Positions 1-64,000 of a stretch of 64,000 bases of DNA are shown one piece after another. Source of the stretch: an uncultured Bacteroidales bacterium (GTDB taxonomy: Bacteria > Bacteroidota > Bacteroidia > Bacteroidales > UBA932). Where the stretch lies: positions 1 to 64,000 of the forward strand of contig CAMJKI010000002.1 of NCBI GenBank assembly GCA_946406355.1, read 5' to 3'. The first letter of the stretch is position 1. The number at the start of each line of letters is the position of its first letter. Below the pieces are notes generated by a model. It did not search any database. It had not been told where the DNA came from and saw only the letters and a list, made by a program, of their open reading frames with translations. A program made the translations under genes and the position numbers.

Positions 1-2580
1 CGGCAGGATACCGTTGAACAGGGAGAAGAAGCCGATCACGATGAGGGCCGTGTGAGCCAGGGACACCACACCGCCAAGACCCCAGGTCCAACCCTTGAAG
101 CGGAAGGCGATATAGGCGAAGATGGCGATGAGGGCCAGGAACACCGCGATGAAAGCGCTGCGGGTAATATCACGGGCGATGGTAGGACCTACCTTGTCGG
201 AGGAGATGATACCGTTCGGGTTCTCCAGGGTGGAAGTGAAGTCGGCCAGCTGGATATCGTCGGCATAGAAGCCCTTGAGGGCGCTGTACAGCAGGGCCTC
301 AACCTCGGCATCTACCTCTGTGCTTTCGCTGTCGTTCTTGTACTGGGTGGTAACCTTCATCTGGGAGTCGCCACCGAACTGCTTCACCTCTACGGAATAC
401 TGGTCCAGGCCGGCAGCCTCGGCGGCAGCCTTGAAGGTATCCTCTACGGAAGCGCGCACTTCTTCGGCGGTAACAGCCTGGTCGAAGCGGACTACGAAGG
501 TACGGCCACCGGTGAAGTCTACACCATAGCTGAATCCCTTGAAGGAGATGGAAGCGATGGAGATGACGATAAGGGCGCCGGAGATAATGTAGGACCACTT
601 CTTGAGGCCGATGAAGTCCACGTGCGTATTCTTGAGAATATTGGCAGTGATCTTGTTGGACATGGCCACGGTCTTGCCCTTGGCGATGCGGTCGTCGAAG
701 ATGATGCGGGTTACGAAGATGGAGGTGAGCACCGAAGTGATGATACCAATGATGAGCGTGGTAGCAAAGCCCTGCACAGGACCGGAACCGAAGATATAGA
801 GGATGATACCGGTGATGAGGGTGGTGAGCTGACCGTCGATAATGGCGCTGTAGGCGTTCTTGTAACCATCGGCCACGGCCTTGGAGAAGCCCTTGCCGCC
901 AGCCAGTTCTTCCTTGATACGCTCATAGATAATCACGTTGGCATCCACGGCCATACCCAGCGTTAACACCAGACCGGCGATACCGGGCAGGGTGAGAACG
1001 GCGCCGAAGCTTACGAGTACGCCGAAGAGCAGCAGTACGTTGCACAGCAGAGCCACATCGGCAATGAGACCGGCACCCTGGTAGAAGAATACCATGTAGA
1101 TGAGCACCAGGCAGAAAGCGATGAGGAAGGAGATGAGACCGGCACGGATGGAAGCGCTACCCAGGGAAGGACCCACAACCTGCTCCTGAATGATAGTGGC
1201 AGGGGCGGGGAGCTTACCGGACTTGAGCACGTTGGCCAAGTCTTCGGCTTCCTGCACGTCGAAGTTACCGGTGATTTCGGAGGAACCGCCGGTGATTTCC
1301 GTATTTACGGTAGGATAGGAGTACACCAGACCGTCCAGGACGATGGCCACCTGCTTGCCGATGTTGTCTTTGGTGAGACGGGCCCAGATGGAAGCGCCCT
1401 CGGCGTTCATGTTCATGGACACGGAAGGAGCACCGCTGCCGCCTCTCTGCGCACCATTAAAGTTTACGCGCGCGTCCGTAACGACACCACCGTCCAGCGG
1501 AGCCTTGCCGTCACGGGAAGTGGCCTTGATGGCAACCAGTTCGTACAGGTTGCTGCCCTTGATGAGATCCGTAGGTTTAACGGACCACATACCGCGGAAG
1601 CCCTGCGGGAGAACATCCTCGGCCATGGCCAGGTAACGGTTTACGGTGGCGGTATCTACACCGGCGGCGAAGCCGATGCAGGCATTATCCCAACCGGAAG
1701 GGGAGAGCACCTGGAACAGCGGATTGGACACTACGGTGCTGTCGCCCAGATTGTTCAGGATTTCGGCCACGCGGCTGTCTACAGCGTACAGGTCTACCTC
1801 GCTGCCCTGATAGGTGGGCCAGAATTCGAGGGAGGCGGTACCCTGCAGGAGCTTACGTACACGCTCCGGATCCTTTACACCCGGCAGTTCGATGAGGATT
1901 TTGCCGGAGGAACCCACCTGCTGAATGTTGGGCTGGGTTACGCCGAAACGGTCGATACGGTTACGGAGCACGTTGAAGGAATTGTCCACGGCGCTCTTGG
2001 CCTCGCTGCGGATAACGTCGATAACCTCCTTGTTGGTGGATTCGGGCTTTACCTTGTCGCGAAGCTCGTAGGTGCCGAACACCTCGGCCAGACGGCGGGT
2101 GGGGGCTACCTGGTTCCAGGCTTCCTCGAACAGGCCGATGAAATCCTGGCTGGAGTTCACGTTATTGGCCTTGGCCTGAGCCAGTGCGGAAACGAAATCC
2201 GGATCCGTGCTACCACCGGAGAGGGCCTTCACCAGGTCTTCCAGCTGCACCTGCAGCATAACGTTCATACCGCCCTTGAGGTCCAGACCCAGGTTGATTT
2301 CCTTCTCCTTCACGCTCTGGTAGGTGTATCCGAGGAACACCTTTTCCGTGCTGATGGAGTCGATATAGGCCCTGTTTCTGATGTTTGCCACGGAGTCGGC
2401 CACGAATTCGCGGATTTCCGGGGCAATGTTGTTAGTTTCTACAAACTGCTGCGCCTGTGCCTCGGCATACTTGGCAGCCTTGCTCTCCTGCATACGGGAA
2501 ATGACCGTGAAGGAGAGCTGCCAGATGCTTGCAATGGCAAGCAGGATAGCAACAAATCTGATCCAACCTTTGCTTTGCAT
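1..2580 (-). CDS. secDF: Protein translocase SecDF fusion, 3' part cut by window edge
   Basis: Reverse-strand reading from ATG at 2580: MQSKGWIRFVAILLAIASIWQLSF...LGLDLKGGMNVMLQVQ...VLRNRIDRFGVTQPNIQQVG..ILIELPGVKDPERVRKLLQGTASLEF (SecD motifs), continuing into SecF-like sequence; open at position 1. Confidence 0.93.
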   Translation of the reverse strand, partial: MQSKGWIRFVAILLAIASIWQLSFTVISRMQESKAAKYAEAQAQQFVETNNIAPEIREFVADSVANIRNRAYIDSISTEKVFLGYTYQSVKEKEINLGLDLKGGMNVMLQVQLEDLVKALSGGSTDPDFVSALAQAKANNVNSSQDFIGLFEEAWNQVAPTRRLAEVFGTYELRDKVKPESTNKEVIDVIRSEAKSAVDNSFNVLRNRIDRFGVTQPNIQQVGSSGKILIELPGVKDPERVRKLLQGTASLEFWPTYQGSEVDLYAVDSRVAEILNNLGDSTVVSNPLFQVLSPSGWDNACIGFAAGVDTATVNRYLAMAEDVLPQGFRGMWSVKPTDLIKGSNLYELVAIKATSRDGKAPLDGGVVTDARVNFNGAQRGGSGAPSVSMNMNAEGASIWARLTKDNIGKQVAIVLDGLVYSYPTVNTEITGGSSEITGNFDVQEAEDLANVLKSGKLPAPATIIQEQVVGPSLGSASIRAGLISFLIAFCLVLIYMVFFYQGAGLIADVALLCNVLLLFGVLVSFGAVLTLPGIAGLVLTLGMAVDANVIIYERIKEELAGGKGFSKAVADGYKNAYSAIIDGQLTTLITGIILYIFGSGPVQGFATTLIIGIITSVLTSIFVTRIIFDDRIAKGKTVAMSNKITANILKNTHVDFIGLKKWSYIISGALIVISIASISFKGFSYGVDFTGGRTFVVRFDQAVTAEEVRASVEDTFKAAAEAAGLDQYSVEVKQFGGDSQMKVTTQYKNDSESTEVDAEVEALLYSALKGFYADDIQLADFTSTLENPNGIISSDKVGPTIARDITRSAFIAVFLALIAIFAYIAFRFKGWTWGLGGVVSLAHTALIVIGFFSLFNGILP

Positions 2581-2619
2581 TGTTTTATTGTTTTAAATTA
2601 TATATTGTCAAAGTTTTTC

Positions 2620-2643
2620 CCGCGGTGCCAAAAGACACCACGG
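2620..2643 (-). promoter_or_regulatory. Stem-loop in secDF 5' leader
   Basis: CCGCGGTG-N8-CACCACGG (one mismatch), just downstream of a -7-like TAAATTTG (revcomp of 2656-2663) on the secDF strand. Confidence 0.4.
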
Positions 2644-2727
2644 CAAAATAGGTTGCAAATTTACGATTTTTTTCTGATTTAGAAACTTTCTCACAACTAT
2701 TTCTTAATTTTGTAAGCTTTTAGAGGT

Positions 2728-4161
2728 ATGGGAAAGCGGTTTTGGGTCATATTTTTATTCCTTCTTCCGGCATCGGCCCTGTGGGGGCAAGAGCGGGAAG
2801 ACAGTCTGCAGCAGAACCGGCGGATAAAAGAGGTGCTGGCCGAACAGTGTGCCAACCCCCGCGTCTTGGCCCGCGAACGTTTCTCACGGCAAGACTTTTT
2901 CCTGCATTGTCCGCTTCCTGCGGGCGCCTGGCACGCTTCTCCCAACGTTTTTGACCCGGAAAGCGGCTATCCGGTCTATCTTCCGGAGGGGCAGGATATA
3001 GTGTATTATTCGGCCCCGGATCTTTCCGGCTCCCGGAGCCTTTTCCTGTCCGAGGAAATGGCCGATTCCCTGTGGCGCGCCCCCAGGCACCCCGCCGAGG
3101 CCCTCATTTCCCGCGGCAACGAGATTTTCCCAATGCTTTCCCCGGACGGCCGCACGCTGTATTTTGCCTCCGACGGCCTTCCCGGACTGGGCGGTTTCGA
3201 CCTGTTCTCCAGCACTTGGGACGACGCCAACGCCATCTGGGGAGAACCCGTGAACATGGGCATTCCCTACAATTCCCCCGCCGACGACTTCTTGCTGTTC
3301 GACACCGAAGACGGCAAGTTTACGATACTGGCCTCCAACCGCGACTGCGGGAAAGACAGCGTATCTGTTTACGTGCTTGAGTATGAGGCGTTTCCCTTGA
3401 GAACCCCCATCCACGACGAGGAAGCGCTGGCGCAGTTGCTGGCCCTCACCCCCCTGGAAAGCTTCTCCACCGCCGGAAGAACCTCCGGCAACGCCAACAC
3501 GCGCCTGTACATGCGCAAGATGGCCGAAGTCCGCTCGCTGAGGGACTCCCTGTACAAGCGGGAACAGGACCTGGATGCGCTCCGGCAGCGGCTGGCGCTG
3601 GCCGGCGATTCGGAGCTGAGCTCCCTCACCAACCTGATCCAGAACCGGGAGGGTTCCCTTACGCCCATCCGCAACCGGATTGCCTCTGTGAACCGGGAAA
3701 TCCGCCAGATAGAGAACAACTTCCTTCGCCGGGGATCTTCGTCCGGAGCGGCCGAAGGAAATGCGGAAGAGGACCTGAAAGCCCCGTCTTTCCAGAAACA
3801 GCCGATGGGCGGAAAACTGCTGCAGGCCGTGGGAAAGCCGGACAACAACTTTTATTTTGAGCATTCCGGCTGGTCCAGTGCGGCCGAAACCGCACCTCTT
3901 CCGGAAGGAATTGTATATCAGATTTATCTGTTCACATCGGCCCGGCATTCGCGGGAAGACAGCTTTGGCGGCATCACGCCTGTTTACGAACGCCTGAATT
4001 CCAATCTGCGCTATTCCTACTACGCAGGGCTGTTTCCCACCTACCGGCTGGCCCTGCAATACCTGAATGTGGTGCGGAAGCTGGGCTTCCCCGACGCCAG
4101 GATTGTGGCCTACAGCGACGGGCGTTCCATCCCGGTGAACCAGGCCCGGCAAGAAGAATAA
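2728..4161 (+). CDS. PD40/TolB-like beta-propeller protein with C-terminal SPOR-like segment; secreted
   Basis: Signal peptide; 'IFPMLSPDGRTLYFASDGLPGLGGFDLF' PD40-type repeat; C-terminal 'YYAGLFPTYRLALQYLNVVRKLGFPDARIVAY' resembles SPOR. Confidence 0.65.
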   Translation: MGKRFWVIFLFLLPASALWGQEREDSLQQNRRIKEVLAEQCANPRVLARERFSRQDFFLHCPLPAGAWHASPNVFDPESGYPVYLPEGQDIVYYSAPDLSGSRSLFLSEEMADSLWRAPRHPAEALISRGNEIFPMLSPDGRTLYFASDGLPGLGGFDLFSSTWDDANAIWGEPVNMGIPYNSPADDFLLFDTEDGKFTILASNRDCGKDSVSVYVLEYEAFPLRTPIHDEEALAQLLALTPLESFSTAGRTSGNANTRLYMRKMAEVRSLRDSLYKREQDLDALRQRLALAGDSELSSLTNLIQNREGSLTPIRNRIASVNREIRQIENNFLRRGSSSGAAEGNAEEDLKAPSFQKQPMGGKLLQAVGKPDNNFYFEHSGWSSAAETAPLPEGIVYQIYLFTSARHSREDSFGGITPVYERLNSNLRYSYYAGLFPTYRLALQYLNVVRKLGFPDARIVAYSDGRSIPVNQARQEE

Positions 4162-4181
4162 TACCTTAAACGATTAACAAT

Positions 4182-6625
4182 ATGGACAAAAGAATCTTTG
4201 CCTTAGTGGCCGCATCGGCCCTTTGCTGTTTTACCGCCTGGCCCAGGGACCCGGACCGCGTCCCGGGAGCCCCGCACCCAAAGATGGAGCCGCTCCGGAA
4301 AAGACGGAAACGCCTGTGAATCTTTCCTTTAAGCCCGGCCTCTTTGGCGTGGCCCAAAATGAAAAAGACTGGTACCTGGAGGTTCCGGACAGCCTGCTGG
4401 GCCGCCGCTTCCTCACCGTAACCCGCTACGTAAGCATCACCCCCGGCGCCGGCGAATACGGCGGCGAGGAAGTGAACGAGAACATGCTTTACTGGGAGAA
4501 AGCCTCCAACGGCAACCTGCTCCTGAGGGCCGACATTGTGAATATCCGGGCCGATGAAGACCAGATTATTTACAAAGCCGTGAAGGTAAGCTCGGAAAAC
4601 CCCATTGTGGCCTCCTTCAAGCCCGAAAAGGGCGGCGAAAAGGCCACCCGCATCAAAGTGAACAGCCTGTTTGAAGGCGATGTGCAGGTGTTCTCGCTGG
4701 ACAACATGTCCAAACGGCAGTACAATCTGGGCGGAGTAAAAGGCGACGCCTCTTTCATTGAGAGCATCCGCACCTATCCTATTAATACGGAAGTAACTGT
4801 AACCAAAACCTTTACTTACAATCAGCCGCAGCCTTCGGCCGGTGGCCCCGGCGGTCCCGGCGGTCCCAGCCGCACCACTGTCCTTCCCGCAGGACGCGAA
4901 GCCGGAACGGTGACCATGGTGCTGAACACCTCCATGGTGCTGCTGCCGGAAAAGCCCATGCAGGCCCGTTGGTTTGACTCCCGCGTTGGCTACTTTGCAG
5001 GCGGTTACAGCCAGTTCTCCGACGATCAGCAGGGCGTGGAAACCGTCCGTTTCATTACCCGCTGGCGCCTGGAAGCCCGTCCCGAAGACCGCGAGAAGCA
5101 GAAACGGGGCGAACTGGTGGAACCCGTGAAACCCATTGTCTATTACATCGACCCGGCAACGCCCAAGCAGTGGCGCAAATACCTGATTGCCGGCGTAAAC
5201 GACTGGCAGAAAGCCTTTGAGCAGGCCGGTTGGAAAAACGCCATCCATGCCGAAGAGTGGCCGGAGGACAATCCGGACATGAGCCTGGAGGACGCCCGTT
5301 TCTCCGTAATCCGCTACCTGGCCTCCCCCATTGCCAATGCCTATGGCCCCAATGTGCACGACCCTCGCTCCGGAGAGATTATCGAATCTCACATCGGCTG
5401 GTATCACAATGTGATGACGCTGGTGCACGACTGGTACCAGGTGCAGGCCGGCGCCATTGACCCGCGGGCCCGGAAGATGAAGTACGACGAGGAACTGATG
5501 GGAGACCTGATCCGCTTTGTTTCCTCGCATGAGGTAGGGCATACACTGGGCCTCCGCCACAACATGGGATCCAGCAGCAAAACGCCCGTAGAGAACCTCC
5601 GGAACAAGGAATGGGTAGAAAAGAACGGCCATACCGTGAGCATCATGGACTATGCCCGCTTCAACTACGTGGCCCAGCCGGAGGACAATATCGGCAAGGA
5701 GGGCATCTACCCGCGCATTAACGACTACGACAAGTGGGCCATTGAATTCGGTTACACGCCCACCGATTTTGCTACCCCCAAGGAAGACCATCTATATTGG
5801 AACAAGGTGATTGTCGCTCGCCTGGCCGAAAACCCTCGCTTGTGGTTTGGCGGGGAGGGCCGGGACAACGACCCGCGCGCCCTCACGGAAGACCTGAGTG
5901 ACGACGCCGTGGCTGCCAGCACCTACGGTATCAAGAACCTTAAGCGCGTTATCGGCCAGATTCCGGAATGGAACAAGGAGGAAGGCGACCAGTACGAGAA
6001 TGTGAGCCGGATGTATTCGGCCGTTACCAGCCAGTTTGGCCGATATATGGGTCATGTGGCGGCCAATATCGGCGGGCGCTACATTACCAACAAGAGCATT
6101 GAACAGGAAGGCCCCAAATACGAGCCCGTGCCCAAGGCTAGGCAGAAATCGGCCCTTAACTTCCTGAACGAGATTTTGTTCCAGAAACCCTCCTGGCTGG
6201 TGGAAGTGCCCTATATCTTTAACCTGACCGACCAGCCCGACAGCTACCTTTACACGCTGGTGAACAATGTGGTGAGCAGTTCCGTACTGCTGAGCACCGG
6301 CAAGCTGGACCGCCTGGAGCAGTTCGCCCAGTACGGGGCCGGCAACTACACGCCGGAAGAATACCTTTCCGACCTGCGCGGGATGGTGTTCACGGAACTG
6401 GACAAGGGCGGCAAGGTGGACAGCTATCGGCGCTACCTGCAGCAGCGCTATGTAAGCGTTGCGCTGGAGGTGGTTAAGAACAACCAGGTTTCCGGCAGCA
6501 AGGCCCTCCTCCTGGCCCAGCTCACCGACATCCAGAAGAAGGCGGCCAAAGCCAAGGGCGGCGACGATACCACCAAGGCCCACTGGCAGTCCCTGGCCCG
6601 CCAGATTGAGCAGGCACTCAAGTAA
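4182..6625 (+). CDS. Secreted zinc-dependent metalloprotease (metzincin-like, DUF5117/DUF4953-type), with apparent 1-nt frameshift near 4239-4241
   Basis: HEVGHTLGLRHN (HExxHxxGxxH) and Met-turn 'SIMDYARF'. Signal peptide MDKRIFALVAASALCCFTAW is in the frame of 4182; the mature protein (AQGPGPRPG...) is in the frame of 4223/4241. Confidence 0.85.
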
Positions 6626-9600
6626 TTACTTCCGGACGACCTCGTAGCGGTCGATCCCGATTCTGTGTAAATCTTGAATAAACTCGGAGGTAACGCCTAC
6701 CTGGAACTTTTTGGAGACAAACTGGATCCTGTAGTGCGTTTCCGGATCGAAGAGGTACAGGGTGAGCGGAATGCTCCCCCTGTGCTTTTTTACCACCTTT
6801 ACCAGATTCTCGCGGAACTGCGGGGTGAGCATGGGCGTAGTAATGTCCAGGCTGAAGCCGGAAAGGATATCGTCCGAGATATTGCCCAGCAGGGTAACTT
6901 TCTTGAGCCGGAAAGCGTAGGGGGCCGTTTTTCCCTGTGCGCGCTCTTCCGGCTTAAGGAAGAATTTCTCCTCTACCGTTCCTTCCAGGAAGAGGGTGGA
7001 TTTGGGCGTCATGTACTGCATGAAGGTCTCGTGGTCCTTACCGAAGAGCGTTAGCTCGTAGGAACCGCTGTAGTCTTCTATGACAGTGCGGGAGTACGGC
7101 TTGCCCGTTTTGGTAGACAGGATCTTGCAGTCTGTGACGATACCGGCCACCGATACTTTGGCCGACTGCTTTTTGGCGTCGCAGTCTGCAATAAGGGCCT
7201 GGAGGTCGTTCATCTTGCAGGTGGTGAAATGCTGGAGCTCGAAACGGTAGCGGTCCAGCGGATGAGAACTGAGGTACATGCCCACCAGGTCCTTTTCGCG
7301 CTGAAGCTCTTCCATGATATCTACGTTTACCGTGCCTTCCGGCAGGGCCGGCCGCTCCGGTTTCATCTCTTCCATATCGCCGAAGAGCGAAGCGCCGGAC
7401 TGGGCCGCGTCTGACTTATACAGGTCTCCGTAGCGGGAAAGCTGGTCCAGGAAGAGCTCCCCACCTCGGCCGGGCAGGAAGTACAGGCCGCGCGGATGGC
7501 CGAAGCCGTCCAGCGCGCCTGAATTGACCAGGCATTCCAGGCTCTTGCGGTTGACGCTGCCGCTCATTCTCTCTACGAAATCGAACACATCGGCAAAGAG
7601 ACCGTTCTCTTCCCGTTCCTGGATGATGGCGTCTACCACATTGGCGCCAAAGCCCTTGATGGAACCCAGTGCAAAACGGACATCGCCCTGGGCGTTTACG
7701 GTAAAGTGGGAAGCGCTCTCGTTCACGTCCGGATTCAGGACCTTGATGCCATGGCTCTTGCAATCGTCCATGATTTTGACGATTTCTTCCATGCTCTTGG
7801 CACAGTCCAGGCAGGAGGCAAAGAATTCCGACGGATAGTGACACTTGAGCCAGCCGGTCTGGTAGCTTACCCAGGCGTAGCAGGTGGCGTGGGACTTGTT
7901 GAAGGCGTACTGGGCGAACTTCTCCCAGTCCTTCCAGATCTTGTCCAGCACCTTTTCCGGGTGACCGTTGGCCATACCGCCGGACATGAATTTGTCCTTG
8001 AGGGAGTTCAGGATGTCGATCTGCTTCTTACCCATGGCCTTGCGCAGCTTGTCGGCCTCGCCTTTGGTAAAGCCGGCCAGCTTTTGCGACAGCAGCATCA
8101 CCTGCTCCTGATAGACGGTGACGCCGTAGGTGTCCTGCAGATACTCCTCCATCTCCGGGAGGTCGTACTCAATCTTTTGCTCTCCCTGCTTGCGCGCAAC
8201 GAAGTCCGGGATGTAGTCCATGGGACCGGGCCGATAGAGGGCGTTCATGGCGATGAGGTCCTCGAAGCGCTCCGGACGCAGGCGCTGGAGCCAGCTTTTC
8301 ATGCCTTCCGATTCGAACTGGAACACGGAGGTTGTATCTCCGCGGCCATAAAGCTCCAGGGTGGGCTTGTCGTCGATGGGAATAGCCTCAATGTCTATGT
8401 CTTCCCCGTGGTGCTCCTTGATGAGGTTGAGGCAGTTGTGGATGATCTGGAGGGTGATGAGGCCCAGGAAGTCCATCTTGAGCATACCCACATCCTCGAT
8501 ATAATGGCCATCGTACTGTGAGGTGCGCAGGTCCAGCCCCGTTTCCTTATCTTTGGAAAGGGTGATGGGGAGGTAGTCCGTGAGGTCTCCGCGGCCGATG
8601 ATGGTGGCGCAGGCATGCATGCCCACCTGGCGGACGCAGCCCTCCAGGGCCTGGGCGTATTTGAGCACCTCCTTGTTGATTTCCGGGCCGTTCTTGAGCT
8701 CTTCTATGAAGGCCGGAACCAGGCGGTAGCAGTTTTTGAGGGTAATCTTGACATCCACGTCTTCCATGCCCTTCTGGAAGGTTTTCATGACGCCGTCCAC
8801 CTCCTTCTCCACTACCTTGAAGCCGGGCTTCAGCTCGTCCAGCTTGGAGTTGAAGGGATATTCTTTCTCCTTTTTCTCGCTCAGGCGGTCCGGCACCATT
8901 TTGGAGAGACGATTGCTCTCATCGATGGACACGCGCGAGATGCGGGCCACGTCCTTGATGGCGCTTTTGGCGGCCATGGTGCCAAAGGTGATGACGCGGG
9001 AGACGTGCGAGGTGCCATATTTCTTTTCTACGTAGTCGTGGGCCTTGGTAAGGTCTTCGAAGTCTACGTCGATATCCGGCATGGAAATACGGTCCGGATT
9101 GAGGAAACGCTCGAACAGGAGCTGGTACTTGATAGGGTCCAGGTTGGTGATGCGGAGGCAGTAGGCCACCACCGAACCGGCGGCGGAGCCACGGCCCGGG
9201 CCCACCATGGAGCCCATGGCGCGGGAGGCGGCAATATAGTCCTGGACAATGAGGAAGTAGTCCGGGAAGCCCATGCGGCAGATGGTCTTGAGCTCAAAGT
9301 CAATGCGCTCCTGCTGCTCCGGGGTGAGCGTTTCTCCGTAACGCTCGTGCGCCCCTTTATAGGTAAGATGGCACAGATAGGCCACGGAGTGGCAGAATCC
9401 GTCACCGCGGTAGATGCCGTGTTTGTCGCAGCGACCAGCGTCTATGACCTCCTTGTACTGCTCCAGGTGGCGGTCTATCTCGGCCATAAAAGCCGGATCA
9501 ATCTCGTAAACCGGCAGCACCGGGTCCCTGTCTATGGAATAGGTTTCTATCTTCTCTGCCACCTCCAGAGTGTTGGCGATGGCCTCCGGATGGTCGGGGA

Positions 9601-10375
9601 ACAGTTCCAGCATCTGTTCCTCGGTCTTGATATATTCTTCCTGCGTGTAGCGCAGGCGCGCCGGGTCGTCGATATAGGAATTGGTGGTAAGACAGATGAG
9701 CCTGTCGTGCACGGGGCCGTCTTCCTTGCGCACAAAGTGGGCATCGTTGGTGGCAATGACCTTAATGCCGTACTTCTGGGCCAGCTTGAAGATTTCTTCC
9801 GTGTAGTAGCACTGCTGCTCGTACAGCTCGTTGGAGAGGCCGGGGACCTCCGTCTTGTGCTTCATTACCTCCAGGTAGTAGTCTTCCCCAAACACGCGCT
9901 TATGCCACAGAATGGCGTTCTCTACGGCCTGGTCGTCGTGCGCCATGATGGCGCGCGGCACTTCTCCCGCAAGGCAGGCCGACGAGCAGATGAGTCCTTC
10001 GTGGTACTGCTCAATGATCTCGTGGCTCACACGGGGCCGGTAATACATGCCGTTGATATGGGCCTCGGACACAATCTTTACCAGATTGAGATATCCCTGG
10101 TAGTTCTTGGCCAGGAGGATGAGGTGGTAATAGCCTTTTTCCTTGAGCTTATGGTCTCCTTTGGACACATAAATCTCGCAGCCGATGATGGGCTTTACGT
10201 TGGGGTGCTTCTTGGCGTATTTGAAGAATTCCTTTACGCCGAACATATTGCCGTGGTCTGTAATGGCAAGCGCAGGCATTCCCAGCTCATCGGCCCGGTT
10301 AAAGAGGTTTTCTATGGAAGAAAGTCCGTCCAGAATGGAGTACTGGGTATGGACATGGAGGTGTACGAAACTCAT
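6626..10375 (-). CDS. dnaE: DNA polymerase III subunit alpha
   Basis: MSFVHLHVHTQYSILDGLSSIENL (PHP domain), GPGRGSAAGSVVAYCLRITNLDP, MPDIDVDFED, MNALYRPGPMDYIPDF. Confidence 0.97.
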   Translation of the reverse strand: MSFVHLHVHTQYSILDGLSSIENLFNRADELGMPALAITDHGNMFGVKEFFKYAKKHPNVKPIIGCEIYVSKGDHKLKEKGYYHLILLAKNYQGYLNLVKIVSEAHINGMYYRPRVSHEIIEQYHEGLICSSACLAGEVPRAIMAHDDQAVENAILWHKRVFGEDYYLEVMKHKTEVPGLSNELYEQQCYYTEEIFKLAQKYGIKVIATNDAHFVRKEDGPVHDRLICLTTNSYIDDPARLRYTQEEYIKTEEQMLELFPDHPEAIANTLEVAEKIETYSIDRDPVLPVYEIDPAFMAEIDRHLEQYKEVIDAGRCDKHGIYRGDGFCHSVAYLCHLTYKGAHERYGETLTPEQQERIDFELKTICRMGFPDYFLIVQDYIAASRAMGSMVGPGRGSAAGSVVAYCLRITNLDPIKYQLLFERFLNPDRISMPDIDVDFEDLTKAHDYVEKKYGTSHVSRVITFGTMAAKSAIKDVARISRVSIDESNRLSKMVPDRLSEKKEKEYPFNSKLDELKPGFKVVEKEVDGVMKTFQKGMEDVDVKITLKNCYRLVPAFIEELKNGPEINKEVLKYAQALEGCVRQVGMHACATIIGRGDLTDYLPITLSKDKETGLDLRTSQYDGHYIEDVGMLKMDFLGLITLQIIHNCLNLIKEHHGEDIDIEAIPIDDKPTLELYGRGDTTSVFQFESEGMKSWLQRLRPERFEDLIAMNALYRPGPMDYIPDFVARKQGEQKIEYDLPEMEEYLQDTYGVTVYQEQVMLLSQKLAGFTKGEADKLRKAMGKKQIDILNSLKDKFMSGGMANGHPEKVLDKIWKDWEKFAQYAFNKSHATCYAWVSYQTGWLKCHYPSEFFASCLDCAKSMEEIVKIMDDCKSHGIKVLNPDVNESASHFTVNAQGDVRFALGSIKGFGANVVDAIIQEREENGLFADVFDFVERMSGSVNRKSLECLVNSGALDGFGHPRGLYFLPGRGGELFLDQLSRYGDLYKSDAAQSGASLFGDMEEMKPERPALPEGTVNVDIMEELQREKDLVGMYLSSHPLDRYRFELQHFTTCKMNDLQALIADCDAKKQSAKVSVAGIVTDCKILSTKTGKPYSRTVIEDYSGSYELTLFGKDHETFMQYMTPKSTLFLEGTVEEKFFLKPEERAQGKTAPYAFRLKKVTLLGNISDDILSGFSLDITTPMLTPQFRENLVKVVKKHRGSIPLTLYLFDPETHYRIQFVSKKFQVGVTSEFIQDLHRIGIDRYEVVRK

Positions 10376-10379
10376 AGAG

Positions 10380-10387
10380 CAAAGATA
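10380..10387 (-). promoter_or_regulatory. -7 box TATCTTTG of dnaE, 4 nt from ATG
   Basis: Revcomp of caaagata; matches Bacteroidota -7 TAnnTTTG; ATG at 10375. Confidence 0.6.
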
Positions 10388-10388
10388 C

Positions 10389-10419
10389 AAAAAAAGGCGG
10401 AGCAAAACCCCACCTTTTT
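10389..10419. terminator. Bidirectional intrinsic terminator between the 222-aa gene and dnaE
   Basis: AAAAAGGCGG-agcaaaacc-CCACCTTTTT, with one G-U wobble on the minus-strand RNA; T-runs on both strands. Confidence 0.6.
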
Positions 10420-10441
10420 CAGAATATCTTATCCTGATTTC

Positions 10442-11110
10442 CTATTTGGCCAGCTTGAAGCCGATGCGGAAGTTGTCGTAACCATCGGCCATTTTGGCGA
10501 TGGAGCCAATCTGGCTGTTGGACTCGCCAAGCTTGGAAGCCACCTTCTTGAGGAAAGCCACGGCTTTCTGGGAGGTGAACAGCATTTTGGCGCCATTCAG
10601 GCTGGATTCCAGCGTGCCGGTCATGCAAAAGAACTGCATGTTCTTTCCAAAAGTGAGGGTTACGGTCTTTTCTCCGTCGCCCACCTTATAATTACCGGAA
10701 AGCGGAATACCGGCCACGTTCCAGGTGAAAGTGTTGTCGGCGTTGTTGAAGGTGATGGTCATGGCACCGGGCTTGATGCCAACCTTGGCCAGGTATTCGT
10801 CAATCTTGGTCTCAATGCCGGAAGTGACGGCGCTGCCGGCCAGATTGGTAAGGACACCGCCTTCCGAACTGGTGGCCGATACGGCAATACCATTATAAGT
10901 ATAGGTGCCGTTGAGGCTTACCGGTGACGAGAACACGGTGCCGGCCAGGCCGGAGATAATATTACCGATGGAAGAAGCGGTGGAAGGAGAAGAGGAGGAG
11001 GAAGAAGTACCTACACCAATTCCACCCAGAAGGTCTCCCAGAACAGTCTGCGCATTGGCGGAGAAACTGAAGGCTGCTGCCAAAGCAATGATGGAGATAA
11101 GCTTTTTCAT
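10442..11110 (-). CDS. Exported DUF4923-like protein
   Basis: Signal peptide MKKLISIIALAAAFSFSANAQ, Ser-rich linker, C-terminal half typical of this Bacteroidales family (recognition from memory). Confidence 0.6.
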   Translation of the reverse strand: MKKLISIIALAAAFSFSANAQTVLGDLLGGIGVGTSSSSSSPSTASSIGNIISGLAGTVFSSPVSLNGTYTYNGIAVSATSSEGGVLTNLAGSAVTSGIETKIDEYLAKVGIKPGAMTITFNNADNTFTWNVAGIPLSGNYKVGDGEKTVTLTFGKNMQFFCMTGTLESSLNGAKMLFTSQKAVAFLKKVASKLGESNSQIGSIAKMADGYDNFRIGFKLAK

Positions 11111-11164
11111 AATATCTGGTATTTAAAATAGTTTCAGCGAGTAAATATAAGGAAAAAATCGGAA

Positions 11165-12169
11165 TTATGTATCATTTTCCGACCAGCCTTGTGCCTTGAC
11201 CGGGAATTCAACTCCTTCCGGGGTAACCAGAACCGTTCCGGCGTCCGGCTGGGCCAGGTGGCCTATGATATCGAAAGTTTGGAAATCCCGGCGGAACTTC
11301 TCCAGATACAGGATGGGCACAACAAAGAGCAGGCGGTTGTCATCGCCGCCGTTCATGGCGGCCGATACGGGATCTATGTCCAGTTCCTTGCCCAGCTGGA
11401 AACTGTTTCCTTCGAAGGGAATCTTGTCGGCGTACACTTTGGCACCCAGGCCGCTGTCGCGTGAAAGGCGCTTGAGCGCATCGGACAACCCCCGGGTTAC
11501 GAAATAACCGTAAGGCGGATAAATCTCGGCATCTTCCAGACGGGAGACCACGGCGGAATCCAGTTCCGGACGCAGATAATCGCCCACCAGCATCTTGTAT
11601 TGGCCGATTTCCGGCTGCTGGCCAGTTTCGTGGAACACCTTGGCACCACGTTCCATGACCTGCAAACCCAGGTATGCGGCGCCCAGGGAACCAGATACAC
11701 AGATAAGATCCTTGCTCTTGGCGGCGCTCCGGCGCTTGTCGGTGAGCAGGGAGGTTTCTCCTGTGGCGGCCAAAGAGACATACAAACCATTGTTGGAGGG
11801 CTGCAAATCCAGATTTACGGCCACATAGCCATGTTCCTTGGCCGCCACGGTAATTCCCATCCAAAGGTCTTTCACCTGCGGAAAATCCAGTTTGGCCGAT
11901 ATGCCCAGCACCACATTCAGGAGCTTCGGATGGGCCAGGGCGGCATAAAGCTCTCCCGTAACGCCCACCACACACTTATATCCCAGGTGCTTCAGCGGGA
12001 AGTAAACCAGGTTGAAGTCGATGCCCTCCAGATACATCCTGGCAGCCGTTGTCACCTTCCCGCCCTTATCGGCCGAGTAGGTGAGTCCGGCTACCGGATT
12101 ATATGCAGAAAGGCGATAGAGCTGGTCTATCGCCTCTATTCTGCCTATGTCGGAAAAAGATTCTGCCAT
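11165..12169 (-). CDS. thiL: AIR-synthase-related / thiamine-monophosphate kinase-like protein
   Basis: 'MAESFSDIGRIEAIDQLYRL', 'VCVSGSLGAAYLGLQVM', 'DISDALKRLSRDSGLGAKVYADKIPF'-like ThiL/PurM-fold motifs. Confidence 0.65.
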   Translation of the reverse strand: MAESFSDIGRIEAIDQLYRLSAYNPVAGLTYSADKGGKVTTAARMYLEGIDFNLVYFPLKHLGYKCVVGVTGELYAALAHPKLLNVVLGISAKLDFPQVKDLWMGITVAAKEHGYVAVNLDLQPSNNGLYVSLAATGETSLLTDKRRSAAKSKDLICVSGSLGAAYLGLQVMERGAKVFHETGQQPEIGQYKMLVGDYLRPELDSAVVSRLEDAEIYPPYGYFVTRGLSDALKRLSRDSGLGAKVYADKIPFEGNSFQLGKELDIDPVSAAMNGGDDNRLLFVVPILYLEKFRRDFQTFDIIGHLAQPDAGTVLVTPEGVEFPVKAQGWSENDT

Positions 12170-12864
12170 TAGCGGAGCTGGAAGATTACAGGGAAGGTGT
12201 AGGTAACCTTCACAGCGCGGTCACGCTGACGGCCCGGCTTCCACTTGGGGGAGCTGGAAACCACGCGGACAGCTTCCTTATCCAGGGATTCGTCCACGCC
12301 ACGTACAACACGCACGTTGGTTACACGGCCATCGGCCTCCACGGTGAACATAAGGGTAACACGACCCTGCACGCCGTTCTCCTTGGCAATTTCCGGATAA
12401 ACCAGGCGGGAATTCACCCATTTGGAGAATTCGTTGGCGTCGCCGCCGTTGAAGGACGGCTTCTGTTCTACCAGCTGGAACGGGATGGCTTCCTCTTCCA
12501 CTTCCTCTTCTTCTACGGCAGCCTCACGGTAGTCCTGGATATCCACGGCCAGGTTGGCGTCGTCTTCCAGGTTGATGAACATGTCGTCGTCCAGTTTGAT
12601 ATCATCGTCCACGATATCGATCTGGTCCGACAGCACGGGGATGGACGGAGCCTCGGGCGGGGGCGGCGGGAGTTCGTTCTGGATGGCGATCATTTCGTCC
12701 TCCACCAACACCTGGGTGGTGTCTTCCAGAACTGCTACGGCAGCGTCGCGGGAGGAGTAGTTGAAGGCTCCGTACACAATGGCGAGGGCGACTACCAGGC
12801 CGACCTCGGTGAGCAGCAGCTTCTTGTTTTCAAGGCTGGCTTTGGGACTCTTCTTAACTTCCAT
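12169..12864 (-). CDS. tonB: Energy transducer TonB
   Basis: N-terminal TM, PPPPPEAP proline stretch, C-terminal VQGRVTLMFTVEADGRVTNVRVVRGVDESLDKEAVRVV..PKWKPGRQ. Confidence 0.92.
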   Translation of the reverse strand: MEVKKSPKASLENKKLLLTEVGLVVALAIVYGAFNYSSRDAAVAVLEDTTQVLVEDEMIAIQNELPPPPPEAPSIPVLSDQIDIVDDDIKLDDDMFINLEDDANLAVDIQDYREAAVEEEEVEEEAIPFQLVEQKPSFNGGDANEFSKWVNSRLVYPEIAKENGVQGRVTLMFTVEADGRVTNVRVVRGVDESLDKEAVRVVSSSPKWKPGRQRDRAVKVTYTFPVIFQLR

Positions 12865-12993
12865 AATGCGTTATTTTTATTGTTTTGGTTATTTTCCAAT
12901 GCAAAGGTCGCACCTTTTTTTAGCACTAAAAAATTATTGTGGGATAAAAATCTCGCAAAGCGCGCTTGGAAATAACTGATTATTAAACAATTA

Positions 12994-13061
12994 CAGCTGC
13001 GTTATTTTTTAAAAATCTCGCAGCTGCAGTTTACAATGTCGAAAACCCTCAAATTTTCGAC
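12994..13061. repeat. Two tandem perfect inverted repeats upstream of tonB
   Basis: CAGCTGCG (12994-13001)/CGCAGCTG (13019-13026); GTCGAAAA (13038-13045)/TTTTCGAC (13054-13061). Confidence 0.6.
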
Positions 13062-13082
13062 GTTCGTCACTTATTAAAATTT

Positions 13083-13664
13083 TTATTTTTCCAGGCAATC
13101 CAGGAAGAGTTCCTGCTGTTCCGGAGCGGCCGTTCTAATGCGTTCCTTGAGCCTGTAAAGGCGGTTATAGACATAGGGTTTATCCTTTCCCAACAGGGTG
13201 GAGATGGTGGTGGAAGAGAAGCCGGACGCCGCAAAGAGGTACAGTAGGAAATCCTCTTCTTTCCACTTGGGGAAAGCTTCACGGAGCAGGACCATCACAT
13301 TATCGGCCGACTCATTGAGCGCCTGCTCCAGCGCTTTTTGTGCTAAAGGGTCGCTGCGCAGCCCTTCCACAATAGAGCGGACTTCGTTCAGAATCCGGGG
13401 CTGCAAATTGTCGGTTCCTTCAAAAACGTAATACTGTTCGCACAGCCGGTCAAGTGTGCCGAGCCCGGCAAGGGAACCTTTATTCTTCCCCTGCCGGCGC
13501 TCCAGCGCACGAAGACGAGAGCGCAAGTCCTCCGCAGTGGAGAGCATGCGCTCGTTTTCTTCCCGTTCCTCCAGCAGCTGCTTTTCCAACTGGGCCTTCC
13601 TGGCCCAAAAATACAGGACCAGGGTGGCCAGGACGGCTGTTATGAACAGCGCCAGGGGACCCAT
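13083..13664 (-). CDS. Membrane-anchored coiled-coil protein with C-terminal HTH-like region
   Basis: N-terminal TM, E/R-rich coiled coil, 'GFSSTTISTLLGKDKPYVYNRLYRLKERI' resembling HTHs of Bacteroidota TM-anchored regulators. Confidence 0.5.
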   Translation of the reverse strand: MGPLALFITAVLATLVLYFWARKAQLEKQLLEEREENERMLSTAEDLRSRLRALERRQGKNKGSLAGLGTLDRLCEQYYVFEGTDNLQPRILNEVRSIVEGLRSDPLAQKALEQALNESADNVMVLLREAFPKWKEEDFLLYLFAASGFSSTTISTLLGKDKPYVYNRLYRLKERIRTAAPEQQELFLDCLEK

Positions 13665-13665
13665 A

Positions 13666-15204
13666 CTACAGGTTTCTGAGGAGATTCGTGAGGGAAACCT
13701 TCTTGTCGATCATAGCACGCAGATCCTCGATTTTCACACGCTCCTGCGTCATGGAATCGCGGTCACGCACCGTTACAGTGCCGTTTTCCAGGGAATCATG
13801 ATCTACCGTTACGCAGAAAGGCGTGCCAATAGCATCCTGGCGGCGGTAGCGCTTGCCGATGGAATCCTTTTCGTCGTACTGATAGGAGAAGTCGTACTTG
13901 AGTTCGTCCACCACTTTCTGGGCAAGCTCCGGCAGACCATCCTTCTTCACCAAAGGCATAACAGCCACCTTGATAGGGGCCAGCGGGGCAGGAATCTTCA
14001 TTACAACGCGTTCCTCGCCATTTTCCAGCTTCTCTACAGTATAAGAATGACTGAGCACGGCCAGGCACATACGGTCTACGCCGATGGAGGTTTCCACTAC
14101 ATAAGGAGTATAGGAGGTATTCTCCTCGGGATCGAAGTACTCTATCTTCTTGCCGGAGAACTTCTGGTGGTTGCCCAGATCGAAGTTGGTGCGGCTATGA
14201 ATGCCTTCCAGTTCTTTGAAGCCAAAGGGGAAGTTGAACTCGATATCGGTAGCTGCGTTGGCATAGTGGGCCAGCTTCTCATGGTCGTGGAAACGGTAAT
14301 TCTCGGCCCCCATTCCCATATTTACGTGCCATTTCATGCGGTTTTCCTTCCATTTGGCAAACCAGTCCAGCTCTGTTCCGGGCTTGATGAAGAACTGCAT
14401 TTCCATCTGCTCGAATTCACGCATGCGGAAGATGAACTGACGGGCCACAATCTCGTTACGGAAGGCCTTGCCGATTTGGGCAATACCGAAAGGAATCTTC
14501 ATACGGCCGGTCTTCTGGACGTTAAGATAGTTCACAAAAATGCCCTGGGCGGTCTCCGGACGCAGATAAATGGTGCTGGCGCCATCGGCCGTACTGCCCA
14601 TGGAAGTCTGGAACATGAGGTTGAACTGACGTACTTCCGTCCAGTTGCAGGTGCCGCTGATGGGGCATACGATGTTGTTGTCGATGATAATCTGGCGGTA
14701 CTCGGCCAGGTCGTTTGCCTTTTCGGCGGCCACATACCGGTTATGAACCTCGTCGTATTTGGCTTTTTCGCGCAGAACATTGGGGTTGGTGGCCCGGAAC
14801 TGTGCTTCGTCAAAGGCATCGCCGAACTTTTTGCGGCCCTTGGCTACCTCTTTTTCTATCTTTTCCTCAATTTTACCAAGGAAATCCTCGATGAGGACAT
14901 CGGCACGATAACGCTTTTTAGAGTCTTTATTGTCGATGAGAGGGTCGTTGAAAGCACTTACGTGGCCGGAAGCCTCCCAGATGCGGGGATGCATGAAAAT
15001 AGCGGAGTCGATACCCACGATATTCTCATTGAGGCGGGTCATGGCTTCCCACCAGTAATTCTTAATATTGTTCTTGAGCTGCACGCCCATCTGGCCATAA
15101 TCGTACACGGCAGCCAGGCCGTCATAGATTTCACTGGAAGGGAAGATGAAACCATACTCCTTGCAGTGGGCAACTAATACTTTGAAAAGTTCATCCTGTG
15201 TCAT
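13666..15204 (-). CDS. glyS: Glycyl-tRNA synthetase (single-chain type)
   Basis: YDYGQMGVQLKNNIKNYWW, PETAQGIFVNYLNV, RNEIVARQFIFRMREFEQMEMQFF, GVDRMCLAVL. Confidence 0.97.
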   Translation of the reverse strand: MTQDELFKVLVAHCKEYGFIFPSSEIYDGLAAVYDYGQMGVQLKNNIKNYWWEAMTRLNENIVGIDSAIFMHPRIWEASGHVSAFNDPLIDNKDSKKRYRADVLIEDFLGKIEEKIEKEVAKGRKKFGDAFDEAQFRATNPNVLREKAKYDEVHNRYVAAEKANDLAEYRQIIIDNNIVCPISGTCNWTEVRQFNLMFQTSMGSTADGASTIYLRPETAQGIFVNYLNVQKTGRMKIPFGIAQIGKAFRNEIVARQFIFRMREFEQMEMQFFIKPGTELDWFAKWKENRMKWHVNMGMGAENYRFHDHEKLAHYANAATDIEFNFPFGFKELEGIHSRTNFDLGNHQKFSGKKIEYFDPEENTSYTPYVVETSIGVDRMCLAVLSHSYTVEKLENGEERVVMKIPAPLAPIKVAVMPLVKKDGLPELAQKVVDELKYDFSYQYDEKDSIGKRYRRQDAIGTPFCVTVDHDSLENGTVTVRDRDSMTQERVKIEDLRAMIDKKVSLTNLLRNL

Positions 15205-15227
15205 ATAATCTGTTTTAACTTACAAAT

Positions 15228-15713
15228 TTACGCAAATATTTCGGGAAATGCCTCGCGAACGTTCGGTTTCGATATTTCCTTTAGCGGCTTTAGTACGAAA
15301 TCACGCTGCACGATGAGCGGATGTGGAACAGCAAGTTCCTCTGTATGAATTATTTCCGCACCAAATAATAAAATATCTATATCAATAAGCCTGTTATGGT
15401 AAATCCGCTTGCCATCGGCATCGTACAAGGCCTCTTCCGCCTTTCTTCCCAGGACCTGCTCTACCGATTTTGCTATGTGGAGCAAAGCTGTCGCCTGTTC
15501 CACGGGGTCCCCTTTCCGGGGGAGGCGATAGAGCACGCAAAGGTTCAGAAAATCCGGCCCCTCAAAGCCCCAGGCAGGCGTTTCCACAATTCTGGAAATA
15601 CGCTCCGGATGTATTCCAAAGGCTTCGTCCAGGAGATTCATGGCTTTCAGCAGGTTCAAATCCCTGTCCCCTTCGTTGGATCCCAGGCCTAGATATACGT
15701 CAATTCTCTCCAT
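15228..15713 (-). CDS. folK: HPPK, 2-amino-4-hydroxy-6-hydroxymethyldihydropteridine diphosphokinase
   Basis: YLGLGSNEGDR, DFLNLCV, RLIDIDILLFG, LAVPHPLIVQRDFVLKPL. Confidence 0.93.
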   Translation of the reverse strand: MERIDVYLGLGSNEGDRDLNLLKAMNLLDEAFGIHPERISRIVETPAWGFEGPDFLNLCVLYRLPRKGDPVEQATALLHIAKSVEQVLGRKAEEALYDADGKRIYHNRLIDIDILLFGAEIIHTEELAVPHPLIVQRDFVLKPLKEISKPNVREAFPEIFA

Positions 15714-16089
15714 CGTTCAACTTGCTGTAATCGTCTTCTTCATAGTCCAGACCCAGCTCCACGCGGGCTTCCTCGGAGAGCATGCTGCGGTCCCAAACCG
15801 GCTCGAAAGTGAGCTCTATGGAACATTTTGTAACGCCGGGAACATCCTGCACACACTGCTGGACCTCGTTCAAAACCTGATCGGCCATGGGGCAGTTGGG
15901 TGCGGTAAACGTCATTAAAATAGATACTTCCCGGGCCTTGTTGATGGTAAGTTCGTAGATAAGGCCCAGGTCGTATATGTTTACGGGAATCTCGGGATCG
16001 TACACCTCTTTCAATGCAGCGACAACAGCCGCATAAAGGGGTTGCAACTCCTTCACATCCTCCGCTGTAAGTACATCTTTATCTGGCAT
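15700..16089 (-). CDS. DUF59/MIP18-family Fe-S assembly factor
   Basis: LKEVYDPEIPVNIYDLGLIYEL, MTFTAPNCPMAD; embedded in suf genes. Confidence 0.88.
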   Translation of the reverse strand: MPDKDVLTAEDVKELQPLYAAVVAALKEVYDPEIPVNIYDLGLIYELTINKAREVSILMTFTAPNCPMADQVLNEVQQCVQDVPGVTKCSIELTFEPVWDRSMLSEEARVELGLDYEEDDYSKLNDGEN

Positions 16090-16495
16090 TTTCTGCTACA
16101 GTCCTAAGGGTATCAATCATGGAAACAAGGCCATTGGCACGCGTAGGGGAAAGATTCTCCTTGAGGCCGATCTTCTCTATGAAAGCAAAATCATCGCCGG
16201 CAATCTCCTCCGGCGTACGTCCGGAATAAACGCCGATAAGCAGGGAAATAATGCCCTTGGTGATGATGGCGTCGCTGTCGGCCTGGAAATAAATCTTGCC
16301 GTCCTGCAGGATATAATCCAACCAAACACGTGACTGACAGCCTTTTATCAGGCGGTCTTCGGTCTTTTTATCTTCCGGATAGGCCTCCAGGGACTTACCC
16401 AGTTCAATGAGATATTCGTATTTGTCCAGCCACTCGTCGTACAGGGAAAAATCCTCTATGACGGCCTGTTTCTTTTCTTCCAGGGTGAGCATCAT
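16079..16495 (-). CDS. sufE: SufE family sulfur acceptor
   Basis: KYEYLIELGKSLEAYPEDKKTEDRLIKGCQSRVWL. Confidence 0.93.
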   Translation of the reverse strand: MMLTLEEKKQAVIEDFSLYDEWLDKYEYLIELGKSLEAYPEDKKTEDRLIKGCQSRVWLDYILQDGKIYFQADSDAIITKGIISLLIGVYSGRTPEEIAGDDFAFIEKIGLKENLSPTRANGLVSMIDTLRTVAENAR

Positions 16496-16511
16496 TTTTA
16501 GCTTAAAACTC

Positions 16512-17738
16512 TCAAATAAGCATATTTATGGCCTTTTCTAGAGCCTTCACAAAGTACTCCGCTTCCTCCAATGTATTGTAGGGAGCAAAAGAAGCCCTTA
16601 GCAAGCCGGTAACCCCCAGCCGGTCCATTAGCGGTTCGGCACACATTTGCCCGGAGCGGAGCGCAATGCCCATCTTATCCAAAATCAAGGCCAAATCCTC
16701 GTGATGGGCACCCTTAACGGCAAAGGAAAACAGGGGTATCTTATCTTCCAAATGCTCCGGGCGACCATACAAGGTAATCAGGGGGTGGTTTGCAAGATGG
16801 TTGTAAATATACTCGGTGATATTCTTTTGATTGTCAATTGTTTCCGTATCTTCCATGCAAGATTTTGCAAAACAGAGCGCCGGAACCAGGGTGGGAATGG
16901 CATTAAAATTCTGGGTGCCGGCTTCGAATTTTTCCGGCAGGGGAGCATAGGTGGTTCCGCTGAAGCGAACCGTCTCTATCATTTCCCCGCCACCCATATA
17001 CGGAGGCATGGCATCCAGCCATTTCTTTTTTCCGTAAAGGACACCGGTTCCCGTAGCGGCAAAAATCTTGTGACCGGAGAACGCATAAAAATCGCAGTCC
17101 AGCTCCTGGACATCTACCCGGCTGTGAACAATGCCTTGAGCACCATCCACCAGTACCGGAACGCCCTTTTTGTGGCAAACAGTAACCATTTCCCGCACAG
17201 GGTTAACGATACCTAACACATTGGAAATGTGAGAAATAGCTACAATTCTGGTGCGATGAGAAATCAATTCTTCCAACTGTTCTACCCGCAGCACGCCATT
17301 TTCCTGAATGTCAAGGACTTTAAGAACGGCCTTCTTGCGTTGGCAAAGCATCTGCCAGGGTACAATATTGGAGTGATGCTCGGCCATGGAAACTATGATT
17401 TCATCTCCTTCGTGCACAAAAGCCTCGCCAAAAGAAAAGGCAACCAGATTGATGGAAGCCGTGGCGCCGGAGGTAAAAACAATCTCCTCCCGGGCCGATG
17501 CATGCAGGTAATCTTTAACAAAATCGCGGGTTCCTTCATAGGCATCCGTGGCTTCACCAGCCAAATAATGAACCGCCCGGTGAATGTTGGCGTTGGCCGT
17601 TTGGGCCAGCCTATCCCATTCCTGAATAACCTGAACAGGGCGCTGGGAAGACGCGGCGTTATCCAAATACACCAGCGGCTTGCCATAGGTTTGGGTGGCA
17701 AGGATGGGAAACTGGCTGCGTATTTCTTTAACGTTCAT
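16512..17738 (-). CDS. sufS: SufS-type cysteine desulfurase
   Basis: YLDNAASSQRP, DFYAFSGHKIFAATGTGVLYGKK (PLP Lys), LRSGQMCAEPLMDRLGVTGLLRAS. Start MNVKEIRSQFP at 17738. Confidence 0.95.
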   Translation of the reverse strand: MNVKEIRSQFPILATQTYGKPLVYLDNAASSQRPVQVIQEWDRLAQTANANIHRAVHYLAGEATDAYEGTRDFVKDYLHASAREEIVFTSGATASINLVAFSFGEAFVHEGDEIIVSMAEHHSNIVPWQMLCQRKKAVLKVLDIQENGVLRVEQLEELISHRTRIVAISHISNVLGIVNPVREMVTVCHKKGVPVLVDGAQGIVHSRVDVQELDCDFYAFSGHKIFAATGTGVLYGKKKWLDAMPPYMGGGEMIETVRFSGTTYAPLPEKFEAGTQNFNAIPTLVPALCFAKSCMEDTETIDNQKNITEYIYNHLANHPLITLYGRPEHLEDKIPLFSFAVKGAHHEDLALILDKMGIALRSGQMCAEPLMDRLGVTGLLRASFAPYNTLEEAEYFVKALEKAINMLI

Positions 17739-17756
17739 GTGTATTGGATAAGTTTG

Positions 17757-17774
17757 CAAATTTACATAAATTTG
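17757..17774. promoter_or_regulatory. Back-to-back -7 boxes for sufS (-) and ruvA (+)
   Basis: GCAAATTTACATAAATTTGC: TAAATTTG on minus (17757-17764) and plus (17767-17774), 2 bp apart. Confidence 0.6.
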
Positions 17775-17778
17775 CGAT

Positions 17779-18366
17779 ATGATAGACTATATTAAAGGAC
17801 AAATCATTGAATTAACCCCCACGGAGTTAATCTTGGAAAACGCAGGAATAGGGTATTCCATCCTCATTTCCCTGCAAACCTTCGAGGCCTTCCAGCAGCA
17901 AACACAGGCGGTAGCTTACATCCACCATTATATCCGGGAAGACGAGGAACTGTATTTCGGCTTCGCAACAAAAGACGAAAGAGAGCTGTTCCGGCTGTTG
18001 ATCAGCGTGTCCGGAATTGGCGTGGCATCGGCCCGTATGATGCTGTCTTCGCTCACTTCGGAAGAGATCCGGCAGGCCATTCTTTCGGAGAATATCAACC
18101 GCATTAAAAGCGTGAAGGGGATTGGTCTCAAAAGCGCCCAGAGGCTTATTCTGGAGCTTAAAGACAAAGTGGTGAAAGGCGAGGGAAGCGAGTCTTCGGC
18201 CCTCTTCAAAACAGATAATTCCGCCCTGGTGGAAGAGGCCACAACGGCCCTGGTTATGCTTGGTTTTACCAAGGCGGCTATCGCCAAGGTTATGCCCACC
18301 CTCATCAAGGAGAACCCCAACGCAAAGGTAGAAGACATAATAAAAGCCGCCTTGAAGCGGCTGTAG
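17779..18366 (+). CDS. ruvA: Holliday junction branch migration protein RuvA
   Basis: MIDYIKGQIIELTPTELILENAGIGYSI, ISVSGIGVASARMML, VKGIGLKSAQRLILELKDK. Confidence 0.96.
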   Translation: MIDYIKGQIIELTPTELILENAGIGYSILISLQTFEAFQQQTQAVAYIHHYIREDEELYFGFATKDERELFRLLISVSGIGVASARMMLSSLTSEEIRQAILSENINRIKSVKGIGLKSAQRLILELKDKVVKGEGSESSALFKTDNSALVEEATTALVMLGFTKAAIAKVMPTLIKENPNAKVEDIIKAALKRL

Positions 18367-18397
18367 AGGGATTGTCGGCTTGACTGGCTATGACGTC

Positions 18398-18419
18398 ATG
18401 CCCGGCATCGATCGGGCAT
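18398..18419. terminator. Hairpin downstream of ruvA
   Basis: ATGCCCG-gcatcgat-CGGGCAT between convergent ruvA and mnmG. Confidence 0.45.
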
Positions 18420-18424
18420 CTTTC

Positions 18425-18438
18425 GTTCCACGTGGAAC
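18425..18438. promoter_or_regulatory. parS: parS-like palindrome, adjacent to mnmG stop
   Basis: GTTCCACGTGGAAC, perfect 14-bp palindrome; matches parS core GTTnCACGTGnAAC. Confidence 0.65.
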
Positions 18439-18440
18439 AA

Positions 18441-20378
18441 CTAACGTCCAAAATAAACCAATAGAACGGAAATATCTGCGGGAGAAACGCCCGATATCCT
18501 GGAAGCCTGAGCAATGGTCTCAGGCTTATACTTTGCCAATTTCTGCCGACATTCGATGGTCAAACCCTGAATTCCGTTGAAGTCGAAACCAGCAGGAATC
18601 TTAATATATTCAAGCCTGTTATTCTTTTCGGCCTGCAATTTCTCGCGCTCAATATACCCTGCATACTTCAAAGAAACCTCCACGGAAGTAATTACGTCAG
18701 GGGAATATGGAGCAAAGCGACGCAGGGGGTCAGGGGGATTAAGCCCCCTGTCAGATGAAACCTGTTGAACAAAAGCGTTAGCATTTGTTCCACGTGGAAC
18801 AAAAAGTAGGAGTTCTGCAAGGGAGAGCTCAGGACGAGAAACCAGATCTACAAGGTGTTTAGACTCGGTAATAGGAGTTGATCCAACCGATTCAAGGTAC
18901 GGATTAATCTCCTCTGGACGAAGCTTAACCTTGTAAGACAAGCCCTCCAGCGCCTTAACATCGGCATATTTTGTCTCGAACTGGTGATAGCGTTCGTCGG
19001 AGGCCAAACCAATCTTATGAGACAATTCGGTAAGACGGAAATCGGCATTGTCCTGCCGTAAAAGGATACGGAACTCGGCCCTGGACGTGAACATCCTATA
19101 AGGTTCGTCCACACCTTTATTAATTAAATCGTCTATAAGCACACCGATATAAGCCTGGTCTCTGTGCAAGACAAACGGCTCTGCCTCCTGCAGCTTCAGA
19201 TGAGCATTAATACCGGCCATAATACCCTGGGCGGCTGCTTCTTCATAACCGGTAGTACCATTAACCTGGCCGGCCAAGAAAAGATTCTCTACCACCTTGG
19301 ACTCCAGGGAATAGTGCAGATACTGCGGATCAAAATAATCATATTCTACCGCATAAGCCGGCTTGAATACCACGGCATTTTCCAAACCCTCAATAGCGTG
19401 CAAGGCTTCCAACTGAACCTCAAGAGGTAGGGAAGAGGAGAAACCCTGGAGGTAGTACTCCGGTGAATTAGAGCCCTCGGGTTCCAGAAACAACTGATGG
19501 GAATCCTTATCGGAGAAAGTTTTTAACTTGTCTTCAATGCTGGGACAGTACCTGGGGCCACGGCCATGAATGCGTCCGGTAAACAGGGGCGAGCGGTCAA
19601 AGCCCGTCTTCAGAATAGCATGTACCTTCTCGTTGGTATGAAGCAGATAGCAATCCATCTGCGCACGGTTACCCTGAACAGCCGAAGGAACATTCAGGAA
19701 AGAAAAGCGCTCCGGATTCTCATCGCCTTTTTGAGGAACCAGGGAGGAAAGGTCCAGCGAACGGATGTCGATTCGGGGCGGGGTGCCGGTTTTCATCCGG
19801 GCGGTGGGGACACCCAAAGAAGCCAGCTGGTCGGAAATCCCATAAGACGCCATCTCCCCGATGCGGCCTCCCTCAAAAGTGTTCTCGCCGATATACATCC
19901 TACCGTTGAGGAAGGTGCCGGCAGTTAAAACAAAGGCCCGAGCGTGGAAAATTGCACCTGTAACAGTACGAACGCCGCAGATTTTGGAATTCTCAAAGAG
20001 AAAACTTGCGGCAAAATCTGCGTAAATACTTAATTTAGAATTACTTAGCAGATAATTTAGCCATGTTCGGGAAAAGAGCTGTTTGTCGCACTGGGCGCGC
20101 GGACTCCACATGGCAGGTCCCTTTGAGCGATTAAGCATCCGGAACTGAAGCGTAGCGGCATCGGTCACCAATCCGGTATAGCCACCCAGCGCATCAATCT
20201 CGCGAACAATCTGACCTTTGGCAATTCCGCCCACCGCCGGGTTGCAGGACATCTTGGCCAGGCCATACAAATCCGGCGTAATGAGTAAAACGGAGGAACC
20301 CATATTAGCGGCAGCCATGGCCGCTTCACAGCCGGCATGACCACCGCCTATAACTATAATATCATAGCTGCCTGTCAT
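18441..20378 (-). CDS. mnmG: tRNA U34 carboxymethylaminomethyl-modification enzyme MnmG (GidA)
   Basis: [93 protein letters not shown]. Confidence 0.97.
18703..18803 (-). repeat. Apparent in-frame insertion within mnmG carrying parS plus a G/C hairpin
   Basis: Coding segment [34 protein letters not shown] lies between '..[10 protein letters not shown]' and '[15 protein letters not shown]', where E. coli MnmG has a spacer of about 16 aa. Contains CAGGGGG-N6-CCCCCTG at 18731-18750. Confidence 0.55.
18784..18803. promoter_or_regulatory. parS: parS-like palindrome inside mnmG
   Basis: TTTGTTCCACGTGGAACAAA, perfect 20-bp palindrome. Confidence 0.72.
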
Positions 20379-20794
20379 ACAAGCTCACGAAGGGACAGAT
20401 AATAATTCTCCTTGGAACGCATGGTAGCAATATCGGCCTTGCTATGGTCGTCGTATCCAATAAGGTGCAGCAGGCCATGAACAATTACCCGATTCAATTC
20501 ATCGGCAAACTCGGTTCCATAGGTAATGGCATTTTCCCGGACGGAATCAATGGAAATGAACAGATCTCCGGAAAGACGGTCTCCTACACAATAGTCGAAG
20601 GTGATAATATCCGTGAAGTAGTCGTGCTGAAGATACTTCATATTCACGTCCAGGATATAATTGTCGGAACAAAAGATAACAGACACATCGCCAAGCCGGC
20701 GGATCTCACTCTCGGCAACCAGCTTTAGCCAGCGGGAAGTTCGGCGCTTCTCGGGATAGGAGAACTTGATATCTTCGGTAAAATAGGAAACCAT
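20375..20794 (-). CDS. ybeY: Endoribonuclease YbeY
   Basis: [38 protein letters not shown] (H3xH5xH). Start MVSYF at 20794. Confidence 0.94.
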
Positions 20795-20810
20795 AGCCAA
20801 AATATTTATG

Positions 20811-20827
20811 CAAAATTAGTAAATTTG
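20811..20827. promoter_or_regulatory. Back-to-back -7 boxes for ybeY (-) and hflX (+)
   Basis: TAATTTTG on minus (20811-20818) and TAAATTTG on plus (20820-20827), 1 bp apart. Confidence 0.55.
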
Positions 20828-20833
20828 CGTGAT

Positions 20834-22018
20834 ATGAGCGAATTCAAGACAAATAAAGCCGTATTCGTGGGCGTCATCCTGGAGAAAGGAGCCGAGCGTA
20901 AGGTGCAGGAGTACCTGGACGAACTGGCGTTTCTGGCCGAAACGGCCGGCGCCATTCCCGACAAGATGTTCACCCAGCGGCTGGACCGGCCGGACAAGGC
21001 CACCTATATCGGCCCTGGCAAACTGGAGGAAATCAAGGAATATTGCCAGGAAAACGAGATGGAGTACGTTATTTTTGACGATGAACTCACGGGCATGCAA
21101 CAGCGCAATATCGAGAAGGTGATTGCATGCAGCGACGTAATAGACCGTACCAGCCTTATCCTGGAAATCTTTGCCCAGCGAGCCAAAACCTCCTATGCCA
21201 AAATGCAGGTGGAGCTGGCCCACTATAATTATATGCTGCCACGCCTGGCGGGCATGTGGACGCACCTGGAGCGACAGCGCGGCGGCATGGGAACCCGCGG
21301 CGGTATGGGTGAAACCCAGATAGAGATTGACCGCCGGATTGTGAAGCAGCGCATTTCCAAGCTGAAGGAGGACCTCAAAAAGGTGGACAAGCAGATGGCC
21401 ACCCAAAGGAGCAACCGGGGCTCACTGGTGCGGCTGGCCCTGGTGGGCTATACCAATGTGGGAAAAAGCACGCTAATGAACCTCCTGGCCAAGAGCGACG
21501 TATTTGCCGAAAACAAGCTGTTTGCTACGCTGGACACCACCGTGCGCAAGGTGGTCATAGAGAATGTGCCTTTCCTGCTGAGTGACACTGTGGGCTTTAT
21601 CCGCAAGTTGCCCACCCAGCTGGTAGAGGCCTTCAAGAGCACCCTGGACGAGGTTCGCGAGGCCGATGTGCTGGTGCACGTGGTAGACATCTCCCATCCC
21701 GGATTCGAGGAGCAGATGGAGGTGGTGGAAAGGACGCTGCGGGAAATTGGCGCAGCGGGCAAACCCGTGTATGTAGTATTCAATAAAGTGGATGCTTACA
21801 CTTATGAACCCTACGACGAGTTCTCCCTGGAGCCTCCCAAGCCCATCAACCGCACCTTGGAGGAGCTCAAAAACAGCTGGATTGCCGAGGAAAAGACGCC
21901 CTGCATCTTCATTTCGGCCAAGGAGAAAATCGGCATGGAAAAACTCCGCAACGACCTGTATAAGATTGTTGCAGAGATGCATGCCGGCCGGTACCCGTTC
22001 AACAACTTTTTGTGGTAA
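20834..22018 (+). CDS. hflX: GTPase HflX
   Basis: GPGKLEEIKEY, FDDELTGMQQRNIEK, RGGMGTRGGMGETQIEIDRR, VGYTNVGKSTLMN. Start MSEFKTNK. Confidence 0.96.
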   Translation: MSEFKTNKAVFVGVILEKGAERKVQEYLDELAFLAETAGAIPDKMFTQRLDRPDKATYIGPGKLEEIKEYCQENEMEYVIFDDELTGMQQRNIEKVIACSDVIDRTSLILEIFAQRAKTSYAKMQVELAHYNYMLPRLAGMWTHLERQRGGMGTRGGMGETQIEIDRRIVKQRISKLKEDLKKVDKQMATQRSNRGSLVRLALVGYTNVGKSTLMNLLAKSDVFAENKLFATLDTTVRKVVIENVPFLLSDTVGFIRKLPTQLVEAFKSTLDEVREADVLVHVVDISHPGFEEQMEVVERTLREIGAAGKPVYVVFNKVDAYTYEPYDEFSLEPPKPINRTLEELKNSWIAEEKTPCIFISAKEKIGMEKLRNDLYKIVAEMHAGRYPFNNFLW

Positions 22019-22072
22019 TTGGGCCTTGTTTGAATTAATATTCAACTATTTTCGTCAAAATTAGCATTTTTT

Positions 22073-22105
22073 CGAGCGCTTTTATTTTGTAAGGAAAAGC
22101 GCTCG
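22073..22105. terminator. Perfect 11-bp stem hairpin downstream of hflX / upstream of susC
   Basis: CGAGCGCTTTT-N11-AAAAGCGCTCG. Confidence 0.5.
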
Positions 22106-22329
22106 TAATTTTACGGATTATAAGCAACCAGCGCACCCAAAACCCCTAAAAATAACGAACGGCGTGAATAATTATACTATATTATATATATGAATCCCGC
22201 TCGGGAATTTGCATAATTAAAATTTCTTTCCAATCTTTGCAGCCTATTCCGTTTAACAGACGGGGTTTTGTCGTTTTATTCGACGTAGAGTATTTGTATC
22301 AATATTTATGTTTAACTAATGTCTTGCTT

Positions 22330-25300
22330 ATGAAAAAGTTCAAGATTTTTCTCTCGGCAGTGGCAGTTTTAGCAATGTCCTTCACGGCAGCGGCACAGAA
22401 CATCAATGTGTCCGGTAAAGTGACGGATGCGGCTGGTGAACCCATCGTGGGCGCCAATGTGGTGCTCGCCGGTTCCTCCACCACCTATGCCCTGACCGAT
22501 GTCTCCGGCGCTTATAAAATCAGTGTTCCGCGCAATGGAACCCTGGACGTAAGCTGCCTGGGTTACCAGAGTGTTTCTGTTCCCGTAAACGGACAGACCA
22601 CCCTGAACATTGTCCTCCAGGACGATACACAGATGCTGGATGAGACCATCGTGGTGGCATTCGGTACTTCCACCAAGGAAGCTTTTACCGGAGCGGCCAA
22701 GGTGATCGGCGACGAAAAGTTGCAGCGCTCCACCGTAACGGAAGTTACCAGCGCATTAGCCGGTCAGGTGGCTGGTGTACAGCTCACCTCTTCCAACGGT
22801 GCCCCTGGTTCCAAGCCTACCCTCCGTATCCGCGGTATCAGCTCCATTTCTGCCGGCAACGATCCTCTGATCATTGTGGACGGCGCCCCCTTCGGCGGTG
22901 ATTTGAACAATATCAACCCGGCCGATATCGAGAGCATGACCGTGCAGAAGGATGCTGCTTCCAACGCCCTCTATGGTGCCCGTGGTGCCAACGGTGTTAT
23001 CATGATTACCACCAAGAGAGCCAAGCAGTCGGACGCCATTGTTACGCTGGACGCCAAAGTTGGTGTTAACACCAAGGGCCTGCAGAACTACGTAACCTTC
23101 CGCGATCCCGCCGCTTACTACGAGATGCACTACCAGTCTCTGTACAATTATTATGTAGACAAGAAGGGTGACTCTGCCGCTATGGCCTACCGCCATGCCA
23201 ACGAAGTGCTTACCGGTTCTTCTTCCAGCGGCGGTCTGGGTTATCTGGTGTACAGCGTTCCCGACGGACAGTATCTCATTGGTTCCAATGGCAAACTGAA
23301 CCCGAACGCCACCCTGGGCAACCACATCACCTACAAGGGCGAAGATTATCTGGTTACCCCCGATAACTGGGACGACTACGCATACCGTACCGGCATCCGT
23401 CAGGAATACAACGTTTCCGTATCGGCCGGCGGTCCCAAGAGTTCCTTCTATGCCGCTGTCGGTTACCTGGACAACCAGGGTATCACCAAAGCTTCCGACA
23501 TGCAGCGTATGACCGGCCGTCTGCGCGCCGACTACCAGGCCAAGAGCTGGCTCAAGGTTGGTGCCAACATCGGTCTCACCCACTTCAACTTCAATTCGCT
23601 GGGCAACAACGGTTCCAGCAACTCCACCGGTAACATCTGGGCCTTCACTTCCCAGCTGGCTCCTATCTATCCCCTGTGGATCAGAAACGGAGACGGCTCC
23701 ATCAAGAAAGACTCCAACGGTTTTGAAATGATGGACTACGGTTCCAAGCTGAACGCCGGTCTCACCCGTACTTACCTGGGAGACTCCAACGCCCTTATGG
23801 ACAGCTACCTGAACACCCGTAACCAGGAAGGCAACTCCGTGAGCGCTAACGGTTTCGTGGATATTGACATCCTGCGGGGCCTCAAGCTCACCATCAACGG
23901 TACCGGTTATGTAGATGAAACCCGTTCCAAGTATGTGTACAACCCGTACTATGGCCAGTTCGACTCTACCGGTGGTACCGTAGAAGTGGAGCACAGCCGT
24001 TACATCACCTACAACCTGCAGCAAATCCTCAACTACAATACCGAATTTGCAAACCGTTTCCACCTGGGTGCCATGCTCGGTCATGAGTATTATAATTCCA
24101 GAAGCTACAATCTCTGGGGCTCCAAGTCCAAGATGTTCGACCAGAGCAACACCGAACTCAGCGGTGCGGTTGTAGACGGTAAGAATGCCGGTTCCTCCCT
24201 CTCCGAGTACAACAACGAAGGTTTCTTCGCCCGTGTACTGTTCGACGACAACAATACCTTCTTCCTGAACGCCTCCGTGCGTCGCGACGCTTCTTCCCGC
24301 TTCGCTCCGGAAAAGCGCTGGGGTACCTTCTGGGCCCTGGGTGCCGCCTGGATCATCTCCAAGGAAAGCTGGTTCAACGCCCCCTGGATTGATGAACTCA
24401 AGTTCAAGGCTTCCATCGGCTCGCAGGGTAACGACAACATCGGTTCCTACCGTTATACCGATACCTACGATATCGTTAACTCCGACGGCGAAGTAGCTAC
24501 CTCCTTCTCCACGAAGGGTAACCGCGACATCACTTGGGAAACCAACACCAACTTCAATGCCGGTATTGAGTTCTCCCTCTTCAACCGTGTGTCCGGTAGC
24601 ATCGACTACTTCTCCCGTAAGACCACCGACATGCTGTTCTCCTTCCCTGTGGCACCGTCCCTGGGTTACAGCTCCTATTATGCCAACGTTGGTGATATGA
24701 ACAACCGCGGTATTGAGGTGGACCTGAGCGTTAATATTATCAACAAGAAGAACTTCCGTTGGGATGTTAACGGTAACCTCACCTATTTCAAGAACAAGAT
24801 TACCATGCTGCACGACGAAAAGAAAACCACCCGTGCCTATGACATGAATGGTAATCTTACCGAAGGTTACTCCTCCGGTTCCCAGTTCGTGGGAGAAGGT
24901 GCTTCCCTCTACAGCTGGTACGTTAGAGAATATGCCGGCGTAGATCCCGAAACCGGTGAATCCCTCTGGTATAAGATCCAGTGGAAGACGGACGAGGACG
25001 GCAACGAGATCAAGGACGAGAACGACCATCCCATCTTTGACGGTGTTACCACCACCAAGGCCTATGCCGATGCCTCCCAGTTCATCAACAACAAGTCTGG
25101 TATGGCTCCCGTCTATGGCGGCTTCGGTACCAGCCTGGAACTCTATGGTGTAGACTTCTCCATCAACTTCAGCTATCAGCTGGGCGGCTGGCGTTACGAC
25201 AGCCAGTATGCCTCCTTCATGGCTTCTGCTGCCGGTTCCAACATCGGCTACAACTACCATGTAGACCTCCTGAAGTCCTGGACCAAGGAGAATCCCAATA

Positions 25301-25593
25301 CCGACGTTCCCCGTTTCCAGTACGGTGACACCTATTCTGCCGGTACTTCTACCCGCTTCCTTACGAAAGCCAGCTATCTGAACATCGAGAACGTGAACCT
25401 GGGTTACACCTTCCCGGCCAAGCTCACCCAGAAGGTGAAGATCTCTTCCCTGAGAATTTACGTGGCCGCCGAAAACCTGGGTTACTGGTCTGTGCGTACG
25501 GGCTTCGACCCTCGTCAGGGTTACTCCGCCGCCGATGCTTCTTCCTACTCCCCGATGAGAACTATCTCGGGTGGTATCACTGTTAAATTCTAA
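22330..25593 (+). CDS. SusC/RagA family TonB-linked outer membrane protein
   Basis: Carboxypeptidase-D-like repeat (INVSGKVTDAAGEPIVGANVVL), plug (RIRGISSISAGNDPLIIVDGAPFGGDLNNINPADIESMTVQKDAASNALYGARGANGVIMITTK), C-terminal ISGGITVKF. Confidence 0.96.
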   Translation: MKKFKIFLSAVAVLAMSFTAAAQNINVSGKVTDAAGEPIVGANVVLAGSSTTYALTDVSGAYKISVPRNGTLDVSCLGYQSVSVPVNGQTTLNIVLQDDTQMLDETIVVAFGTSTKEAFTGAAKVIGDEKLQRSTVTEVTSALAGQVAGVQLTSSNGAPGSKPTLRIRGISSISAGNDPLIIVDGAPFGGDLNNINPADIESMTVQKDAASNALYGARGANGVIMITTKRAKQSDAIVTLDAKVGVNTKGLQNYVTFRDPAAYYEMHYQSLYNYYVDKKGDSAAMAYRHANEVLTGSSSSGGLGYLVYSVPDGQYLIGSNGKLNPNATLGNHITYKGEDYLVTPDNWDDYAYRTGIRQEYNVSVSAGGPKSSFYAAVGYLDNQGITKASDMQRMTGRLRADYQAKSWLKVGANIGLTHFNFNSLGNNGSSNSTGNIWAFTSQLAPIYPLWIRNGDGSIKKDSNGFEMMDYGSKLNAGLTRTYLGDSNALMDSYLNTRNQEGNSVSANGFVDIDILRGLKLTINGTGYVDETRSKYVYNPYYGQFDSTGGTVEVEHSRYITYNLQQILNYNTEFANRFHLGAMLGHEYYNSRSYNLWGSKSKMFDQSNTELSGAVVDGKNAGSSLSEYNNEGFFARVLFDDNNTFFLNASVRRDASSRFAPEKRWGTFWALGAAWIISKESWFNAPWIDELKFKASIGSQGNDNIGSYRYTDTYDIVNSDGEVATSFSTKGNRDITWETNTNFNAGIEFSLFNRVSGSIDYFSRKTTDMLFSFPVAPSLGYSSYYANVGDMNNRGIEVDLSVNIINKKNFRWDVNGNLTYFKNKITMLHDEKKTTRAYDMNGNLTEGYSSGSQFVGEGASLYSWYVREYAGVDPETGESLWYKIQWKTDEDGNEIKDENDHPIFDGVTTTKAYADASQFINNKSGMAPVYGGFGTSLELYGVDFSINFSYQLGGWRYDSQYASFMASAAGSNIGYNYHVDLLKSWTKENPNTDVPRFQYGDTYSAGTSTRFLTKASYLNIENVNLGYTFPAKLTQKVKISSLRIYVAAENLGYWSVRTGFDPRQGYSAADASSYSPMRTISGGITVKF

Positions 25594-25605
25594 TCCGACA
25601 CGAAT

Positions 25606-27189
25606 ATGAAAAACATACTTAAATTCGTTTCTGTCGCGGTCCTTGCTTCTGTTGTTCTCAACGCCTGCATCAAGGAAACATTCCCGATGAGCTCCACAGC
25701 CACCACCGAGCAGGTAAGTTCTTCTGCATCGGCTCTTGAAGCTTCCGTAAACGGTATTCCCGCCCAGATGTCCCAGGGTTACCTGGTATATGGCAGCCAG
25801 ACTTACGAGAACGATATGGCCTATCCGCTGTACATGATTACTTTCGCCGAGATGACCGGTGAAATGTACGCCGTGGGCGATGCAGGCTATGATCACTATC
25901 AGAACGCCAGCACCTGCCTCAGTTATGGTCCTACCGCCGCTCGCCAGAGCTATGTTCCCTGGAGAACCATGTATATGTTCGTCAAGAGCGCCAACGATGT
26001 AATCGGTGCCATTAACGAAGAGACCGCATCCGAGGCTCAGCTCGCCTATAAGGGCATGGCTTATGCCTACCGTGCTTTCTGCTACTTCATGCTCACCAGC
26101 ATGTACGAACCCGTGGAAAACAAATACACCGATGTTTCCAAGGTTAAAGGTCTTACCGTTCCTATCGTGACCGAAGAGACTACCGAAGAACAGGCCAAGA
26201 AGAACCCCCGCGCTTCGCATGCCGAAATGATTTCCTTCATCCTGAGCGATTTGGACAACGCCGAGAAGTACCTGGCCAACAGCACCTCTTCCAACAAGAT
26301 GTTCCCTTCCCTTGCCGTTGCATACGGCATTCGCGCCAAAGTGCTCATGCTGGACGGCAAGTATGCCGAAGCAGAGAAGTATGCCCGTCAGGCTATCACC
26401 GCCTCCGGTTGCCGCCCGCTCACCCAGGCCGAATGGGAAGATCCCAAGACCGGTTTCAATACCGCCAACGACGCCTGGATGTGGTATACCACCTATTCCG
26501 CCGAAAACATGGGTAACCTGTGCAACTTCACCGGCTGGATGGCCGCTGAGGCCGACTGGGGCTATGCTTCCCTTACCGTTCCCGGCATTGACAAGGCCCT
26601 GTATGAACGCATCCCCGACACGGACTTCCGCAAACATTCCTGGGTAGATCCTGAAAAGATGGATTATTACAAGTACCAGACTGTCCGCGATGCCGACTGG
26701 TTCGAAGAACTGCCGGATTACACCTCCCTTAAGTTCCGCTGCGTTGGCGGTGACTTTGAGACCTACAGCGTAGGTGGCGTGTGCGACGTTCCCATGATGC
26801 GCGTAGAGGAAATGTACTACATTGAGGCCGAGGCAAAGGCTCACCAGAATCTGTCCGCTGGCGTTGAGGCCATGGTCAACTTCGTGAAGACTTACCGCGA
26901 TCCCGAGTACAACTTCCGCGCTGCAAGCTTCGACGAGTTTGCCGACGAATATGTTTACCAGAAAAAGGTTGAGTTCTGGGGAGAAGGTATCTCCTTCCAC
27001 GACATCAAGCGCCTCAAGACTGGTGTTTACCAGGGTTACGAAGGCACTAACGCTCCCGGTACCAACTTCGCTATCAACTGTGACGGCATTAAGCCTAACA
27101 TGAACTTCTGCATCCCTACCTCCGAGGTTGAGAACAATACTGCTCTCGAGGGATTCAACAACCCCGACCCCTCCGGTACTGTTAAATAA
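25606..27189 (+). CDS. SusD/RagB family lipoprotein
   Basis: Lipobox LNAC; TPR-like core 'YKGMAYAYRAFCYFMLT'; 'RVEEMYYIEAEAKAH'; C-terminal 'EFWGEGISFHDIKRL'; directly follows SusC. Confidence 0.93.
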   Translation: MKNILKFVSVAVLASVVLNACIKETFPMSSTATTEQVSSSASALEASVNGIPAQMSQGYLVYGSQTYENDMAYPLYMITFAEMTGEMYAVGDAGYDHYQNASTCLSYGPTAARQSYVPWRTMYMFVKSANDVIGAINEETASEAQLAYKGMAYAYRAFCYFMLTSMYEPVENKYTDVSKVKGLTVPIVTEETTEEQAKKNPRASHAEMISFILSDLDNAEKYLANSTSSNKMFPSLAVAYGIRAKVLMLDGKYAEAEKYARQAITASGCRPLTQAEWEDPKTGFNTANDAWMWYTTYSAENMGNLCNFTGWMAAEADWGYASLTVPGIDKALYERIPDTDFRKHSWVDPEKMDYYKYQTVRDADWFEELPDYTSLKFRCVGGDFETYSVGGVCDVPMMRVEEMYYIEAEAKAHQNLSAGVEAMVNFVKTYRDPEYNFRAASFDEFADEYVYQKKVEFWGEGISFHDIKRLKTGVYQGYEGTNAPGTNFAINCDGIKPNMNFCIPTSEVENNTALEGFNNPDPSGTVK

Positions 27190-27208
27190 TTAGAAAAAAT
27201 CGCGCAAT

Positions 27209-29134
27209 ATGAAATACTTAAAGAATTACTTGTTCGCCCTTACAGTGGCCGCCCTTACCTTGGCCGCCTGCGACAAGACCGTGGTTCCGGAGTATGTAAA
27301 GGCCGATCCTACCACCAATGAGCAGGTCTTCTTCCCCTCCTCTGTCGGCGATAAAATCAAAATGGCAGACGGAGAGACCTCTTTCACCATTCCCATCCAG
27401 CGCGGTACCGCCAACCTGGAAGCTATTGATGTGGCAATTGCCGCTTCCGGAGAGGGTATAGAGTACTTTACCGTTCCCGGTACCGTCTCCTTCGCTTCCA
27501 ATGCCAAAACCGCCAACCTTACCATCAAGGTAACGGATCCGGTAGCCCTGGGAAAGAATAACTTCTACCCCATCACCCTCACTATTGCCGACGAGTCCAT
27601 GACCACTCCTTATGGCCGTAACAGCATTACTTTCACCGCCGGTATCGAACTGCCCTGGATTAAGTTCGACAGCGGTATCTACTACAGCTTCTGGAACGAC
27701 GTAGAATTGGAAAGAACCGTAGAGTATCAGCAGATTTCCAGCAACATGCGTTATTGCCGTATCCAGGATTTCTGGGACGACGAAGACAATCCCATGGATA
27801 TTTTCTGGTACTGGGACACCGAAACCGACTACTGCTTCTTCCTTCCCACCGTCATGGAACCCTACGACGGAGCCAACAACTGCGTGATGTCCGACATGGC
27901 CAGTTTCTATACCAAATATAAGGACTGGGAAGGCGATGTGGGCAAGATTGGTAGCGATGAATGGTTCGCCTGGGCCGGCCCCTGGATGGCCAGCCGCGGT
28001 GACATTCCTTACTACGACGGTAACGGAACCTTCCACCTGGCCGACTGGTTCTATATCGCAAGTGCCGAAGACGGCGTTCCCACGGGACGTGGCTGGCAGT
28101 TCGGCGGCGACGGCGACTGGTTCAAGGGCAACAGCTTCGGGGACTATACCCTGGAAGTTACCTATGCCGGCATGTTCGTAACCCCTAAGAGCGATGCTTA
28201 CCCGGTCATCAACTTCGCCTCCACCAAGGCAAGTGCCAAGTATTTTGATACCGTGAAGTACCTCATCGCCCCGCAGGGCACCGATCCCGCAGAGATTGAG
28301 GCTATCATCGTTGCCGAAGCATCGGAAGAGATTGGAACCATCACGCTCGAAAACATGGCGGCTTCCATCCAGCCGGAACTTGAACCTGGCAAATATGTGC
28401 TCGTCGCCATTCCTTACGTTAAAGGCGACAAGAATGACAAGGGAGAATCCAACGAATACAAGACCCTCTTCACAGCCGTGCTGAACTTTACCTTCACCGG
28501 CCTTACCGGAGAAAATACCAGTCTTGTTGAAGGTGCCTACTCCATGAGTTATGGCAGTAACTTCTCCAACACCTTCAACGTTATCGGTACGGATGATCCC
28601 ACTCTGTTCTTTGTAGAGAACCTTGGCATTCCCAACGGAACCCTGTGGTATGCCGAATACGATCCGGACGCCCTTACCCTTACCCTCGATGGCTATGAGT
28701 ATGGCTACGAATCTTATGGAAACCAGTTTGGAAAATACTATGGTTACTTCAACACCGAGAAGACCCAGGTATATGCTCTCTGCGTGTATGCCGATGAGGA
28801 AAGCACAGGCAACGACGAACTGGTCTTCCGTGTAGACAAGGGAAGCCGTGAACTGACCATGATCGAGCAAGATTTCACCGTTGAGGTGTATCTCCTTGAG
28901 GATGGCAGTCTGCTGGGCTACTACAACGCTTTCCCTGCAGGAAATCCTGTAGTGAAGGCTGCCGATACCGCAGCGGCTCCTGCAAGGCGGAATTTCAGCA
29001 TGGCCTCCGGTTTCAACTCCAGGCCCTACCGCGGCGGAACCATTCTGCACAAGAACGACAACAGGAAGAGTTCCCGCATTGTCCGCTCTAAAAAAGGTGA
29101 CCTCCTTCAGGGTAATTTTGTAGAAACTCTGTAA
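27209..29134 (+). CDS. Surface lipoprotein with Calx-beta-like N-terminal domain (SusCD accessory)
   Basis: Lipobox LAAC; 'IDVAIAASGEGIEYFTVPGTVSFASNAKTANLTIKVTD'; co-directional with susCD, 19-bp gap. Confidence 0.65.
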   Translation: MKYLKNYLFALTVAALTLAACDKTVVPEYVKADPTTNEQVFFPSSVGDKIKMADGETSFTIPIQRGTANLEAIDVAIAASGEGIEYFTVPGTVSFASNAKTANLTIKVTDPVALGKNNFYPITLTIADESMTTPYGRNSITFTAGIELPWIKFDSGIYYSFWNDVELERTVEYQQISSNMRYCRIQDFWDDEDNPMDIFWYWDTETDYCFFLPTVMEPYDGANNCVMSDMASFYTKYKDWEGDVGKIGSDEWFAWAGPWMASRGDIPYYDGNGTFHLADWFYIASAEDGVPTGRGWQFGGDGDWFKGNSFGDYTLEVTYAGMFVTPKSDAYPVINFASTKASAKYFDTVKYLIAPQGTDPAEIEAIIVAEASEEIGTITLENMAASIQPELEPGKYVLVAIPYVKGDKNDKGESNEYKTLFTAVLNFTFTGLTGENTSLVEGAYSMSYGSNFSNTFNVIGTDDPTLFFVENLGIPNGTLWYAEYDPDALTLTLDGYEYGYESYGNQFGKYYGYFNTEKTQVYALCVYADEESTGNDELVFRVDKGSRELTMIEQDFTVEVYLLEDGSLLGYYNAFPAGNPVVKAADTAAAPARRNFSMASGFNSRPYRGGTILHKNDNRKSSRIVRSKKGDLLQGNFVETL

Positions 29135-29152
29135 TAATCCAGTATCTTACTT

Positions 29153-29183
29153 AAGGGCGGCCCGCAAACAGGACCGCCCTTTG
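29153..29183 (+). terminator. Intrinsic terminator/attenuator between accessory lipoprotein genes
   Basis: AAGGGCGG-c-CC...GG-a-CCGCCCTTT. Confidence 0.6.
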
Positions 29184-29200
29184 TCTCTAAAAAGCATTTT

Positions 29201-30223
29201 ATGAAAATAAAGTGGTTATCAGGCACACTGAGCATTCTCTTTGGACTGCTTCTGCTCTCTTGTAACGGCAAGGACCCCGGTGAGGAAGGCGGGGGCGGTG
29301 GCGGCGGCACTTCCACCATCACCTCCCTGGCCCAGCTGCTGGAAAAATCCACCTCCTCATCGGCCGAATTCGATTTTACCGTCAGTAATCTGGTGGTAAC
29401 GGCCGTGTACGGAAACTATGCCCAGTTGGAAGACGGCACTTCCGGCGCCCAGTTGAACAAGGCCGGTCACGGCCTTACGGTGGGGCAGAAAATAGACGGC
29501 CGCATCACCGGAAAAGCCCGCAATACTTCCGGAGCCCTGTATCTGTCGGAACTCAACACGGCTTCCGCCAAGGTCACTACGGCCTCTTCCCTCCCGGAAA
29601 CCAAGGTTTCACTGGCCGAAGTGCTGGCCGACAAGGGAAAATACACCAACCGGCGGGTAAGACTGGAGAATGTAACCATTGTGAACGGCTTCAAAGGCAT
29701 TGATGAAAACGAGTCCGGAACCTTCTCACAGAAGGGTGTCCAGACTGCGGCGGCCTGCCGCCCCAAACTCCAGACCCCCATTCCGGACGGCTGGCAGGGC
29801 GACTTGATCTGCTATCCCACCGCCGCATCCTGCTATATCTTCGGCGCAGAAGACTTTCTGGAGCACGAAATCAATACTCCGCTGGCCAACATCAATGCCA
29901 TCGGCGTATATTCATCGGCCGGCAGCAGCCCGCGTGCCCTCCTTTCCTACAGGCAGGGTGCCGACCAGTATGCCTGGGGAAAGAGCGGGGAGGAGCGTGA
30001 ATTCCGCCTGCAGAATTACAACGAAGAATGGGTGCTTCAGCTCATTTTCCCGGCCAAGTTCAAACTGGGCCAGGAAATCAGCCTGAACACCGAAGCTATC
30101 GGCCTGAGCAACTTTACCTCTGGAACTTCCAAGGTGTTTGTGGAAAAGATTTCCGGCGACAGAATCTGGCTCATGGATTATGACGCCGATCTCGGGTATG
30201 TCTGTAAAATTGTGGAGGAATAG
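29201..30223 (+). CDS. Lipoprotein with OB-fold-like/DUF5689-like domain and poly-Gly linker
   Basis: Lipobox LLSC; GEEGGGGGGGTS; 'GNYAQLEDGTSGAQLNKAGHGLTVGQKIDGRITGKARNTSGALYLSEL'. Confidence 0.55.
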   Translation: MKIKWLSGTLSILFGLLLLSCNGKDPGEEGGGGGGGTSTITSLAQLLEKSTSSSAEFDFTVSNLVVTAVYGNYAQLEDGTSGAQLNKAGHGLTVGQKIDGRITGKARNTSGALYLSELNTASAKVTTASSLPETKVSLAEVLADKGKYTNRRVRLENVTIVNGFKGIDENESGTFSQKGVQTAAACRPKLQTPIPDGWQGDLICYPTAASCYIFGAEDFLEHEINTPLANINAIGVYSSAGSSPRALLSYRQGADQYAWGKSGEEREFRLQNYNEEWVLQLIFPAKFKLGQEISLNTEAIGLSNFTSGTSKVFVEKISGDRIWLMDYDADLGYVCKIVEE

Positions 30224-30226
30224 GCT

Positions 30227-31936
30227 ATGAAGAGATTATTTGCTTTAGCCCTTTCACTGCTGGTGGCAACAGCCGCATTTGCAGAAGGCATTTCCAGACA
30301 GGAAGCATTAGATTATGCACGTAAGTTCTTCTCCGATACACCTTCGGCCCAACTGAGCATCAGTTGGACGGGCGGCAGCGAGACAGAACCCGCTTTTTAT
30401 GTGATAAACCGTGCCGGTGGCGGCTGGCTTCTCCTGTCGGGTGAGTCGGTGGTAAATCCTGTATTGGGGTATTCCTTTAATGGAGTCTTTACCACTAAGA
30501 ATATGCCCCAACATATGCAAGATTGGTTTGGTCAACTGGAGCAGGATATCCGTGAGGTACGCCAGCTTAAGCTGGCTCCAGAGATGGATATAGTAATGGA
30601 ATGGCAAAACCTGGGTATAAAAACCAAAGCCGGTGGTGCGTCGCTGGTGCTGGAATCGGCCCAGTGGGACCAGGGAAGTCCTTATAACAAGTACTGCCCC
30701 ACCTCCGGCGGCCGAAAATCCGTGACCGGCTGCGTTGCCACCGCCATGGCCATCACCATGCGCTATAACAAGTATCCGGCACATGGTTATGGGGAATTGA
30801 GTTCTTATATCACCAATACTACCCAAACGGCCATAGCAGGCTTTCCTATAGATGGCCATGAATATAACTGGGACTTGATGCCCCTTAAAGATGTGTCCCA
30901 TGCCAGTGACGAAGAAAAGGATCAGATTGCCCGGCTCATGTATGACTGTGGTGTGATGATCCATATGGATTATACTCCCTCCGGATCCGGTGCCGTTTCC
31001 ATGTATATGCCTGGCTTACTGGCCGAACACATGGGATACAGTGCCGAGGCTATGCTTTTCAAGAAGAGCATGTATAAACCCAAGGAGTGGATTAATCTTA
31101 TAAAACAGGAGCTGGATGCCAATCGTCTGGTATTTTATTCAGCCCAGGATGCCAAAGGACAGGGAGGTCACGCCTTTGTAATTGACGGTTATGACGAGAA
31201 CGATCTGCTTAGTGTTAACTGGGGTTGGAGCGGTTCCAATAACGGTTTTTACAATTTAGACTTGGAAGTTGGCGGTTTACGATTTTCCGACAGCCAGGGT
31301 GCCGTACTGGGATTGGTTCCGGATCCGGATCACAGCCGTGAGGCACTTACTTATCTGTGCCTTACAGGAAAAGGACTTTCATTGTCTTCCGGTCATATTG
31401 CCGAAGGAAAGAAATTTGATGTGGCTTTTAACGAAATTACCAACTACGGCAATGGTAAATTTACCGGCCCCCTCATGGTGGTTCTTACCGATGAAGACAA
31501 CAACATCAAAGCCAATCTCAGCTCTCCGCTTAGCGTTGAGATTGAAGCCCTGTATTCCCTTACCGGCAGTATTACAAACTGTAAGCTGGAGCAGACCCCT
31601 CTGTTCAAAGACCACGTACAGCTGGCTGCCAAGAACCCCCGCACCGGCGAATATGAAGTGTTAAGGGCCGATGTCGAAAACGAGTCTGTAGGCGGCCTGG
31701 CCACCGTTCCCAACTTTATTGCCGGCAAGAACTCCTACAACTCGGGTGAGACCTTTGAGTTTAAGATCTTCAAGAGCGGAGAAAAGTATAATACGGCCAC
31801 CTGGTATTTTGACGGGAAGCTGATTCCCCAGGATCAGGACGACGTTGTTCTTTCTGCCGGAACCCACGAGGTAAAAGTGGTTTTAGCCAAACCTGCGGGT
31901 ACGGAAATATTGGTTCGTGAACTCCTTGTTTATTAA
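30227..31936 (+). CDS. C10 (streptopain/SpeB-like) cysteine protease with inhibitory prodomain
   Basis: Signal peptide; prodomain 'PAFYVINRAGGGWLLLSGESVVNPVLGYS'; catalytic Cys in SVTGCVATAMAITMRYNKYP; His in GGHAFVIDGYDENDLLSVNWGWSG. Confidence 0.92.
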   Translation: MKRLFALALSLLVATAAFAEGISRQEALDYARKFFSDTPSAQLSISWTGGSETEPAFYVINRAGGGWLLLSGESVVNPVLGYSFNGVFTTKNMPQHMQDWFGQLEQDIREVRQLKLAPEMDIVMEWQNLGIKTKAGGASLVLESAQWDQGSPYNKYCPTSGGRKSVTGCVATAMAITMRYNKYPAHGYGELSSYITNTTQTAIAGFPIDGHEYNWDLMPLKDVSHASDEEKDQIARLMYDCGVMIHMDYTPSGSGAVSMYMPGLLAEHMGYSAEAMLFKKSMYKPKEWINLIKQELDANRLVFYSAQDAKGQGGHAFVIDGYDENDLLSVNWGWSGSNNGFYNLDLEVGGLRFSDSQGAVLGLVPDPDHSREALTYLCLTGKGLSLSSGHIAEGKKFDVAFNEITNYGNGKFTGPLMVVLTDEDNNIKANLSSPLSVEIEALYSLTGSITNCKLEQTPLFKDHVQLAAKNPRTGEYEVLRADVENESVGGLATVPNFIAGKNSYNSGETFEFKIFKSGEKYNTATWYFDGKLIPQDQDDVVLSAGTHEVKVVLAKPAGTEILVRELLVY

Positions 31937-31943
31937 TGGAACG

Positions 31944-32360
31944 ATGATGAGAAAGCTTTTATTACTGACTGCTTTGGCTCTGTCCCTGTGCGCATGCTCT
32001 GCCCAGCGGGCGGCAACGGACAGCGGAAACGGCAACGTGAATGCCACCAAGGACTTAAAAGTGAGTGAAAAAGACAACCGCGGCTACTCCTCCATTTACG
32101 ACTACCTGCGCGGAAAAGTACCCGGTGTAGAGGTTCGTGGAACGGAAGTGACTATCCGTGGGGTAAACTCCGTCAATTCCGCCAGCGCTCCGCTCATCCT
32201 GGTAGACGGTGTGGAAATGCAGGATATCTCCAACCTGAGTCCTATGGACGTAGATCATGTGGAAGTGATCAAGGACGCCTCCGCCTCCCTCTACGGCTTT
32301 CGTGCCGCCGGCGGTGTAATCAAAATCACCACCAAATCGGCCGGAGAAAAGAAGAAATAG
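31944..32360 (+). CDS. Lipoprotein consisting of a stand-alone TonB-receptor plug domain
   Basis: Lipobox LCAC; 'LRGKVPGVEVRGTEVTIRGVNSVNSASAPLILVDGVEMQDISNLSPMDVDHVEVIKDASASLYGFRAAGGVIKITTK', then stop; no barrel. Confidence 0.85.
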   Translation: MMRKLLLLTALALSLCACSAQRAATDSGNGNVNATKDLKVSEKDNRGYSSIYDYLRGKVPGVEVRGTEVTIRGVNSVNSASAPLILVDGVEMQDISNLSPMDVDHVEVIKDASASLYGFRAAGGVIKITTKSAGEKKK

Positions 32361-32365
32361 ACCTT

Positions 32366-34003
32366 TTATCTCACTTCAAAATCAAAGACTTCGTAGAAGG
32401 GCTTGCCGCTTGCGGTGAGCCCTTCTGCTACAACGCGGAACGTACCGGAACTGGCAGGTGCCTTCAGCGGGAGCACCCGGCTTTCTCCGGCACCCATCCG
32501 CATGGCCGGATGCCAATACAGGAGGGAACGGTAATCGTCACCAACTACCGGTTCTCCCAGATAGGCAACAGGATAACATACGCCCTTGAAGTCCACAACC
32601 CGTACATTGGCAGGGAACTGTAAAGCTTTTACGTAATTCTTTCTGGTGATGAAATTAACTACTCCATTATAGGAGATACCGCCGAGGATGATTTCTTCCC
32701 AATAGATGTCCACATCCTCCAGAAGCATGGCATCCATGCCTTCCAGCAAGGACAGGTCCGATATTACAACGCCGTCCAGCATGGTAAGGATATTGTCCTT
32801 GGCCACCTTCCGGTTTCCAACAGCATCCGGAACAATCAGTTGCAACTGGTGCTGATTATGGATGGTCCGGATGCGCAACTCCTTGACAATCTCCACAATC
32901 TCTTCCTGAAGGGAAGGAAAGCGCGTATAGTCATCTAAATGGTATGTTTTTCCGGCACCTTTCTCCAGCAGGATATCTTGCCGGCGCGGAAGAAACTGCA
33001 CCAGTGTATCTATCTGCAACAGGGTGCCAGCTGCCGCCTTGCGACGAACCAGGGAACCATATTGGGCCGGCGAGAGTTCCAGCTGTTCTATTGTACCCAC
33101 AGACGGATACTGGAAGGGATCCATCAGCGAAATATAACCGCCGCCTCTTGCCACTTCACAGACCAGCTCCCTGTCTCCGTAGATATTGTTGGTAAAGAAC
33201 AGCAGCCTGCCTTTTTCTCCCATTTTACCCACATATACATCCGTAGGAGATTCCACCGACGAAAGCGTTGCCACAGCCACTTGTGATAAAGAATCCAGCT
33301 GTTTATTTTCCAGTCCTTCAACGGCGGCATAAATGATTTCCCCTTCGTATTCCGCCAGTTTGGCCGATGCCTCCACCGGTTCTTTCAAAGAAGCATAAAA
33401 ATCGGCCCAACCTCGCCCGGACGGTTCCCCAATCTGATCCAGTTCATAGATGGACAGGGAAAAATCGGCCGTCTCCGCGCCCCCAGAAATGGCCAGGGAG
33501 AAAGTCCGTCCGTTTCTGGGTATTTCCCTTGTAGAAATGCTCAAAAATCCGTCAGAAGCCTGGGAAGCGGCCTTTCCTGCGTACTCTGCTTCCGGTACCA
33601 CTTTTACACCTCCGTTTACACGGGCCGTAGAGGTTGTGTTGAAAACCGATACTACTTTGGATCCCGGGAGAAAAGCTCCAGGATACTTTGCCGTATAGGC
33701 CAGAAGGCGGTAATTGCCAGTGGGAACCGACAGCGGAATGCGAAACTTTCCAGCCCCCCGGCCCTCAACCAGGCCGATTTTGGCCGTTGCCACCGTTCCG
33801 TCTTCCGAAACCAGTTCCAAATAAGAAACGGCGCTGTAGGCCGACAGTTTTTGGGTAGAAGCATCCAAACAGAAAAGAGAGCACCAGATTTCATCGCCGG
33901 CAATGTAAACATTCCGGTCGGTGGAAACATAGATTTTTTCCACTCCCTGGGCCCGCCCCAGTAAAGGCAGTAACCCTATAAACAGTATGATTAACTTTTT
34001 CAT
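32366..34003 (-). CDS. MG2/macroglobulin-like exported protein with degenerate C-terminal plug-like domain
   Basis: 'VEKIYVSTDRNVYIAGDEIWCSLFCLD' MG2-like start; late segment 'NILTMLDGVVISDLSLLEGMDAMLLEDVDIYWEEIILGGISYNGVVNFITRKN' resembles a plug. Confidence 0.6.
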   Translation of the reverse strand: MKKLIILFIGLLPLLGRAQGVEKIYVSTDRNVYIAGDEIWCSLFCLDASTQKLSAYSAVSYLELVSEDGTVATAKIGLVEGRGAGKFRIPLSVPTGNYRLLAYTAKYPGAFLPGSKVVSVFNTTSTARVNGGVKVVPEAEYAGKAASQASDGFLSISTREIPRNGRTFSLAISGGAETADFSLSIYELDQIGEPSGRGWADFYASLKEPVEASAKLAEYEGEIIYAAVEGLENKQLDSLSQVAVATLSSVESPTDVYVGKMGEKGRLLFFTNNIYGDRELVCEVARGGGYISLMDPFQYPSVGTIEQLELSPAQYGSLVRRKAAAGTLLQIDTLVQFLPRRQDILLEKGAGKTYHLDDYTRFPSLQEEIVEIVKELRIRTIHNQHQLQLIVPDAVGNRKVAKDNILTMLDGVVISDLSLLEGMDAMLLEDVDIYWEEIILGGISYNGVVNFITRKNYVKALQFPANVRVVDFKGVCYPVAYLGEPVVGDDYRSLLYWHPAMRMGAGESRVLPLKAPASSGTFRVVAEGLTASGKPFYEVFDFEVR

Positions 34004-35118
34004 CAGTCAAAATTCGGTTTTTCCAAAGTTCCTCCAGCCTGGGTACAGTCATAACAACGGCCTAACCCCCAGCCGGGAACTTGCTGCTGGTCGGCATTGG
34101 TGATAAAATCTATCGGCTCATAACCCAAGTTATACATGTCCAGGTATAAGGATTCTTCCACTTCCATCAAACTCTTTTCAGGAACCCGCCATTTGTTAAA
34201 CCTGTCATCCATGGAAACCTCTTTTACTACCACTCGGGAAATGTTTACATAACCGTAAACCTTGCTGTCCGGATTGTCTTCACAATATACGTTTCCACGC
34301 ACTTCGCCGGGTTCGGGAGAGAAAAGGTTTCCGCCTATGGATGCGTTATCCTCCAGCATTTTCCTGTACAGATACTGCTCTGGCGTAAGGTTCCACAATT
34401 TAACCCGCGCGTGGTATTCCCTGTGGTTGCGGTTATTGTTCCGGCCAAAGCTGCTGACGGAATAATTAGTAACCTTTCCGCCCAAGGAAGAGTAATCTAT
34501 CATTACCTGGGCGTTGGAATTCAGTTTGCGCCAACACCAATAGAAACGGGTATCCGGATTGATGATGACGGATACCTTCTGAGTTTCCGGATCAAATTTC
34601 AGATTCTTAATAAAATCGGAATGGAAATTCCATATTTCATCAATTACAGCCGCTGCGTAGCCGCTTCCGCTGCCATTGTCTTCCATGGAAATATTCACAT
34701 AAACCTGCGTATCATCGGCCTGTATGGAAAGATCGGTAATTGTGGGCGGGGCCACCGGATCTATCCATTCGGAACGATAGGTTTTGCCTCCACAGATAAC
34801 GGTCAATCTGTATTTTCCATCATAATTGGATGTAAAAGCCGGTATTGAATAGTTTCCATTGCTGCCCGTTGCCGGATAGGTGTGTCCGGCTTCATCTTCC
34901 ATATATACATCTGCGGAAGGTCTTCCGCCCGCAACAGCGTGTTGTCCAACCTGAAGCGGCTGAAGATAGGAAAGCCTGATTGTAGAAGTATAGCCCAGTA
35001 AAAGATTGGCATCAATTACCAGAGAAGATTGATCGTCAATATCTTCCAAATCTACGGAGAAGGGATACACACAGCCCGCAAGCAAGGAGACTGTTATCAG
35101 TAAACAAAACTTCTTCAT
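34003..35118 (-). CDS. DUF4249 family lipoprotein
   Basis: Lipobox LAGC; 'YPFSVDLEDIDDQSSLVIDANLLLGYTSTIRLSYLQPL'; downstream of a TonB receptor. Confidence 0.8.
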   Translation of the reverse strand: MKKFCLLITVSLLAGCVYPFSVDLEDIDDQSSLVIDANLLLGYTSTIRLSYLQPLQVGQHAVAGGRPSADVYMEDEAGHTYPATGSNGNYSIPAFTSNYDGKYRLTVICGGKTYRSEWIDPVAPPTITDLSIQADDTQVYVNISMEDNGSGSGYAAAVIDEIWNFHSDFIKNLKFDPETQKVSVIINPDTRFYWCWRKLNSNAQVMIDYSSLGGKVTNYSVSSFGRNNNRNHREYHARVKLWNLTPEQYLYRKMLEDNASIGGNLFSPEPGEVRGNVYCEDNPDSKVYGYVNISRVVVKEVSMDDRFNKWRVPEKSLMEVEESLYLDMYNLGYEPIDFITNADQQQVPGWGLGRCYDCTQAGGTLEKPNFD

Positions 35119-35121
35119 AGC

Positions 35122-38100
35122 CTAAAACAGAATATTAATATTCACATAAGGAATCTGCGTGGCAAACACAGAGAGCATATACCCTTTGACGGAACCGTTG
35201 GAATCGGCCTTGAAAAATACCGAATAAGGGTTTTTTCGGCCGGTCACGTTGTACACGCCGATTGTGAAAGTGGTGTGAATCCAATTGGTTTTCTTGTGTC
35301 CGGGATCTATATTGAAGGCCAGATCCAGGCGGAAGTAATCCGGTATCCGGTATCCGTTGCGCTCGGAATAAGCCAGCCTGTAGGCTCCGCCCAACTGGTA
35401 TTTACCCACCGGAACCGTTACCGGGCGTCCGGTAGAATAATCCATATTCACCGACACGCTGTATCGGTGCGTAATGGCCCAGTTGGCCACCAACTTTACC
35501 TCGTGCGGTTTGTCGTAGGGAGCATTGTACCAGTCTCCGCCGGAAAGCGTTTCATAACCCCGGTCCTCCATCACTTTATAGCGGGAGCGGGAATAGCAGT
35601 AACTGAGCCAACCCGTGAGTTTTCCGGTGGTCTTTTTTATCATAGCCTCCACACCATAAGCCCTTCCATACACAGGCAGCAAATCATCGGCCAGGTTTTC
35701 ATTCATGGAAAGCGTTGCACCGGGTTTGTAATCCAGGGCATTAGACATCTGCTTATAATAACCTTCCACGGAAAAATCTATTCCACTGCCCATGTGTGTC
35801 CAATATACACCCGCCGCTGCCTGCCAGCCTGTTGTGGGTGCAATGGAAGAATCACTCAATTTCCAAGTATCCATGGGAGAAACCGATGAGGTATTGGAAA
35901 TGAGATGAATATACTGCCGCATGGTATTCAGTCCAGCCTTGAAGGAAAGGTTCGGCTGCGGGGAATAACGGGCACTCAAACGCACTTCCGGCCCCAAGTA
36001 GAACTTGGAAGGATTCAAAAAAAGGAAAGATGACAGGCGTAAGCCGCCTTCAAGGGACAACTTTTCCTGCACTTGCCAGGTATCAGATACATAAAAGGCA
36101 GGCTCTATGGCGAATTCCCGTTGTAAAGAACGGGCCTGAATGCCTGAACGCTCACCATAGGGCAGCATAATGCCGGGCTCCATTGCATATCCTACTACGT
36201 CCAAACCATACTCAAGCAGATGATTATTTAACGGAGCAGCAAAATGACTGCGAAGAAAAGCCTGGCGTATATAGGTATCCAAATCGAATGCACCTTCTTC
36301 CCAGGAATGGATACCGGTACGGTTGCCATACTGGTCATAACCCACCGTTACGGAAAAAGCCTTCCCATCGGCCTCTTTATGACGGAATGCAGCCGATGCA
36401 TTAATATTAGTATAACGGAAAGTAGTGTCGCCATTAAAAGCAAAGCGGTCTGTAGCAAAGTATCCATTCAGTTGCAGACTGTTCTCGCTGTTAAAGTTAT
36501 GGGTTATTCCGGCATTCACATCCGTGAAACCGGCACTTCCGCCACTGTAATAGCTGTCTTTGGGAAGAAGCTTAAGAAGCCAGTCCGAATAAGTTGTCCT
36601 GGCACCTATAATAAAGCTGGTCTTTTTAGAACCCAGGGGTCCTTCCAAATGTAAACGGCTGGTAAGTAATCCAATACCCAAAGAACCTTGTACTTTATCC
36701 GTATTTCCCTCCTTGGACTTGACGGCTAAAACGGAAGAAATCCTGCCTCCATACTGCGCAGGAATGGAACTTTTATAAAGCTCTACATCCTCAATGATAT
36801 CGGGATTAAATGCCGAGAATATACCAAACAAATGCGAAGGATTATAAATGGTATTCCCGTTAAAAAGAATCAGATTCTGGTCCTGTGAACCGCCGCGCAC
36901 ATTAAAACCGCCGGAAGCTTCGCCCACCGTTTTTACACCCGGAAGCGTAAGAACGGCTTTCAAAATATCCCCTTCTCCAAAAGCCGACGGAATTTTATTC
37001 ATGGTTCGGATATTCACTTTTTCCACTCCCATGGTGGTTGTCCGGTGATTGGCCATACTTTGGGCCGATACCACCGAAGCCTTCAGCAGTTCCACTTTAT
37101 CCGGAAGCTCTATATTCAGGGAACCGTCACTGCGTAAATCTACCCTGATATCCATATCCTCCTTGGCTTCGTAACTGAAATGCATCACATTGTCGCCAGA
37201 AGGCAGAATAATGGAATAATAACCATTAGCGTCCGACCGCGCATAAGTAGAAGTCTGGTCATCAAAAATAACGGCTCCATAAAGCGGGTCTCCTGTCTCC
37301 AAATCGCTTACTCTACCACTTACTTTTACTTTTTCGCCGCCTTTTCCACTGCCGACTACATATGTTTTATTTCTATAACTGACGTTAATATTAGTATTCG
37401 AACCTGTATTCTCTGTCTGTTTATCTACATTCGAAAAATAGCCTTCCGGAAGACCCAGTCCTTCCGGCCTTTCATTAACTACAACTACACTGGCCGGCGT
37501 ATCCTTTCCCTTCCAGAAACCCAGTTTATCGGCCAGAATAGAATTATAACTTGAAGAATCATTAAGAATCCTTCTATATGCACTCTTCCCCAGTTTTACA
37601 ACCTTTCCATCAACAATGCCGTAATACTTTTCCTGTTTGGAAAAAAAATTGGTCAACGAGTAGTTATAATCGGGGTCATAATAGCCGATATCCTGGCCAT
37701 TATGGTTCCCGACACGGGATGTAAATACCTTTTTTACTTGTCTGAAAAGAGGAACTTTTCCGTCTTTAACCAGTTCAAAATAACCTTCGGGAGCATCTGA
37801 ATATTCCAAATACTGAAGATTCAGAAACAAATGCTCTCCCATGGTAAAATAGTTTACCCATTCCCTGAACAATACAACGCCGGACACATTCTCCGACACC
37901 TTTACCTGTAATTCCTGTTTGGAAGCGTCAAGGTTTACCAAAACATTTTCATACAGTTTTCCGTTATAGTAAACAGATCCCCTCTGAAACTGCTTTCCTT
38001 CCAAATAATAGGTTCCATTGTATTGATAAGGATACTGAACCGGCAGTTTTCCCCTGTATAAAGTGGAAAGCGGGCCCGCCTCCTGCATATACTGGCTGTT

Positions 38101-38172
38101 TTCAGTCTGCGCAAATAATGATAAACAACCAATAATAGATAATAATATTACTGATACCCATCTGTATTTCAT
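35122..38172 (-). CDS. TonB-dependent receptor with long N-terminal extension and carboxypeptidase-regulatory-like domain
   Basis: 'VKVSGRVSDLETGDPLYGAVIFDD', plug 'GVKTVGEASGGFNVRGGSQDQNLILFNGNTIYNPSHLFGIFSAFNPDIIEDVELYKSSIPAQYGGRISSVLAVKSK', C-terminal barrel strands. Start MKYRWVS at 38172. Confidence 0.92.
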   Translation of the reverse strand: MKYRWVSVILLSIIGCLSLFAQTENSQYMQEAGPLSTLYRGKLPVQYPYQYNGTYYLEGKQFQRGSVYYNGKLYENVLVNLDASKQELQVKVSENVSGVVLFREWVNYFTMGEHLFLNLQYLEYSDAPEGYFELVKDGKVPLFRQVKKVFTSRVGNHNGQDIGYYDPDYNYSLTNFFSKQEKYYGIVDGKVVKLGKSAYRRILNDSSSYNSILADKLGFWKGKDTPASVVVVNERPEGLGLPEGYFSNVDKQTENTGSNTNINVSYRNKTYVVGSGKGGEKVKVSGRVSDLETGDPLYGAVIFDDQTSTYARSDANGYYSIILPSGDNVMHFSYEAKEDMDIRVDLRSDGSLNIELPDKVELLKASVVSAQSMANHRTTTMGVEKVNIRTMNKIPSAFGEGDILKAVLTLPGVKTVGEASGGFNVRGGSQDQNLILFNGNTIYNPSHLFGIFSAFNPDIIEDVELYKSSIPAQYGGRISSVLAVKSKEGNTDKVQGSLGIGLLTSRLHLEGPLGSKKTSFIIGARTTYSDWLLKLLPKDSYYSGGSAGFTDVNAGITHNFNSENSLQLNGYFATDRFAFNGDTTFRYTNINASAAFRHKEADGKAFSVTVGYDQYGNRTGIHSWEEGAFDLDTYIRQAFLRSHFAAPLNNHLLEYGLDVVGYAMEPGIMLPYGERSGIQARSLQREFAIEPAFYVSDTWQVQEKLSLEGGLRLSSFLFLNPSKFYLGPEVRLSARYSPQPNLSFKAGLNTMRQYIHLISNTSSVSPMDTWKLSDSSIAPTTGWQAAAGVYWTHMGSGIDFSVEGYYKQMSNALDYKPGATLSMNENLADDLLPVYGRAYGVEAMIKKTTGKLTGWLSYCYSRSRYKVMEDRGYETLSGGDWYNAPYDKPHEVKLVANWAITHRYSVSVNMDYSTGRPVTVPVGKYQLGGAYRLAYSERNGYRIPDYFRLDLAFNIDPGHKKTNWIHTTFTIGVYNVTGRKNPYSVFFKADSNGSVKGYMLSVFATQIPYVNINILF

Positions 38173-38187
38173 GATACAAAAGTATAT

Positions 38188-38218
38188 AAAAAAAGGTTCC
38201 ACCCAAAGGATGGAACCT
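38188..38218 (-). terminator. Intrinsic terminator of sdhB
   Basis: Minus strand: AGGTTCCA-N9-TGGAACCT followed by T7. Confidence 0.75.
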
Positions 38219-38239
38219 AATTTTAAAAGAAATTTAATA

Positions 38240-38983
38240 TTACTCGCTGAAACGGGCTTTCAGATATTCGCGGTTCAGGCGGGCAATATGGTCGATGGTA
38301 ACATGCTTGGGGCACTCCATCTCGCAAGCGCGGGTGTTGGTGCAGTTACCAAAGCCCAGTTCGTCCATCTTGGCCACCATGGCACGGGCGCGGCGGGCAG
38401 CTTCCGGCTTACCCTGAGGCAGCAGCGCCAGGGAACTTACACGGGCAGCCACAAACAGCATGGCCGATCCATTCTTACAGGTAGCCACACAGGCACCGCA
38501 ACCTACGCAGGCGGCTGCATCCATGGACAGTTCGGCATCGTCGTGCGGAATCAGCTGAGTATTACCGTCCTGGGCACTGCCGGCACGTACGGTGATAAAA
38601 CCGCCGGCCTGCATTATCTTGTCGAAGGCACTACGGTCTACCACCAGATCCTTGATGACAGGGAAAGCGCCGCTGCGCCAAGGCTCCACGGTAATGGTTG
38701 CACCGGGTTTGAAGTGACGCATGAACAGCTGGCAGGTAGTAACCTGGTCGTCCGGACCATGAGCGCGACCGTCAATATACAGCGAGCAGGCACCGCAGAT
38801 GCCCTCACGGCAGTCGTGGTCGAAGGCAATGGGTTCCACACCCTTGCGAATGAGCTGATCATTAAGGATATCCAGCATTTCGAGGAACGATGCATCTTCC
38901 TCCACATCCGTAACGTGGTAGGTCTCGAAATGGCCTTTTGCTTTAGCGTTCTTCTGACGCCATACTTTCACATTATATTCCAT
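38240..38983 (-). CDS. sdhB: Succinate dehydrogenase/fumarate reductase iron-sulfur subunit
   Basis: [58 protein letters not shown]. Confidence 0.96.
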
Positions 38984-38991
38984 AATCGGGA

Positions 38992-40941
38992 TTAGTCTTT
39001 ATAGTTACGGGTTGCTATCTTAATATTCTCATACTTAAGCGGTTCCTTGTGCAGTTCAGGCTCCTTGCCCTCACCCTTGTATTCCCAGGCGCCCACATAC
39101 ATGAAGTTTTCGTCGTCACGCTTGGTTTCGCCTTCCTCGGTTTGCATCTCCTCGCGGAAATGGCCGCCGCAGGATTCCTTGCGGTTAAGGGCGTCGCGGG
39201 CCATCAGTTCACCAATATCAAAGAAATCTGCCAAACGCAGGGCTTTCTCCAGTTCCTGGTTGAATTCCTCATTGGTACCGGGCACACGCACGGTTTTCCA
39301 GAATTCTTCGCGCAGGGCTTTGATTTCTTCAATACCCTTCTTAAGACCTGCCTCGTTACGGGCCATACCCACATACTCCCACATAATGTGGCCGAGTTTC
39401 TTGTGCAGGCTGTCCACGGTTTCCGTTCCCTTTACGGCAAAGAGTTTGGTAATACGCTCCTTCACTGCTTTTTCGGCCTCTTCAAATTCGGGAGCATTAG
39501 TGTCCGTCTTAGGCTCGGCAAACTTATGCGAAAGGTAATCGCCAATGGTGTAAGGCAGAATGAAATAGCCGTCGGCCAGACCCTGCATGAGGGCCGATGC
39601 GCCCAGACGGTTTCCGCCGTGGTCGGAGAAGTTGGCTTCGCCGATGGCGTACAGGCCAGGGATGGTGGTCTGCAGGTCGTAGTCTACCCAGAGGCCGCCC
39701 ATGGTGTAGTGGATGGCCGGATAAATCATCATCGGCTCTTCCCAAGGAGAAGAAGAAGTGATCTTCTCATACATGTCGAAGAGGTTGCCGTAGCGCTCCT
39801 GCACCCGCTGGTGACCCAGACGCTTGATGGCATCGGCAAAGTCCAGGAACACGGCCAGACCCGTTTCGTTTACGCCGAAGCCTGCATCGCAGCGCTCCTT
39901 GGCGGCACGGGAAGCCACGTCACGGGGAACCAGGTTGCCGAAGGCCGGATAACGGCGCTCCAGATAGTAATCACGATCCTCATCCGGAATCTGGGAAGGT
40001 TTTATTTCGTGCTTGCGCAACTTCATCACATCCTCCATCTTCTTGGGCACCCAGATGCGGCCGTCGTTACGCAGACTCTCAGACATCAGCGTAAGTTTGC
40101 ACTGCTGGTCTCCGTGAACCGGAATACAGGTGGGGTGAATCTGGGCAAAGCAGGGATTGGCAAAGAAAGCGCCCTTGCGGTAGGCCTGCATGGCGGCCGA
40201 TCCGTTGGAATTCATGGCGTTGGTAGAAAGGAAATAGGTATTTCCATAACCGCCGGTAGCCAGAACCACGGCATGGGCGCCGAAGCGCTCAATTTCACCG
40301 GTTACCAGGTTACGGGCAATGATACCCTTGGCCTGACCGTTGATGATAACCAGATCCAGCATCTCGTGCCGGGGATAGCTCTTTACGGTGCCGGCGGCAA
40401 TTTCCTTGTTCAGGGAAGCGTATGCACCCAGCAGCAGCTGCTGACCGGTTTGTCCGCGGGCATAGAAAGTACGGCTTACCTGCACACCGCCGAAGGAACG
40501 GTTGGCCAGATAGCCGCCGTATTCACGGGCAAAAGGAACGCCCTGTGCCACACACTGGTCGATGATGGCGGCACTAACCTCGGCCAGACGATAAACGTTG
40601 GCTTCGCGGGAACGATAGTCACCACCTTTGATGGTGTCGTAGAACAGACGGTAGATGGAGTCGTTGTCGTTCTGATAGTTCTTGGCAGCATTGATACCAC
40701 CCTGGGCGGCGATGGAATGCGCCCGGCGGGGAGAGTCGCTGATGCAGAAAATCTTGACGTTATATCCCAGCTCGCCCAGAGAGGCAGCTGCGGAAGCTCC
40801 GCCAAGACCGGTACCTACCACAATCACTTCCAGTTTCCGCTTGTTGTTGGGAGAAACAATCCGGATTTCGGCTTTACGCTTGGACCATTTTTCGGCAAGA
40901 GGTCCTTCCGGAATCTTGGAAATAAGTTTAGAATCGGCCAT
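38992..40941 (-). CDS. sdhA: Succinate dehydrogenase/fumarate reductase flavoprotein subunit
   Basis: [71 protein letters not shown]. Confidence 0.97.
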
Positions 40942-41019
40942 ATAATTAATAAATTGTGTTTCTATTTGACAAAAATAAGCATTTTTCGTGAATAAATTAT
41001 GAAAAATGAGGACTATTCC

Positions 41020-42057
41020 TTAAAATAGCGTATTGTCTTCGGGATTATACTTACGCTGCACAAGATAGGATTCCAGTCCCAAATGCTTATATGCCAGTTC
41101 GGTTGCCACCCGGCCCCGTTGCGTACGGATTATAAATCCTTCCTTTATGAGGAAAGGTTCATACACCTCTTCCAGGGTTCCACTGTCTTCACTTACAGAA
41201 GTAGCCAGCGTGCCGATGCCCACCGGACCTCCCTTGAAGTTGACGATGAGCGTCCTGAGTATCTTATTGTCTATACCGTCCAGTCCCCGCTTGTCTATCT
41301 TGAGTTTGTTAAGGGCAAAACGCGTGATTTCCAGGTTGATGCGTCCGTCTCCCAGCACCTGGGCAAAATCCCGTACCCGCCTTAGCAGCGCATTGGCTAT
41401 ACGCGCAGTACCCCTGCTCCTGAGAGCAATTTCCATAGCCGCATCCTCATCAATATCCAAAGCCAGTATCTTGGCACTGCGTATTACAATATTCTTCAAA
41501 TCGTTAACATCGTAATACTCCAAGGCACAGGTAATTCCAAAACGGGCCCTGAGCGGGGCAGTTAATAATCCGCTACGGGTAGTTGCACCCACCAGGGTAA
41601 AGGGATTCAAGGCAATTCTCACCGACCTGGCTCCCGGCCCCTTGTCTATCATGATATCTATCACATAGTCCTCCATGGCCGAGTACAGGTACTCTTCCAC
41701 TTCCGGAGAAAGCCGATGGATTTCGTCTATAAAAAGAACGTCTCCCGTTTCCAGCGAGGTGAGCAGTCCGGCCAGATCGCCCGGTTTATCCAGCACCGGC
41801 CCGGAAGTCACCTTCATTTTTACCCCCATCTCGTTGGCAATAATATGAGCCAGGGTGGTTTTACCCAGTCCGGGAGGCCCGTGGAACAGCACATGATCCA
41901 AAGCTTCCTTCCTGAGTTTGGCGGCCTTAATATATATCCTCAGGTTGGATACAATTTCACTCTGTCCGGTGAAGTCGTCCAGTTCCTGCGGCCTTATTAT
42001 TCCGTCAAATTCACTATCTTTGCGGTCTACTGTGCTATGTGGGTCGAATTCGTTCAT
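41020..42057 (-). CDS. ruvB: Holliday junction helicase RuvB
   Basis: [66 protein letters not shown]. Confidence 0.97.
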
Positions 42058-42130
42058 AAAATCAGCGATTCAATTCAAGTACAAATATAGTCTTTTTATT
42101 TTTAAGATTGTTGTTTTTAATAATACGGTT

Positions 42131-42325
42131 AATAAGTTGATAACTTATATTAATTAATTGAAAATCTTTTAATTATATATAGTAAAAGTTTGTTGAAAAC
42201 ATAGAAATTCCGGGTTGATAAACTATGAATAACCGGTCAGGCTAAAACTGTTCTAATTATCAACACACTTATAAACAGGGTTATCAACAGGTTATCAACC
42301 GGCAAAAATGGGAAAATGTTGATAA
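42131..42325. other. oriC: Candidate replication origin: DnaA-box-like array and AT-rich tract
   Basis: Direct repeats TTATCAACA (42257), TTATAAACA (42269), TTATCAACA (42281), TTATCAACC (42292), at 12/12/11-bp steps; inverted copies GTTGATAAA (42214) and TGTTGATAA (42317); ATAAGTT-GAT-AACTTAT (42131-42147); AT-rich DNA 42090-42200. Confidence 0.5.
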
Positions 42326-45300
42326 GTGAAAAATCAACTGAACTGCTAAGGAAGCAAATCCAATCATCGGAGGAATGCTTCTGCAGCGGGCTTTTTTTAT
42401 CGGCCCGCTGGTTTGTGTTTTCCCAGATTGCCAGGGATAATATCCATCTGGTAGTGCTTCCTACCAGGGAAACAGCGGAATATTGCGCTGCCGATTTATA
42501 TAATCTGATAGAAGGGGACCGTATTTTCTTCCTGCCCGAGTCGGGAAAAGGCGTGGAAAGAAGCAATTACAAGTCTTCCCTGGGCGTGCAGCGTACCGCC
42601 GCCATAGGAAAGTTGCTTCAGAAGCAGGAAGATTTATTGGTATTGGTAACTTATCCGTCGGCCCTGGAAGAATACGTTCCGGCTCCGGAAGCACTTAAGG
42701 ATGCTTTATTTACCATCAGGCCCGGAGACCGGCTTCCCTACGCAGAACTTACGGAAAAACTCATTACGGAAAACTTCGAGAAGGTAGATTTTGTTTCCAT
42801 ACCCGGGCAGTTTTCCGTGCGGGGTGCCGTAATAGATATCTTCTCCTATTCAACGGATAAACCCTATCGGCTTTCCTTCTTCGGCAACGAAGTAGAAAAG
42901 ATCCATCTCTTCGACTGCAATACCCAGCTTTCCATAGAAACGGTGGAGCAGGCCGATATTTATCCGGACATTGCATCCAGGGAAACAACTGAAACAGAAG
43001 GAGTAAGCCTGGTAAGCCTTTTACCGGCCAATACGCTGGTGTGGCTGGATTCATCGGATATGTATAAGGGGAGCGCCTTCTTTGACGAACTGCTTTCCAG
43101 AAGGCATGTGTATCTGGATATACCCTTAAACAAAGCCGATGTAAAAGCCGTTCCCTTTTCCATAGCGCCGCAACCCGTTTTCAACAAAAACTTCGAACTC
43201 CTCATTTCCGACATTAAGGAAAAAAAGGAGGATAATTACCAGGTTTTCATTTACGGGGAAAAGGAAAGCCAGCTGGAGCGTCTCCGTTCCATCATGCTGC
43301 AGGACCAGCATGCCCTGATACCGGAGTTCGTAAAGGGAAAGAATATTCATTCCGGCTTTATAGACAAAGACAGCAAAATCTGCTGCTATACCGACCATGA
43401 GATATTCGACCGTTTCCACCGGGTTAGGATGCGCCGTACGGTGGATAAGTCGGAACAACTCACTTTGAATGAGCTGAGCGCCTTTAATTTAGGTGATTAC
43501 ATTGTACATATCGATCATGGTATAGGAGTTTTCGGCGGCCTGGTTAAAATGAAGGACGACCATGGCCGGGTGCACGAGGTTGTTAAGCTGATGTATAACG
43601 GCGGAGACGTAGTGTTTGTTTCCGTCCATTCCCTGCATAAAATTTCCCGCTTCCGTTCCAAGGACGGCGAGCAGCCCCGCATCAACAAGTTGGGATCCAA
43701 GACCTGGGGTGCCATGAAGACGGCAGCCAAGTCCCGGATGAAGGATATAGCCAAGGATCTCATACAATTATATGCCCGCCGACGCGCATCCAAAGGCTTT
43801 GCTTTCTCGGCCGATACCTACCTGCAGGAAGAGCTGGAATCGTCCTTTATGTACGAGGATACGCCCGATCAGGAAAAGGCCACCAGGGCGGTAAAGCAGG
43901 ATATGGAAGATACCTGCCCCATGGACCGGCTCATTTGCGGCGATGTGGGCTTCGGTAAAACGGAAGTGGCCATCCGGGCCGCTTTCAAGGCCGTTTCCGA
44001 TTCCAAGCAGGTGGCAGTACTGGTACCTACCACCATCCTTTCCCTGCAACATTACGAAACCTTCAAGTCCCGCCTGCAGAATTTTCCCTGCACCGTAGAA
44101 TATGTAAGCCGATTAAAGACGGCCAAACAGATTACCGACATCAAGAAACGCCTGAAGGAAGGGAGTATAGACATCCTCATCGGCACGCATAAAATTCTGG
44201 GCGCCGGCTTTGAATTCAAAGATCTGGGACTTCTGGTCATTGACGAAGAGCAGAAATTCGGCGTATCGGCCAAGGAAAAACTGCGGCAGATGAAAAATGC
44301 CGTGGATACCCTTACCCTTACAGCTACCCCCATTCCCCGTACCCTGCAGTTCTCCTTGTTGGGAGCACGGGATCTATCAATTATTAATACACCTCCGCCC
44401 AACCGTATTCCCATCCAGACCGAGATTATCCTTTTCAACGAAGAGGAAATCAAGAGCATCATCAGTTATGAACTCAACCGGGGCGGACAAATCTTCTTCC
44501 TGCACAACAAAGTGGAGGAACTGCCTGCCATTCACGACATTCTGCACCGTCTGGTGCCGGATATGAAAATATGCATAGCCCACGGGCAAATGGAGTCACA
44601 CGACCTGGAAGACCGGATGCTGGCCTTCATGCGGGGCGACTACGACTTGCTGCTGTGCACCACCATCATCGAAAACGGCCTGGATATTCCCAACGCCAAC
44701 ACCATCCTGGTGAACCAGGCCCAGAATATCGGGCTCAGCGACCTGCATCAGCTCAGGGGCCGGGTGGGCCGCTCCAACAAGAAAGCCTTCTGCTACCTGA
44801 TAGTGCCGCCGCTGGCCAGTATTACCGACGATGCCCGCCGCAGGCTCCGCGCCATTGAAGAATTCTCCGACTTGGGAAGCGGCTTCAACATTGCCATGCA
44901 GGACCTGGATATCCGGGGCGCCGGCAACCTCCTGGGCGCCGAGCAAAGCGGTTTCATTGCCGATATGGGCTACGAAACCTATCAGAAGATTCTGTCCGAA
45001 GCCATGGAGGAACTGGGCGTGGAAACCGGTATCAGCGTAAGAAAGAACGAAGAACTGTATGTGGAAGACTGCACCCTGGAAACCGACCAGCCGGCCCATA
45101 TACCCGACGATTATATAGACATAACGGCCGAAAAGATAAGGATCTACAAGCAGCTGGATGCCCTCACCGACGACCGCGAGATAGACCGCCTGGGCAAGCA
45201 GCTGGCCGACCGTTTCGGCCCGCTTCCCAAAGAGGTGGAAAACCTGCTCTATGTGGTTAAAATAAGGAATTTGGGCGTAAAGATGGGATTCGAGAAGATT

Positions 45301-45510
45301 ATCATCAAGAACGGCATGCAAATCATGTTCTTCGTTTCCAATCCCATGTCGGCCTACTACCGTTCCAGCCAGTTCGAAAAGATCCTCAAAAAGGTGGCGG
45401 ACAATCCGTCCATGTACAAGTTCAACCAGGACGGCGGCAAACTCCGCACGGTATCCCGTGGCATTACCAGCCTGGAAGGAGCCCTCTACATTTTGAAAAA
45501 ACTGCAATAA
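42316..45510 (+). CDS. mfd: Transcription-repair coupling factor Mfd
   Basis: GDYIVHIDHGIGVFGGL, DRLICGDVGFGKTEVAIRAAFKA, VIDEEQKFGVSAKEKLR, LTLTATPIPRTLQFSLLGARDLS. Confidence 0.97.
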   Translation: MLISEKSTELLRKQIQSSEECFCSGLFLSARWFVFSQIARDNIHLVVLPTRETAEYCAADLYNLIEGDRIFFLPESGKGVERSNYKSSLGVQRTAAIGKLLQKQEDLLVLVTYPSALEEYVPAPEALKDALFTIRPGDRLPYAELTEKLITENFEKVDFVSIPGQFSVRGAVIDIFSYSTDKPYRLSFFGNEVEKIHLFDCNTQLSIETVEQADIYPDIASRETTETEGVSLVSLLPANTLVWLDSSDMYKGSAFFDELLSRRHVYLDIPLNKADVKAVPFSIAPQPVFNKNFELLISDIKEKKEDNYQVFIYGEKESQLERLRSIMLQDQHALIPEFVKGKNIHSGFIDKDSKICCYTDHEIFDRFHRVRMRRTVDKSEQLTLNELSAFNLGDYIVHIDHGIGVFGGLVKMKDDHGRVHEVVKLMYNGGDVVFVSVHSLHKISRFRSKDGEQPRINKLGSKTWGAMKTAAKSRMKDIAKDLIQLYARRRASKGFAFSADTYLQEELESSFMYEDTPDQEKATRAVKQDMEDTCPMDRLICGDVGFGKTEVAIRAAFKAVSDSKQVAVLVPTTILSLQHYETFKSRLQNFPCTVEYVSRLKTAKQITDIKKRLKEGSIDILIGTHKILGAGFEFKDLGLLVIDEEQKFGVSAKEKLRQMKNAVDTLTLTATPIPRTLQFSLLGARDLSIINTPPPNRIPIQTEIILFNEEEIKSIISYELNRGGQIFFLHNKVEELPAIHDILHRLVPDMKICIAHGQMESHDLEDRMLAFMRGDYDLLLCTTIIENGLDIPNANTILVNQAQNIGLSDLHQLRGRVGRSNKKAFCYLIVPPLASITDDARRRLRAIEEFSDLGSGFNIAMQDLDIRGAGNLLGAEQSGFIADMGYETYQKILSEAMEELGVETGISVRKNEELYVEDCTLETDQPAHIPDDYIDITAEKIRIYKQLDALTDDREIDRLGKQLADRFGPLPKEVENLLYVVKIRNLGVKMGFEKIIIKNGMQIMFFVSNPMSAYYRSSQFEKILKKVADNPSMYKFNQDGGKLRTVSRGITSLEGALYILKKLQ

Positions 45511-45538
45511 TAGTTAAATTTGCAGGTTACCATAAACT

Positions 45539-46267
45539 ATGTCCAACTTAGTTGTAGAAATAGGAAATACAGCGCTCAAGGCTGCCTGGAGCAGCCGGAT
45601 GACGCTGGGAAAAACCTTCCGCTACCAGGGAGAGAAGGTGACAGATTTCATTTTGTCGCTAACTGCCCGTGAAAAGCCGGCGGTAATGGTGGTTTCCTCG
45701 GTATTTCCCCTTTCCGAAGCCGATATCCAGCGCCTTGCCCCGGAGTGCGGAAAACTGATAGTGTTGGACAAAAACAACAGGGAATTCCTTTTGTCACAGG
45801 GGCTTCCCTCCTACTTGTCCTACGACCGCGCCGCTTCCGTGGTGGCTGTTCGCTATCTTTTCAAGGGCCGGGGATGCACCATTGTAGATTTTGGAACCAC
45901 CCTTTCCATAGATTTCACTTCGGAAGAAGGCCTGTACCGCGGAGGAAATGTATCGCTGGGATGCCGTACCCGTTTCAAGGCCCTCAGCCGATATTCCCGC
46001 GCCCTTCCGCTGGTGGATACGCCGGAAAATCCGGAGGTAATCGGCCTTTCCGAAACCGCCTCCCTGGAGAGCGGAGTGGTGTCGGGCATTATATTTGAAA
46101 TTGAGGGCTACCTGGGCTTGAATCCCCAAAATATAGCCGTTTTCACGGGTGGAGACGCTAATTATTTTGCAAAACGGATGAAAAGTTCCATATTTGTAAT
46201 TTGTAACCTCGTGTTGATGGGGTTGGCACTAATAGCTGACGAGTATGCTCAGAAGATGGAAAAATAG
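45539..46267 (+). CDS. coaX: Type III pantothenate kinase
   Basis: MSNLVVEIGNTALKAAW, CTIVDFGTTLSIDF, GNVSLGCRTRFKALSRYSRALPLV. Confidence 0.92.
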   Translation: MSNLVVEIGNTALKAAWSSRMTLGKTFRYQGEKVTDFILSLTAREKPAVMVVSSVFPLSEADIQRLAPECGKLIVLDKNNREFLLSQGLPSYLSYDRAASVVAVRYLFKGRGCTIVDFGTTLSIDFTSEEGLYRGGNVSLGCRTRFKALSRYSRALPLVDTPENPEVIGLSETASLESGVVSGIIFEIEGYLGLNPQNIAVFTGGDANYFAKRMKSSIFVICNLVLMGLALIADEYAQKMEK

Positions 46268-47537
46268 GTTATTGGCAGTGATTATTCCCCTGATGGTTCC
46301 GTTTGTGGCTCAGGCCCAGACCGATGGAACCTACAGTGGTTTTTCCCCTTATTCCGTATATGGAATAGGGCAGATGCATCAGGGAGGCACCGCCTGGAAC
46401 CGTGGAATGGGAGGAATCGGCATAGCTGCTCGTAACAGGCGTTTCATCAATATCTTGAATCCGGCATCGGTCACCGCCCGGGACACCTTGTCTTTTATGA
46501 CCGATTTGGGCGTTACAACCAAATTCTCCCTTTTCATGCAAGACAGCAAAAAGGCGCCCAACGTTACAATGAACATAGAGGATTTTGTAATGTCCTTCCC
46601 GCTGTGGAATCACACGGCCATGATGGTGGGCATTAATCCCCTCAGCGATGTAGGTTATAAGATAACCTCTTCCAAGATAGATCTTTACACAACGCAGAAT
46701 ACGTTCACCTCGGCCGGAAACGGTGGCATCTATCAGGTGTTCGCCGCTTTTGGCGGCACCCTGTGGAACCGCCTTTCCCTGGGTGTACAGGGCATGTATG
46801 TCTTTGGAAACGTGAATAAATCGGCCACCCAAAGCTATGCCGATGAAACCTACCGCACCTATCACAGCGGCGATTCGCTGCAGGTGAACAACCTGGGTGT
46901 TAAATTCGGCCTGCAGTACGAACAGCCGCTCAGCACCACTTCTTTCCTTACGCTGGGCGCCACGTATAGGCTTTCCACCAGCATGAACGGACACCATATC
47001 CATTATCTGGAAGAAGGTTCGTACTACCGCGAAAGGAAGGAAACACTGCTTTCCAGCGCCGGCCTCCGTTTTGGCGACGAACTGGGCGTAGGCCTGTCGT
47101 ACCGCAAGTCGGATACCTTCCTTATAGAAGCGGACTATACCCGTTCGGACTGGAGCCGATGCGGATTTGATGCCGTTGCCGGCCTGTCCAATGTGGGAGA
47201 CCGTACGTTTGCCGCATCTACCGCCCAGTCGTTCCGGCTGGGAGCGGAATGGACGCCCAACCGCAACGATATCCGTTATTACCTCAAGCGTTGTACCTAC
47301 CGGGTGGGCGCCTATTACGACCAGTCCTATTATACCGTTGACGGGCAGCATATAGATGCAGTGGGCATTACCCTGGGCATGACGGCCCCCGTCTTCCGTT
47401 ACTACAACGGTCTTTCCCTGGGCCTGGATTTCGGCCGCCGCGGCCTGGCTCCCGGACAGGTAAAAGAGTATTTTGTGGGCATCAATGTGGGCTTCAACCT
47501 CTTTGATATCTGGTTCCAGAAACCCATGTACGATTAA
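46245..47537 (+). CDS. Outer-membrane beta-barrel protein of the coaX-lptC cluster
   Basis: Signal peptide; 'YSGFSPYSVYGIGQMHQGGTAWNRGMGGIGIAARNRRFINILNPAS'; alternating strands; ends 'VGFNLFDIWFQKPMYD'. Confidence 0.7.
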   Translation: MLRRWKNRLLAVIIPLMVPFVAQAQTDGTYSGFSPYSVYGIGQMHQGGTAWNRGMGGIGIAARNRRFINILNPASVTARDTLSFMTDLGVTTKFSLFMQDSKKAPNVTMNIEDFVMSFPLWNHTAMMVGINPLSDVGYKITSSKIDLYTTQNTFTSAGNGGIYQVFAAFGGTLWNRLSLGVQGMYVFGNVNKSATQSYADETYRTYHSGDSLQVNNLGVKFGLQYEQPLSTTSFLTLGATYRLSTSMNGHHIHYLEEGSYYRERKETLLSSAGLRFGDELGVGLSYRKSDTFLIEADYTRSDWSRCGFDAVAGLSNVGDRTFAASTAQSFRLGAEWTPNRNDIRYYLKRCTYRVGAYYDQSYYTVDGQHIDAVGITLGMTAPVFRYYNGLSLGLDFGRRGLAPGQVKEYFVGINVGFNLFDIWFQKPMYD

Positions 47538-47595
47538 TTTAGCACGATACTTGTAAATATTGGTCCCAAACAGGAAACAAACAAAATCTAACGAT

Positions 47596-48924
47596 ATGAA
47601 AAAATTAGTTCTTACCTTCTTCGCCGCGTCGGTAGCTCTCCTTTCCGCAGGGTTTACCGCATCTGCCCAGGGCAAGTATGGCGCCGACAGCGCCGAGTGC
47701 ATCAAGTACCTTTCCTACTATCAGGAGTACTACAAGCAAAAGAATTACGATTCGGCACTTCCCAACTGGAGAAGGGCCTACGCCCTGTGCCCCGCCACGG
47801 CTTCCCAGAACATGTTCGTGCACGGCACAACGCTCATGACCCAGCAGTACAACAAGGTGAAGGATGCCGCCTGGAAATCGGCCATCGTAGATACCATCCT
47901 TACCCTGCAGGACCAGCGTATGACTGCCTATCCCAAGAACAGGGCTACCATCCTGAACAACAAGGGACAGTACATGATCAACTATCGTGGTGAGGACGCC
48001 GCCTACCTCTATAAGAATCTCAACGAGATTATGGACGAGCTGGGCGCCGGCACCAAGCGCGACATCCTGGTTAAGGTACTGCAGGCTTCCATCAGCCTCT
48101 ATCGTGAGAACCAGCTGCAGGCCGACGAGGTTATCGGCATGTACGACAAAGTGTCCGAACTCATTGAAAAGGCCGAGGCCAAGAACGAGTCCGACGAGGA
48201 AGAGAACCTGAAGGCCAAGGCTACCATCGAGTCCCTGTTCGCCGACAGCAAGGTGGCTTCCTGCGATAACCTCATAGCCATCTTCGGTCCCCGCTACGAG
48301 GCCGATCCGGAGAACATCACCCTGGTTTCCAATATCGTGAAGCTCATGAACACCGCCGAGGACTGCGCCTCCAACGACCTGTACCTCAAGGCTGTTACCT
48401 CCATGTATAAGCTGGATCCTTCCTACAAGAGCGCCTATGCCCTGTTCCGCCTGAATTCGGCCCGCGGCAATATAGCCGACGCCGGCAAGTATATGGAAGA
48501 GGCTATCGCCGCTCCGGAGTCCGATCCTGCCACCGACGCCCAGTACTACTACGAACTGGCCCTGTTCGCCTACAAGAACGGCATGCGTTCCAAGGCCTAC
48601 GAGAGCGCCCGCAAGGCTATCGACATGGACTATGGCTATGCCGGCAAGGCCTACATCATCCTGGGCAACCTCTGGGCTTCCGTAAGCTGCGACGGAGATG
48701 TTAACAAGTATGCCCGCTACTGGGCCGCCACGGACTGCTACCAGAAGGCCCGCAGCGCCGATCCTACCGTAGCCGACGAAGCTTCCGCTTCCATTTCCAG
48801 CGTAAGCCGCTATTATCCCGAGGCCAGTGAAATCTTCATGTACGACCTGGGCGCCGGCCAGAGCTACACCGTTTCCTGCGGTGGCATGACCGCCACAACT
48901 ACGGTACGTGTGAACAACAGATAG
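47596..48924 (+). CDS. TPR-containing exported protein
   Basis: Signal peptide MKKLVLTFFAASVALLSAGFTASAQ; helical repeats ('YYELALFAYKNGMRSKAYESARKAIDMDYGYAGKAYIILGNLW'). Confidence 0.75.
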   Translation: MKKLVLTFFAASVALLSAGFTASAQGKYGADSAECIKYLSYYQEYYKQKNYDSALPNWRRAYALCPATASQNMFVHGTTLMTQQYNKVKDAAWKSAIVDTILTLQDQRMTAYPKNRATILNNKGQYMINYRGEDAAYLYKNLNEIMDELGAGTKRDILVKVLQASISLYRENQLQADEVIGMYDKVSELIEKAEAKNESDEEENLKAKATIESLFADSKVASCDNLIAIFGPRYEADPENITLVSNIVKLMNTAEDCASNDLYLKAVTSMYKLDPSYKSAYALFRLNSARGNIADAGKYMEEAIAAPESDPATDAQYYYELALFAYKNGMRSKAYESARKAIDMDYGYAGKAYIILGNLWASVSCDGDVNKYARYWAATDCYQKARSADPTVADEASASISSVSRYYPEASEIFMYDLGAGQSYTVSCGGMTATTTVRVNNR

Positions 48925-49547
48925 TGAAGGCAAAATACATATTCAGGACGATGGCAAGCACTCTGGTGCTTGCTTTCGTCGTTTATTCGTGCAAGGGCAA
49001 TCTGTCCGAGGCCGAGAAGCTGGACCTGAACAAAATACCCCTCCAGACCGTAGATGACATGTTCTATGTGCAGACGGAAAACGGCCGGCTGAAAACGCGG
49101 ATAGAGGCCGCCAGGATGGAGGCTTACGAAAAGGATACCCTTTCCTATGACCTGTTTCCCAATGGTGTGAGCTATTTCGGATACGGGGACGACGGCTCGC
49201 TGGAAACCACTATCACAGCCCAGCAGGCCCGTCACGACAAGAATAAGGGGGGAAAGGATAAATGGTCGGTCTTCGGCAATGTGGTTATCCGGAATATCAT
49301 CAAGCAGGAAACCATGGAAACCGACACCCTGTATTGGGATCAGGAGGCCCAGGAAATCTGGACCGACTGCTACATCAAGATGACTTCTCCCAGCGGAATT
49401 CTGCAGGGATACGGGATGCGTTCCGACGAAATGGCGCGCAACGCCATCCTGCTTTCTCCCTTCGACAACGAGTTCATTGTAGAGAAGGATTCAACGGTGG
49501 TAGTCATTGATTCCGTTAATTTTATAGGGCCGATGTTAAAAAAATAG
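48924..49547 (+). CDS. lptC: LptC-like LPS export periplasmic protein (GTG start overlapping upstream TAG)
   Basis: N-terminal TM/lipobox; 'DMFYVQTENGRLKTRIEAARMEAYEKDTLSYDLFPNGVSYFGYGDDGSLETTITAQQARHDKNK..WSVFGNVVIRN'. Confidence 0.75.
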   Translation: MKAKYIFRTMASTLVLAFVVYSCKGNLSEAEKLDLNKIPLQTVDDMFYVQTENGRLKTRIEAARMEAYEKDTLSYDLFPNGVSYFGYGDDGSLETTITAQQARHDKNKGGKDKWSVFGNVVIRNIIKQETMETDTLYWDQEAQEIWTDCYIKMTSPSGILQGYGMRSDEMARNAILLSPFDNEFIVEKDSTVVVIDSVNFIGPMLKK

Positions 49548-49616
49548 TGGTTAATTGGAAAGATTTTCGTAATTTTGCAGCCCTTATCGAGTAAAAATTA
49601 AAAAACAGATAAAAAA

Positions 49617-51704
49617 ATGGCAGCTCTAGAGACCATCAGAACCAAATTCGGCATTGGTGCATCGCTCATCATTGCCTTCGGTCTTTTACTCTTCCTTGTA
49701 AATCCGTCCGACATCATCCAGACTATCCAGTCGGCCTCTTCCAGGTACGATGTCGGCAAAATCAATGGTAAATCCATTTCCTATACGGATTTCGACCAGT
49801 TGGTAAAGCAGAACGCAGATGTTAACCAGATGCTCACCGGCGTCTCCACTTCCAGCGAAGAAGCCCAGAAGCAGATGCGGGAACAGACCTGGCAGAACCT
49901 GATCCAGGAGTATCTCATTATCCCCACCATCCAGAAGGCCGGCATCAACGTGGGCCAGCAGGAGCAGATCGACCTGTTTGTGGGCGATAATATTTCCCCC
50001 GTTATCGTGAGCAGCGGTCTGTTCCGTGACGAGAACGGCAACGTTTCTCCCGCCCTGGTGCGCGACTTCATGGAGGCCTCAAGCAGCGATCAGAACCCGC
50101 AGTACCTCCAGATCCGGAATTATCTCCAGAACCTGGTCCGTAACAACCGTTACACCACCAAGTACAGCAACCTGTTCTCCGCTTCTTCCATGGAGAATGC
50201 GCTGCAGCTCCAGAAGTCCATCGCCGAGAACAACACCCTGGCCAATGTAGATTTTGTGGTTTCCAACAACACCTACTTCCCCATGGACACCACCATCGTG
50301 GTTTCTTCGGCCGATATCCGCAAGTACTACAAAGATCATAAGGAGAACTTCCGTCAGAAGGCTACCCGCGATATTGAATATGCTGTATTTGAGGTAGTTC
50401 CTTCGGCTCAGGATATCGCTGCCCAGAACAACGAGTTCGCCGCCCAGTACGAGGAATTCGTGGCTACCGAAAATGTGCGTGCCTTCCTGCAGCGCAATTC
50501 GGACCGTCAGTGGAGCGACCGCTGGTACAAGAGCGGGGAACTCCGTTCCGTTAACGCCGACATCGACGCCTTCGTGAGCGAGAACGCTTCCGGTGCTTCT
50601 CCCGTGGTTGCTTCCGGCAACACCTTCTATGCCGCCCGCATTATGGACATGGCCAACATCCCGGATTCCGTGTATGTGCGCCACATCCTGCTGCAGGGCA
50701 CCGATGCCCGCCACCAGGCCGACAGCCTGCTGGGCGAACTCAAGGGTAACAACTTTGCCGCCCTTGCCACCCTGTACTCCGTGGACCAGAACTATGCCAT
50801 GGACGGCGAAATGGGCAACCTCGGCTGGATGACGCAGAATTCTGTGATTCCCGGCTTCGAGCCCATCTTCACTGCCGCCAAGGGCAAGCCTTTCATCCTT
50901 ACCACCCAGTACGGTACTCATATTGTGGAGGTGACCAAGACCACCGCCCCCGTTGCAAAGAAGCAGGTGGCCGTGTTTGAGAAGAGCGCCATTCCCAGCA
51001 AGGAAACCTACGCCCGCATCTACAACCAGGCTAATATCCTGGCTACCCGCGCCGCCGGCAAGTACAGCAACTACAAGGCCGCTTGCGACTCCACCGGTAC
51101 CTACTCCCGCAGCATGACCATCAACGAGGGAACCGACACCTACGGCTCTATCGGCCACGCCAAGGAAGTAACCCGCTGGTGCTTTGACAACAAGCCCGGA
51201 AAGGCCTCCAACATCATAACCGTAGATAACAACTACTTCTTTGTAGCCGCCGTCAAGGAGGCCCACAAGGAGGGTTATGCCAAGGTGGAAGAGGTGGCCG
51301 AGAACATCCGCACCAACCTCTATTACGACCTGTATGCCAAGAAGCAGGCCGAGCGTGTGGCCGAGAAGATCCAGGGCGCTACCACGCTGGAGCAGGCTGC
51401 CGAAAAGCTGGGTCTCCAGGTTAACAGCCTCACCGACGTTACCTTCTCCACCAATTCGGCCGCTACCACCGAACCCGCTTTCGTGGGTGCCGTGGCTGCT
51501 GCCAAGGAGAACGTGCTGGCCGGTCCGGTTGCCGGTACCGTAGGTTCGTACCTGTTCCGTGTAAACGGTCGCGAAACCGGTTCCTTCTATACCGAGGACG
51601 ACGCCCGCAACTACCAGGCCCAGGTGAACAACTACAACCTTCAGCTGCTCATGTCCGTGATGATGGACAAGACGGTCAAGGACAACCGCGCCCGTTTCTA
51701 TTAA
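49617..51704 (+). CDS. SurA/PpiD-type peptidylprolyl isomerase
   Basis: N-terminal TM; SurA_N-like region; rotamase 'VYVRHILLQGTDARHQADSLLGELKGNNFAALATLYSVDQNYAMDGEMGNLGWMTQNSVIPGFEPIFTAAKGKPFILTTQYGTHIVEV'. Confidence 0.92.
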   Translation: MAALETIRTKFGIGASLIIAFGLLLFLVNPSDIIQTIQSASSRYDVGKINGKSISYTDFDQLVKQNADVNQMLTGVSTSSEEAQKQMREQTWQNLIQEYLIIPTIQKAGINVGQQEQIDLFVGDNISPVIVSSGLFRDENGNVSPALVRDFMEASSSDQNPQYLQIRNYLQNLVRNNRYTTKYSNLFSASSMENALQLQKSIAENNTLANVDFVVSNNTYFPMDTTIVVSSADIRKYYKDHKENFRQKATRDIEYAVFEVVPSAQDIAAQNNEFAAQYEEFVATENVRAFLQRNSDRQWSDRWYKSGELRSVNADIDAFVSENASGASPVVASGNTFYAARIMDMANIPDSVYVRHILLQGTDARHQADSLLGELKGNNFAALATLYSVDQNYAMDGEMGNLGWMTQNSVIPGFEPIFTAAKGKPFILTTQYGTHIVEVTKTTAPVAKKQVAVFEKSAIPSKETYARIYNQANILATRAAGKYSNYKAACDSTGTYSRSMTINEGTDTYGSIGHAKEVTRWCFDNKPGKASNIITVDNNYFFVAAVKEAHKEGYAKVEEVAENIRTNLYYDLYAKKQAERVAEKIQGATTLEQAAEKLGLQVNSLTDVTFSTNSAATTEPAFVGAVAAAKENVLAGPVAGTVGSYLFRVNGRETGSFYTEDDARNYQAQVNNYNLQLLMSVMMDKTVKDNRARFY

Positions 51705-51713
51705 TAGATTTTT

Positions 51714-52817
<1,104 letters not shown>

Positions 52818-52842
52818 ATAACTGATTATCAGTATATTATAG

Positions 52843-52876
52843 TTTTCTCCCTGTGATTTTTGTCACAGGGAGAAAA
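52843..52876. terminator. Perfect 14-bp stem hairpin between convergent genes
   Basis: TTTTCTCCCTGTGA-tttttg-TCACAGGGAGAAAA. Confidence 0.65.
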
Positions 52877-52897
52877 TTGTAAATAGCTGTTGGTGAA

Positions 52898-53530
52898 TTA
52901 CTTAAAGAATTGGTCTGGCCAAACGGCGTCTACTACGGCAAAGCCTGCGGCGGGATGAATGGAAGGATTGCGGCCCAGGATGCCGCGAGCGTCTTCGTAT
53001 ACGTTAAAGCCGATATTCACCACTTGCATCTGACCGTTCAACGGGAAGGCCAGAACCATCTCGTTGTCGGGACCTTCCATCCGCAGGAAACGCAGCTGGT
53101 CATCGGCCATTTCCGGGTTTTTGGCGCTCAGCTCCCGGCGGGTTACCCACTTGCACATTTCCATGGCCACATCGTCCAGGCCGGCTTCGTGGATATTTAC
53201 CTTTTCTATCAGGTCGCCTACTTCTTTCACGCGGCGCAGGGTATAGCCTTCCAGTTCCTTCACCGCCTCTTCCACCTCCCTGGGCGCCTCCTGGCCGTCC
53301 GGCAGCAGCCACACCATCAGGCGGCTCTCCGGATCGTGATACAAAGTCTGGTACTTCAGCAGGTTCCGGGTGCCGCAGTAGGGACATTCCCAAACAAAGA
53401 GGGAACCGTCCCGGACCCGTGCTTTAAGCTCCGGATTCAGGGCGGTATTGATGCGCTGTACCGGTTCCACCTGCGTGGGCCGGTGACAGTGGCTACAGTT
53501 TACGGGCACCATCGCTGATGACCACGTCAT
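52898..53530 (-). CDS. CpXC domain protein (start may be 53512)
   Basis: 'VNCSHCHRPTQV...LFVWECPYCGTRNLLKYQTLYHDPESRLMVWLLP' Cys pairs typical of CpXC. Confidence 0.75.
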   Translation of the reverse strand: MTWSSAMVPVNCSHCHRPTQVEPVQRINTALNPELKARVRDGSLFVWECPYCGTRNLLKYQTLYHDPESRLMVWLLPDGQEAPREVEEAVKELEGYTLRRVKEVGDLIEKVNIHEAGLDDVAMEMCKWVTRRELSAKNPEMADDQLRFLRMEGPDNEMVLAFPLNGQMQVVNIGFNVYEDARGILGRNPSIHPAAGFAVVDAVWPDQFFK

Positions 53531-54635
53531 AGATCTTGGGTTCGTGCCCGAACTTGGCGGCGAATTCCTTCACGGCCGTGGCGATGAAAGCGTCGTACAG
53601 TTCTTCCTTCACCAGGTTGATGGTGCAGCCGCCGAAGCCGCCGCCCATAACGCGGGAACCCGTTACATCGCATTTGCGGGCCAGTTTGTTCAGGAAATCC
53701 AGTTCTTCGCAGGACACCTCGTACAGACGGGACAGGCCGAAGTGGGTCTGGTACATCATCTCACCAACGGTCTCGTAATCGTCCCGTTCCAGGGCGTCGC
53801 AGACGTCCAGCACGCGCTGCACCTCGCCGATTACGAATTCGGCCCGCAGGAAGTCTTCCTGGGGGATCTGGTCCCGAACTTCGTCCAGCCAGAGGCGCTT
53901 GGCGTCGGACAGGAACTCCACCTCCGGATGATTGGCCCGGATGGCAGCGGCGGCCCTTTCGCAGGATTCGCGGCGCTTGTTATAGGCGCTGGAGGCCAGT
54001 TCGTGCTTTACGCAGGTATCCAGCAGCACCACGCGGTAACCTTTGGGATGGAAGGGGAAATACTTGTATTCACCCGTTTTGCAATTGAGGCGGATGAGGG
54101 AACCTTCCTTGCCGAAGATGGAAGCGAACTGGTCCATGATGCCGCACTTTACACCGCAGTAATTGTGCTCCGTGCTCTGGCCGATGCGCGCCAGCTCGAA
54201 CTTTTCTATACCGTTGCCGTTAATTTCGTTGATGGCGAAGGCAAACACGCTTTCCAGGGCAGCGGAAGAGCTAAGGCCGGCACCCAGCGGAACGTCTCCG
54301 GCAAAAACGGCATTGAATCCGGCCACCTTGCCGCCCCGCTTGATGGTTTCCCGGCACACGCCGAAGATGTAGCGGGCCCACTGCTGCTGGGGTTTATCCT
54401 CTTCCTGCAGGCCGAATTCCACAAATTCGTCGAAGTCGATGGAAAACACCTTCACTTTGTCGGTCCCGTTGGGATTGATGGCTGCCATGACGCCGAAATT
54501 GATGGCACCCGGGAACACATAACCGCCATTATAATCCGTATGTTCGCCGATAAGATTGATTCGGCCGGAAGACATGTAAAGGGTTCCTTCTTCTCCAAAG
54601 AGGGTTTTGAATTTTTCCTGAATCTTGGTTTTCAT
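53493..54635 (-). CDS. galK: Galactokinase
   Basis: SSGRINLIGEHTDYNGGYVFPGAI, VPLGAGLSSSAALE, KCGIMDQFASIFGKEG, VTGSRVMGGGFGGCTINLV. Confidence 0.97.
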   Translation of the reverse strand: MKTKIQEKFKTLFGEEGTLYMSSGRINLIGEHTDYNGGYVFPGAINFGVMAAINPNGTDKVKVFSIDFDEFVEFGLQEEDKPQQQWARYIFGVCRETIKRGGKVAGFNAVFAGDVPLGAGLSSSAALESVFAFAINEINGNGIEKFELARIGQSTEHNYCGVKCGIMDQFASIFGKEGSLIRLNCKTGEYKYFPFHPKGYRVVLLDTCVKHELASSAYNKRRESCERAAAAIRANHPEVEFLSDAKRLWLDEVRDQIPQEDFLRAEFVIGEVQRVLDVCDALERDDYETVGEMMYQTHFGLSRLYEVSCEELDFLNKLARKCDVTGSRVMGGGFGGCTINLVKEELYDAFIATAVKEFAAKFGHEPKIYDVVISDGARKL

Positions 54636-54683
54636 ATACAGTGTTACTTATTGTCGGTATCTACAAAGATAGTGATTTTTTTC

Positions 54684-55445
54684 CTAATGGCGAAGGCCCC
54701 AGACAGCCGGGTCGTAGGCCGATTCCACATACTCTTCCATATCGTCCGGAAGGGCGGGGTAAAAATCCAGGCCCGTGAGCAGCTCCAGGTCGTTCACCGA
54801 AAGGGCGCATTTCTCCAGATAGTAGCGGTTGGCGTCGTTCTGCATCACAAAAGCCACCGCCTGATAGCGGGATCCGTCGTGCACCAGCGCCACCTTGAAA
54901 AAGGCATCCGGCACTACCACATTGTCCGGGCCGATGGTTCCATACTTGTTGTCGCCGATGATGGGGCCGGATACTACCCACACCCGACCGTATTCCCGCG
55001 CCCATTTGCGGACCTGCTTCTCCAAGTATTGCCAGTCCTTGTTGTTCAGTTCTTCCCGCTGGGGGCAGATGTTCAGGAAGTAGAAGGTTTCGGCCATGGC
55101 TTCGTCGCTCCAGAAGAAATCTCCGGCCGGGGCCATGTGTCCCCTGGTCCATCCGCTGCGGAAATAGTCCTCCCGCCGCGCCTGCTTTCCCGGAAAGTTG
55201 AAGTCCATGGAAAAGTCCTTGTCGGTACGGGTTGCTTCGCCGTGGGTTTCCTCTTCCGTAAGTTCATAGGCCACCCAGTTGGGAATGAGCGTTTCCGTGT
55301 TATAAGAAGTAACATATCCCTGATACTCCACCACATTATCCCGCGCTTCCACGGCCGGCATCTCCAGCCCCTGAGGCGCTTCTGCCGTAATAAAGTCACA
55401 CGCGGCAAGGGTGAGCAGAGTCACCGCCAATCCTGCTGTTTTCAT
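54684..55445 (-). CDS. Lipoprotein DNA/RNA non-specific endonuclease (NUC1 family)
   Basis: Lipobox LAAC; 'SGWTRGHMAPAGDFFWSDEAMAETFYFLNICPQREELNNKDWQYLEKQVRKWA', 'VWVVSGPIIGD'. Confidence 0.9.
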   Translation of the reverse strand: MKTAGLAVTLLTLAACDFITAEAPQGLEMPAVEARDNVVEYQGYVTSYNTETLIPNWVAYELTEEETHGEATRTDKDFSMDFNFPGKQARREDYFRSGWTRGHMAPAGDFFWSDEAMAETFYFLNICPQREELNNKDWQYLEKQVRKWAREYGRVWVVSGPIIGDNKYGTIGPDNVVVPDAFFKVALVHDGSRYQAVAFVMQNDANRYYLEKCALSVNDLELLTGLDFYPALPDDMEEYVESAYDPAVWGLRH

Positions 55446-55454
55446 TTTGCTGCT

Positions 55455-55862
55455 TTATAAAGAAGAGTTCATAAGTTCCCGCCCCAGTTGATGCAGGGCC
55501 TTTTCCATTTTGTCTATCTGCTTTTTACGGGGTTTGGTTACTCCGTGCATATAAGACCAGATTTGCTTAGGGTGTATACCGGAAAGACGACCTAACGCCG
55601 TGGGAGTTATAACCCCGGAATAGTATTCAAGCATAGCCATAACATCCCAGTGGGTTACAAACTCATATTCGTCATCCAGCCACTCCGGATAAATGAATGC
55701 ACGCTCCGGGCCGTCTTCTTTAGTGAGCCGGAGCGTTTCCATCAATTCTTTTTTTGCCTCCAGAACGCTGTTCCCGGAACCAAATAGGGCCGGGTGGTCC
55801 TCACAGCAGGCCGTATAGGTTCCATCCTCTGCCCGACTGATATTTATACTTACTTTTCTCAT
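55455..55862 (-). CDS. hicB: HicB-like antitoxin with C-terminal HTH
   Basis: HicB-like N-terminal fold 'EDGTYTACCEDHPALFGSGNSVLEAKKEL'; 'TALGRLSGIHPKQIWSYMHGVTKPRKKQIDKMEKAL'; 4-bp overlap with hicA. Confidence 0.85.
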   Translation of the reverse strand: MRKVSINISRAEDGTYTACCEDHPALFGSGNSVLEAKKELMETLRLTKEDGPERAFIYPEWLDDEYEFVTHWDVMAMLEYYSGVITPTALGRLSGIHPKQIWSYMHGVTKPRKKQIDKMEKALHQLGRELMNSSL

Positions 55863-56047
55863 ATTTCTATATCTAAGTCTTTCAGTATTTTCCTTGATGT
55901 CCGGTATGCAACCTCCTTTCCCTTATGAAAAGGTACAGTATAGATTTTCCCATTTTTTTCGTATCTCACATGGCTGCCTTTTCCCCTGTTTTCCAGTTTT
56001 GTCCAACCGTTTTGGACAATGATTCGATGCAGTTCCGAATACTTCAT
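55859..56047 (-). CDS. hicA: HicA-like mRNA interferase toxin
   Basis: 62 aa; 'LENRGKGSHVRYEKNGKIYTVPFHKGKEVAYRTSRKILKDLDI'. Confidence 0.88.
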   Translation of the reverse strand: MKYSELHRIIVQNGWTKLENRGKGSHVRYEKNGKIYTVPFHKGKEVAYRTSRKILKDLDIEI

Positions 56048-56082
56048 ACAAATATAGATATTTTTCTATAAAACAGACCGAT

Positions 56083-57036
56083 TTATTGATTATTTTCTAT
56101 TATATCCAGCCACACGGGGCAGTGGTCGGATACGCCGGCCTGGTAGCGGGGGCCGGAATAAGTGCGGAGGGGTTTGGTGCCGCCGTGGGCGGCGTCGGGA
56201 ACTTGCAGGAAAGGGATATACAGGATTTTCATGGCAGCCGGAAGGCAGGCGGGTGTAACGTAAAACTGGTCGATAAGGTCCCATTGGCCGTCGTACTTGA
56301 TGGTGCCCTTTCCCTGCCGGTGAAGCGCTTCCGCCATGGGCACAAAAGTGGGCTCCAGCAGCTTGTAAACGGGGTTTTCCGGCGTATCGTTGAAGTCTCC
56401 GGTGGCGATGATGCGCGTTTCGCCCAGGGCAGACAGGGAATCGGCCAGGAAACGGAGGCGCTCTACGGCCAGGCGCCTGCGAGGTTCGGAAATGGCCGCT
56501 CCGCCGTACTTGGACGGGTGGTGGTTCACCAGCACGGAAAAGGCCCCCGGCGGGCCGATAAAGCGGCAAAGCAGGATGTCGCGGGTTGCCATTACCGAAT
56601 CGGCCTGGAAAAGATGGCAGGGGCGGGCGTCGGTCAGCTGCAGGCGGGTGCTGCGGTAGAGCAGGGCCACATCAATGCCCCGGGGGTCCGGCGAATCGAA
56701 ATGAACATACTTATAGTCCAGTTTCCGCAACGCGGTTTCCTGCAGCAAACGCCTGAGTACAAAGGCGTTTTCCACTTCGGCAAAGCCTATTACATCCGGC
56801 AGGCCCCCTTCGGCCGACCCGGCCCAGAGGATGCCTTTGGCAATGGCGTTGCACTTGGCAAGGAAGCGTTTCTTGGTCCAGCGCCGTTCCCCCCGGGAGG
56901 AGAATTCGGCGTCGGACACCGATGTGGAGTCGTTCCGGTAGTCGAAGAAGTTTTCCAGGTTCCAGAACATTACCCGGAGCGTATCTTCCTGCGGCCGCGA
57001 AACAAACAGCAGGCAGGCCAGTAAAAAAGTTCCCAT
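56083..57036 (-). CDS. Endonuclease/exonuclease/phosphatase family protein
   Basis: VMFWNLENFFD, DVIGFAEVEN, LVNHHPSKYGG, IATGDFNDTPEN, VSDHCPVWLDI. Start MGTFLL at 57036. Confidence 0.93.
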   Translation of the reverse strand: MGTFLLACLLFVSRPQEDTLRVMFWNLENFFDYRNDSTSVSDAEFSSRGERRWTKKRFLAKCNAIAKGILWAGSAEGGLPDVIGFAEVENAFVLRRLLQETALRKLDYKYVHFDSPDPRGIDVALLYRSTRLQLTDARPCHLFQADSVMATRDILLCRFIGPPGAFSVLVNHHPSKYGGAAISEPRRRLAVERLRFLADSLSALGETRIIATGDFNDTPENPVYKLLEPTFVPMAEALHRQGKGTIKYDGQWDLIDQFYVTPACLPAAMKILYIPFLQVPDAAHGGTKPLRTYSGPRYQAGVSDHCPVWLDIIENNQ

Positions 57037-57039
57037 GCC

Positions 57040-57047
57040 CAAATATA
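57040..57047 (-). promoter_or_regulatory. -7 box TATATTTG, 3 nt from ATG
   Basis: Revcomp of caaatata. Confidence 0.5.
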
Positions 57048-57066
57048 AGGCACGGGAACAGAACGC

Positions 57067-57108
57067 ATCGGTTAAAACATTAAAATGTGACGAAATGTTT
57101 TAACCGAT
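57067..57108. repeat. Perfect 15-bp inverted repeat, 12-nt loop
   Basis: ATCGGTTAAAACATT (57067-57081) / AATGTTTTAACCGAT (57094-57108), directly next to the TAA of the 1011-aa gene. Confidence 0.8.
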
Positions 57109-60100
57109 TTACAGGTCAAAATTGAATATCATGCTCACACTGAAGGGTTTCCCGTCGGTCACCTTGCTGTAGGCCGATCCGCCCAGACAGGAGAAGGAAA
57201 CGCCCACATCGCCTTCAAAGTTGAAGAAGAGCAGATGAGCTACCCGGGCCGACAGGTCGGCTCCGGCGCTCCAGAGGTTACCCCCCTGGAAACCGCAGAA
57301 GTCGAAGTGGGGCGTAAGCCGGAAGTTCTTGATATAGGTAACGAAGCCCAGGGAAAGGTCTCCCACATAGATGGGGATGGCATAATCGGCCGTTACGCGG
57401 TACTGAAAGGTGCTGTTATGGCTAACCTGCGGACCGGCCGACGCGGGGAATCCCCGGGGCAGGAAACCGGCATAGGCTTCTCCAAACATAGTGTTGGTTC
57501 TGTTAATCTGCCACTGGTACAGACCGGTGAGCCGGAGCCCCTGCGGCAGCCACAGGCCGGGCAGATAGCCATAGCCGTAAAGGTAGGCTACGGGCGCATA
57601 TACCTGGGAAAGGCCCAGCCGCATGCTGGCGCCCGCCTCCAGGCCGATGCCCAGTCGCGGATAGGTGCCCGCCTGGGCCACCGGCAGCATCCAGTAGCCC
57701 CGCAGAGAGGCGGAAAGCCGCTGGAGAAAATGCACGTCTCCGTCTGTGAAGCCGGCAATGTGGTATCGGACCGGAAGGCCTTCAAAAAGTTGATCCGGAA
57801 CCTCCCACAGGGTTGCGGCCGTGGAAAAAGAGCTGTTGGAGAAAGTATAAGAAAGCTTGGGAATCAGGCCGCCGAGCATGCCGCCTTTGTTGAACTTAAG
57901 CGGCACGTACGCATTCAGGTTAAAGGAAAAGGACGGATAGTTCCGTTTGACGGAGTTCGTAGACAGCGAAGTGGAATTGGGGCGCTTATACCAGTTAAGA
58001 TGGTATTGCCGCGCCTGGCTGCCACCCAGGTCGAATGAGGCCTCAAAAACCGGGTACAGCCCGGTGTAGGTCAGTTTTCCATGCAGGGAATGCGACCAGC
58101 TATCCCCCTTTTTCTCGCCGGGATGGGCGCTGTAACCCACGTAGCCGAACATGCTGGAAAGGGTGTTCTGGAAAAAGCCCGTAACCCCCAGCGAGGCGGT
58201 TTCGTAGGAGAAGTCGAAGCTTTGGTCCTGCAGGGCGTCGTAATTCAAATAGAAGGGGAACCACGTGTGGAAATGCACCAGATGCGGGAGCTTGCGATAA
58301 GGCTTGGGTTCCGACATCTCCACCGGCGCATCGGCTGCCGGAACAGGCCCCAGGGCCCTTTCCTGGGCCATCAGGGCATCTTCCATGGGGTAAGTATGCA
58401 CATCGGCAAAGCGCACTTCCCGGGGCTGCAGGGCTTCCATCGGCGTACGGAAAAGCATCGTTCCCTCCAGCGTCTGCGCCACATAATAGAGGAAACCGTC
58501 CTCTTCGGCGGCATCCGTGAGCCCGTAGCGGGCCGATGTATACTGCAACAGCTTTCCCTCTTCCGGATAATAGCGGTACAGTTCATTGGAGCCGTCGCGG
58601 TCCGATATCCACTCCAGCACGCCGTCCGCGGCGGCCAGGTTCACCAAGATCTGGATGCAGGGCTCCAGGACGGTATCCCACTTGCCTTCGGCCGATACGT
58701 GATAGAGTCCGGCGCCTTTTTCCGAAATGCCCGCCACATAGAAGGTATTGTCTTTCCACCAGGCAATTTCGGTGGCCTGGATGCCGTCCGGCACGCGAAT
58801 CCTTTGAAGGATCTTGCCATCTGTGGCGCTCAGGAAAACCAGATTGTTGCCACCCTCCCAGGGGTACTCCAGACAGCACAGATACTGCCCGTCCGGCGAG
58901 GAAGTAGGGTCGTACAGCCTTCCCTCGTGCGTAAGATCCCGGACTTTCTTTCTGGTAATATCGTAATAGCGGATGATGGAGCGGTGTGCCAGCTCCCAGC
59001 GCGTGTCCGCTACCGTTTCCGACCAGTACAGGCGTTTGAAATGCTCTTCGGCCCAGAGGGAGCCGATGCCGGAAGACAGGGGGGCCAGGATATCCTCTTT
59101 CCCGTCCCGGTAGGCTATCAGTTCCCGTCCCCGGGCGTTGTCGTCCCTCAGCAGATAGATGGTTCCGTCCAGCGGCGCGGCGGAACTGTACGAGCGGGGA
59201 AGGTTTTTGGCGTGGGTGAGCTGCTCCTGCGGAATGAAGGGGGCGCGGGCATCGGCCTCTTCCTGCCACTGGCTGTTCATGCCCTGAAGAATCTCTGTGA
59301 AGGTTTCCTTAAACCGCTTTCCAGAGCGTTCCTCGGCTGTTTTTTTCATATTCAGCTGGGTAAAGCTGAAGGGGCGACGGCGGGAGCGGGCCAGGAAATC
59401 GGCCGTAAACTGCGGGTAGTCGTAGAAGTAACGCACGCCGCCGATGGTTATATAGCCCAAAGTATAGTAGTCGGGCGTATAATGCTTATAGGAGCCATAG
59501 CGCCAGCGGTCCCAGGTACGGAAGTCCCCCTGGTCCAGAGCCACGCGGTAATAGTTCAGGAAATCGGCCGTGCGGGCGCGCGTGCCGTATCCGAAGCCGG
59601 TTTCCGCCGCCACGGCGTCCCCTTCGGCCAGGGCCAGGTCCAGATAGAACAGGAAGCCCAGGGGACTCGCTGCCTCACCGGCCAGATAGTTCAACGGCTT
59701 CAGCCAGCCGGTGTAGCCCATTTGCAGCTGCGCCTGGTGCCGCGGCTCATGGGTGGCCAGCTGGATATCCCAGGGAGAGGGCGTTCCGCCGTCATGGTCC
59801 ATCACCGTATAGAATTCCATCCGGGCGGGCGCCCAGCCCACGGATCCGTTGGAAAATCCGTTGCGGGTGTGCAGCACCACCGGCATTTTCTTTCTCCACT
59901 GCAGTTCGCCGGGCATAAGGCCGATGCTGTAGCCGGCAGGAACACGGAAGCGCTCCAGCAGGCGGGCGTAATTCCGGGCCAGGGAGTCGGCGCCCTTTGG
60001 GTAAATCACCTGATAATAAGGCGTTTCTATGCTGTACCACCGTAAATGCCCCGGGTCTGTACCCTTTTGGTAGAACTGTGCGCGGGCACATAGGGATGCC

Positions 60101-60144
60101 GCCAGAAGGGCTATTACGGTAAGGCAAATCTTTCTTTCCTTCAT
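57109..60144 (-). CDS. HExxH peptidase-like domain + TolB-like beta-propeller + C-terminal beta-barrel-like protein
   Basis: 'LATHEPRHQAQLQMGYTGW' with downstream 'LAEGDAVAAETGFG'; propeller repeats 'RLYDPTSSPDGQYLCCLEYPWEGGNNLVFLSATDGK'; amphipathic strands at the C-terminus ending 'SMIFNFDL'. Confidence 0.7.
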   Translation of the reverse strand: MKERKICLTVIALLAASLCARAQFYQKGTDPGHLRWYSIETPYYQVIYPKGADSLARNYARLLERFRVPAGYSIGLMPGELQWRKKMPVVLHTRNGFSNGSVGWAPARMEFYTVMDHDGGTPSPWDIQLATHEPRHQAQLQMGYTGWLKPLNYLAGEAASPLGFLFYLDLALAEGDAVAAETGFGYGTRARTADFLNYYRVALDQGDFRTWDRWRYGSYKHYTPDYYTLGYITIGGVRYFYDYPQFTADFLARSRRRPFSFTQLNMKKTAEERSGKRFKETFTEILQGMNSQWQEEADARAPFIPQEQLTHAKNLPRSYSSAAPLDGTIYLLRDDNARGRELIAYRDGKEDILAPLSSGIGSLWAEEHFKRLYWSETVADTRWELAHRSIIRYYDITRKKVRDLTHEGRLYDPTSSPDGQYLCCLEYPWEGGNNLVFLSATDGKILQRIRVPDGIQATEIAWWKDNTFYVAGISEKGAGLYHVSAEGKWDTVLEPCIQILVNLAAADGVLEWISDRDGSNELYRYYPEEGKLLQYTSARYGLTDAAEEDGFLYYVAQTLEGTMLFRTPMEALQPREVRFADVHTYPMEDALMAQERALGPVPAADAPVEMSEPKPYRKLPHLVHFHTWFPFYLNYDALQDQSFDFSYETASLGVTGFFQNTLSSMFGYVGYSAHPGEKKGDSWSHSLHGKLTYTGLYPVFEASFDLGGSQARQYHLNWYKRPNSTSLSTNSVKRNYPSFSFNLNAYVPLKFNKGGMLGGLIPKLSYTFSNSSFSTAATLWEVPDQLFEGLPVRYHIAGFTDGDVHFLQRLSASLRGYWMLPVAQAGTYPRLGIGLEAGASMRLGLSQVYAPVAYLYGYGYLPGLWLPQGLRLTGLYQWQINRTNTMFGEAYAGFLPRGFPASAGPQVSHNSTFQYRVTADYAIPIYVGDLSLGFVTYIKNFRLTPHFDFCGFQGGNLWSAGADLSARVAHLLFFNFEGDVGVSFSCLGGSAYSKVTDGKPFSVSMIFNFDL

Positions 60145-60148
60145 ACTA

Positions 60149-60156
60149 CAAAATTA
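60149..60156 (-). promoter_or_regulatory. -7 box TAATTTTG, 4 nt from ATG of the 1011-aa gene
   Basis: Revcomp of caaaatta. Confidence 0.55.
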
Positions 60157-60178
60157 ATGATTTCTTGAAATATTTCAT

Positions 60179-60186
60179 TAAATTTG
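60179..60186 (+). promoter_or_regulatory. -7 box TAAATTTG, 4 nt from thyA ATG
   Basis: TAAATTTG-tcct-ATG. Confidence 0.6.
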
Positions 60187-60190
60187 TCCT

Positions 60191-60985
60191 ATGCAACAAT
60201 ACCTGGATCTGCTCAAACATATCCGCGCCAACGGCGTTATGAAGGAAGACCGCACCGGTACCGGCACCCAAAGCGTGTTCGGCTATCAGATGCGCTTCAA
60301 CCTGGCCGACGGATTCCCCCTTCTCACCACCAAAAAGGTGCACCTGAAGTCTATCATTTACGAGCTGCTGTGGTTCCTGGCCGGGGACACTAACATCAAA
60401 TACCTGCAGGATCATGGCGTAACCATCTGGGACGAATGGGCCGATGAAAACGGCAACCTGGGACCCGTTTATGGGTACCAATGGCGCAATTGGCCCGCTC
60501 CGGACGGGCAGGTTATCGACCAGATTTCAATGGTAATCGACACAATTCGCAAGAATCCGGACTCCAGAAGAATGATGGTAACGGCTTGGAACCCGGCCGA
60601 CGTGGAAAAAATGGCCCTGCCGCCCTGCCACTGCCTGTTCCAGTTCTATGTGGCCGACGGAAAGCTTTCCTGTCAGCTTTATCAGCGCAGTGCCGATGTA
60701 TTTTTGGGTGTTCCGTTTAACATTGCTTCCTATGCGCTGTTAACCCTTATGGTGGCACAGGTTACCGGTCTGCAGCCCGGGGAATTTGTGCACACCACGG
60801 GCGATACCCACCTTTACAGGAACCATTTCGAGCAAGTGGAACTGCAGCTTTCCCGCGAACCGCGTCCGCTGCCCGTGATGAAGCTGAATCCGGACGTCAA
60901 GTCCATTTTCGATTTCAAATATGAAGATTTCACTCTGGAAGGCTATAACCCGTGGCCGGCCATCAAAGCACCCGTCGCAGTCTAA
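60191..60985 (+). CDS. thyA: Thymidylate synthase
   Basis: [73 protein letters not shown]. Confidence 0.98.
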
Positions 60986-60986
60986 A

Positions 60987-61481
60987 ATGGAAAAAAACTT
61001 AATCGTAGCCGTTGCCGACAACTGGGGCATCGGCATTAAAAACACCCTTCCGTGGCATATTGCGGAAGATCTGAAATACTTCAAGCAAACCACCAAGGGC
61101 TTTCCCGTGATCATGGGCCGGACCACCTATTTCTCCCTGCCCTTCCGTCCGCTGCCGGGCCGCAAGAACATTGTGCTGAACCTGGGCGGGGACCCTATCC
61201 CGGAGGTAACTTGTGTGTATTCCTTCGACGAGGCCTATGCCGAAGCCGAAAAAACCGGAGCCGCCAAGTGCTTCGTGATGGGCGGCGCCTCGGTGTACCG
61301 GGCCGCCATGCCGGATATGGACAGGCTCTACATTACCCACGTGCACACCGTGCTTCCGGATGCCGATGTCTTTTTCCCGGAAATTGACCCGGCCGTTTGG
61401 GAGCGTGAAAGCACTTCCGAAACCCATATAGATCCGGAAACGGGCTTCTCCTTTGAATTTGTGGTATATAAAAAACGCTAA
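60987..61481 (+). CDS. folA: Dihydrofolate reductase
   Basis: LIVAVADNWGIGIKNTLPWHIAEDLKYFKQTTKGFPVIMGRTTYFSLPFRPLPGRKNIVL. Confidence 0.97.
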   Translation: MEKNLIVAVADNWGIGIKNTLPWHIAEDLKYFKQTTKGFPVIMGRTTYFSLPFRPLPGRKNIVLNLGGDPIPEVTCVYSFDEAYAEAEKTGAAKCFVMGGASVYRAAMPDMDRLYITHVHTVLPDADVFFPEIDPAVWERESTSETHIDPETGFSFEFVVYKKR

Positions 61482-61485
61482 AGCA

Positions 61486-62526
61486 ATGACTATAACAAAA
61501 GAACTGTGGGGAAAAACTCCCGAGGGCAAGGAAGTTCTGTTCTACACCCTTAAAAACGCCTCCGGCGCGTACGTAAAGCTGTGCAACATTGGCGCTGCCA
61601 TCACTTCCATCGTGGTTCCGGACAAAAACGGCAAGCTGGGAGACATAGCGTTGGGTTACGCCAACCCGCTGGACTATATCGGCGACGGCCCCTGCATGGG
61701 CAAGGTGCCCGGCCGCTTTGCCAACCGCATTGCCAAGGGCAAGTTCACCCTGGCCGGCAAGGAATACACCTTGCCCGTCAACTGCGGCCCCAACCACCTG
61801 CACGGCGGCCCGGAAGGCTTCATGAACCAAGTTTGGGACAGCCGCATAGAGGGCGATTCCGTGGAATTCATGTACTTCTCGGAAGATGGCGAGTCCGGCT
61901 ATCCCGGCAACATGAAGGTGGTGGCCCATTACACCTGGAGCGAGGACAATTCCCTCAAGCTCATCCTCACGGCCGAAACCGACGCCCTCACGGTAGTCAA
62001 TCTTACCAACCACGTATATGTGAACCTGAACGGCGACGGCAGCGGCACGGTGCTTAACCATAAACTGGAGCTGAACGCCTCCCAGTGGCTGCCCACGGAC
62101 CCCACCCTCATTCCGGAAGGCGACCCTGCCGACGTGGCCGGAACGCCCATGGACTTTGTGGAAGCCAAGCCCCTCGGCCAGGACATCAAGGCCGATTTCC
62201 CGGCCCTGAAATACGGCAAGGGTTACGACAACTGCTGGCTGGTAGACGGTGCCATGCCCGGCCAGCTTAACACGGTGGCCGACCTGTGGGGCGACGTCTC
62301 CGGCCGTCACATGGAGGTGCTTTCCACGCTTCCGGCCGTACAGGTATATACCGGAAACTGGCTCAAGGGCAGCCCCAAGGGCAAAAACGGCGAGTACGAA
62401 GACTACGACGGCGTGGCCATCGAGTGCCAGAAGTGCCCGGATTCCCCCAACCGGCCCGACTTCCCCTCCACCGAGCTCCGGCCCGGCGAAGTGTTCGAAG
62501 AGGCTATCATCTGGGTATTCGACTAA
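61486..62526 (+). CDS. galM: Aldose 1-epimerase
   Basis: GRFANRIAKGKFTLAGKEYTLPVNCGPNHLHGGPEGF, NLTNHVYVNLNGDGSGTVLNHKLEL. Confidence 0.96.
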   Translation: MTITKELWGKTPEGKEVLFYTLKNASGAYVKLCNIGAAITSIVVPDKNGKLGDIALGYANPLDYIGDGPCMGKVPGRFANRIAKGKFTLAGKEYTLPVNCGPNHLHGGPEGFMNQVWDSRIEGDSVEFMYFSEDGESGYPGNMKVVAHYTWSEDNSLKLILTAETDALTVVNLTNHVYVNLNGDGSGTVLNHKLELNASQWLPTDPTLIPEGDPADVAGTPMDFVEAKPLGQDIKADFPALKYGKGYDNCWLVDGAMPGQLNTVADLWGDVSGRHMEVLSTLPAVQVYTGNWLKGSPKGKNGEYEDYDGVAIECQKCPDSPNRPDFPSTELRPGEVFEEAIIWVFD

Positions 62527-63479
62527 AGCGTTTCAAAAAACGTTATTACGTTCTCCTGGGGGGCATCCTTCAGGAGAATTTTTTTATCCCGGTCCAGCAG
62601 ATAAAGGGACGGGATGCCACGGACGTTGTATATACGGTCGTTGGTAACGGCCAGCCGATGGTCGTACCCGCAAATCCAGCTTTTGGGAAAACTGTCCGCC
62701 TGGGCCATCCAGTCCTCGATTTCGGGGTCTATGAAGATATCCACCACCTTCAGCCGGCCGTCGGCGATGGCCCGGCTTACCCGGGGCATCTGCTCCATCA
62801 GTTCCATCAGCTCCCGGCAGGCATTGCAGCCCGGGTTGCCAAAGATCAGGAGGGTATAATCGGCCTGTATGCCGTGCAGGGTGTGTACTTTGCCTTGCGC
62901 ATCCGTGAAGGGAAAGTCCGTGGCCACCGAGCCGACGGGGTTCCTGGCGCACATCTGGGCGTCGTAGCGGTATTTGGGCCGATAGGCGTCCTTCACCAGT
63001 TCCGATTCGGCCAGGAGGGCGGCATACACACCGTACAAATCTTCGCAGCGCACGGGGGAGTTGGGGTCGTAAAGATACTTGTTTGCCAGTTCGGCCATCT
63101 GCGGGAACAGATTGGACTCCGGATAGCGCCGGCCGAAGGTTTCCGCCCTTGCGAACAGCCGTGCCACCGCTCCCCTGGCGGCCTGCATGGGAACATTCTG
63201 CAGCAGCGTGGCATACAGGCCCATCTGCCCTTCCAGCTCCTGCAGCGCCACGCCGTTTACCGTAAGCGAGTCGCAATAATACACGGCCGATGTATCCGTG
63301 AACCGGTCCCACTGGTGGTTTACCATATAATCTACCCGGTCTTCCGCCTCTGTTATCATGGAAGGAATTTCCACTTCCGGGAAAGCGCGGCGGGCGGGTT
63401 GGACCGGCGATTTTGCCTGCCTGCCACCGCAGGAAGCCAGGAGCAAAACGGCCAGCAATATGCCTGTAATCCTTTTCAT
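62523..63479 (-). CDS. DUF5106/thioredoxin-like lipoprotein
   Basis: Lipobox LASC; 'YTLLIFGNPGCNACRELMELMEQ' (CxxC); 'YNVRGIPSLYLLDRDKKILLKDAP'. Confidence 0.82.
   Translation of the reverse strand: MKRITGILLAVLLLASCGGRQAKSPVQPARRAFPEVEIPSMITEAEDRVDYMVNHQWDRFTDTSAVYYCDSLTVNGVALQELEGQMGLYATLLQNVPMQAARGAVARLFARAETFGRRYPESNLFPQMAELANKYLYDPNSPVRCEDLYGVYAALLAESELVKDAYRPKYRYDAQMCARNPVGSVATDFPFTDAQGKVHTLHGIQADYTLLIFGNPGCNACRELMELMEQMPRVSRAIADGRLKVVDIFIDPEIEDWMAQADSFPKSWICGYDHRLAVTNDRIYNVRGIPSLYLLDRDKKILLKDAPQENVITFFETL
62551..62585 (+). terminator. Rho-independent terminator of galM, inside the convergent gene's coding region
   Basis: TTCTCCTG-N12-CAGGAGAA followed by T7. Confidence 0.75.
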
Positions 63480-63543
63480 AGCATAGCAAATTTAGGTATT
63501 TATTTCAAGAAATCCTTATCTTTGCGGAACGAACGAACTTAAC

Positions 63544-64000
63544 ATGGCAGCAAGAGAAAACTTCGGCAGCCGCGCGGCTGTTATTATGGCTATGGCGGGC
63601 TCTGCCATTGGCCTGGGAAATATCTGGCGCTTCCCCTATCTGGCTGGGGAAAACGGCGGAGCCGCCTTCATTATCATATATATAGTCTTTACCCTTATCC
63701 TTTCCCTGCCCATCTTTTTGGCAGAGTCGGTGCTGGGGCGCCGTTCGGGCACCAACAGCCGGGCGGCCATTTCTTCCCTCATTCCCGGACGTGCCGGCCG
63801 ATGGCTGGGTATGTTAACCGTAATTACGCCCCTCTGGATTGTTTCCTACTATTCCGTGGTGGGCGGCTGGTCGCTGGATTACCTGTCCCAGGCCCTTCGG
63901 CTAAGCTTTATCCATACCCCTCCGGAGCAGCTCACGGGCTTTTTCGAAGCCTTCATCGGCCGAACCTGGGTTCCACTCCTCTGCCACTTGGGCTTTCTGC
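63544..64000 (+). CDS. Sodium-dependent transporter (NSS/SNF family), cut by window edge
   Basis: MAARENFGSRAAVIMAMAGSAIGLGNIWRFPYLAGENGGAAFIIIYI. Confidence 0.95.
   Translation, partial: MAARENFGSRAAVIMAMAGSAIGLGNIWRFPYLAGENGGAAFIIIYIVFTLILSLPIFLAESVLGRRSGTNSRAAISSLIPGRAGRWLGMLTVITPLWIVSYYSVVGGWSLDYLSQALRLSFIHTPPEQLTGFFEAFIGRTWVPLLCHLGFL

Follow-up and report, generated by a model that had tools for sequence, protein, structure and literature searches.

A probable chromosomal replication origin between ruvB and mfd, away from dnaA, in a genus of gut Bacteroidales

ruvB and mfd are separated by a 258-bp gap that we conclude is very probably (about 90%) the chromosomal origin of replication (oriC) of a genus of Bacteroidales, located away from dnaA. 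The gap lies within a window of 64 kb, the whole stretch of DNA that was analysed, and contains a cluster of predicted DnaA boxes next to A+T-rich DNA. An oriC not adjacent to dnaA had been suggested in an earlier note on this sequence, and it is supported by the uniqueness of the cluster in the genome, by a minimum of helix stability beside it, by the conservation of phased boxes throughout the genus, and by an association between the sequence of the boxes and residue 435 of DnaA. The elements of the region are as follows.

41020-42057, minus strand: ruvB, left neighbor, divergent (NCBIfam TIGR00635 and NF000868, above cut-off)
42058-42315, no strand: ruvB-mfd intergenic region, 258 bp from gene calls, proposed oriC
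42083-42182, no strand: A+T-rich tract of lowest nearest-neighbor stability, proposed DNA unwinding element
42135-42143, minus strand: DnaA-box-like TTATCAACT, within the A+T-rich tract; at -180/-181 from mfd, common to many genus loci
42191-42199, minus strand: predicted DnaA box TTTTCAACA, bordering the A+T-rich tract on its right; at -125/-126, common to many genus loci
42213-42221, minus strand: DnaA-box-like TTATCAACC
42257-42265, plus strand: predicted DnaA box TTATCAACA
42269-42277, plus strand: predicted DnaA box TTATAAACA, at the mfd -47 position, box-bearing in many genus loci
42281-42289, plus strand: predicted DnaA box TTATCAACA, at the mfd -35 position
42292-42300, plus strand: predicted DnaA box TTATCAACC, at the mfd -24 position
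42317-42325, minus strand: predicted DnaA box TTATCAACA, over the mfd start codon; position box-bearing in 70 of 96 genus loci
42316-45510, plus strand: mfd, right neighbor (NCBIfam TIGR00580, above cut-off)

The four boxes on the plus strand form an array that begins at 42257, 42269, 42281 and 42292, exactly where the earlier note had placed it, with spacings of 12, 12 and 11 bp. Of the two inverted copies described there, that at 42317 covers the mfd ATG at 42316 as stated, while the other begins one base to the left of the position given, at 42213; those at 42191 and 42135 had been missed. The description of TTATCAACA as one mismatch from the E. coli box needs a different emphasis, since it is not a poor copy but the regular box of the genus. 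Within the window there are 22 matches with at most one mismatch to TTATCAACA, where 10.5 are expected, and none of 100 shuffled sequences reaches 22. The densest 250 bp contains ten sites matching TTWTNMACH, clustered in about 200 bp, whereas no other 250-bp segment has more than two.

These ten 9-mers adjoin the least stable DNA in the window. By nearest-neighbor stability the tract at 42083-42182, to the left of the boxes as had been noted, is the weakest of all 63,901 100-bp segments in the 64 kb, and 42139-42188 is the weakest 50 bp. The basal unwinding system of the B. subtilis type comprises DnaA boxes, a GC-rich spacer and a DnaA-trio; inspection by eye revealed no clear run of DnaA-trio beside the boxes, with at most three YTD triplets to the left of the box at 42191.

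The orientation of the genes changes at the gap from leftward to rightward, in agreement with the earlier note. By gene calls RuvB and, to its left, SdhA and SdhB are encoded leftward, and Mfd is followed rightward by type III pantothenate kinase, BamG and onward to YchF. The named relatives of this Mfd come from uncultured rumen and gut Bacteroidales metagenome-assembled genomes (MAGs), including Candidatus Cryptobacteroides avicola, and the genus of the window is likely, though not certainly, Candidatus Cryptobacteroides.

The source assembly comprises 2.34 Mb in 135 contigs and is 88% complete, and the genome-wide count of box clusters proposed in the earlier note singles out this locus. 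There are 36 exact copies of TTATCAACA in the assembly, and the only three falling within 100 bp of each other are in the ruvB-mfd gap. A paired-box pattern, TTATNMACM-(0-30)-TTATNMACM, has three matches assembly-wide, and all three lie in the same gap. We found no second cluster in this 88%-complete assembly that could serve as oriC. The dnaA gene is on another contig (C28:17906-19279), and the boxes around it are weak and scattered.

Cumulative GC skew, another of the checks proposed there, gave a mixed outcome. In two genomes of the genus the raw minimum falls within the ruvB-mfd gap, at 418065 on G013:C1 (over 397 kb) and at 181862 on G017:C58 (200 kb). The gap is one of about 48 divergent junctions on the first contig and one of about 24 on the second, and two exact matches among the six contigs tried are unlikely to have arisen by luck. 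The skew of G033 is also supportive (rank 2 of 241). There is no minimum at the gap in the window itself, the raw skew is flat in G016 and G121, and that of G105 has the opposite sign. When skew at fourfold sites was corrected for gene strand the signal vanished, leaving no consistent replication skew, so that the raw minima are in large part a reflection of gene orientation, and this in turn marks an origin only indirectly. We therefore take GC skew as soft support for oriC and reject it as decisive proof, since there are just two good contigs and the signal fails the gene-strand correction.

We compared 96 loci from the same genus or close to it having enough sequence upstream of mfd, all in draft assemblies that are mostly or entirely MAGs. 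In 95 of 95 testable loci ruvB is divergent from mfd, with a median gap of 258 bp; the 96th runs off its contig. At least three boxes are present upstream of mfd in 93 of the 96 (median six), and they recur at set positions relative to mfd: on the minus strand overlapping the ATG at +1 (70 loci) and at about -91, -125 and -180, and on the plus strand at -24, -35 and -47. Between the conserved boxes the spacer sequence diverges freely. In the other Bacteroidales families that we read, mfd has neither ruvB as a neighbor nor a box cluster. The location is thus particular to the genus as sampled, and we reject the idea that Bacteroidales as a whole initiate replication at ruvB-mfd.

Some box groups were seen elsewhere in those families. 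Two of them have a phased pair of TTATNAACA boxes beside a dagK-like gene (G059:C4, locus L160; G043:C5, locus L163); in G059 a ParA-family ATPase lies on the other side of the pair, and the layouts in G056 and G060 are similar. We considered the pairs in G059 and G043 as origins of their families and rejected them, as there is no GC-skew minimum there. Groups of three boxes with 12-bp spacing, of sequence TTATCAACA in G058:C24 (L157) and TTATTAACA in G039:C40 (L158), are candidate origins of those families.

Three genomes of the genus (G023, G071 and G218) carry a dispersed hairpin element that separates the array from mfd. The array itself has stayed intact, now 130-150 bp from mfd, and this argues against an mfd operator and favors oriC. 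It bears on the foremost alternative, that DnaA binds the region to regulate mfd and/or ruvB, or is titrated by it, while replication starts elsewhere. DnaA-bound promoters and titration loci occur in other bacteria; moreover the boxes run over the mfd start codon, between two divergent DNA-repair genes, and several genomes show a weak GC skew. Set against this are the persistence of the boxes at a distance from mfd, the standing of ruvB-mfd as the strongest box cluster with no second one in the 88%-complete assembly, its position next to the DNA of lowest stability in the window, and the two raw skew minima within the gap. We regard this alternative as improbable. The inserted element is palindromic, of about 80-119 bp with a hairpin z-score of -8.3 (L016:1372-1490, being G023:C6:37195-37313; also on G071:C31 and G218:C38). 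It has 18-19 matches in G023 and G071 and ten in G218, and none in the genome of the window.

The sequence of the boxes can be set beside that of DnaA. The genus uses the box TTWTCAACA, whose sixth letter is A; the E. coli box demands C there. In E. coli DnaA the bases are contacted by residues 399, 423, 432-435 and 438-439 (PMC5043019). Alignment of domain IV from the window genome's DnaA with that of E. coli (1J1V) places GGKDHATV opposite GGRDHTTV, in which residues 432-435 are R, D, H and T. The equivalent of Thr435 is therefore alanine, as it is in most of the other Bacteroidales families read. In 39 genus genomes with Ala435, origin boxes of the form TTWTNNACA have A, C, T and G at position 6 in 152, 9, 6 and 3 instances, so that A accounts for 152 of 170 (89%). 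In eight genomes with Ser435 the corresponding numbers are 12, 28, 2 and 0. A Fisher test of the two classes gives p = 2.6e-17, but this ignores relatedness and we have not used it.

The first Ser435 clade has boxes TTWTCCACA. A prediction made beforehand, that Ser435 goes with C at position 6, held in seven further genomes, all of one clade. A second advance test failed, in that 16 other Ser435 genomes with a readable origin gave A, T, G and C in 49, 25, 3 and 1 boxes. These include a second clade (L292-L311) in which TTATNTACA boxes accompany a TTTTCAACA box at -24 and occupy fixed positions, about -207 and -57/-68 relative to mfd. In the Ser435 genome G302, C is almost absent from position 6 and there is no gain of pyrimidine. 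The second clade and G302 together rule out the one-residue rule that Ser435 means C at position 6. The tree requires three independent changes from alanine to serine within the genus, and in two of the resulting lineages pyrimidines became commoner at position 6. A rule weakened in this way to any pyrimidine is post hoc, and with three changes, two of them concordant, a sign test cannot reach significance.

A coupling between the box letter and residue 435 is thus suggestive, not proven. As a hypothesis rather than a result, Ala435 may go with A6, and Ser435 may be permissive for a pyrimidine at that position. Which pyrimidine appears might be set by further residues, such as an alanine-to-serine change following L438-H439 in the first clade, or by chance. 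A tentative reading, to which we give slightly less than even weight, is that position 6 is partly set by DnaA 435 and that the change to serine, made three times, was followed in two lineages by rewriting of the boxes, to C in one and T in the other, as stepwise co-evolution of initiator and origin. In two Ala435 genomes, G232 (L255) and G384 (L259), several origin boxes end in CACC or CACT (TTATCCACC, TTTTCCACC), and these are possible intermediates between box types.

Because the box letters change where helix 5 of DnaA has changed, they point to DnaA as the protein that binds. It is correspondingly very unlikely that the cluster is the operator of some other transcription factor with a DnaA-box-like site, for example a DNA-damage regulator of ruvB and mfd. 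Both are DNA-repair genes, and regulator sites too may be phased, but such a factor would not lead us to expect A replaced by C at position 6 in one DnaA-Ser435 clade and T gained in another, nor the canonical TTATCCACA found at the same place in some genus lineages, and paired sites occur nowhere else in the genome, unlike a regulon. A chance run of TTATnAACA-like words in a promoter whose spacer is A+T-rich can be dismissed, as none of the 100 shuffles matches the window count and conservation at recurrent positions in 93 of 96 genus loci already refutes it.

For the ruvB-mfd gap as oriC, we infer that DnaA binds, unwinds the helix and initiates replication there, by a mechanism that would be the same as in other DnaA-dependent origins. 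DnaA-ATP would bind the phased plus-strand array (42257-42300) and the inverted boxes, the TTWTCAACA sequence being read by a DnaA with alanine at the Thr435 equivalent. The bound protein would oligomerize and melt the neighboring A+T-rich DNA (about 42083-42190); the replicative helicase would be loaded there, and forks would depart in both directions.

The gap would supply the origin for a gut genus that is very large, with about 400 species sampled, and for the most part uncultured; the location of the origin is needed for metagenomic estimates of growth rate. Searches using the E. coli box score the boxes of the genus as mismatches. What determines the recognition of DnaA boxes that differ from that of E. 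coli is an open question (PMC5043019), and the natural series of DnaA proteins (Ala435, Ser435) and boxes (TTATCAACA, TTATCCACA, TTATCTACA) makes the determinants testable by one or two substitutions. A full-text literature search for TTATCAACA with 'DnaA box' returned one paper, on a cyanobacterial linear chromosome, and we found no description of the genus origin or of the box shift in the open literature, such absence being weak evidence.

In Bacteroidetes, an oriC located far from dnaA has been reported as the norm (PMC4755523). Chromosome I of Prevotella intermedia likewise has a DnaA-box cluster that is not beside dnaA (PMC4755523; compare DoriC entries). That locus was found using E. 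coli boxes with one mismatch allowed, together with clear GC-skew transitions, whereas the genus studied here has ruvB and mfd as neighbors, the box TTWTCAACA, and a skew that is weak in most members. With E. coli oriC and DnaA domain IV (PDB 1J1V) it shares 9-mers of the TTATNNACA type, an A+T-rich tract on one side and a homologous domain IV. E. coli has the consensus TTATNCACA, with C6 and Thr435, in contrast to A6 and alanine at the 435 equivalent; the C at position 6 that marks an E. coli-type box is thus not the prevailing letter in the Ala435 genomes of the genus. The array in the window also differs from E. coli oriC in its 11-12 bp spacing and single direction. What is variant in this origin is the letter in the box, together with its possible coupling to residue 435 of DnaA. 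There is a parallel in the epsilonproteobacterial origins of H. pylori and A. butzleri, where the lineage-specific letter is T at position 5 and has been tied tentatively to variation in DnaA residues 435 and 438-439 (PMC5043019). In those bacteria it is position 5 that shifts, whereas here it is position 6, and the shift can be traced within one genus.
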